Below are positions 1 to 32,542 of a stretch of 32,542 nt of DNA, one piece after another. How positions within the stretch are numbered: position 1 is the stretch's first letter; every line of letters starts with the position of its first letter. The notes under the pieces were generated by a model. The model searched no databases. It had not been told where the DNA came from and saw only the letters and a program-made list of their open reading frames with translations. Source of the stretch: a bacterium (GTDB taxonomy: Bacteria > Patescibacteriota > Minisyncoccia > Moranbacterales > GWC2-37-73); NCBI GenBank assembly GCA_003251635.1, contig QKEW01000016.1, forward strand, positions 1 through 32,542. Direction: 5' to 3'. The position numbers and the translations under genes were made by a program.

Positions 1-1278
1 GCTTTTTTCAACATTGATGCGTCCATAACCGAAGTATTGATCAAAACCGACATCTCCCAAGTCATCTGAGTTTTCTTTAAGAATTTTTTCCATCTCTGCA
101 GCTGAAAGATTTGGATTGACTGAAGCCATCAAGGCGACGAGACCGGCTGTTATTGGAGCTGAAAAACTGGTTCCATTCCAAGCACCATAACCACCACCTC
201 TATTAGTTGAATAAATGTAAGATCCAGGAGCTGCTATGTCTACCCAACTGCCATAACTGGAGAAACTAGATTTGGCATCGGTAGAAGTTGTGGCAGAAAC
301 AGCAATGGCATTTTCTATAGCTGCCGGATAAACCGGGGTACTGGTGTTATAATTTCCGGCTGAAGCGATAACCAAAACATCCTTACCATAGGCGTAATCA
401 ATAGCACTTTGCAAAGTTGAGGAATAGCTAGAGCCGCCGTAACTCAAATTTACAACTCGAGAACCATGACTAACTCCATACATTATGCAATTAGCCATAT
501 TTGAATAACTTGCAATCGCGTTAGCATCAGCGATTCTAACCGGAATAATCTTATTATTCCAAGCCACACCCGCTACTCCTAAAGAATTGCCAGTGATAGC
601 CGCTGCACTACCAGCTACCGCAGTTCCATGACCATTAACGTCTTCAAAATTGGTATTGCCATCATAGAAATTATATCCATCCACAAATTTGCTAGCCAAA
701 TCCGGATGATCCGAATCAACTCCAGTATCACAAATAGTTACCGGGCTAGATTCGATTCCCTTGGAGATGTCCCAGCCAGCTGGAGCTGAGATTTTTGGCA
801 AATGCCATTGAGAAGAATAGATTGGGTCGTTGGGAACTTCCATTGGTTCAGCGAGATAGTTTGGTTCAGCATATTCAACGTCACTGTCCTTGGAAAGTTT
901 TTCCAAGACTTTTTCCCTTTTTTCTTTTGAAACTGAAACGACTTTTACTTTAATCTTATCAATTTCTTTCTTTTCTTTAAGCTCATTGTCTTTTAAAATT
1001 TTGTCTTTTTTATCCTTGGAAACACCATCTTTAAATTTCACCAAAAGCTCGTCTTCAACTAACTTAGAACTTTTTGAGCCAGAATCAGCCCAAGAGCTGT
1101 TTTGCAAATTCATATTCACCATCCAAACCAAAGAAACGATTATTCCGGCTACAAAGGCTACAATAACAAAGCCTTTCAAGGTGCTGATTTGTTTTTTCTG
1201 CATCAGGGCCGTTTTTTTCCAAATCCAACTTCGACTTTTTTTCACGGCCTTGTCGATCGGCCTTTTTGTTTTTTTCAT
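1..1278 (-). CDS. Subtilisin-like serine protease (S8 family), membrane-anchored, C-terminus cut by window edge
   Basis: This is absent from the ORF track because it runs off the left edge; reading the minus strand from ATG at 1278 gives about 426 residues without a stop. There is a basic N-terminus and one membrane segment (about residues 36-54). An inhibitor-I9-like propeptide follows (about 65-145, containing VEDELLVKFKDG and ending DVEYAEPNY). The S8 catalytic domain has Asp184 in CDTGVDSDHPDL, His217 in NGHGTAVAG and Ser371 in NGTSFSAP, with the oxyanion Asn in ASAGN. The triad is intact, so an active secreted or surface-tethered endopeptidase is expected. It lies 28 nt after the CBS-protein gene and is probably the last gene of the prfB-ftsE-ftsX transcript. 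No Shine-Dalgarno is visible, only an A/T-rich leader. Family call is firm; substrate is unknown. Confidence 0.93.
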   Translation of the reverse strand, partial: MKKTKRPIDKAVKKSRSWIWKKTALMQKKQISTLKGFVIVAFVAGIIVSLVWMVNMNLQNSSWADSGSKSSKLVEDELLVKFKDGVSKDKKDKILKDNELKEKKEIDKIKVKVVSVSKEKREKVLEKLSKDSDVEYAEPNYLAEPMEVPNDPIYSSQWHLPKISAPAGWDISKGIESSPVTICDTGVDSDHPDLASKFVDGYNFYDGNTNFEDVNGHGTAVAGSAAAITGNSLGVAGVAWNNKIIPVRIADANAIASYSNMANCIMYGVSHGSRVVNLSYGGSSYSSTLQSAIDYAYGKDVLVIASAGNYNTSTPVYPAAIENAIAVSATTSTDAKSSFSSYGSWVDIAAPGSYIYSTNRGGGYGAWNGTSFSAPITAGLVALMASVNPNLSAAEMEKILKENSDDLGDVGFDQYFGYGRINVEKS

Positions 1279-1306
1279 TTTTTTATTTATTATTTATATT
1301 TAATTT

Positions 1307-1750
1307 TTAAATTAATTTTATCATATCCGAAACCGTCACAATCCCTCTGAGAATACCTTTTTCATCCCCAACCGGAATTGTCTTGAAACCAGATTCCTGA
1401 AAAATTTTTATCAAATCCTCTAATTTCAGTTTTGGATCAACATAAAAACACTCTTTGGTCATAATGTCCTCAACGGTTGAATTTGCAACATAGCTAATTG
1501 TCGGATTTTTTTGAGAAACCTTCTCTAAGCTCTCACTGCGGATAAAATCTATGAAAGACGGTAAATAAATATTAGCATTTTCCTTCGAGAAAAAATCCGT
1601 TTCCGAAACTATGCCGATTATTTTGTTTTCATCATCCACAACCGGCAAAGCATGCAATTTTTTTTCTGCCAACAAACTTGCCACTTTTGAAATTTGTTGA
1701 TCGGAGTGAACCGAAAAAACTTCTTTTGTCATTACGTCTTCAACTATCAT
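1307..1750 (-). CDS. CBS-domain-pair protein
   Basis: The 147-residue protein consists almost wholly of two CBS repeats. The first is about residues 1-55 (VEDVMTKEVFSVHSDQ, then LHALPVVDDENKIIGIVSETD) and the second about 92-147 (VEDIMTKECFYVDPKLK, then FKTIPVGDEKGILRGIVTVSD). Bateman modules of this kind bind adenine nucleotides and usually act as sensors or regulatory partners; no catalytic domain is attached. It starts 15 nt after the ftsX stop and lies upstream of the S8 protease, so it is likely co-transcribed with the divisome ABC pair. What it regulates cannot be read from sequence. Confidence 0.9.
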   Translation of the reverse strand: MIVEDVMTKEVFSVHSDQQISKVASLLAEKKLHALPVVDDENKIIGIVSETDFFSKENANIYLPSFIDFIRSESLEKVSQKNPTISYVANSTVEDIMTKECFYVDPKLKLEDLIKIFQESGFKTIPVGDEKGILRGIVTVSDMIKLI

Positions 1751-1764
1751 AGATCGTTGATATT

Positions 1765-2676
1765 TTAAATTTTTAGATATCTTTTTATAGCTATAAAACC
1801 ACTGATTACTCCTAGCAGAACTCCGGTCAACATGGTAGCACCTAAAATCCAGAAAAAATTACTAAAATAAAAACTCAACAAATTTCCCTGAGGAATACTG
1901 CCATTGGTTAACGGTGAAATAAAATAGGAGGTACCAAAAAGCAAAATCATCGTCAAAACTCCCGCCACCAATCCATAGAAAACTCCTTCAAAAACAAAAG
2001 GCATGCGGATGTACAAATTTGAGGCCCCAACCAAGCGCATAACTTCAAATTCTTGTTTATGCGAATACATCGTAATCCTGATAGCGTTAAAGGTTATCAA
2101 AATTCCAATAACTACAAAAGCCAGGCCAAAAATCAAGCCAATTTTACGCGACATTAAAACTATTTCAGACAAGCGATCAATTGTCTTTTTATTTTCAATA
2201 TAGTTAACACTACTGATATCTTCTTTAAAATAAGAATCCTCGACTGATCTCACGATCTGTTCATATTGTTCCGGATTATTAGCCCTAATCACGATAGAGG
2301 CTGGCAAAGGATTTTCACCAATTTCTTCCAGGGCCTTATTGATCATTTCAGTATTAGAACTAAGAGCCAACAAATCCTCCAAAGCTTTGTCTTTAGAAAT
2401 ATAATCAACTGATTTTATTTCTTCATAATCCGCTAATTTATCCTTAATCTCAATAATTTTAGACTCTTCTACTCCAGGATTAAAATATACGCTGACATTG
2501 ATCTTATCTTGCAAGCTAACAATGATCAAATTAGCCGTAAGGCCCAGTACTACCGTAACGCTGATAATATAGAGAGATGTCGCTAAAATACTCACCGTAG
2601 CAAAAGTCAACCAACCATTTCGATAAAAATTGGTCATCCCCTCTTTAAATGTTCGCACTAATTTTAGCCACTTCAT
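1765..2676 (-). CDS. ftsX: Cell-division protein FtsX (ABC-type permease subunit)
   Basis: The 303-residue membrane protein has a short cytoplasmic N-terminus, TM1 (about 21-45), a large extracytoplasmic loop (about 50-170) and three C-terminal TM segments (about 178-200, 226-250, 273-297). This is the FtsX topology. The N-terminal REGMTNFYRNGWLTFATVS-like stretch and the conserved cytoplasmic motif around EFEVMRLVGAS support the family. FtsX pairs with FtsE and transmits ATP hydrolysis to peptidoglycan hydrolases outside the membrane during division. ftsE lies 54 nt upstream on the same strand, as expected for the pair. Confidence 0.95.
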   Translation of the reverse strand: MKWLKLVRTFKEGMTNFYRNGWLTFATVSILATSLYIISVTVVLGLTANLIIVSLQDKINVSVYFNPGVEESKIIEIKDKLADYEEIKSVDYISKDKALEDLLALSSNTEMINKALEEIGENPLPASIVIRANNPEQYEQIVRSVEDSYFKEDISSVNYIENKKTIDRLSEIVLMSRKIGLIFGLAFVVIGILITFNAIRITMYSHKQEFEVMRLVGASNLYIRMPFVFEGVFYGLVAGVLTMILLFGTSYFISPLTNGSIPQGNLLSFYFSNFFWILGATMLTGVLLGVISGFIAIKRYLKI

Positions 2677-2729
2677 ATATTTAAATCCTAGTTTGTTTTT
2701 GTAATTTATTTTTTAGTATTTTTTTAAGT

Positions 2730-3404
2730 TCAATACCTCCCCTTAATTTCATCGCTGACTATCTTGCCATTCTCCAATCGAATAACTCTTTTTTCAATTT
2801 TATCCACCATTTCTTTGTTGTGAGTTGCCAAAACTATAGTTGTTCCCAGGCCATTGATTTTTAGAAGCAATTGAGTGATATCCCAGGTTGAGTCCGGATC
2901 CAAATTACCAGACGGTTCATCTGCCAAAATAACTTGCGGATTACAAACCAAAGCTCGAGCCAAAGAAATTTTTTGTTTCTCTCCTCCGCTTAATTGATGC
3001 GGGTATTTTTCCATTTTATCCGTCATTCCAACTATGTCCAAAATTTCAGGAACCTTTTCAGCAATATTTTCATTAGTCTCACCGAAAACTTCAAGAGCAT
3101 AAGCTACATTTTCAAAAACCGTTTTTTTTGGAAGAAGTTTGAAATCCTGAAAAACCGTACCAATATTGCGACGGAAATAAGGCAAGAGTCTTTTTTTGAT
3201 TGAACTGAGAGGCCTTTCGTTGAAATAAACCACACCTTCCGATGGCTGCTCTTCAGCTGAAATTAATTTTAATAAGGTTGACTTGCCGGCACCGCTCTGA
3301 CCTACAACTGAAACAAACTCGCCACTTTCGATGGTTAAATTGACATTGTCCAAAGCTACAAAATTTTCCGGATAAACTTTAGAAACATTTTCAAACTTGA
3401 TCAT
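2730..3404 (-). CDS. ftsE: Cell-division ATP-binding protein FtsE
   Basis: This 224-residue ABC ATPase has Walker A GQSGAGKST (about 35-44), a Q-loop (TVFQDFKLLPKKTVFENVA), signature LSGGEKQKISLARAL, Walker B VILADEPSGNLD and an H-switch (VLATHNKEM). The FQDFKLL and EPSGNLDP features are typical of FtsE. It is followed by ftsX and preceded by prfB, an order common in CPR-type genomes (recalled, not searched). The signature has EKQK rather than the usual EQQR. Confidence 0.95.
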   Translation of the reverse strand: MIKFENVSKVYPENFVALDNVNLTIESGEFVSVVGQSGAGKSTLLKLISAEEQPSEGVVYFNERPLSSIKKRLLPYFRRNIGTVFQDFKLLPKKTVFENVAYALEVFGETNENIAEKVPEILDIVGMTDKMEKYPHQLSGGEKQKISLARALVCNPQVILADEPSGNLDPDSTWDITQLLLKINGLGTTIVLATHNKEMVDKIEKRVIRLENGKIVSDEIKGRY

Positions 3405-3433
3405 AAGATTTATTTCGAATCCAATTTATATTT

Positions 3434-4538
3434 TTATTTTTTGTTTTGACCAGCTTGCCATTTAAGATAACTCTCCATAAAATCATCCAGATCTCCAGAT
3501 AGAACCTTTTCAGTTTCAACACTTTCTGTTTTAGTTCGATGATCCTTAACCATCTGATAAGGATGCAGGACATAGGATCGAATCTGGCTTCCCCACTCAG
3601 CACTTTGAAAATCTCCCCGCAACTTTCTTTTTTCCTCCTCTTGTTTTTCTAGGAATTTCTGATGAATCCGCGCCTTCAAAACTTTCATGGCCCGCTCCTT
3701 ATTTTGAATTTGTGATCTTTCACTCTGACAAGTCACCACAACCCCCGTTGGCTTGTGAGTAATTCTGACTGCGCTATCGGTCGTATTTACATGCTGCCCC
3801 CCAGCTCCGGAAGAACGATAGGTATCAATTATCAAATCCTGCGGATTTATCTCAACTTCTTCAATTTCTCCAATTACCGGCAAAACTTCTACTAGCGCAA
3901 ATGAAGTTTGGCGCAAGTTATCTGAATTGAAAGGCGAAAGCCTCACCAAACGATGCACACCTGCTTCACTTTGCAAATAACCGTAGGCCCACTCGCCTTC
4001 TATTTCCATCGTCACACTTTTAATTCCAGCTTCCGTACCTCGTGATTCATCAATGATCCTGGCTGAATAACCTTTATTCTCTGCCCAGCGCAAATACATT
4101 CTGAGCAACATTTCGGTCCAATCCTGAGCATCAACCCCGCCAGCCCCTGCATGAATGGCTAAAATCACACCAGCGCGATCATATTTGCCACCAAGCAACA
4201 ATTGAAATTCCAATTTATCCAAATCCTCTCTAATTTTTTCTATTTGATTTTCAATTTCCTCCTTTTCTGAATCATCCAGACTTTCAAGCAAATCCACATA
4301 TTCCGCCAGATCCGAAATTTGTTTTTCCAACTTTTCAAAATCATTAATCTCTTTTTGTAAGGACTCCAGTTTTTTCATTAACTTTCCAGCCTCCTGCGGA
4401 TCATTCCAAAAACCTTCCCTGATTGAGACTTTTTCCAAATCCAAAACTTCTCGCTTCTTTTCTTCCAAGTCAAAGACATTCCCGCAGCGGCGGGATCTTA
4501 TCTTGCAAATCTTTCAATTCTTGTTTAACTTCTTTCAT
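3434..4538 (-). CDS. prfB: Peptide chain release factor 2, made by programmed +1 frameshift
   Basis: The ORF track starts this gene at a TTG (4468), but the real start is ATG at 4538. The zero frame encodes 22 residues ending ...LRECL and meets TGA at 4472-4470; a +1 shift on CTT-TGA-C enters the main frame (D-LEEKKREVL...), giving about 367 residues. RF2 hallmarks are the SPF tripeptide in RLSPFNSD (TGA recognition) and the catalytic GGQ in SSGAGGQHVN. Leu-Arg-Glu-Cys-Leu aligns with the Leu-Arg-Gly-Tyr-Leu preceding the E. coli site. The frameshift autoregulates RF2 and shows that TGA is a stop codon here. ftsE follows after 29 nt. Confidence 0.95.
4469..4495 (-). promoter_or_regulatory. 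prfB programmed +1 frameshift site with upstream hairpin
   Basis: On the minus strand the slip site is CTTTGAC at 4475-4469. It follows TCCCGC-CGCT-GCGGGA (4495-4480), a 6-bp GC-only stem with a 4-nt loop. The 3' arm GCGGGA occupies the position of the Shine-Dalgarno-like AGGGGG of E. coli prfB, so the stimulatory element is weakened and also sits in the hairpin. The slip site itself is canonical; the hairpin's role is inference. Confidence 0.85.
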
Positions 4539-4593
4539 TGCAACCTTGCCTTAATTTTCCAATGCTTTTATATTTTATTATTTTGATATTTTT

Positions 4594-4602
4594 ATTATAC
4601 CA
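4594..4602 (-). promoter_or_regulatory. Extended -10 promoter for the prfB operon
   Basis: The minus strand reads TGGTATAAT, a perfect extended -10, at 4602-4594. It lies in the gap downstream of the ZIP-transporter gene, about 50-55 nt before the prfB ATG. No convincing -35 is seen. The same TGGTATAAT string occurs at other promoters in this window (31906 and 31917). Confidence 0.6.
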
Positions 4603-4608
4603 CAAATT

Positions 4609-5352
4609 TTATTCTAGAAAAAGCATTGTCCACATCACAAAAATTCCCAAAACAAAAAAAGCCACTTGATTGAAGGATTGGGCGAAAGTTTGAGTTTTTT
4701 TCTTGTGAAGTTCCGGAATCATGTCAGCCATGGCGATATAGATAAAGCCGCCAGCCGCAAAAGGCACTAAAAATAGAGTGACTCTATCTTGAGCCAAACT
4801 GACCAATAAAACCAAACCAGCACCCAAAAAAGCAGTCAGAGCGCTGAAAAAATTGTAGAGCAAGGCCTTGCCTTTGGAAAATCCGTCATGGAGCAGTACC
4901 CCAAAATCCCCAATCTCTTGCGGAACCTCATGGAAGAAAACCGCCAAAGTAGTCGCAACTCCGACCGGGACACTAATCAAGAAACTAGCCGCAATAATCA
5001 TGCCATCGAGAAAATTATGAAAACCGTCACCAATCAAAATCATGTAAGACAAAATATGTGAATGCTCTGGGCAATCAACTTCGTGGCAGTGTCGCCAATA
5101 AATTATTTTTTCCAAAACAAAAAAAGAGAGGATTCCACTCAAGATGAAAATGGAAACCCAAGAACTTCCATGATCCAAGCTTCCCGGGATTAAATGGATG
5201 AAAGCGTCGCCCAAAAGCGTGCCCGCCGAAAAGCTAACCAACAAAATCAAAATCCGCTCAAGACGTTTTTCGCCCAAAGTCAAAGTCACGACTCCAACCA
5301 AGGAAGCTAGACTAATCAATAAAACACTAAGAAAAATATAAAACCAAAGCAT
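4609..5352 (-). CDS. ZIP-family divalent metal transporter
   Basis: The 247-residue polytopic membrane protein has about 7-8 TM segments. The ZIP metal-path motifs are visible: DGFHNFLDGMIIAASF in TM4 (His, Asn, Asp) and FFHEVPQEIGDFGVLLHDG in TM5 (HExPxExGD). A short His/Cys-bearing loop (WRHCHEVDCPEHSH) lies between TM3 and TM4. These proteins carry Zn2+, Fe2+ or Mn2+ into the cytoplasm. The gene starts 6 nt after the rubrerythrin stop, so the two form an operon; iron supply to the diiron protein is a reasonable but unproven link. Confidence 0.92.
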   Translation of the reverse strand: MLWFYIFLSVLLISLASLVGVVTLTLGEKRLERILILLVSFSAGTLLGDAFIHLIPGSLDHGSSWVSIFILSGILSFFVLEKIIYWRHCHEVDCPEHSHILSYMILIGDGFHNFLDGMIIAASFLISVPVGVATTLAVFFHEVPQEIGDFGVLLHDGFSKGKALLYNFFSALTAFLGAGLVLLVSLAQDRVTLFLVPFAAGGFIYIAMADMIPELHKKKTQTFAQSFNQVAFFVLGIFVMWTMLFLE

Positions 5353-5358
5353 ATCAAC

Positions 5359-5880
5359 CTATTTCAAATACTTCTCAATCAAAATTCCGTGATCGCCTTC
5401 AACTTGGGTCAAGGCTGTGAAGAAAATTTTGATTGGTTGTTCAATAGCTTGTTTGGCAAAATCAACATAGAGTTTTTGTGCATGATCTTCCAATTCCAAA
5501 GTCTTTTTGAAATTCTCCACATCTTCAGTTGAGCAAGCTTCCTCTCCCGAAGCAGGCATTTCGATCTTTAAGATTTTGGTCACAATGACTGCGTGTTCCA
5601 ATTCAATCTTAGCCAAGCGTTTGTACATGGCTTTGATTTCATAGGTTGAGGCCTGATTGGCCATGCAAAGATAAATCGCATTAGCTTTGATTTCCAAATC
5701 CAAAGTTTCCAGCAAGTTTTTGCGCGAAACCTCACTAACTTCAACTTGCTGATTCACAATTGGGTTAGCTTCATTTCCGTCTTTGATAAAACTCATTCGC
5801 GCCCCACAAAATGGACAATTATGCGGCTTAGCTTCGCCAATATAGGCATCTCCACAAATTTCACAAATAAACGTCTGCAT
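5359..5880 (-). CDS. Rubrerythrin-like diiron protein
   Basis: The 173-residue protein has an N-terminal rubredoxin-like zinc-ribbon (CEICGDAY...CPFCGARM, about residues 5-29) followed by a ferritin-like four-helix domain (about 50-173). The diiron ligands are visible as E in LDLEIKAN, ExxH in IELEHAV, E in LELEDHA and ExxH in VEGDHG. In anaerobes rubrerythrins reduce hydrogen peroxide. The ribbon is N-terminal, the reverse of the classical domain order. The gene is co-directional with, and 6 nt from, the ZIP transporter. Confidence 0.9.
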   Translation of the reverse strand: MQTFICEICGDAYIGEAKPHNCPFCGARMSFIKDGNEANPIVNQQVEVSEVSRKNLLETLDLEIKANAIYLCMANQASTYEIKAMYKRLAKIELEHAVIVTKILKIEMPASGEEACSTEDVENFKKTLELEDHAQKLYVDFAKQAIEQPIKIFFTALTQVEGDHGILIEKYLK

Positions 5881-5915
5881 AGTTTTTTATTTTAATTATT
5901 AGAACTTATTCAATG

Positions 5916-5988
5916 AGCCACCTATCAGGATTGAACTGATGACCTATGCGTTACGAGTGCATTGCTCTACCAACTGAGCTAAGGTGGC
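5916..5988 (-). tRNA. tRNA-Thr (anticodon CGT)
   Basis: Read 5' to 3' on the minus strand, acceptor GCCACCT pairs with AGGTGGC. The D arm is GCTC-AGTTGGTA-GAGC, the anticodon loop is CTCGTAA (anticodon CGT, reading ACG), and the T arm is ATCAG-TTCAATC-CTGAT. The anticodon stem has one A-C mismatch next to the loop. The discriminator is T and the 3' CCA is not encoded. The length is 73 nt. A broken second tRNA lies 2 nt upstream. Confidence 0.93.
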
Positions 5989-5990
5989 TT

Positions 5991-6061
5991 GTGCATTGCT
6001 CGGACCCTGCCTACCGGCAGGCAGGCCTGTCCGCCTTGGGCGGAAACTGAGCTACATCAGC
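5991..6061 (-). pseudogene. tRNA 5'-half relic with a palindromic insert in its D loop
   Basis: The minus strand reads GCTGATG-TA-GCTC-AGTT, a normal tRNA 5' end. It is then interrupted by about 43 nt of GC-rich double hairpin, and resumes with GAGC-A-ATGCAC. The last 11 nt (GAGCAATGCAC) are identical to the D-arm/anticodon-stem of the adjacent intact tRNA-Thr. The sequence then stops and the intact tRNA begins 2 nt later. No anticodon, T arm or matching 3' acceptor follows. Its acceptor differs from that of the intact gene, so it derives from a different, probably also Thr-type, tRNA. Confidence 0.7.
6002..6044 (-). repeat. GC-rich double palindrome (REP-like element) inside the tRNA relic
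   Basis: Two hairpins lie in tandem: TCCGCC-CAA-GGCGGA and CCTGCCT-GCCGGT-AGGCAGG. Their composition stands out against AT-rich surroundings. They sit exactly where D-loop bases should be, which points to insertion of a mobile palindromic element. Similar GC-rich palindromes occur at 4480, 13055 and 31190. Confidence 0.65.
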
Positions 6062-6076
6062 AAACGTCCCGTCAGT

Positions 6077-6988
6077 TTAGCTAATTTGCGATTTTTTGAC
6101 AAGCCGGGCCACATTCTCCTCTACCGCTCTTTGAATTTCACCGATTACGTGCTGATTGTCCGGATTTTTGAAAAGATGCTTGAAGCGGCCTTGAGTTTTT
6201 AAAAATTCTTCAATCGGCTTGGGATTTTCGTTGATATAGTTAATCTTATATTTTCCATCTTCAATTTCATAGAGCGGCCAAAAATTAGTCTCCACAGCTA
6301 ACTTGGCCACGTTGACATATTGCGAAGTTGGATATTTCCAAACCTGGGTGCAAGGTTGCAAAACTAAAAGAAATGTCGGCCCTTCAATTTCCAAAGCCTT
6401 TCGAGCTTTTTTTTCTAGGTCTGCCAAATTTCCAACCGAAGCCTGGGCTAAATATTTCAAACCATGTCCATTGATGATTTCCATCAGATCTTTTCTTTGA
6501 CGAACTTTACCAAAAGATTCTTTACCAGCTGGCTCAGTTTCCGTATCCGCACCATAAGGGGTTGCACCCGACCGCTGCCCGCCAGTATTCATATAACCGC
6601 CATTGTCATAACAAACATAAAGAAAATCATGGCCGCGCTCAAGTGCGCCGGAAAGCGATTGTAATCCGATATCCGTGGTTCCACCATCTCCACCAAAAAC
6701 CACCAATTTAGCTTTCTTTTTGATTTTGCCTTTTTTTAAAAGAATTTTTTGAGCCGCTTCTACTCCAGACATTGTAGCTGCTGCATTTTCAAAAGCATTA
6801 TGAATAAAAGGAACCTTCCAAGCTGTGTAGGGATAGATCGTAGTGGTTACTTCAAGACAACCGGTTGCACTGGCCACAATTATTGGATCTTCAGTTGCCC
6901 CCAAAACGGTTCGCACAATGGCCGGAATCCCACATCCTGCGCATGTGCTGTGCCCTGGGGCTAATTTTTCAGTTAGTTTTTTATTCAT
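6077..6988 (-). CDS. porB: 2-oxoacid (pyruvate-type):ferredoxin oxidoreductase, beta subunit
   Basis: The 303-residue TPP-binding subunit has an N-terminal cluster/TPP region CAGCGIPAIVRT, SATGCLEV, and a TPP-Mg motif in VVFGGDGGTTDIGLQSL...YDNGGYMNTGGQRSG. A fourth conserved Cys is in LQPCTQVW. The cysteine pattern fits the [4Fe-4S]-carrying beta subunit of four-subunit pyruvate oxidoreductases. It catalyses pyruvate + CoA + oxidised ferredoxin to acetyl-CoA + CO2 + reduced ferredoxin. It is last in the porG-D-A-B operon, 11 nt after porA. Substrate preference (pyruvate versus another 2-oxoacid) is inferred from similarity to the PorB type. Confidence 0.93.
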   Translation of the reverse strand: MNKKLTEKLAPGHSTCAGCGIPAIVRTVLGATEDPIIVASATGCLEVTTTIYPYTAWKVPFIHNAFENAAATMSGVEAAQKILLKKGKIKKKAKLVVFGGDGGTTDIGLQSLSGALERGHDFLYVCYDNGGYMNTGGQRSGATPYGADTETEPAGKESFGKVRQRKDLMEIINGHGLKYLAQASVGNLADLEKKARKALEIEGPTFLLVLQPCTQVWKYPTSQYVNVAKLAVETNFWPLYEIEDGKYKINYINENPKPIEEFLKTQGRFKHLFKNPDNQHVIGEIQRAVEENVARLVKKSQIS

Positions 6989-6999
6989 AAAGCAAAAAG

Positions 7000-8190
7000 T
7001 TATTTCAAATATTTAACTCTGTCAGAAATATTTCCCTTTTCCAAATCGGCAAAAACTTTCTCAATCTGTTTTTGAAAAGTATCCCGTCCGCCTAAGCCAT
7101 AAGTGTAACTGGCCACTTCGATTTTACGCCCAGTGGCGTGGTAGACTCCATTAACCACTTCAGTGTAAAGCGGCGGATAGGCTCCTACTGACATCGCCCG
7201 ATCCAAAACAGCAATCCTTTTAGCATGCGCCAATTTTTCTCCAATTTTTTGATAATCAAATGGCCGAAAAAGAGTAACGGCAAGCACGCCGACCTTTTTG
7301 CCTTTTTCTCGAAGCCGATCAACCACCTCTTTAACAGTACCAGCCACTGAACCCATAATCACGATAACTTCTTTGGCATCCTTAGTTTCGTATTCTTCAA
7401 AAAAATCATAGTGTCTTTGAAATTCCCGACCAAAATCCCGACAAATTCGCTGGAATTCATTTTTTGTCTTGAGAAAATCTTTTTGCTGATCGACACGGAA
7501 ATCAAAATAACTGTCTTGCAAAGCCAATGGTCCAAAACTAACTGGGTTTTTCAAATTGAGCAAGAAGTTTTGAGGCTGATAAACGCCGACAAAATCCTCA
7601 ATTTCATCATCCGGCAAAAGTTCAACTCTCTCAGTGGTGTGCGAAGTTTGAAATCCATCCATAACTACCATAACCGGAAAACGAGTTTCTTCCGCCAACT
7701 TTAGACCGATAAAACCCAAATCATAAACTTCTTGAGCATTTTGCGCAAAAATCTGAATCCAGCCACTGTCGCGCACCGCCATTACATCCCCATGTTCTCC
7801 ATGAATATTAATTGGGGCCGAAAGCGCCCGGGCACTTACATACATCAGCGACGGCAGACGGAGTCCGCTGGCGATGTAGAGAATTTCGTGCATCAAAGCC
7901 AGGCCTTGGGAACTGGTGGCTGTGACTGTTCGTGCTCCAGCCGCTTGAGCCCCAACCACCGCACTCATGGCGCTGTGTTCTGACTCAACTTGAATAATTT
8001 CCGCGTTGACTTTACCGTCAGCTTTCATTTTAGCAAAAGTCTCAATAATCGGAGTCTGGGGAGTGATCGGGTAAACTGCCATAACGTCCGGTTGAATTTG
8101 TCGCAAAGCCTCAGCCGCAGCCGCTCCGCCAGTCAGAGCCCTGACTAAATGCTTCTCCTGTTTTGATTTTGAATATAATTTATTTAACAT
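7000..8190 (-). CDS. porA: 2-oxoacid (pyruvate-type):ferredoxin oxidoreductase, alpha subunit
   Basis: The 396-residue subunit has the pyrimidine-binding domain at about 18-250 (GGAAAAEALRQIQPDVMAVYPITPQTP; VESEHSAMSAVVGAQAAGARTVTATSSQGLALM). It also has domain II at about 270-380 (VIVIMGSVAGTVKEVVDRLREKGKKVGVLAVTLFRPF). The Pro-Ile-Thr-Pro and SSQG motifs are diagnostic. It begins 3 nt after porD, indicating translational coupling. Confidence 0.94.
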   Translation of the reverse strand: MLNKLYSKSKQEKHLVRALTGGAAAAEALRQIQPDVMAVYPITPQTPIIETFAKMKADGKVNAEIIQVESEHSAMSAVVGAQAAGARTVTATSSQGLALMHEILYIASGLRLPSLMYVSARALSAPINIHGEHGDVMAVRDSGWIQIFAQNAQEVYDLGFIGLKLAEETRFPVMVVMDGFQTSHTTERVELLPDDEIEDFVGVYQPQNFLLNLKNPVSFGPLALQDSYFDFRVDQQKDFLKTKNEFQRICRDFGREFQRHYDFFEEYETKDAKEVIVIMGSVAGTVKEVVDRLREKGKKVGVLAVTLFRPFDYQKIGEKLAHAKRIAVLDRAMSVGAYPPLYTEVVNGVYHATGRKIEVASYTYGLGGRDTFQKQIEKVFADLEKGNISDRVKYLK

Positions 8191-8193
8191 AAT

Positions 8194-8484
8194 TTATTTT
8201 TTCATACTGATAGCCTTAACCGGACAAACCTCAGCACAAACCCCACAGCCTTTGCAAAATTCCAAATCAACGTGAGCTAATTCTTTTTCCCGAAAATTTT
8301 CCTGTGAAACTTCTTTTTCCTCAGCAGCTCGCTTCTTCATCTCAATACAAGCATCCGGACAAAATCTCACGCAAGTTTCGCAACCAATACATTTAGCCGG
8401 ATCAACTTCCGGTTTCAAATAACCCCAGTCGCCCGTCTTTGGAGCTTTTTTCAGATCATTTTTAATTATTGCGCCTTCTTCCAT
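8194..8484 (-). CDS. porD: 2-oxoacid:ferredoxin oxidoreductase, delta subunit (2x[4Fe-4S])
   Basis: The 96-residue ferredoxin-type subunit has two full CxxCxxCxxxCP motifs (CIGCETCVRFCPDAC and CKGCGVCAEVCPVKA), each binding one [4Fe-4S] cluster. The N-terminal GDWGYLKPEVDPAKC is typical of PorD. It passes electrons from the TPP site to external ferredoxin. It sits between porG and porA. Confidence 0.94.
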   Translation of the reverse strand: MEEGAIIKNDLKKAPKTGDWGYLKPEVDPAKCIGCETCVRFCPDACIEMKKRAAEEKEVSQENFREKELAHVDLEFCKGCGVCAEVCPVKAISMKK

Positions 8485-8505
8485 TTTTTTGTTTTTAAAA
8501 ATAAA

Positions 8506-9072
8506 TCACAAGGCATCATGCCCAGCCCAAATAGCTGCAATATTTTTCTCTGTCAAATCCTGACCAAGTTTTGAAGTAAAGTAATGACGAAAAATTCCAG
8601 TCAAAGTTTCCATGGAAACCACTTCCATGACTTTTATTAGCTTACCCAACAACACCGCATTAGGATTAGCATTACCAGTTAAATCCAAAGCGATAGCTGT
8701 TGCATCGATCAAATGAAAACTGCCATTGAAATTCGGCAACTTCTTTTTCATTTCTTCTTTGGAAAGCTTTGAATTGATGATTAAAAATCCATTTTCATTT
8801 AAATTCTCAATGACCTCACTCCCACCCATAACAGTTTCATCCATCACAATCACAATGTCCGGCTTGATGATCGGCTCTTGAGTTCGAATCTCCTTTTCAG
8901 AAATACGCAAAAACATCTTGGTTGGGGCTCCGCTACGCTCCGGTCCAAAAAACGGAAAAGCTTTCACAAACTTTCCCTCTTCCACGGCCGAGTGCGCCAA
9001 AAGCTCGGAAGCCGTCTTAGCTCCCTGCCCACCTCGTGCCAAAAAAATTATTCCAAAAGATTCTTTTTCCAT
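8506..9072 (-). CDS. porG: 2-oxoacid:ferredoxin oxidoreductase, gamma subunit
   Basis: The 188-residue protein has GIIFLARGGQGAKTASELLA at the N-terminus, PFFGPERSGAP and a C-terminal NPNAVLLGKLI motif, as in the POR gamma domain. The ORF track starts at a TTG (9078). ATG at 9072 is preferred because the extended -10 at 9079-9087 puts the transcription start almost exactly there. It is the first gene of the por operon. Confidence 0.93.
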   Translation of the reverse strand: MEKESFGIIFLARGGQGAKTASELLAHSAVEEGKFVKAFPFFGPERSGAPTKMFLRISEKEIRTQEPIIKPDIVIVMDETVMGGSEVIENLNENGFLIINSKLSKEEMKKKLPNFNGSFHLIDATAIALDLTGNANPNAVLLGKLIKVMEVVSMETLTGIFRHYFTSKLGQDLTEKNIAAIWAGHDAL

Positions 9073-9078
9073 ATGCAA

Positions 9079-9087
9079 AGTATACCA
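9079..9087 (-). promoter_or_regulatory. Extended -10 promoter of the por operon, near-leaderless
   Basis: The minus strand reads TGG-TATACT at 9087-9079, 6 nt before the porG ATG, so transcription should begin at or next to the start codon. No -35 is visible in the T-rich upstream tract. Confidence 0.6.
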
Positions 9088-9099
9088 TAAAAAAAATTT

Positions 9100-9129
9100 A
9101 AAAAAAATCCCTTGAAAATTATTTCAAGG
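9100..9129 (-). terminator. Intrinsic terminator after the 109-aa unknown gene
   Basis: The minus strand has CCTTGAAA-TAAT-TTTCAAGG (8-bp stem) followed by GATTTTTTT. It separates the small unknown gene from the por promoter. Confidence 0.75.
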
Positions 9130-9154
9130 TAAAAAATGCATTTATTTCAAATGG

Positions 9155-9484
9155 CTATAAAGTTAAAATGAGTCGATTGCGATTATTTTCCCGCAATTGA
9201 TCGGAAAAAATGAAAACGAGTTTATTTTCATCAATCGACTCAATGGACTCATAAATAGGAGCCCAAACTTTTCCCGTAAAATTAGGCACTTCACTCCAAT
9301 TACCCCTCTGGGCTTTAATCTCGACCTGGCCAAAAACAAACTCGCCCACGGAATCCTTGATCAAATCAAAACCTTCCAGTTTTCCGCGAAGTTCTAGGTC
9401 ATTCCAAATAAACCTAACACCCAATTCTTTGCCAAAAGTAATTCCGTTGGCAAGAATCTTTCTCATTGCCTCTCCTAAGTTCAT
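9155..9484 (-). CDS. Uncharacterised small soluble protein
   Basis: I do not recognise this 109-residue protein. It has no TM segment or signal peptide. Alternating hydrophobic residues (GVRFIWNDLELRGKLEGFDL, GEFVFGQVEIKAQ, NKLVFIFSDQL) suggest a small beta-rich fold. It has a clear Shine-Dalgarno (GGAG, 7 nt before ATG), unlike most genes here, and its own downstream terminator, so it is probably monocistronic. Its SD-led layout resembles that of the unknown gene at 12556-12933. Confidence 0.7.
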   Translation of the reverse strand: MNLGEAMRKILANGITFGKELGVRFIWNDLELRGKLEGFDLIKDSVGEFVFGQVEIKAQRGNWSEVPNFTGKVWAPIYESIESIDENKLVFIFSDQLRENNRNRLILTL

Positions 9485-9602
9485 GATTTCTCTCCATTTT
9501 CAAAGAATAAAAAACACAAAAAACAAGCGATAATTTGTAATTCATCTCGAATTTAGTACAACCCAGAGCAAATTTAATTGCAAAATCAAGTTTAAAATGA
9601 AG

Positions 9603-10745
9603 CTAAAAAGCCTTTTCTAGTTTTTGCAGAACTTCTCGTAATTTTTCACCCTGCAAACAATAAGACAAACGCAAATGAGTGTCATAATTTTCTCCAAAAG
9701 AAATGCCTGGGGTGGTGGCTACCTGAACTTTTTCCAAAAAATAGGTCGCCAACTCTGTGGAAGTTTTCAACTTTTTGCTGCGCATAAAATCAGCAAAATC
9801 CGGAAAAATAAAAATTCCACCTTCAGAAGACGCAAAAGGAATCTGCATTTTTTCCAACCAAGCGTGAATAACTTGGCGCTGTTTGGTTAAATCCGGAAGT
9901 GCCGGAGTTTGCAAAGCAACCAAAGCTGCCGCATCCGAAATCGAACAAGGACAACCCAGATAGTTTTCCAAAAATTTTTCAATCACCCCAACAAGCTCTT
10001 TAGGTGCAATCACAAAACCAATCCGCCAGCCAGTCATGGCGTGAGATTTGGAAAGCGAGTTGATCACGATCACATCTTGGGAAAACCCCCGGAGCGTGAA
10101 ACCCTTCTCCGCACTAAACTGATTGTAACATTCGTCTGAAATGACCGTAATTTTATTTTCGCGGCAAAATTCCACGATTTTTTTCAATTCGTTTTTGTCA
10201 TAAACAGTTCCAGTTGGATTGTTAGGTGAATTTACTAACAAATATTTCTGCCCGGCAAAATCCGGATTTTCTTGATAAGAATTTTCAAAAGCGCTGCGCA
10301 AAGATTCCACAGTCATCTTAAAACCAGAGGGCTTAGTATCAATCAAAATTGTCTGGCCTCCGCAAGACTGAATGATTTGCAAAAATGGCGGATAGAAAGG
10401 CGCAGCCAAAAAAACCTGATCGCCTTCATTCAAAAGCGACCAAAAAACCGCGCCCAAAATCGGCTTAGCGCCGGAAGACACTGCCACATTTGCAGCTTCC
10501 GCTTGATATTTTTCAGCCAAAGCTTGGCGCAATTTCATGGAACCAGCCGCCGGATTATAATGCGTTTGATTTTTTTCAATTGCCTCAATGCCGGCTTTTT
10601 TAATAGCTTCGGGCGTATCATAGAAAGGTTCGCCCAAGCCCAGGGAAAAAACCTCAACACCTCGACCCTCCATTTCTTTGACTTTTTTGGAAAAAGCATA
10701 GAGCGGCGAAGAAACCAGAAAATCTGAACGCTTTGAAAAACGCAT
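9603..10745 (-). CDS. Class I/II PLP-dependent aminotransferase (aspartate-aminotransferase-like)
   Basis: The 380-residue fold-type I enzyme has a substrate loop near SLGLGEPFYDTP and HYNPAAGSMKLRQALAEKY. NSPNNPTGT carries Asn175/176, and VISDECYNQF has Asp204 and Tyr207 as PLP contacts. SLSKSHAMTGWRIGF has the Schiff-base Lys233 and Arg242, and a C-terminal LRLSYC motif carries the carboxylate-binding Arg. It matches bacterial AspB-type (class I gamma) aspartate aminotransferases, which interconvert oxaloacetate and aspartate, but aromatic or alanine specificity cannot be excluded. It is divergent from the MQO-like gene, with the leader/attenuator region between them. Confidence 0.9.
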   Translation of the reverse strand: MRFSKRSDFLVSSPLYAFSKKVKEMEGRGVEVFSLGLGEPFYDTPEAIKKAGIEAIEKNQTHYNPAAGSMKLRQALAEKYQAEAANVAVSSGAKPILGAVFWSLLNEGDQVFLAAPFYPPFLQIIQSCGGQTILIDTKPSGFKMTVESLRSAFENSYQENPDFAGQKYLLVNSPNNPTGTVYDKNELKKIVEFCRENKITVISDECYNQFSAEKGFTLRGFSQDVIVINSLSKSHAMTGWRIGFVIAPKELVGVIEKFLENYLGCPCSISDAAALVALQTPALPDLTKQRQVIHAWLEKMQIPFASSEGGIFIFPDFADFMRSKKLKTSTELATYFLEKVQVATTPGISFGENYDTHLRLSYCLQGEKLREVLQKLEKAF

Positions 10746-10812
10746 GGATTTAAACTTAATTTTTATCTAGATTAAATATATCAGGCAAATTTGAATTTCG
10801 ACAATACCCCCC

Positions 10813-10840
10813 TGGACAGTTCGCTAATAAATGCTAAAAT
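10813..10840 (+). promoter_or_regulatory. Sigma70-type promoter for the 18-codon leader ORF
   Basis: TGGACA (10813-10818), a 16-bp spacer ending TGC, then TAAAAT (10835-10840) form a -35 plus extended -10. The ATG of the leader ORF lies 7 nt downstream, so the transcript should be leaderless. Confidence 0.65.
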
Positions 10841-10846
10841 CCATTC

Positions 10847-10903
10847 ATGCACAGCTTTGATCAAAAATTCAATCTTCTAAACAATGACGATGATCGCGAT
10901 TGA
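10847..10903 (+). CDS. Candidate leader peptide, 18 aa, Asn/Asp-rich
   Basis: This ORF is too short for the ORF track. It encodes MHSFDQKFNLLNNDDDRD and stops at TGA. The start codon is where transcription from the upstream promoter should begin. The last seven residues are NNDDDRD, and the Asp codons form the 5' arm of a 10-bp hairpin. An intrinsic terminator follows 37 nt after the stop, and the MQO-like gene lies beyond it. The peptide itself probably has no function. The alternative is that this is part of a non-coding small RNA. Confidence 0.45.
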   Translation: MHSFDQKFNLLNNDDDRD

Positions 10904-10968
10904 TTGTCGTCGGTTTAGCGCTTTGTCAAAAACGAATGCAAAAACCGACCAGACTGGTCGGTTTTTTG
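10886..10968 (+). promoter_or_regulatory. Candidate trp-type attenuator upstream of the MQO-like gene
   Basis: Four segments can pair in competing ways. Segment 1 (10886-10895, GACGATGATC) pairs with segment 2 (10902-10111-type arm at 10902-10911, GATTGTCGTC): 10 bp including two G-U. Segment 2 (10909-10916, GTCGGTTT) pairs with segment 3 (10942-10949, AAACCGAC): 8 bp. Segment 3 pairs with segment 4 in the terminator. Segment 1 covers the Asp codons of the leader ORF. A ribosome stalled there would free segment 2 to block the terminator. A ribosome reaching the TGA at 10901-10903 would cover segment 2 and allow termination. The pairings are read directly; the regulatory logic is inference. 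Confidence 0.5.
10940..10967 (+). terminator. Intrinsic terminator of the leader transcript
   Basis: CCGACCA-GAC-TGGTCGG is a 7-bp stem flanked by A and T runs and followed by TTTTTT. It ends the leader/sRNA transcript and is segment 3:4 of the proposed attenuator. Confidence 0.85.
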
Positions 10969-10998
10969 TTGAATGGATTGATCAATTCCAAATTTAAA

Positions 10999-11016
10999 AA
11001 TAATACGTATTATAAT
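10999..11016 (+). promoter_or_regulatory. Palindromic promoter element, copy 1 (MQO-like gene)
   Basis: AATAATACGTATTATAAT contains the 14-bp perfect palindrome ATAATACGTATTAT, and its last six bases are the -10 box TATAAT. The MQO-like ATG is 14 nt downstream, giving a leader of about 7 nt. There is no TTGACA-like -35. The trailing ACTTACCAA is shared with the copy at 22253. Confidence 0.65.
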
Positions 11017-11029
11017 ACTTACCAAAAAT

Positions 11030-12367
11030 ATGCCAGAAAAAAAAGCTAATGAATTTGAAGTCCTGATTTTGGGCGGCGGAATAACCGGCAGCGCCGTTTT
11101 TCACATCCTATCAAAATATACCAGCCTTAAATCAATCGGACTTTTGGAAAAACAATCCGAATTAGGCCAAATCAATTCCCACGCTAATAACAACAGCCAA
11201 ACTTTGCATTTTGGAGACATCGAATCAAATTATTCTCTGGAAAAAGCCCACAAAACCAAGCAGGCTTCGGAGATGGTCGTGACTTACTTAAAAAAACTGA
11301 CTGATAAAAATCAAACTATTTATTCCAAACAGCCCAAGATGCTGTTGGCGGTCGGTCAGACGGAAGTTGAAATTTTGGAAAAAAGATTTCAAGATTTTTC
11401 CAAACTTTTTCCAGATTTGAGAAAATTGGAATACTCTGAAATTTTTCGTCTGGAACCCAATTTAATCAAAGGGCGTGATCCGCAAGAAAAAATTTTGGCG
11501 CTTCGCAGCGAAAACGGTTTCGTGGTTGATTTTGGAAAACTGGCTCAAAAAATGGCCAGCGATGCTGATCCTCAAAATTCCAAAATTTTCCTCAATCAAG
11601 AGGTTTTAGACATTAAGAAAACATCCAGAGGTTTCCAAGTTATCACTAACAATGAAACATTCAACGCCCAGACCTTAGTCGTCTCAATGTGTTCCCAGAG
11701 TTTGTTTTTTGCCAAAAAATTGGGATATGGACACAACTTTTCCATTTTGCCAATCGGGGGAAATTTTTATGCCTGCCAAAATGAAATTCTGCGGGAAAAA
11801 GTCTATACTATGCAAAGTCCAAAAATGCCATTTGCCGGAGTTCATGGCGATCCGGTTTTAGGACGCCAAGTTGAAACTCGCTTTGGACCAACCGCCACTT
11901 TGACTTTTCTACTGGAGAGAAAAAACTGGAAAACTTTGCGCCAATTTTTCCAATCATCTTTTTCCAACTTTCAATCAGTCAGAGCCTTTTTGAGTGTCAT
12001 TTTTGAAAGAAAACTTTTCTTATTTTTGGCACAAAACCTGGCTTATGAAATTCCATTTCTGGGAAAATATTTCTATTTGAAACTCTGTCGTAAAATCGTG
12101 CCAACTCTCCAAATGAAAGATTTTTCCAAGGGTAAATTCAAGGCCGGAATCCGTCCGCAACTGATTGACAATCCGGAGAGAAAATTGGTTATGGGTGAAG
12201 CTGAAATTGTCGGCGATAACATCATTTTTCACATTTCCCCTTCACCTGGCGCCACCGTTTGTCTGCAAAACGGAGAAAAAACCGCCAAAAAAGTTTTAGG
12301 ATTTTTCGGCGATCAATTTTCTTTCAATCAAGAAAAATTTGAACAAGATTTTCCAATTGCTAAATAA
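11030..12367 (+). CDS. FAD-dependent oxidoreductase, malate:quinone oxidoreductase-like
   Basis: This is the only sizeable plus-strand gene. It encodes 445 residues with an N-terminal Rossmann FAD motif (VLILGGGITGSAVFHIL, about 11-27). SHANNNSQTLHFGD is in the place of the MQO Asn-Asn-Ala-Gly-Thr-Gly-His motif, TRFGPTATLTFLL follows, and a C-terminal FAD/substrate segment reads GEAEIVGDNIIFHISPSPGATVC. This order matches the MQO family (malate to oxaloacetate, electrons to quinone), although the NNAGTGH motif is altered. A related dehydrogenase with another substrate or acceptor is possible. The promoter is the palindromic element, translation is probably near-leaderless, and a terminator follows. 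The neighbouring aminotransferase could turn oxaloacetate into aspartate. Confidence 0.8.
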   Translation: MPEKKANEFEVLILGGGITGSAVFHILSKYTSLKSIGLLEKQSELGQINSHANNNSQTLHFGDIESNYSLEKAHKTKQASEMVVTYLKKLTDKNQTIYSKQPKMLLAVGQTEVEILEKRFQDFSKLFPDLRKLEYSEIFRLEPNLIKGRDPQEKILALRSENGFVVDFGKLAQKMASDADPQNSKIFLNQEVLDIKKTSRGFQVITNNETFNAQTLVVSMCSQSLFFAKKLGYGHNFSILPIGGNFYACQNEILREKVYTMQSPKMPFAGVHGDPVLGRQVETRFGPTATLTFLLERKNWKTLRQFFQSSFSNFQSVRAFLSVIFERKLFLFLAQNLAYEIPFLGKYFYLKLCRKIVPTLQMKDFSKGKFKAGIRPQLIDNPERKLVMGEAEIVGDNIIFHISPSPGATVCLQNGEKTAKKVLGFFGDQFSFNQEKFEQDFPIAK

Positions 12368-12411
12368 AAACTATTTTTTGATTAATCTTCGGATTTTGGA
12401 AAAATTAAAAA

Positions 12412-12452
12412 AGGCATAATGTCGTTTGACAAAATGCCTCTTTCTTTTTTCT
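12412..12452 (+). terminator. Intrinsic terminator of the MQO-like gene
   Basis: AGGCAT...ATGCCT encloses an inner GTC-GTTT-GAC stem and is followed by a T-rich tract (CTTTCTTTTTT). It lies about 45 nt after the stop codon. Confidence 0.8.
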
Positions 12453-12555
12453 TTTTTAGGGTTTGGTAAGTGACTCAGTGCATTGCACCGAGCTGGAAAA
12501 AGTTAGAAATTAGTTGGGACAAAAAAGCCACCTTTTTTTCTCGGTTTTCTTTTTT

Positions 12556-12933
12556 TCATGCCACCAACTCCTCATGGTTTTTTTTAGAACAACGAGTTAT
12601 TGTTATCAAAAAATTAATCGAGTCTTCACTTCTTGATATCAAAAACACAAACTCCTCAAGCAACTGCTTGAGCTGAACATATTCAGAAGGTACATCTATG
12701 CAAAATTCCTTTTCAGAATATTTCAGGGTTAAAATTATTCTTCCATCATTATAGCGATAAGTAACTGAAGTTATTATATCCTGGCAAGCCTCAATCACCT
12801 CTCTAATAGCCTCAATGCCAGTCTTCGACAAACCTGTTAAATTAGCCCCGACCAATTCCAATACATCTTCAGATTCACCAAACCATTTTTCAGTAAATCT
12901 AACATCGCCTTGACCCAAATTAACTCGTTCCAT
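12556..12933 (-). CDS. Uncharacterised soluble protein
   Basis: I do not recognise this 125-residue protein. It has no TM segment. A mixed alpha/beta pattern is likely (GIEAIREVIEACQDIITSVTYRYNDGRIILTLKYSEKEFCIDV), with a helix near the C-terminus containing QLKQLLEEFVFLI. The leader has a purine-rich ribosome site (GGGGAAGAGGAAC before ATG), unlike the near-leaderless genes nearby. It stands alone between the convergent MQO-like gene and the HtrA-like gene. Confidence 0.65.
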   Translation of the reverse strand: MERVNLGQGDVRFTEKWFGESEDVLELVGANLTGLSKTGIEAIREVIEACQDIITSVTYRYNDGRIILTLKYSEKEFCIDVPSEYVQLKQLLEEFVFLISRSEDSINFLITITRCSKKNHEELVA

Positions 12934-12981
12934 GTTCCTCTTCCCCTTTCAGTCATGTTTTGTTAAACAACTCTAAAAACC

Positions 12982-13005
12982 AAAAAACCGACCCTAGCAG
13001 GTCGG
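12982..13005 (-). terminator. Intrinsic terminator downstream of the HtrA-like pseudoprotease gene
   Basis: The minus strand has CCGACC-TGCTAG-GGTCGG followed by TTTTTT. The plus strand also has a trailing T run, so it may act in both directions. It lies about 170 nt after the gene at 13179. Confidence 0.75.
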
Positions 13006-13054
13006 CTTATTTTTTCGAACAACTTGTTTTAGTTGTTATTCGCAAAAACAAACT

Positions 13055-13074
13055 TACCTGCCAGCGCGGCGGTA
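13055..13074. repeat. GC-rich imperfect palindrome
   Basis: TACC(T)GCC-AGCGC-GGCGGTA forms a 7-bp stem with one bulged T in an otherwise AT-rich 3' region. It is similar in composition and size to the GC-rich hairpins at 4480 and 6002. Confidence 0.4.
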
Positions 13075-13178
13075 AACCAAAAGAAGAAAAAATAAAATTT
13101 TTGGTAATGTTTTTGCATAGCAATAATCTCAATGAATTCATTTTAGCGCAAATCCGAATTATGTCAAGCGCTTGTTTT

Positions 13179-14327
13179 CTAGAGCTGAACAGAAACTTTC
13201 AATTCCTCCTTAGCGCGCCAAATGGTCAGTTCAACCAAATCTCCTTTGTGATGCGAACCGATCAAATTGGAAAGCGGATTGTTCAAATCAATTTTTTGAT
13301 CGCCAACTGCCAAAATCACATCGCCAATTTTCAAATGAGCTTTTTGCGCCGGTGATCCATCAATAATTGCCAAAGATGAAAGTCCTGAAGCTGAATAAAT
13401 CAGGGCTCCTTGCTGCTTTTCAAATTTATGAGTCAAAGCATATTCCTTTGTTAGGGTGATGTAATAAACACCCAAAGAAGCTGAATTGTCCAATTCGCCA
13501 TTCAACATTTTATCCAGAGATTCTTTGACTGCATTGGAAGGAATTTGGAAAAATATATCCTGATTGTCCAAGGAAACTTTTCCTATAATTCCAACCAAAG
13601 CTCCCCCATAGCTAATAACCGGTCCGCCTAAATAACTTTGTTGATTATCAAAATCAGTTTCAAAAACACCTTCCATTTTTTCCGAAGAAGCCACTGTCTG
13701 GCCGCTCAAATTAAAAGTACTGTTAATATTGCTCAAGAGACCGGCCGAAAAACGATTTTGATATTCATTAAGAGAATTGCCAATGGAAACCAATTTTTTG
13801 CCCGGTTTAAAATCATTTGAATTGGCAAATTCAATAGCTGGTAAATTGGTAGTCTCTATTTTCAAATAAGCCAGATTAGTAAACTCATCAATTGCCAAAA
13901 GCTTGGCTGGATATTCCTGATTATCATAGAGAATAACGTCATAGGTGGCATTTTTTTCCAAAATCACATCACGATAAGTCACGATAACCCCATCTCCAGT
14001 CACTAAAATTCCACTGCCGCTTCTGCCAGAAAGACTGCTGGTCGAATCAATTGAAATTATATTAACAACTGCCGTAGCCGCCCGTGAAGCGATCTGATTG
14101 ACTGAATCATCCTCCTTGACTGTCACTTGTTCGGTTTTGTTAATTATGGTGATATTCTCCGAAGCTTTTTTAAGAAAAGGAATCTTCTCGAAAAAAGCCT
14201 GATGGCTTAGGCGTGGAAAAAGATAATTATTCATAAAAATCCCGCCAATTCCGCCCAAGATAAAAATAAGCACAGTCCAAGCGATTATTTTTGCTGCTAA
14301 AGCTCCCTTATTTAGGCCTTTTTCCAT
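13179..14327 (-). CDS. HtrA/DegP-like pseudoprotease (trypsin-like fold plus PDZ, catalytic triad lost)
   Basis: The start is ATG 14327 (MEKGLNKG), giving 382 residues; the ORF-track extension to 14432 lies outside the conserved protein. There is one TM anchor (about 13-31), a linker, a trypsin-like domain (about 75-265) and a C-terminal PDZ domain (about 290-382, with GSPAQKAHLKIGDVILAVGDQKI). Against the intact HtrA at 17849, the catalytic His is Asp120 (VTYRDV for VTNKHV), the Asp is Asn151 (EFTNLAYLKI for PVRDIAIIKI) and the Ser is Leu233 (SYLGGP for GNSGGP). The fold residues around each position are kept. It should not cleave peptides; a binding, adaptor or regulatory role outside the membrane is likely. 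Confidence 0.88.
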   Translation of the reverse strand: MEKGLNKGALAAKIIAWTVLIFILGGIGGIFMNNYLFPRLSHQAFFEKIPFLKKASENITIINKTEQVTVKEDDSVNQIASRAATAVVNIISIDSTSSLSGRSGSGILVTGDGVIVTYRDVILEKNATYDVILYDNQEYPAKLLAIDEFTNLAYLKIETTNLPAIEFANSNDFKPGKKLVSIGNSLNEYQNRFSAGLLSNINSTFNLSGQTVASSEKMEGVFETDFDNQQSYLGGPVISYGGALVGIIGKVSLDNQDIFFQIPSNAVKESLDKMLNGELDNSASLGVYYITLTKEYALTHKFEKQQGALIYSASGLSSLAIIDGSPAQKAHLKIGDVILAVGDQKIDLNNPLSNLIGSHHKGDLVELTIWRAKEELKVSVQL

Positions 14328-14359
14328 ATTTTTTGAAAATCTAAATTTATTGAAATTAA

Positions 14360-15136
14360 TCAAACTACCGGCAACCACTTTGAGCTTGCCAGAACCATGA
14401 TAGCAAGAATGCCAAAAAAGACAATATTCCAAACAAAACCACGCTTTGAAACAATATTAAGGAAATGACTCTGCGCCAAATTCCAAAGCATGAAATAAAA
14501 AATCAACATTACCACTCCATTGGTCAAATATCCAAAAGGCCAAAAATTTAGAATCCAAGCAATCTCCGTCATGCAAAAACCCAAAACCAAACTATAGAGC
14601 CAGACCTTTCCTTTTTCAGCTTCCATCAATCGCAAATACTGATGACTGACTGCAACAGTCGGCACCATAAACAAAAACATGACTATCCATAAGGAAACTG
14701 AAAAGTTCAAATAAAATCCATACAGCAGAGAATAGAAAAGGAAAATTGAAGCCACCGCCACCGCCGCCAAAATGGCGCGAGCTGTCTGATCTTTGACAAA
14801 AACCCGCAAACGATAGAGTCCCAACAAACAGAAGTAATAAGTCGCCCAAGATAAGATGATAAAGAAAAACTTTTTTGAATCAGAATCTATAAAAGCCAAA
14901 AGTCCCAAAGCTGAAAAAGTCAAAGTCAAAGGAATCGGCAACGCACCAAAACGACGACTAATCTTCAAGGAGCTACTCGCCACGATAAAAAGAAAAACTA
15001 AAAGCAAGATGATCACAACTATCAATTTTCCGGCGATCAGAGAAACTAAAAAACCGCTCACTGTTTTGCGAATGACCGCTTCCAATATCAAAACAAAAAT
15101 CAAACTGTGAAAAAAAACCCGCCAATGAAAAAACAT
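14360..15136 (-). CDS. Polytopic membrane protein of unknown function
   Basis: About 258 residues from ATG 15136; the ORF track's TTG start overlaps the clpB stop and is less likely. Hydrophobic segments follow one another through the whole length, roughly eight TM helices, with short loops and no large domain. No catalytic motif is recognised. It lies between clpB (23 nt upstream) and the HtrA-like pseudoprotease (33 nt downstream), and is probably co-transcribed with both, so it could be part of the same envelope-stress unit. Confidence 0.75.
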   Translation of the reverse strand: MFFHWRVFFHSLIFVLILEAVIRKTVSGFLVSLIAGKLIVVIILLLVFLFIVASSSLKISRRFGALPIPLTLTFSALGLLAFIDSDSKKFFFIILSWATYYFCLLGLYRLRVFVKDQTARAILAAVAVASIFLFYSLLYGFYLNFSVSLWIVMFLFMVPTVAVSHQYLRLMEAEKGKVWLYSLVLGFCMTEIAWILNFWPFGYLTNGVVMLIFYFMLWNLAQSHFLNIVSKRGFVWNIVFFGILAIMVLASSKWLPVV

Positions 15137-15158
15137 AATTTGAAAAGAAAAATTTTGA

Positions 15159-17774
15159 CTAACCAACAAACTCGATTTTATTCTTTTTTACGGTGAGAGA
15201 AATTTCATCTCCTTCTGTTATTTTACCCTCTATAATTTTTAAGGCAAGCTCGTCCAGAATTTCATTTTGGATAACCCGTTTCAACGGACGTGCGCCAAAG
15301 AGCGGATCAAAACCTTTTTTGGAAAGATAGTGCTCAACAATCCCTGGAATTTTTAGACTGATATCTTTTTTAGCCAACCTAGCTTGAACAACTTCAAGTT
15401 GCAGTTTAACAATTTTGGCTAAATCTTCTTTAGTCAAAGGGTGAAAAATAATGATTTCATCAATCCTATTTAAAAACTCAGGCTTGAAACTTTCACGCAA
15501 GCTGCCTAAAACCCTTTCGCGCATTTCTTTTTCACTGATTTTGTTTTCGGTTTTTTCACCATCAAAACCTAATGACCTGGATCGATAAATAATCTCCGAA
15601 CCAATATTGGAAGTCATGATGATGATCGTATTTTTAAAATTGACCACCCGACCCTTGGCATCAGTCAGGCGCCCGTCATCCATAATTTGCAACAAGACAT
15701 TGAAAACCTGCGGATGAGCTTTTTCAATTTCATCAAACAAAATTATACTATACGGTTTTTTTCGCACGATTTCCGTCAATTGACCACCTTCTTCATATCC
15801 GACATAGCCTGGCGGCGAACCAATAATTTTGGCAGTTGAATGAGCCTCCATATATTCACTCATATCCAAACGCACCAAAGATTTGGTGTCATTGAAAAGA
15901 AATTCCGCTAAAGTTTTGGCCAACTGAGTTTTTCCCACCCCAGTCGGACCCAAAAAAATGAAAGATCCGATCGGCCTGTTTTCCTCTGAAATCCCGGCTC
16001 GTGATCGACGAATGGCATTGCTCACAGTCTTGATCGCCTCGTTTTGTCCAACAACTTTTCTTTGCAACTGCTTTTCCATTTGAGCCAATTTTTCCATTTC
16101 ACCTTGAAGCATTTTAGCCAAAGGAATCCCAGTCCAACGTGCAACCACCTTGGCAATGTCTTCCGGCAAAATTTCTTCCTTCAAGATTGAACCGCTTTTT
16201 TGGATTTGATTCAATTTTTTCTCATCTTCAAGTTTCATTTTTTCCAACTGAGGAATTTTCCCATAACGTATTTCCGCCACCAAATCCAGCTGTCCATTTC
16301 TCTCAGCCACTTCAGCCTCCGACCTCAATTGATCAAGTTGCTTTTTAAATTGTCGACTCTTAGTGATCAATTCTTTTTCGGTTTTCCATTTCAAGGTCAA
16401 AGAATTTGATTTCTCTTTTAACTCAGCTAGCTCCTTATTTATTTGAGCTATCCTTTTTTTAGATTTTGGATCCTTTTCTTTTTGCAAACCCTTTTTCTCA
16501 ATTTCCAGTCGTCGGATATTTCTTTGAAATTGGTCGATTTCAATTGGCATAGAATCGATTTCCATACGCCGAGCCGAAGCAGCCTCATCAATCAAATCCA
16601 CCGCTTTGTCTGGCAAGAAACGGTCGGAAATATAGCGATGGGAAAGATTAACCGCCGCTAAAATCGCCTCATCGGTAATTTTCACTCCGTGGTGCAATTC
16701 GTATTTTTCTTTAATTCCGCGCAATATCGCTATCGCATCTTCAACCGAAGGTTCATTGACATAAACCGGCTGGAAACGGCGTTCCAAGGCCGCATCTTTT
16801 TCAATATATTTTTGATATTCCTTAGTGGTTGTCGCTCCGATTGTCCTGAGTTTTCCTCGAGCCAAAGCAGGCTTGAGCATATTGGAAGCATCAAGTGATC
16901 CCTCACTAGCTCCAGCTCCAACCAATGTGTGCAATTCATCGATAAATAAAATATATCGGCCGCTCGATTTTTCAACTTCTTTCAAAATGGCTTTGAGGCG
17001 ATCTTCAAATTCTCCCCGAAATTTAGCTCCAGCCAAAAGTGCTCCCAAATCCAAAGAAATAATTTCCTTGTCTTTCAAATTTTCCGGCACATCTCCGCCA
17101 ACAATTCGCTGGGCTAAACCTTCCGCAATCGCCGTTTTACCAGTTCCAGCCTCACCAATCAAAACGGGATTATTTTTAGTTCGGCGACTTAGCACCTGCA
17201 TTAATCTGCGAATTTCCTCGTCCCGACCGATTACCGGATCAATTTTTTCCTGACGAGCCAGATCGGTCAGGTTGAGTGTATATTTTTCAATAACCTGAAA
17301 CTTACCCTCCGGTTGAGGCGAATCAACTTTTTGTGAACCGCGAAGCTGAGAAATGATTTTCAAAGCTTTTTCGTATTCCAACCCAAAGCCCTCCAAAAAC
17401 TTCTTGCCGGGCGTGTTGGAACTCAAAGAACCCAAGAGTAAATGTTCAGTCGAGACAAATTCGTCGCCCATCTTGCCCATCTCAGCTTCGGCTTGATTCA
17501 AAATTTGGGCTAACAGTGGGGTGATAAAAATCTGACCGACTTGAACTTGTTTAGCTTTTGGATATTTTTCTATATTTTCACGCAAATCCTGTTTGATTTT
17601 TTCAAGATTCACATCAAATTTTTCCAAAATAACTTTCACGATCGAGCCTTCCTGATCGATCATGGCAGCAAGGAAGTGAAAAACATCCACCTGGGATTGA
17701 CCAAATGAAACAGCCACTTCCTGAGTCTTTTGCAAGACCTCCTGACTCTTAGTAGTAAATTTTCCAATATTCAT
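15159..17774 (-). CDS. clpB: ClpB-type AAA+ disaggregase
   Basis: The 871-residue protein has an N-terminal Clp-N domain (1-145) and AAA1 (about 165-400, Walker [15 protein letters not shown], Walker [15 protein letters not shown]). A coiled-coil middle domain follows (about 400-540, rich in K/E/Q), then AAA2 (about 545-770, Walker [15 protein letters not shown], Walker [15 protein letters not shown]) and a C-terminal small domain ([14 protein letters not shown]). The long middle domain separates ClpB from ClpA/ClpC. It reactivates aggregated proteins with DnaK in the cytoplasm. It starts 75 nt downstream of htrA. Confidence 0.96.
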
Positions 17775-17848
17775 ATGTTTATTTGAAATAAAAATAAATT
17801 AATTGGACAAATTGGGTAAACTTTTTCGAGTCTCAAATTTTCGAGTTT

Positions 17849-19135
17849 TTATTGAATTCGCTCTTCCAGAACAACTCCGACTTCTTTTTCCTTGCCTTTG
17901 CTCCAGACTTTCAAATTAACCCGATCGCCCACATTTTTACTCGAAATCAAACCTTCCAAGGGATTATCCTTGTCTATCTTAATACCATCAAATTCCAAAA
18001 TAATGTCATTTTCCATGATACCCGCCTTATCCGCCGGCGAACCCGGAATCACAGCCAACTCAGAAACTTTTGCTCCCCTTTGAACCAAAACACCATAGGT
18101 ATAGGGTAAATTGTTTTCTTTTTGAAGCTCGGCGCTCATTTCCAAATATCGCACTCCCAGAAAAGGTGTGGAAATTTTTCCCGTTTGCTTAACCTGGGAA
18201 ACCACCTTTTCAATTTGGTCTATCGGCAAGGCAAATCCGATATTTTGAGCATCTACTGCCATCGCCACATTTACCCCAACGACTTTTCCTTCCAAGTTAA
18301 TCAAGGGGCCACCGGAATTTCCTGGATTAATGGCTGCGTCAGTTTGAATGATGTCAGTCAATCGCTCCAATCCCGTGCCGGTTTGATCTCCAGCCATAAC
18401 CGTTCGACCTAAACCGGAAACAATTCCTTTACTGATCGTATTGGAAAATTCACCCAAAGAGTTTCCAATGGCAATCACTGTCTGGCCCAAATGAATATCC
18501 TGCTCGGATCCTAATTCCAAAACCGGAAAATCACTGCCCTCAATCTTAATTATGGCAATGTCCCGGACCGGATCACGGGCTAAAACATGCGCTGAATATT
18601 CTTGTCCATCATTGGTTGTCACCGAATAATCAGCTTGCTCATCTTCAACTACGTGCTTGTTAGTCACAATCATCCCGTCACTTGAAACTAAAAATCCACT
18701 ACCACCGCTAACTTGTTGCTGGGTATATTCTTCCGGTATGTTCCAGTTAAAATTAAACCAATCAAATTGTTGATTCAAAACCTTCACCTGTTTAGTGGCA
18801 CTGATGCTAACCACGGCTGGAGAAGCTTTTTCCACCATTTGAACAATTTTCGAGTCTTCACCCAGCAAATCCACATTTCCACCCAAAGCCTCTCGGCCGG
18901 ATTCATTTTTTCCATCAATAACCGAGTCCGGAAAATTATTCAGAAAAACTCGGCTAGCCATAAAACCAAAAACTGAACCAAAAAAACTAGAAATAATTAT
19001 AACTCCAACAATCAAGCTCGTCTGGCTTTTATTTTTATAAATTTCAGCTTGATCGCTTTCGGGATGATCTAAATTAGCTTGATCAACCACATTTTCTTCA
19101 TAATTGATGCTTTCTGAACTATTTTCATTTTCCAT
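17849..19135 (-). CDS. HtrA/DegP-like serine protease, membrane-anchored, active triad
   Basis: The 428-residue protein has an acidic cytoplasmic N-terminus (1-37), one TM segment (about 40-60), a trypsin-like domain (about 95-315) and one PDZ domain (about 325-425, SPADKAGIMENDIILEFDG). The triad is complete: His161 in VTNKHVVED, Asp192 in PVRDIAIIKI and Ser274 in NPGNSGGPL. It degrades or refolds misfolded proteins outside the cytoplasmic membrane. An inactive paralogue lies two genes downstream. Confidence 0.95.
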   Translation of the reverse strand: MENENSSESINYEENVVDQANLDHPESDQAEIYKNKSQTSLIVGVIIISSFFGSVFGFMASRVFLNNFPDSVIDGKNESGREALGGNVDLLGEDSKIVQMVEKASPAVVSISATKQVKVLNQQFDWFNFNWNIPEEYTQQQVSGGSGFLVSSDGMIVTNKHVVEDEQADYSVTTNDGQEYSAHVLARDPVRDIAIIKIEGSDFPVLELGSEQDIHLGQTVIAIGNSLGEFSNTISKGIVSGLGRTVMAGDQTGTGLERLTDIIQTDAAINPGNSGGPLINLEGKVVGVNVAMAVDAQNIGFALPIDQIEKVVSQVKQTGKISTPFLGVRYLEMSAELQKENNLPYTYGVLVQRGAKVSELAVIPGSPADKAGIMENDIILEFDGIKIDKDNPLEGLISSKNVGDRVNLKVWSKGKEKEVGVVLEERIQ

Positions 19136-19215
19136 AGCCTTTAAAAATCAAAACCCAACTTCAAAATTATGAAAGTCGAGTCTTGACTGAAAAACAATAA
19201 AATAATAAACCGATT

Positions 19216-19398
19216 CTATTCCTCCAATGAAATTGCATTTACCGGGCAAGCGTCAACTGCCGCCTGACAATCACAACCTTCACAATTTTCTTTTGCTACA
19301 TGAGATTTCCCATCTTCAATTTTAAAAACTTCTGGACAAAGAGATGAACAAGTTCCACAACCGATGCACAAATCTTTGTTTACTACTGCCTTTGCCAT
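19216..19398 (-). CDS. Small ferredoxin, one [4Fe-4S] cluster
   Basis: The 60-residue protein has CIGCGTCSSLCPEVF and a distal CEGCDCQAAVDACPV. The arrangement fits single-cluster ferredoxins of the Thermotoga/Desulfovibrio type, in which three Cys from the first motif and the distal CP Cys bind the cluster. The other Cys residues may be spare or form a disulphide. It is a candidate electron acceptor for the por complex. It is flanked by htrA and the foldase gene. Confidence 0.9.
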   Translation of the reverse strand: MAKAVVNKDLCIGCGTCSSLCPEVFKIEDGKSHVAKENCEGCDCQAAVDACPVNAISLEE

Positions 19399-19473
19399 AA
19401 TTTTTCTCCGCCAAAATCTTCAGCCTCCACTGAAACTTTCTTTGGAATAAATTAATTATTAATTCACAGCGTC

Positions 19474-20565
19474 TCAAAAAAACAATGACGCATCCCCGTC
19501 TATATTATCATACATTTGCTTTTCAAACACCTTCATATCCTGAGATTCAAATTCTATCAATGCTTCTTCATTGTTCCAAACATATCCGGGAAGCAAAACT
19601 TTCACATTCATTTTTTGCATCTGGGTCTTAAGCCAATCAGCAAAACTTTCCTTTCGCACAAAAATCTGTCTCAAGCGCACCGTATCAACCTCATTCTCCT
19701 TTTTGCTTTCTTCAACTTCAACTATATGATAACCCAATTCGCTTTCAATGATTTCTCTTTTTAATTGATCAGTATCTGATTCCTCGGAAAAGATTTTCTC
19801 GGCTACCTCTGGAATTACCTGATCTTTAGCGATCCAACCAATTTCTCCACCCTCATCCACAGACTGACCCTCTGAATAAGTACGCACAACCTGGACAAAA
19901 TCTTTCCCTTCCAACAATTCAGCCCGGGCTTTTTCAATTTTTCCCAGAGCTTCTTTATTGTATTCATTTTCACTCATCACGGCTTCTTTCAGTTTTTGAC
20001 CATAAATATCCGGCAAAGCGATTCTTTGTTTGAATTTGTCCAAATCCCAGCCATAAAGATCTTGCAAATTTTGAGTAACCTGCTGATCGGTGCCATTTTC
20101 CAAAACCTGTTGCCCAATCAAAGAATCAATTTCCAATGAAGAAATTTCAATGCCTTTTTCTTTGGCCAAAATCTCAATTCCTGCATCTTCAACCAATTTG
20201 TTCAAAATATCTTTTTCTTTTATCTTCAAACGCTTGCGGCCATCAGCCGTAGAAAAATCAATTCGAATGCCAACATCGGAAAAATTCTGATTCTCATAGA
20301 AATGTTCCAATGCCTTCAAGTTTTCCTGCAAATCATGGTTATAGATAATTTTTTGATCATTAACAACCACCGCCGGATAGGCAATTTTTTGAGATAGGCG
20401 ACCCAGCCAACTTTCCTGATCAAAATCGGTCAAATAAAAACTGCCTAAAAAACTGACCACCAAAATCAAAATCAAAACAGAAAAAGCAATCAAGACTGTT
20501 TTGAGTCTGAATTTCTTTTCTTGCTTTTCTCTTTTTTCCTCTTTTTTATCCTGTTGATTTTTCAT
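19474..20565 (-). CDS. Membrane-anchored parvulin-type peptidyl-prolyl isomerase/foldase (SurA/PrsA-like)
   Basis: The 363-residue protein has a charged N-terminus, one TM anchor (about 27-49), a SurA-N-like helical region (about 65-200) and a rotamase core (about 205-290). The core contains LEGKDFVQVVRTYSEG, GGEIGWIAKDQVIPEVAEKIF and ELGYHIVEVEES. These are parvulin motifs. A C-terminal extension of about 70 residues follows. It should assist folding of exported proteins. The downstream neighbours are ferredoxin and htrA. Confidence 0.9.
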   Translation of the reverse strand: MKNQQDKKEEKREKQEKKFRLKTVLIAFSVLILILVVSFLGSFYLTDFDQESWLGRLSQKIAYPAVVVNDQKIIYNHDLQENLKALEHFYENQNFSDVGIRIDFSTADGRKRLKIKEKDILNKLVEDAGIEILAKEKGIEISSLEIDSLIGQQVLENGTDQQVTQNLQDLYGWDLDKFKQRIALPDIYGQKLKEAVMSENEYNKEALGKIEKARAELLEGKDFVQVVRTYSEGQSVDEGGEIGWIAKDQVIPEVAEKIFSEESDTDQLKREIIESELGYHIVEVEESKKENEVDTVRLRQIFVRKESFADWLKTQMQKMNVKVLLPGYVWNNEEALIEFESQDMKVFEKQMYDNIDGDASLFF

Positions 20566-20589
20566 ATTTCAAATATTGCTCACACTAAA

Positions 20590-21000
20590 TTAGAGTCGAA
20601 AAAACTGCCTCCACCATTTCTGATAATTTTTCAAATTCTGAGTCGATCCAGCTTTTGAATTGTCTGCAAGCTGACTGCCCTGATTTTTTTCGATTTCCAA
20701 ATCGCTTTGCCCAGAATGAACGGTCGGTCGGATTTCCACTACCTTTTCATCCTCCTTCTTTAAATTTAATTTTTCCTTGGCGATTTTCTCCCGAAATTCA
20801 TCGCTGTCAAAATAGGCAATTTTTTCCTGCAAAGTAGTATTTTCCATTCTGATCTTATCCGCTTGGGCTCTCAAGTCTTCAATTTCTTTTTCAATTTGAC
20901 GCCCCCGATAGGATTGTTTACTGGCAGCATAAACCACCCAACCAGCCAAAAAGCTGCCTAAAACAAAAATTGTGATTGCTAAATAAGCTTTTTTCTTCAT
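20590..21000 (-). CDS. FtsB/DivIC-like septum formation initiator
   Basis: The 136-residue bitopic protein has a short cytoplasmic N-terminus, a TM (about 7-26) and a coiled coil (about 30-70, IEKEIEDLRAQADKIRMENTTLQEKI). The hallmark DSDEFREKIAKEKLNLKKEDEKVV follows, then a low-complexity tail ending WWRQFFRL. This is the FtsB/DivIC layout, linking divisome proteins outside the membrane. It is co-directional with the foldase gene 25 nt downstream. Confidence 0.85.
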   Translation of the reverse strand: MKKKAYLAITIFVLGSFLAGWVVYAASKQSYRGRQIEKEIEDLRAQADKIRMENTTLQEKIAYFDSDEFREKIAKEKLNLKKEDEKVVEIRPTVHSGQSDLEIEKNQGSQLADNSKAGSTQNLKNYQKWWRQFFRL

Positions 21001-21036
21001 GCCTCCAAAAACTCTTAATCTCTAATTATTTTTCGA

Positions 21037-21141
21037 TTAAAACATCGGTGCCAAAGAAAAACCAATCATGGACAAAACCACCAGGATTGAAATAAAAATC
21101 CAGGCAATTTTGATTTTCTTTTTGTGCTTTTGATAACTCAT
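21037..21141 (-). CDS. 34-aa single-pass membrane miniprotein
   Basis: This is too short for the ORF track. ATG 21141 to TAA 21037 encodes a basic head (MSYQKHKKKIK) and one hydrophobic helix (IAWIFISILVVLSMIGFSL). A well-formed promoter ends exactly one -10 distance upstream, so transcription should start at the ATG, and ftsB-like follows after 36 nt. Promoter position and charge/TM layout support a real gene; the function is unknown but plausibly linked to division. Confidence 0.7.
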   Translation of the reverse strand: MSYQKHKKKIKIAWIFISILVVLSMIGFSLAPMF

Positions 21142-21147
21142 AGCTTA

Positions 21148-21175
21148 ATTATAGTAAATTTTAAAACTTAGGCAA
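21148..21175 (-). promoter_or_regulatory. Promoter of the miniprotein-ftsB operon, leaderless
   Basis: The minus strand has TTGCCT (21175-21170), a 16-bp spacer, then TATAAT (21153-21148). The miniprotein ATG is 7 nt after the -10, so the mRNA should be leaderless. A similar AAATTTGCCT lies upstream of the aminotransferase gene (about 10780-10790). Confidence 0.65.
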
Positions 21176-21236
21176 ATTTAAAAAAAATAGAAATCAAAAA
21201 GATTCATTGAAAATTTGCCCCATCTTCAAAACAAAT

Positions 21237-21737
21237 CTAGGTTGAACATTTGCGATCAATTTCACCATCGCTTCTTTTCTCTGCCCAAAACCAAAGCCCC
21301 GCCCAAATTAAAACTGGCAAAAATCCCACCAACCAGCTACCTTTCAACATTGAGAGGTGGATTCCCGTGAAAATAAAAGCGACGTAGGCTAAACGTTGAA
21401 AATTTTTCCATTTTCCTTTCAGAAATTTTTGCGAAAAACGATTGGAGGTCAGAAATGGAAAAAGCATGGCTACCAAAGCCAAGCTTCCCCAACCAAAGAA
21501 ACTGTTAGGGCTCCAAAATGATGAATCCAGCAAAAAGTCAGCCAAATGCCCACTGGCTGTCAAAAAAATCAAAACATGTAAAAGTGCACTCAAGCCACAC
21601 AAAATTCCCAGAATTTTTCTCTTGCAAACGATATATATGAAAAATTTTTTTTGAAAAATATCCGCCAAAGGGCGCGAATACAAGATGACAATCAAAAGCC
21701 ACCAACTAAGCTCAGCAAAAAACACATTGAACTCCAT
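21237..21737 (-). CDS. Ferric-reductase-like transmembrane protein (MsrQ/YedZ-type haem-b membrane protein)
   Basis: The 166-residue protein has about 5-6 TM segments. Candidate haem ligands are His in CGLSALLHVLIFL and His in AFIFTGIHLSML, on separate helices. KWKNFQRLAYVAFIFTGIHL resembles the (W)xxLHRLxYxxxxxxxxH signature of MsrQ-like proteins. Those accept electrons at the membrane and pass them outward or to a partner. Here the partner may be the anchored ferredoxin encoded 12 nt upstream. No MsrP-type molybdoprotein is in the window. Confidence 0.75.
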   Translation of the reverse strand: MEFNVFFAELSWWLLIVILYSRPLADIFQKKFFIYIVCKRKILGILCGLSALLHVLIFLTASGHLADFLLDSSFWSPNSFFGWGSLALVAMLFPFLTSNRFSQKFLKGKWKNFQRLAYVAFIFTGIHLSMLKGSWLVGFLPVLIWAGLWFWAEKRSDGEIDRKCST

Positions 21738-21749
21738 ATTTTTTATTTT

Positions 21750-22172
21750 TTAAGAAATTGAAATAGCACTGGCCGGGCAGGAAGAAATGGCTTCTTGCAC
21801 TTCAGCTCCGCCCAAATTTTCCTGCGAAATAACCTGGGCCTTGCGGGTCGTCAGACTCATTTGAAAATTATCCGGCGCCAAACGCACACAGCGTCCACAA
21901 CCCCGACATCTTTGCGGATCGACCGCTAACTTTCTTTCCACTGTTTGTATGTTATCAGAAACTTGAGAATTGTCCGCTCCGCTCACATTGGAATTTTCTG
22001 AAGTTGTGCTTGAGCTGGTAACTGAAGTATTTTCTTTTATGTTTGAACTTGAACTGTTTTCATCAAGCTCTGGAATTGTTTCATCATTTTGGCCATTGGA
22101 CCACAAAAAACCGGCTCCGCCCAAGGTCAAAACCGCAATCAACCCCGCCCAAATTTTTTTCGCCTTATCCAT
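21750..22172 (-). CDS. Membrane-anchored ferredoxin-domain protein
   Basis: The 140-residue protein has an N-terminal TM or signal anchor (about 8-25) and a Ser/Thr/Asn-rich linker (about 30-78). A C-terminal single-cluster ferredoxin domain (about 80-140) contains CRGCGRCVRLAPDNF and a distal SSCPASA. As in some single-cluster ferredoxins, Ala replaces the Cys before Pro in the first motif, leaving four Cys for one cluster. The Ser-rich linker suggests the domain is on the outer face, though the opposite orientation cannot be excluded. It is encoded directly before the haem-b membrane protein, behind palindromic promoter copy 2 with a leader of about 75 nt. Confidence 0.8.
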   Translation of the reverse strand: MDKAKKIWAGLIAVLTLGGAGFLWSNGQNDETIPELDENSSSSNIKENTSVTSSSTTSENSNVSGADNSQVSDNIQTVERKLAVDPQRCRGCGRCVRLAPDNFQMSLTTRKAQVISQENLGGAEVQEAISSCPASAISIS

Positions 22173-22252
22173 GCTATTTTGAAAAATTATTTGCTTATTA
22201 TTTCGAGTTTAGTACGTCATTTATTGGTAATAAATTGCAGGAATTGGTAAGT

Positions 22253-22270
22253 ATTATAATACGTATTATT
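22253..22270 (-). promoter_or_regulatory. Palindromic promoter element, copy 2 (anchored ferredoxin operon)
   Basis: The minus strand reads AATAATACGTATTATAAT and then ACTTACCAA, identical to copy 1 over 27 nt. The element lies in the gap after the Nudix gene. A second TTACCAAT occurs about 20 nt downstream in the leader. Confidence 0.65.
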
Positions 22271-22273
22271 TTT

Positions 22274-22726
22274 CTAAAATTTATTATGCTTAATAACTTG
22301 TTCGAAAAGTTCTTTTAATTCAGGAAAAGTAAGTGAGTTCAGAACTTTTTCTTTACCCATCCACTCAATTTTTTTCAATTCGTTGGTATATTCAATTTTT
22401 CCTCTTTCCAAAAACTCTGCCAGAAATATTTGATATGATCCCCTGCATCCAACTCTTTCAACTTTTTTTTTATTGAAAACAAACTCATGCTTCAAATCAG
22501 TAACTTTCAATCCATATTGATTCGCATCCAAATTCAACTCTTCTTTTATTTCTCTTTTAGCACAATTTTCCATAGATTCATCACCTTCTTGCGCTCCGCC
22601 AACAAAACTAACATTTCCGGTTTTGGCATTTTCAACCACTAAAAACAAAGTTTTTCCATCAACTTTTTGATAAAAAATTATCAATGCCCCCTTGAATATC
22701 TTTTTATTTTCCATATCAACTTTCAT
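22274..22726 (-). CDS. Nudix hydrolase
   Basis: The 150-residue protein has a complete Nudix box, GAQEGDESMENCAKREIKEELNLD (G-x5-E-x7-REUxEExGU type, about residues 42-65), so it should hydrolyse a nucleoside diphosphate linked to another moiety. The substrate cannot be told. It starts 5 nt after the HD gene stop and is the last gene of a deaminase-HD-Nudix operon, which fits nucleotide-pool cleaning or salvage. Confidence 0.92.
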   Translation of the reverse strand: MKVDMENKKIFKGALIIFYQKVDGKTLFLVVENAKTGNVSFVGGAQEGDESMENCAKREIKEELNLDANQYGLKVTDLKHEFVFNKKKVERVGCRGSYQIFLAEFLERGKIEYTNELKKIEWMGKEKVLNSLTFPELKELFEQVIKHNKF

Positions 22727-22731
22727 AAAAA

Positions 22732-23322
22732 TTATTTTTCACTTTCAATCTCCTCCTTAGCTTCATCATAAAAACTTCGGGCCAATTCTTTGGCTTCGGG
22801 CGTTATGATCCGGGAAAAATAATAATCCATGTTTTTATGCATTTCTTCCTTGGTTTTGCCTTGATCCTTCCATCTTTTCACTCTTCGCAAAGCTTTGTCT
22901 TCAAAAAAAGACAAGCAATCGCTGTCGCAAAGAACATTTTGATCCTCATCGCCTCCAGTTTCATGACTGGCAATCAGATGTTTGACTCTTGCAATAAATT
23001 CCTCGTCAGCTCCATGACTTAGCAAAAATTTTTCAGCTTCCTGAACACTCAAATCCTGATGCTTTCGCAAAGCTTCCGGATCGTCCGATCCGGCTTTCCA
23101 GTCGCCATGGATGGCACGCTCCACATCGTGCAAAGCGGCCGCCACCAACAAAGCCTCATCTGCTTCGGGTTTTATTTTTTTGACCCAAGCCACCGTTTGT
23201 CGCGAATGCTTGATATCATTTTTGTCTTCACTTTTTTCAAACAAACTCTCAAACCAAGCTTGAGATTTTTCCAAAGTTTCCATTTTTACCTGTTCAATTT
23301 CCATTTCTTTTTCCTTGATCAT
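22732..23322 (-). CDS. HD-domain hydrolase-like protein
   Basis: About 196 residues from ATG 23322 (MIKEKEMEIEQ); the ORF-track start at 23388 would overlap the deaminase gene. The HD motif is visible as His in KHSRQTVAWV, His-Asp in AAALHDVERAIHGDW, a further His in VKHLIASHETGGDE and Asp in VLCDSDCLSFFE. This fits a metal-dependent phosphohydrolase of unassigned substrate. The last 74 codons are duplicated at 26127. It is in an operon with the deaminase and Nudix genes. Confidence 0.85.
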   Translation of the reverse strand: MIKEKEMEIEQVKMETLEKSQAWFESLFEKSEDKNDIKHSRQTVAWVKKIKPEADEALLVAAALHDVERAIHGDWKAGSDDPEALRKHQDLSVQEAEKFLLSHGADEEFIARVKHLIASHETGGDEDQNVLCDSDCLSFFEDKALRRVKRWKDQGKTKEEMHKNMDYYFSRIITPEAKELARSFYDEAKEEIESEK

Positions 23323-23341
23323 TTTTGCAGATATTAAAAAA

Positions 23342-23890
23342 TTATTTCTTCTCACCAAAATAGCCCAGCATCTTGGTTGGCCATTCAATATTTCCTCTTT
23401 TTATTTCATCACGAAAAAAAGAAATCATAAAATTTTTGGGTTCATCTGAAATAGGAACATGAATTATTTCCGGCCAAAATTCTCTGTAACGATTCCCGAT
23501 ATTGTCATGTGCAACATCACAAGCTCCTCCATTGGGATCCTTTTGAATATAGACAATCCTATCGACATTATTGGCAACACAAGCTCCGAGACATTGCAAG
23601 CAAGGTTCCAATGTTGAATAAATCGTCTTTATTTTTTTCTCTTTTGCCGCATCATAGAGTTTTTCTCCATTTCGTATAATTAGCAAATTTTCAGCATGAT
23701 TGACGAAGGATTTTTGCTTATTAATTTCATTGCCAGCCGAACCAATAATCTTACCATCAATAGCCAAAATAGCCCCAACTGGATAATTGACTCCCTTTTG
23801 ACAAGTTTCTCTGGCAATTTCAATAGCCTGATTCAAACATTCTTTATCAAATTTCGTCAGATTACTTTCCTTATTTTTTCCTTTGGTCAT
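23342..23890 (-). CDS. Cytidine/deoxycytidylate deaminase-family enzyme
   Basis: About 182 residues. The zinc motif is complete: HAE in FVNHAENLLII and PCxxC in TLEPCLQCLGACV. This is the CMP/dCMP-deaminase or tRNA/guanine-deaminase superfamily; the substrate is not resolved. The ORF track starts at TTG 23899. ATG 23890 is preferred because the palindromic promoter puts transcription start about 9 nt upstream of it. It is the first gene of the deaminase-HD-Nudix operon. Confidence 0.87.
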   Translation of the reverse strand: MTKGKNKESNLTKFDKECLNQAIEIARETCQKGVNYPVGAILAIDGKIIGSAGNEINKQKSFVNHAENLLIIRNGEKLYDAAKEKKIKTIYSTLEPCLQCLGACVANNVDRIVYIQKDPNGGACDVAHDNIGNRYREFWPEIIHVPISDEPKNFMISFFRDEIKRGNIEWPTKMLGYFGEKK

Positions 23891-23905
23891 ATTTTTCAAT
23901 GAAGT

Positions 23906-23923
23906 ATTATAATGCGTATTATT
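23906..23923 (-). promoter_or_regulatory. Palindromic promoter element, copy 3 (deaminase operon)
   Basis: The minus strand reads AATAATACGCATTATAAT, with one substitution in the palindrome centre. TATAAT ends 15 nt before the deaminase ATG, predicting a leader of about 9 nt. The TTACCAA tail is not conserved in this copy. Confidence 0.6.
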
Positions 23924-23927
23924 TAAA

Positions 23928-24830
23928 TCAAACTCTAATCAAAATACCAACAAATGAATTCCCTATGTCAAGAACTTCATAATCAAATCCTTTCAATTGT
24001 TTTTTCAGTGATTTAAGCGTCGGACGTAAAGATTGAAAAACCTTAAGATTATCACCAACTTGCAATCCTTTCTCTTGAAGCCCACTATTAACACTGGCTA
24101 TTTTACACCAAACTGATATATCGTCCTTAACAAAAAAATTCAAAATATCCCTAGAAGGATCTAGCCCTAATAAAGCTATTTTCTGGGAACAGACTGGGAT
24201 CATATACTCTTCATATATTTCAACAAGCTTTTTTACATTGATTCTTTCCCTTAATTGAACATCGAAAAAAATATAACCACCCCCGCCAACAATGTCCTTT
24301 AAAAGTTTCAAAAATTTTAAAGCATCATAATTCGAAAAAGTTAAGCCCAACAATGTTACAAATCTAACTCTGCCATCATCTTCAAACAAAGCCGGCAGCT
24401 CCTCAAAAGAACTGTTTATACATTTGGCGCTGATTCCACTTTTTTGAGCATTTTTAAACGCCAAGAGTAAAAAATATTTGCTAATATCAACAGGCAGATA
24501 TTCAAATTTTTTTTCATAAAATGCTTCAAAAAAATATTTTTCTTTGTTTTCCACTCCAACTCCCAAATCAAAGTAATCAAATTTATCTGGCAGCTTTTTA
24601 GCAAGATCTTTTACAATTGATTTTAAAAATAAATGTTCAGGTTCTGTAACTAACTTAAAATAAGAAGAGTTCCGATCATGCGCTGATGAATAAACTTCCT
24701 GACCTTGAGAGAAGTAAAGCAACAAAGAATCTGAATAATCCCAGGTATTGTCAGATATCTTTTCAAGACTCAAGAAGGCTCTGTCAATAAACCAATTTTT
24801 GTTATATTTATTTTTATAATCCTTGTTCAT
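23928..24830 (-). CDS. EgtD-like SAM-dependent methyltransferase
   Basis: The 300-residue protein resembles the histidine-N-methyltransferase (EgtD, Methyltransf_33) family. It has FDLGVGVENKEKYFFEAFYEKKFEYLPVDIS in the place of the SAM-binding E/D-LGxGxxxKT...YxPVDIS motif, then RFVTLLGLTFSNYD (compare GSTIGNF) and a conserved FFDVQLRE strand. The glycine-rich loop is less canonical than in true EgtD, so substrate histidine is not assured. The gene is 21 nt downstream of the metallopeptidase gene and is probably co-transcribed with it. Confidence 0.7.
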   Translation of the reverse strand: MNKDYKNKYNKNWFIDRAFLSLEKISDNTWDYSDSLLLYFSQGQEVYSSAHDRNSSYFKLVTEPEHLFLKSIVKDLAKKLPDKFDYFDLGVGVENKEKYFFEAFYEKKFEYLPVDISKYFLLLAFKNAQKSGISAKCINSSFEELPALFEDDGRVRFVTLLGLTFSNYDALKFLKLLKDIVGGGGYIFFDVQLRERINVKKLVEIYEEYMIPVCSQKIALLGLDPSRDILNFFVKDDISVWCKIASVNSGLQEKGLQVGDNLKVFQSLRPTLKSLKKQLKGFDYEVLDIGNSFVGILIRV

Positions 24831-24851
24831 AAAAATTATTCCGAATTTTAA

Positions 24852-25805
24852 TTACAAAGAAAGCACAAATTTTTCCTGCCTCGCTAAATCCCCATCCAGC
24901 TCTCCGATCTTGCGAAGCGTTCCTTTGCCAAAAGTTCCATCAATCAATTTTGCGAAAAAAATTATTTTTCCAGTCATCATGGCCCTTGAGAAAATCTCAA
25001 AAATATCTTCCCGACTCTTAAATTTACCCTTATTACGCTCGAATAATTTATTGATCAAGATTTCCAGAATTTCTCGCTCTCTTTTAAAGGTAAAATTTTC
25101 AACAATTATTTCATTTGGTTCTTTTCCCATTTTGGCATAAAAAGTATCCTCACTGAAAAGATCTGCCCCTTTATTTGTTTTAGCATCCGGATATTTATCA
25201 ATGATTTCATTGGTCTGTAAAATATCTTCAATAAACAATGGGTTACCAATCAAACCTTTTAAAATATTCTTAACAATCTCTTCAGTAACAGCCTCATTTA
25301 AATTTCCAAGATACATATTTTCCCCATCTCTCGTAGTAATAACTAATCCAACTCTGAAAGAATGAAAATCAGCATCTTCAACATTTGTCAGTTGCAATGA
25401 ATTATAAGACTTGAAATGCAACATTTCATGCACTATTTTTTCCATAAAAACAACATTGGCATATTGTTCACGTATTGCCACAGCCTGATATATTGGGGAA
25501 TAAAAAGCGCTTTGTTCCTCTTTTTCTGTCGGCCATTCACTTTCTTTTATTATGTGTATATTTTCAGGCGGTATATCAAAATCATCCAGACCATATTTTT
25601 TTCTAACATCATTTGTAAGCCGATTTGCCAAACCAATAATTTGCAACTCCTCATTTGTTTTTTCCTTTTCTTTACTAACCGATTCCTCAAAATATTGATT
25701 ATTAAACTGTTTACTCTTTTCTTTCAAAATATCCCGTTTCTCTTTTTCACTTATTTTTCCAACCACCCGACTAAAGGAAGAAAAGTTTTCCATATTCGCA
25801 AACAT
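24852..25805 (-). CDS. Putative zinc metallopeptidase
   Basis: The 317-residue soluble protein contains HEMLH in KIVHEMLHFKSY (about residues 128-132). NEAVTEEI, about 45 residues later, could supply the third zinc ligand, giving a gluzincin-like HExxH...E arrangement. The N-terminus is a charged helix (EKEKRDILKEKSKQFNNQYFEE). I do not recognise a named family. It lies in a run with a small membrane protein (6 nt upstream) and the EgtD-like gene (downstream). Confidence 0.65.
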   Translation of the reverse strand: MFANMENFSSFSRVVGKISEKEKRDILKEKSKQFNNQYFEESVSKEKEKTNEELQIIGLANRLTNDVRKKYGLDDFDIPPENIHIIKESEWPTEKEEQSAFYSPIYQAVAIREQYANVVFMEKIVHEMLHFKSYNSLQLTNVEDADFHSFRVGLVITTRDGENMYLGNLNEAVTEEIVKNILKGLIGNPLFIEDILQTNEIIDKYPDAKTNKGADLFSEDTFYAKMGKEPNEIIVENFTFKREREILEILINKLFERNKGKFKSREDIFEIFSRAMMTGKIIFFAKLIDGTFGKGTLRKIGELDGDLARQEKFVLSL

Positions 25806-25811
25806 TAAAAT

Positions 25812-26090
25812 TTAAGAATATTTTTCTTTACGCTTTTCTCTCGAAACAATGATAAAAGTTCCCACCCATGATCCCATTGCCAAGGGAATAATGTAAAGAT
25901 AATTCTGAACATAATTAATAACACCAAATGCCAAGAGGAAATGCATTAAAGCTCCAATGGATGATGAGGTGAGCGGCTTTTTCTTAACCACTGAAAAGGT
26001 ATAAAGAGCATACATGGCATCAATCGCAAAATATGCTGAGAAAATCATGAGGGCTATTTTGATATCGAATTTTTCCCAGAGATTATCCAT
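25812..26090 (-). CDS. Small membrane protein, three predicted TM segments
   Basis: The 92-residue protein has hydrophobic segments at about 12-30, 42-60 and 63-80 and a basic C-terminus (REKRKEKYS). No family is recognised. It is preceded by an extended -10 six nt from the ATG and overlaps the head of the metallopeptidase operon (6-nt gap). Confidence 0.7.
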   Translation of the reverse strand: MDNLWEKFDIKIALMIFSAYFAIDAMYALYTFSVVKKKPLTSSSIGALMHFLLAFGVINYVQNYLYIIPLAMGSWVGTFIIVSREKRKEKYS

Positions 26091-26096
26091 GAGATA

Positions 26097-26105
26097 ATTT
26101 TATCA
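26097..26105 (-). promoter_or_regulatory. Extended -10 promoter, near-leaderless
   Basis: The minus strand reads TGA-TAAAAT, ending 6 nt before the ATG of the 92-aa membrane protein gene. Transcription should start at or next to the start codon. Confidence 0.5.
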
Positions 26106-26126
26106 TAAAAATATAATCAACTAAAT

Positions 26127-26393
26127 TTATTTTTCAATCTCTTCCTTAGCTTCGTCATAAAAACTTCGCGCCAATTCTCTGGCTTCAGGCGTTATGATCC
26201 GGGAAAAATAATAATCCATGTTTTGGTGCATTTCTTCCTTGGTTTTGCCTTGATCCTTCCATCTTTTCACTCTTCGCAAAGCTTTGTCCTCAAAAAAAGA
26301 CAAGCAATCGCTGTCGCAAAGAACATTTTGATCCTCATCGCCTCCAACTTCTGTTTTTAATAATTTTGATTTAGCATTATTTGTGAAATTCAA
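26127..26393 (-). pseudogene. Partial duplicate of the HD-domain gene (C-terminal 74 codons)
   Basis: From GGDEDQNVLCDSDC to the end, the encoded 72-74 residues are nearly identical to the C-terminus of the HD protein at 22732; the shared DNA (about 215 bp) differs at only about 9-10 positions. The catalytic HD part is missing. The 15 preceding codons (TTG start, NFTNNAKSKLLKTEV) are unrelated to the full gene. It sits behind palindromic promoter copy 4, so it may still be transcribed. It is most likely a relic, or a short fragment with an effect on the full protein. Confidence 0.75.
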
Positions 26394-26425
26394 AATTTAT
26401 CTAACAGGGTGAATTTTTGGTAATA

Positions 26426-26443
26426 ATTATAATACGTATTATT
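26426..26443 (-). promoter_or_regulatory. Palindromic promoter element, copy 4 (HD fragment)
   Basis: The minus strand reads AATAATACGTATTATAAT followed by TATTACCAAAAAT. The TATAAT ends 33 nt before the TTG of the HD fragment. Confidence 0.6.
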
Positions 26444-26475
26444 TCTTTAATTGAATTTTAGCATGAAAATTGATT

Positions 26476-26520
26476 CAAAAAAAGAAAAGGGGGTTGATTT
26501 TTCCAATCAAACCCCTTTTC
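26476..26520 (-). terminator. Intrinsic terminator of the kinase-like gene
   Basis: The minus strand forms GAAAAGGGGTTTGATT...AATCAACCCCCTTTTC, a long stem of about 15 bp, followed by TTTTTTT. Confidence 0.85.
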
Positions 26521-26535
26521 GAAAGATTTTTTCAA

Positions 26536-27351
26536 TCACCATTCCCGCCTGATAAACTTCAGCAAATATTTGATTTTTTCATCTTTGTCGCCAACTCCCC
26601 AATCACCTCTTTGCAGCATATCCCAGCCCAAAATTCCAATGGCTCGCAAAGCAAAGATCAGCGAAATTTCTGCCTGACCAAATTCAGCGCTGCATTTTTT
26701 CAAATTCCCTACGATTGCTTGAAAGTTTTTTTCGTCACTAAAACTTTTCAAGAAAATCCAATCCAACGAGCGTAAAAAGTCATAGCAATCCGGAACAGGA
26801 CTTGGGGTGAACCGCATTCCCAAAAGATAGAAAGTTTCTTGCTCATTTTGATTGGCGACGAAAACGTGATCGCCGATAACATTGCCATGAGTATAGCCAA
26901 AAAAATCCGCGCCCTTTTTGGCGATAAGTTTTTCAAACTCTTCGGCCAATATCAAGACCTCTTCATGTTGCAATAATCCCGCCTCAACAATCAACCCGCT
27001 CCACTTAAAAAAATTTCCAAAAAGTTTACGTTTTCCTGATTCCAAAAGATCCTCTGTCGATTGTTCATATTTTTCAAAATAACGACGGATGACTTTTTGA
27101 TAATCTTGGGCAATTTTCTGACTAATTTGAAAATAGCGCTCCGGATTTTTCTCGTAACTTTCAACTAAAAAATTTCCTGGGATTTTTTCCTTCAAGATCC
27201 AATTGTGACCGCTTTCCGTTGCTTGATAAAAATCCGAAGTGAAACAGATTTCTCCGCTTCGAAACATTTCCTGCACCAAAGGAACCAACGTGGCCTGCAA
27301 TTCATCAATGCCTTGATTTATTTTTTTATTTTGCAAATTTGCCTTATCCAT
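26536..27351 (-). CDS. Aminoglycoside-phosphotransferase-fold protein, probable pseudokinase
   Basis: The 271-residue protein has no TM segment. FGYTHGNVIGDHVFVANQ followed by FYLLGMRFTPSPVPDCYDFLRSLDWIFL matches the APH/choline-kinase C-lobe pattern HGDxxxxN...LIDW...PxxYDLxxxL. However, the catalytic Asp is Asn (HGN), the Mg-binding Asn is His and the DW/DFG Asp is Gly. If the assignment is right, it has lost phosphotransfer chemistry. Its ATG is 11 nt after the -10 of palindromic promoter copy 5. The fold call comes from the C-lobe only; the N-lobe is not recognisable. Confidence 0.5.
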   Translation of the reverse strand: MDKANLQNKKINQGIDELQATLVPLVQEMFRSGEICFTSDFYQATESGHNWILKEKIPGNFLVESYEKNPERYFQISQKIAQDYQKVIRRYFEKYEQSTEDLLESGKRKLFGNFFKWSGLIVEAGLLQHEEVLILAEEFEKLIAKKGADFFGYTHGNVIGDHVFVANQNEQETFYLLGMRFTPSPVPDCYDFLRSLDWIFLKSFSDEKNFQAIVGNLKKCSAEFGQAEISLIFALRAIGILGWDMLQRGDWGVGDKDEKIKYLLKFIRREW

Positions 27352-27361
27352 ATTGGTAATG

Positions 27362-27379
27362 ATTATAATACGTATTATT
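27362..27379 (-). promoter_or_regulatory. Palindromic promoter element, copy 5 (kinase-like gene)
   Basis: The minus strand reads AATAATACGTATTATAAT-CATTACCAAT and then ATG. The predicted leader is about 4 nt. Another extended -10 (TGC-TATATT) lies about 75-80 nt further upstream. Confidence 0.65.
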
Positions 27380-27455
27380 TCTTACTCCATCCCAAAAACC
27401 ATCACACCCTTTGCTCTTTCATTGGGATAAGCAAGACCGTATTCTAAATATAGCA

Positions 27456-27483
27456 CAAAAAAAATGGGGTTAAAAAACCCCAT
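27456..27483 (-). terminator. Intrinsic terminator of the DUF2892-type gene
   Basis: The minus strand has ATGGGGTT-TTTT-AACCCCAT followed by TTTTTTTT, about 30 nt after the stop codon. Confidence 0.85.
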
Positions 27484-27510
27484 AATTATCCAGCAGCCAA
27501 ATGAATATTG

Positions 27511-28401
27511 CTACCCCCTATTCAAATAAACCTTAACAAAACTGCTTTTCAATTCAGCGCCTTTGTCCGGTAGGGCCTCGGCATCCTTTTCTTGCGCCAA
27601 TTTGAGCAAATCTTCAAGATTTTTTCTGATGGCTTGTATTTGGGGATCATTGGCCTCGCTTTCCACGATCAACAGTTTATCATTAGCCTCGGCATAGGTC
27701 TTCACGACTCCGGCTGGATTTTTAGCGTCAGCTTCTTCCAAAACTTTTTCCATTGAATCGTGAAAATCCACCAAAGCTAATGCCAGCATGGAAAATCCAT
27801 TGCGCTTAAAAAGTTCTTGAGTAATGGGACGCACTTTTTCAAAATCCAAATGAGCTTCCTTGAGGTCGCCCGAGTAAACATTGTCTTTGGCTCCATTGAT
27901 TATGCTTTCTATTTTCTTCAAATCACTTTCAAAACCACCATCAAATCGAAAAGAAAACGGTCGATAGCTTGAATATTTTTTTTCAAAGACAGCGTAACTT
28001 TTCACCAAATTTTCATAATTTTCAATCGATTCAGCTCTTTTTTCTTGGCCAGTATTAAAAAGTGTTTGCTTGTAATGGCTGTTCATGGCGTTGAAATCTT
28101 CAAGGAAAAACTTCTTGCTGAAAAAAATACTAGCCCAGGATCCGCCTATCAATATTATCAAGATCAATAACAAGAAAAAGAGCTTAGTCCATTTGCCACT
28201 AGCAACACCCTTTCCGACCGTACTTACTTTGAACGGCTTATACAAAAGACAAAATCCTGTCAGGGCTGTTACCAAAGAAATTAAAGCCAAGACATAAAAA
28301 ACGATACTCCAAGCGGTGGGTAGCCAAAAAAACGCCAGCACAAAAAGTATGCTCGCTAAAACCAATCTGATCCCTCGATCAAAAAATCCCTCGTTTTTCA
28401 T
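27511..28401 (-). CDS. Membrane protein with N-terminal DUF2892-like domain and helical extracytoplasmic domain
   Basis: In this 296-residue protein, residues 1-60 (MKNEGFFDRGIRLVLA... TGFCLLYKPF) resemble the two-helix YgaP-type DUF2892 inner-membrane domain, including the GFCLLYKPF ending. A third TM follows at about 72-94, then a long alpha-helical region (about 100-296) rich in K/E, with repeating helical units of about 50-60 residues. The helical part probably faces outward. Its function is unknown, and it has its own terminator. Confidence 0.75.
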   Translation of the reverse strand: MKNEGFFDRGIRLVLASILFVLAFFWLPTAWSIVFYVLALISLVTALTGFCLLYKPFKVSTVGKGVASGKWTKLFFLLLILIILIGGSWASIFFSKKFFLEDFNAMNSHYKQTLFNTGQEKRAESIENYENLVKSYAVFEKKYSSYRPFSFRFDGGFESDLKKIESIINGAKDNVYSGDLKEAHLDFEKVRPITQELFKRNGFSMLALALVDFHDSMEKVLEEADAKNPAGVVKTYAEANDKLLIVESEANDPQIQAIRKNLEDLLKLAQEKDAEALPDKGAELKSSFVKVYLNRG

Positions 28402-28485
28402 AGTTTTTATTTATAAAGTTAAATCCTGACTATACTACATCCAATTCAAACAGATTCTTGCAAAAAACTCGGCTGAAAACTATCC

Positions 28486-28803
28486 TCAATTTAATCTCTT
28501 TTTAAATAAATTTATAAAAATAGATATTAAAAAACCAAAAAATAAAGCGTTCAGGATGAATGTAAACACAGACACAAAGATTACGCCAAACCATCCCAAA
28601 AAACTAAACACGTAAAACAACGGGAAAGCTATAATACTTGCAGGCAAAATAGGCACAAGACAAAAAATTCCATCTAGATCAGAAAAAAACATTGGACACA
28701 CGCCATAGCTAATCACAAACAAAAATATCTCGGATACTAAGGCTATTATCACCCCCACTTTAAAAGACGGGCGATCAGAAAAAAACTTTTTTATTTTCTC
28801 CAT
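28486..28803 (-). CDS. Small membrane protein, three predicted TM segments
   Basis: The 105-residue protein has TMs at about 14-35, 44-66 and 72-98 and a basic tail (FKKRLN). The loop between TM1 and TM2 holds Cys and acidic residues (CPMFFSDLDGIFC). No family is recognised. Its promoter is the extended -10 at 28832. Confidence 0.65.
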   Translation of the reverse strand: MEKIKKFFSDRPSFKVGVIIALVSEIFLFVISYGVCPMFFSDLDGIFCLVPILPASIIAFPLFYVFSFLGWFGVIFVSVFTFILNALFFGFLISIFINLFKKRLN

Positions 28804-28831
28804 ATTTTATTTTTAAATAATTTTCTATTTA

Positions 28832-28840
28832 ATTATAGCA
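28832..28840 (-). promoter_or_regulatory. Extended -10 promoter of the 105-aa membrane protein gene
   Basis: The minus strand reads TGC-TATAAT at 28840-28832, giving a leader of about 22-25 nt. Confidence 0.55.
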
Positions 28841-28890
28841 TAAAAATAAATCCGACTAGATATATGGTCCTTGATTCAATACTGTACTCA

Positions 28891-28979
28891 AAAAAATCAC
28901 AACCAACTAAGAGGCTTTTGTAAGCCTCTTAGTTGGTTCGAATTTCATCAGCACGAGATAATATGGAAAGTTCGAACTG
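28891..28979 (-). repeat. 89-nt dispersed repeat, copy 1, containing an intrinsic terminator
   Basis: Two copies (the other at 31963) are the same length and differ at about 7 of 89 positions. On the minus strand the element starts CAGTTCGAAC. It ends in a perfect 17-bp hairpin, AACCAACTAAGAGGCTT with loop ACAA, followed by GTGATTTTTT. It begins 6 nt after the stop of a small membrane protein gene, so it serves at least as that gene's terminator. Confidence 0.8.
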
Positions 28980-28985
28980 GAATTG

Positions 28986-29381
28986 CTAATCCACTTTAGA
29001 TTTATTTGAGTTTTTTACTCGTAAAATTATATAAACAGGAAAAACTACCATGAAAAGCCAACCAATTATTGAAATTATTTTTAAAAAGCTTTCGCTTCCT
29101 TGAATTATAATTAACGGAACAAAAGAAATAATAGGCATTATTCCAAAAACACTCACTAAAGATAGGGATGTTTTTAGTGGAGAAAAGCTGCCCGAATCAT
29201 ATTTTCTTAATAATATATTAGCTACGATAAATGAAAGTATGGATGTAATTCCCAGAATAATTATTCCCGGTAAAAGCTTGGATGCATTATAAGTAAAGGA
29301 AAAAGGTATAAGTATAACAATAAGAATAGGAAAAAAAATACTTAAAAAGAAAATAGTAAATTTAGTTACGAACAAGTTCAT
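28986..29381 (-). CDS. Four-TM membrane protein of unknown function
   Basis: The 131-residue protein has hydrophobic segments at about 7-28, 36-58, 75-97 and 103-123, with a basic C-terminus (RVKNSNKSKVD). No family is recognised. It is followed directly by 89-nt repeat copy 1. An extended -10 (TGG-TAAAAT) lies about 27-35 nt upstream of the ATG. Confidence 0.7.
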   Translation of the reverse strand: MNLFVTKFTIFFLSIFFPILIVILIPFSFTYNASKLLPGIIILGITSILSFIVANILLRKYDSGSFSPLKTSLSLVSVFGIMPIISFVPLIIIQGSESFLKIISIIGWLFMVVFPVYIILRVKNSNKSKVD

Positions 29382-29543
29382 ATCTCAAAGATTAAAATTA
29401 TATTTCAATTTTACCACAAAAGTTCGATTTAGCCTTGTCCCCACGCAAAAACAAGATTTGAGTTAAATTTGTTTTTATCCTCATGCAATAGTTTGCTTAG
29501 CCAAGAAAAGTCCTCGACTCACTTATTGCAGCGTCAGATTTGG

Positions 29544-30083
29544 TTAATTAACTTTTTTTATCTTCATAATCATTTCAATTTCTGGAATAATCTTGCCGCT
29601 TATTGGCATTTTATATTTCTCATCAGAAAACCTTTTACCAGAATAAACAAAACCAAGTTTTTCATAAAAATTTATAGCCTGCTTATTGTAATCAGCTACA
29701 TGAATTATAATCTCTTTCTTATTATTAAAAAATTCCAAGCATCTCGCCCAAAACATCTTCCCTGTTCCATGCCGCTGATAATCCGGCAAAACATAAATGG
29801 CCTCTAGTTGGTTAAAATCATCATTTATTATAGCCTTGCATAAACCAATAACCTTCTCGCTGTCTTTTGCTACTAAGAAAATTCTATTTTCAAAATTGCT
29901 CTCGATTTCCAAAATTCTTTTTTGAATAGAGTTCTCAGAATGCCTGTTTTTGAATTTTTCTTCAATATCTCCCAATGTAATTCCTACTTCCCTATTTGGA
30001 TATGTAGAAAGCCATGTCTTAAAAAAAACATCTTGTATGCCTCTAACATCTTCTTTCCTAGGTTTATCTATTATTATGTTCAT
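29544..30083 (-). CDS. GNAT-family N-acetyltransferase
   Basis: The 179-residue protein has the GNAT core: VARDSEKVIGLC-type strand (VAKDSEKVIGLCKAI), then the acetyl-CoA P-loop motif AIYVLPDYQRHGTGKMFW (R/QxxGxG/A) and the C-terminal NKQAINFYEKLGFVYSGKR. It transfers an acetyl group to an amine; the substrate (small molecule or protein) is not predictable. It stands alone with gaps on both sides. Confidence 0.92.
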   Translation of the reverse strand: MNIIIDKPRKEDVRGIQDVFFKTWLSTYPNREVGITLGDIEEKFKNRHSENSIQKRILEIESNFENRIFLVAKDSEKVIGLCKAIINDDFNQLEAIYVLPDYQRHGTGKMFWARCLEFFNNKKEIIIHVADYNKQAINFYEKLGFVYSGKRFSDEKYKMPISGKIIPEIEMIMKIKKVN

Positions 30084-30154
30084 ACATTATAAAGTCTTAT
30101 TTGATATTTTATAATACAATATCATCTTAACAAATTATGATATTAAACAAAAAC

Positions 30155-30183
30155 ATAAAAAAATTCCCAAGGACGGTCCCCGG
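30155..30183 (-). terminator. Probable intrinsic terminator of the NIF3-like gene
   Basis: The minus strand has CCGGGGA-CCG-TCCTTGG (7 bp, two G-U) followed by GAATTTTTTT, about 75 nt after the gene stop. Confidence 0.55.
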
Positions 30184-30255
30184 TTTGACTCCGTTTTCAG
30201 TAAAAAAACAATATTTTGATCCTTTCTATTTTTTATTGCTAACTTTTCCATAAAT

Positions 30256-30576
30256 TTAATTTTCCAATGGATAAATATCAAAAGCCACTTCTTCATAGGG
30301 GTGAAGCGTTTTCATTTTTTCAACAACATCTTTGAGAATTTTTCTTGGCACCACAACTTCAATTCGTTCCTCTTCAACTTCTTCAAGCTTACCAGCTTTG
30401 CCAATTGTTGGATTTGAATTCTCATTGCCACGGAATCTTCCAATGCCACGTGATGAAAATGAGCAAAAATCATAATTACCAATTTTTCCCGCACCAGCTT
30501 CGCCAAGTGCTTTCCTTACAACATCCACATGAGAAATTGGAACAAAAACAACAAGTTTTACATTTTTACTTTCCAT
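30256..30576 (-). CDS. NIF3-like small protein (YqfO-insert/CutA-like fold)
   Basis: The 106-residue protein has VKLVVFVPISHVDVVRKALGEAGAGKIGNYDFCSF and the C-terminal TLHPYEEVAFDIYPLEN. It corresponds to the insert domain found within larger NIF3 proteins and also alone as a stand-alone PII/CutA-like protein. Metal or ligand binding is possible; no enzymatic role is established. It starts 4 nt after the CYTH gene stop, so the two are co-transcribed. Confidence 0.8.
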   Translation of the reverse strand: MESKNVKLVVFVPISHVDVVRKALGEAGAGKIGNYDFCSFSSRGIGRFRGNENSNPTIGKAGKLEEVEEERIEVVVPRKILKDVVEKMKTLHPYEEVAFDIYPLEN

Positions 30577-30580
30577 AAAA

Positions 30581-31062
30581 TTATCGCTTATTTAAATTTT
30601 CTTCAAATTTTTCACTGGTTAAATCAAGTAATTTTCCGTCTCTAGCTATTGGCAAATTTGTCATCTCCTTACCCATCCATCCCAATGGAACAAATTCATT
30701 TGCTTCTTTTTCAGAATCAAATTCAACCTCTACACGAATCAGGCCTTCAAATTTTCCATGATAAATCTGTATAGCAATATTTGGCATTTCAGAAATTACA
30801 TACTTATCACGTATAATCGCATCTGAAGCCCTTGCCTTTAACAAATCAAACTCTTCTTTTGATATCTCTTCTTTTCTCGTGTTCGCTCAAGTCCAGATAT
30901 TTCAGTTTTATGTTCATAAAAATATTTATCATCAACTTTCTGAATACGAGTTTCTGTTCCATTTTCCCTTTCCAAAAAATACCTCTCGTAATGCAAGGGC
31001 TCTAATCCTTCCAGACTTGGAAATTCTTTTATAAAAAATTTTCGTTCAATTTCGTTTTTCAT
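30581..31062 (-). pseudogene. CYTH-domain (triphosphate tunnel) protein gene with a frameshift
   Basis: Two ORFs make one protein. The first part starts at ATG 31062 with NEIERKFFI (the ExExK motif of CYTH proteins), then RYFLERENGTETRIQK and KTEISGLERTREK. The second part, in another frame, reads EEISKEEFDLL..., GLIRVEVEFDSEKEANEF and WMGKEMT. The two meet near 30870-30880 in an A-rich run (GAAAAG on the minus strand); one extra A would restore a protein of about 160 residues. The change may be a real mutation or a sequencing error. CYTH enzymes act on triphosphates such as thiamine triphosphate or inorganic tripolyphosphate. Confidence 0.8.
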
Positions 31063-31160
31063 ATATTTATTCAAAAAAGCTCTAATATATGAATAGTAGC
31101 ACTGATTTACCCCATATTCAAGGGAAAAGTCGGTTCGATTCCTCAACCTTCAATAAAATC

Positions 31161-31180
31161 AAAAAACTCCCAAATGGGAG
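31161..31180 (-). terminator. Intrinsic terminator of the PsbP-like gene
   Basis: The minus strand has CTCCC-ATTT-GGGAG followed by TTTTTT, about 90 nt after the stop codon. Confidence 0.65.
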
Positions 31181-31189
31181 ATTTTGATT

Positions 31190-31250
31190 TGCACGGGCTA
31201 GTGAATGACATTAGCCTGCCCGCAAGCTCTTCGCGCTAGCGATGGCGACC
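31190..31250. repeat. GC-rich structured intergenic segment
   Basis: This contains GGCTA...TAGCC, GGGC...GCCC and the palindrome CGCTAGCG in a window of much higher GC than its surroundings. It lies between the PsbP-like gene and its terminator. It may be a relative of the other GC-rich palindromes; no gene is seen in it. Confidence 0.35.
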
Positions 31251-31271
31251 AAGGAATTGTTTTGTGTGAAA

Positions 31272-31889
31272 TTAGTCTATAAATTTAAAAGTTGAAAGAA
31301 TTTGCTGTTGTTCTTCCGATAGGTCAGCGGAACCATAAAAAATTAGAGCATACTTCTTTGTTTTATAAGCTACATTGATTTGAACATATGCAGGTAAACA
31401 AAGGTCTGGACCATCACAAAGACCTTCTGAATCACTGAACTTTCTCGCGGGAATGCCACCTATAAGAATCGAGTCTACATACCCAGCTTGCGTATTATCA
31501 AAATCACTACTTTCCTCTCCAAAAATTATTTCAAGGTAGGTTTCATTTGTTTCTTTTGTTTTTCCTAAACGAAAATATCCACCTCCATCTGCCTTTACTA
31601 TTAACACAGAAGGATAATTAAATTCGAACCCATAAACTTCATTTCTATAGGTTTGCCATTCGGCATTTTCATTAATGGATGATCCTGGCGAGATGCCTCT
31701 ATCATTAGGAATTGATGTATCATCAATTATATCTATATCATTTTTTACATCTTCAACTGATGTTATTTTGCCCGTTTCTATTTTTTCAACATTGTTCTCC
31801 TTTCCAGCAAACCAAATAGAGCTACCTATCAATACTGCAACCAATACAAATATTCCAATCGCAATTTCTGAAGCTATTTTTTTATTCAT
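31272..31889 (-). CDS. Membrane-anchored extracytoplasmic protein, PsbP-like C-terminal domain
   Basis: The 205-residue protein has a TM anchor at about 8-27 (IAIGIFVLVAVLIGSSIWF) and an acidic linker (about 30-75). A globular domain follows, starting WQTYRNEVYGFEFNYPS and ending QQQILSTFKFID. The YGFxFxYP start and ILSTFKF end are features of PsbP/MOG1-like extracytoplasmic domains common in surface proteins of CPR-type bacteria (recalled). Two cysteines in LCDGPDLC could form a disulphide. Its function is unknown. Confidence 0.75.
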   Translation of the reverse strand: MNKKIASEIAIGIFVLVAVLIGSSIWFAGKENNVEKIETGKITSVEDVKNDIDIIDDTSIPNDRGISPGSSINENAEWQTYRNEVYGFEFNYPSVLIVKADGGGYFRLGKTKETNETYLEIIFGEESSDFDNTQAGYVDSILIGGIPARKFSDSEGLCDGPDLCLPAYVQINVAYKTKKYALIFYGSADLSEEQQQILSTFKFID

Positions 31890-31905
31890 TTTATTTTTGA
31901 AGAAA

Positions 31906-31925
31906 ATTATACCAATATTATACCA
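31906..31925 (-). promoter_or_regulatory. Tandem extended -10 promoters
   Basis: On the minus strand TGGTATAAT occurs twice, 11 nt apart (31925-31917 and 31914-31906), before the PsbP-like gene. Predicted leaders are about 21 and 10 nt. Confidence 0.6.
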
Positions 31926-31962
31926 CGAGTTCTAAATTCCTACTTCCCGTACCGAAAAGCAC

Positions 31963-32051
31963 AAAAAATCAGAACCAAAAAAGAGGCTTTTGTAAGCCTC
32001 TTAGTTGGTTCGAATTTCATCAACACGAGATAATACTGGAAGTTCGAACTG
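31963..32051 (-). repeat. 89-nt dispersed repeat, copy 2, containing an intrinsic terminator
   Basis: This matches copy 1 at 28891 over its full length with about 7 differences. The outer stem is weaker because two bases of one arm changed, but AAGAGGCTT/AAGCCTCTT and a T run remain. It again lies just downstream of a small membrane protein gene. Confidence 0.8.
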
Positions 32052-32067
32052 AAATATTTATGAATTA

Positions 32068-32542
32068 TCAACAAGAAATATCCTGGGAACTCATAGTGAG
32101 TAAGAATATTATTACTGATATTATTAGCACAACAAGTATTGATGCCCAATAAACTTCTCTATCTTTACGAAAATAAGTAAGAATTTTATATATAAAACAG
32201 GCATAAATATAGTTTATAAAAAAATATGGAATCCAAAAAATAAGTGCAAACAAGAAGGCAATTGTATTTGAAACAGAAAAACCATCTCCTTTAATAAAAA
32301 ATTCCTCAAAAATATATAGCAAGACAGGTTTAAATCCACCACACAACATAAGATATATATATGTTGGAACAAATGTTGATATAATTATCAATAATATTAT
32401 CTTTTTTTTATTAAATTTTAAAAATCTCTCTTTTTCAAATAATCGCTCTTTTGTTTTAAAAATATAGCGCGAAACAAAATCTAAAAATTTAAAAAATCCC
32501 CATATAATTAAAATTATTCCAATAAAAATAACTATTAGTATA
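32068..32542 (-). CDS. Membrane protein, N-terminus beyond the window edge
   Basis: The ORF track starts at a TTG (32391), but the reading frame stays open to the right edge, so the gene is partial. The visible 157 codons encode an N-terminal TM (about the first 20 residues, rich in Ile), a basic loop (TKERLFEKERFLK), then TMs around ILLIIISTFVPTYIYLML, IAFLFALIFWIPYFFINYIY and SILVVLIISVIIFLL. No family is recognised. 89-nt repeat copy 2 follows the stop. Confidence 0.7.
   Translation of the reverse strand, partial: ILIVIFIGIILIIWGFFKFLDFVSRYIFKTKERLFEKERFLKFNKKKIILLIIISTFVPTYIYLMLCGGFKPVLLYIFEEFFIKGDGFSVSNTIAFLFALIFWIPYFFINYIYACFIYKILTYFRKDREVYWASILVVLIISVIIFLLTMSSQDISC

Follow-up and report, generated by a model that had tools for sequence, protein, structure and literature searches.

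The stretch of DNA analysed here in its full length of 32,542 nt (the window) belongs to a genome of Candidatus Moranbacteria (Patescibacteria/CPR; 0.9 Mb in 18 contigs). Its nearest relatives include Candidatus Moraniibacteriota bacterium UBA12142, Candidatus Moranbacteria bacterium GW2011_GWE2_36_40 and two Parcubacteria group bacteria, GW2011_GWC1_36_108 and GW2011_GWC1_45_14. The site of interest is the gap separating two divergent genes: that of an FAD-dependent 2-hydroxy-acid oxidoreductase on the plus strand, and that of an aminotransferase on the minus strand, which had been described as AspB-like from the sequence and was confirmed as an aspartate-aminotransferase-like member of class I/II. 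The gap holds a promoter, a short open reading frame, three RNA segments with alternative partners, an intrinsic terminator and one copy of a palindromic repeat (Table 1).

Table 1 Features in and around the gap between the aminotransferase and oxidoreductase genes
Feature	Position	Strand	Remarks
Class I/II aminotransferase, aspartate-aminotransferase-like	9603..10745	-	Divergent neighbour in the window; 3' of the oxidoreductase, same orientation, in L025
Sigma-70-type promoter of the putative leader transcript, TGGACA-16 nt-TAAAAT, extended TG	10813..10840	+	Spacing to the mini-ORF conserved in L010-L013
Candidate leader-peptide ORF, 18 codons, MHSFDQKFNLLNNDDDRD-stop	10847..10903	+	Conserved mini-ORF in L010-L013
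Putative control codons N N D D D R D (AAC AAT GAC GAT GAT CGC GAT)	10880..10900	+	
Segment 1 (UGACGAUGAUC), partner of segment 2 in the 1:2 hairpin	10885..10895	+	
Segment 2, with the antiterminator strand GUCGGUUU at 10909-10916	10902..10916	+	Strand invariant in five genomes
Intrinsic terminator 3:4, AAAAACCGACCA-GAC-TGGTCGGTTTTT and U-tract	10940..10967	+	Also terminator-like on the - strand
Segment 3 (AAACCGAC), common to antiterminator (2:3) and terminator (3:4)	10942..10949	+	
Lineage-specific palindromic repeat, one copy (AATAATACGTATTATAATACTTACC) with TATAAT at its core; possible second promoter	10994..11024	+	
FAD-dependent 2-hydroxy-acid oxidoreductase (Mqo / L2HGDH superfamily), putatively controlled gene	11030..12367	+	

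The gene order around the oxidoreductase differs between relatives. In the window and at loci L022 and L023, the aminotransferase and the POR genes are its divergent neighbours. At L025, which lies in the genome of the orthologous leader L013, the oxidoreductase gene is followed after about 40 nt by the aminotransferase gene and then by the POR subunit genes, all on one strand. No adjacent aminotransferase and no POR genes were found within the DNA stretch examined around the enzyme at L024. The co-directional genes behind the leader at L025:5001-11072 might form an operon under one attenuator.

The leader and its conservation

The promoter, the 18-codon ORF ending in NNDDDRD and the terminator of the original prediction were all recovered at the positions given in Table 1. 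By itself, the promoter match is not significant (6 found versus 5.4 expected in a 3-kb stretch), and its support comes from the conserved spacing to the mini-ORF rather than from the motif. The leader ATG follows 6 nt past the -10 element, which places its A at about +1 and makes the transcript apparently leaderless, as had also been proposed. For the run of Asn and Asp codons (6 of 7), the chance of occurrence is 3.3e-6 per position at a local N+D frequency of 0.089.

We then compared the window with related genomes. A homologue of the FAD enzyme is encoded in 9 of the 96 genomes searched, including the host genome. The leader is present upstream of all five close orthologues, namely that of the window and those at L010, L011, L012 and L013 (53-54% identity). 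These represent five genomes from three genera of one family (f1), with L010-L012 in genus g4, L013 in g2 and the window in a third; the three congeneric leaders are nearly identical. The peptides read MNMHLTQITTLNNDDNCD in L010, MNMHFAQITTLNNDDNCD in L011, MNRYLTQITTLNNDDNCD in L012 and MQKYQICKNDNNDNDDSLTKRSVYFCG in L013, following the pattern MN..TLNNDDNCD in the first three and MQKYQICKNDNNDNDDS... in the last. The Asn/Asp run, NNDDDRD in the window, is NNDDNCD in L010-L012 and takes the rearranged form NDNNDNDD in L013, where all eight residues are Asn or Asp (chance 4e-9 per position). This run is the only part common to all five peptides, and a remainder that is not conserved is expected of a control peptide. 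The L013 promoter reads TTGACA-17-TAAATT, and in all five leaders the ATG lies 6-7 nt after the -10 element. In the four other orthologues, the mini-ORF with its Asn/Asp codons is kept along with the terminator and the alternative pairings, which was the comparison that the original prediction had proposed as its check.

Beyond these five loci, the leader was not found. It is missing upstream of more distant homologues with about 40-47% identity (a first set, upstream regions read by eye). A query with the single protein matched nothing, and an alignment-based scan of genome contigs gave 80 homologue loci; among the 53 of these scanned for N/D-rich short ORFs, two weak and unconvincing loci appeared besides the four orthologues. 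An order-wide pattern scan of 131 genomes gave many chance matches and, judged among the matches listed, the leader-type arrangement at the same five loci only. Across the class, 384 genomes were scanned for a T-run with an N/D run at a distance of 50-80 nt, and 116 of them matched, with control counts similar by eye; of 30 loci inspected there, four had short ORFs with N/D runs, none of them convincing as a leader. Searching at the DNA level with the leader yielded, outside the own genome, terminator-like matches only, as expected if the leader sequence has diverged. Conservation across three genera is the strongest evidence against a chance arrangement. Distant homologues at L014, L015 and L017 form a separate clade, in which the FAD enzyme gene directly follows a gene for a membrane protein that by eye looks DoxX-type, without a leader.

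Alternative pairings and the position of the ribosome

In the window, the 1:2 helix comprises 11 bp (10885-10895 with 10902-10912) and is extended by 6 bp, slightly longer than the predicted 10-bp hairpin built from the Asp codons. The alternative 2:3 pairing was borne out at its predicted 8 bp, GUCGGUUU at 10909-10916 with AAACCGAC at 10942-10949, and the terminator hairpin (10940-10966) has a perfect 12-bp stem and a loop of 3, followed by the U-tract. The leader fold was far stronger than those of its shuffles (z = -4.0), none of 200 of which folded as strongly. A duplex matching 2:3 arose in 6 of 1000 dinucleotide-shuffled spacers for the window, in 26-42 of 1000 for L010-L012 and in 4 of 1000 for L013. 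At the Rfam gathering threshold, neither a T-box nor another known regulatory RNA family was recognised in the window, the sole match being a tRNA, and a T-box riboswitch was rejected on these grounds.

For the comparison of pairs, the segments were set by hand, as MAFFT had aligned the terminators wrongly. Standard pairs fill all 40 cells of the 2:3 helix (8 bp in five sequences). Segment 2 is always GUCGGUUU, and segment 3 occurs as AAACCGAC, AAAUCGAC, AGAUCGAC or AAGCUGGC, each change being accommodated by a G-U wobble. Two-sided exchanges between C-G and U-A occur in the terminator 3:4, namely at positions 4 and 5 and, for L011 and L012, additionally at position 9. In L010-L012, the seventh base of segment 3 is an A that pairs with U in 2:3 yet forms an A.C mismatch in 3:4, a sign that 2:3 itself is under selection. 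The g4 leaders differ from the window in the 1:2 stem, which is also coding, only by G-U/A-U and U-G/U-A changes. L013 has rebuilt 1:2 from another sequence, CUGACU:GGUCGG, located just 3' of its N/D run. Thus, of the covariation sought in all three pairings, compensatory changes were found in 3:4 and full retention in 2:3, but the variation in 1:2 and 2:3 consists of one-sided wobble changes only.

To follow the leader during translation, we masked the RNA to a point 12 nt from the A site's first base, an assumed footprint, and folded the remainder at equilibrium, codon by codon. When codons 11-18 (L N N D D N C D) of L010-L012 occupied the A site, 2:3 formed 7.7-9.0 pairs before segment 4 was made, and 3:4 was limited to at most 2.9 pairs in the full leader; when the stop codon occupied it, 3:4 rose to 8.9 pairs. 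In the full-length stalled fold of L010, the terminator was mostly blocked by pairings other than 2:3, which itself accounted for only 0.1-5.6 pairs. In L013, 2:3 held about 15.5 pairs until the ribosome passed codon 17, upon which 3:4 formed, and 1:2 was lost once the last two Asp codons were in the A site; the ribosome-free fold of this leader is the antiterminator, not the terminator. Of the five, the window has the least clear predicted switch. Here, 2:3 dominated at codons 11-18 before segment 4 was made, and 3:4 won at equilibrium for every ribosome position, so that a switch would have to be kinetic. The folding model therefore predicts a switch in the four relatives and, in the window, only a kinetic one.

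The aspartate pool and the FAD enzyme

With the asnS model, no asparaginyl-tRNA synthetase was found over the cut-off in the five genomes, which gave sub-cut-off matches only. Four of the best-matching proteins, two from G000 and one each from G013 and G011, were classified, and all were AspRS or LysRS; the best matches of G001 and G003 were left out of this single-protein classification. GatB was over its cut-off in all five genomes. The lack of a detectable AsnRS together with the presence of GatB suggests that the amidotransferase probably generates Asn-tRNA from Asp-tRNA, so that, on the basis of gene content, both codon types probably read the aspartate pool. A protein with an Asn_synthase domain was detected in G000 and G003 and not in the other three of the five genomes. 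As a side observation, the AspRS of G000 and G013 (about 485 aa) align to the model of bacterial AspRS in two stretches apart from each other, and that of G011 (596 aa) does so over its full length; an insertion domain appears to be missing in some members.

The FAD enzyme had been described as MQO-like. This holds for the broad Pfam family Mqo (score 85, cut-off 27), besides which it matches DAO, but the protein lies closer to L-2-hydroxyglutarate oxidase/dehydrogenase than to Mqo proper. It stays under every NCBIfam cut-off, LhgO being best with 124.5 versus 299, and Mqo proper was rejected as its class at 61.5 bits against the curated TIGR01320 cut-off of 549.95. Its sole PDB match at 1e-10 is Drosophila L2HGDH. 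The residues S56, H60, Y259, H272 and R375 are invariant in the five orthologues and, in an alignment read by eye, correspond to S88, H92, Y289, H302 and R393 of the Drosophila enzyme (dmL2HGDH; PMC10726252), which has no malate activity. As far as can be judged from such residues, the active site suits a 2-hydroxy dicarboxylate substrate, with malate and 2-hydroxyglutarate not told apart. Neither an enzyme of the LDH/MDH fold (PF02866) nor a PEP carboxylase was found in the five genomes. Active-site residues and gene context suggest that the neighbouring aminotransferase probably receives oxaloacetate, or another 2-oxo acid, from this enzyme, and oxaloacetate for aspartate synthesis would be the most economical reading.

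A candidate aspartate attenuator among known leader systems

We consider it very likely that the leader is a ribosome-mediated transcription attenuator of the trp/his type, which senses aspartate supply through its Asn and Asp codons. The anatomy, conservation, pairings and gene context form its basis, and from these we infer translation, termination, read-through, the signal and the substrate. The attenuation mechanism of the original prediction thereby gains in silico support, as gene and leader occur together in all five orthologues, the pairings are kept and distant homologues lack the leader. In the proposed sequence of events, the transcript would begin at or next to the leader ATG, and the 1:2 hairpin would form first. 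A ribosome that reads past the N/D run to the stop codon would cover segment 2, allowing 3:4 to pair and transcription to stop. When Asp-tRNA or Asn-tRNA is scarce, the ribosome would be slowed at the run, opening 1:2 and leaving segment 2 free to form 2:3, and transcription would continue into the oxidoreductase gene. With Asn-tRNA made from Asp-tRNA, both codon types would report aspartate, and the aminotransferase next to the enzyme would be provided by it with oxaloacetate (or another 2-oxo acid).

Alternatively, the short transcript could be an independent small RNA or small-protein gene, with the oxidoreductase driven by a promoter within the repeat at about 10994-11024 and the alternative pairing being incidental. 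We regard this as improbable, even though the terminator prevails in the equilibrium fold of the window wherever the ribosome is placed and the repeat copy, with its TATAAT core, sits just 5' of the ATG. This core is the second promoter of the original prediction: the element does exist in the gap before the ATG, but it belongs to a palindromic repeat with 17 copies in the own genome (up to 3 mismatches; loci L166 and L168-L183 compared), in which GGTAAG or AATACG half-sites surround TATTATAATA. The window holds copies at 11002-11023, 22246-22267, 26419-26440 and 27355-27376. Several copies in the genome lie near terminators, and in one case 4 nt lie between the end of the copy and the gene start at 27351; since the copies are mostly intergenic, occur in both orientations and mostly do not lie just 5' of start codons, the repeat was rejected as a typical promoter. 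Among the 19 family members it is specific to this genome, bar one match with 3 mismatches in one of the 18 others, and it is absent upstream of the other four orthologues, which retain the leader. The U-tract is separated from the gene ATG by about 20 nt in L011 and 23 nt in L013, which leaves little room for a separate promoter; such a promoter would overlap the terminator. An independent transcript is also at odds with the retention of 2:3 in all five leaders and with a peptide that is not conserved outside the N/D run. In the window, the repeat copy may nevertheless act as a bypass promoter for the FAD enzyme, and the repeat as such may be a mobile or operator-like element.

It is less probable still that the attenuator is real and responds to a general slowing of translation, or to another amino acid or factor, instead of Asp/Asn supply. 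Leaders that sense a general slowdown are known, such as those of the ermC type (PMC2965389), and Leu occupies position 11 in all leaders but one. Against this, the N/D run is the sole element shared by all peptides and persists in L013 despite its rearranged leader, and aspartate sensing fits both the linkage to the aminotransferase and the lack of a detectable AsnRS. That the Asn/Asp codons are a mere by-product of selection for the GACGAU..AUCGUC hairpin in an untranslated ORF appears very improbable. The Asp codons do lie within the 1:2 stem in four genomes, but the longer run of L013 (8/8) is mostly outside its own stem and the leaderless spacing of the ATG is kept in all five.

It seems fairly likely that a lineage of Patescibacteria gauges its aspartate with a leaderless Asn/Asp leader peptide, whose mixed codons read one pool by way of Asn-tRNA made from Asp-tRNA. 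If true, this would be the first leader-peptide attenuator of Asn/Asp specificity known to us, and evidence that coupled transcription and translation regulate amino-acid supply in reduced, mostly uncultured cells. It would also hint at the function of an uncharacterised FAD enzyme that is widespread, namely aspartate or oxaloacetate supply, and would yield a rule by which the signal could be predicted wherever Asn-tRNA comes from Asp-tRNA. In the open-access papers searched, we found no case of an Asp/Asn leader peptide or of a leader-peptide attenuator in CPR/Patescibacteria.

Leader-peptide attenuation is best known from Proteobacteria, and T-box riboswitches for Asn/Asp genes, which sense tRNA charging and control a terminator, occur mainly in Firmicutes. 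The proposed attenuator would resemble the latter in sensing the charging of Asn/Asp tRNA at a terminator; unlike them, it uses an ORF, whose translation is predicted, and has no Rfam T-box match. The classical design is that of the leader peptides of the trp, his, leu, thr and ilv operons (PMC1183508), leader-peptide attenuation has also been reported in Actinobacteria (PMC1262725), and a histidine leader peptide is described in bacilli (PMC2965389). With the amino-acid operons, the present leader shares a short ORF with control codons, the segments 1:2, 2:3 and 3:4 and an intrinsic terminator, and its downstream gene may likewise act in the metabolism of the sensed amino acid. It differs in its Asn and Asp control codons, its host from the Patescibacteria, the FAD 2-hydroxy-acid oxidoreductase under its putative control and the ribosome-free fold of L013, which is the antiterminator. 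A leaderless leader peptide is known from trpL of Sinorhizobium meliloti (PMC10117765), and as in rnTrpL the transcript here appears to begin with the AUG of the leader ORF; that RNA, to which we claim no sequence relation, has Trp codons and belongs to an alphaproteobacterial trp operon. The design itself is thus known, and what would be new here are the amino-acid specificity, the phylum, the leaderless form and the use of Asn and Asp codons to read one pool.
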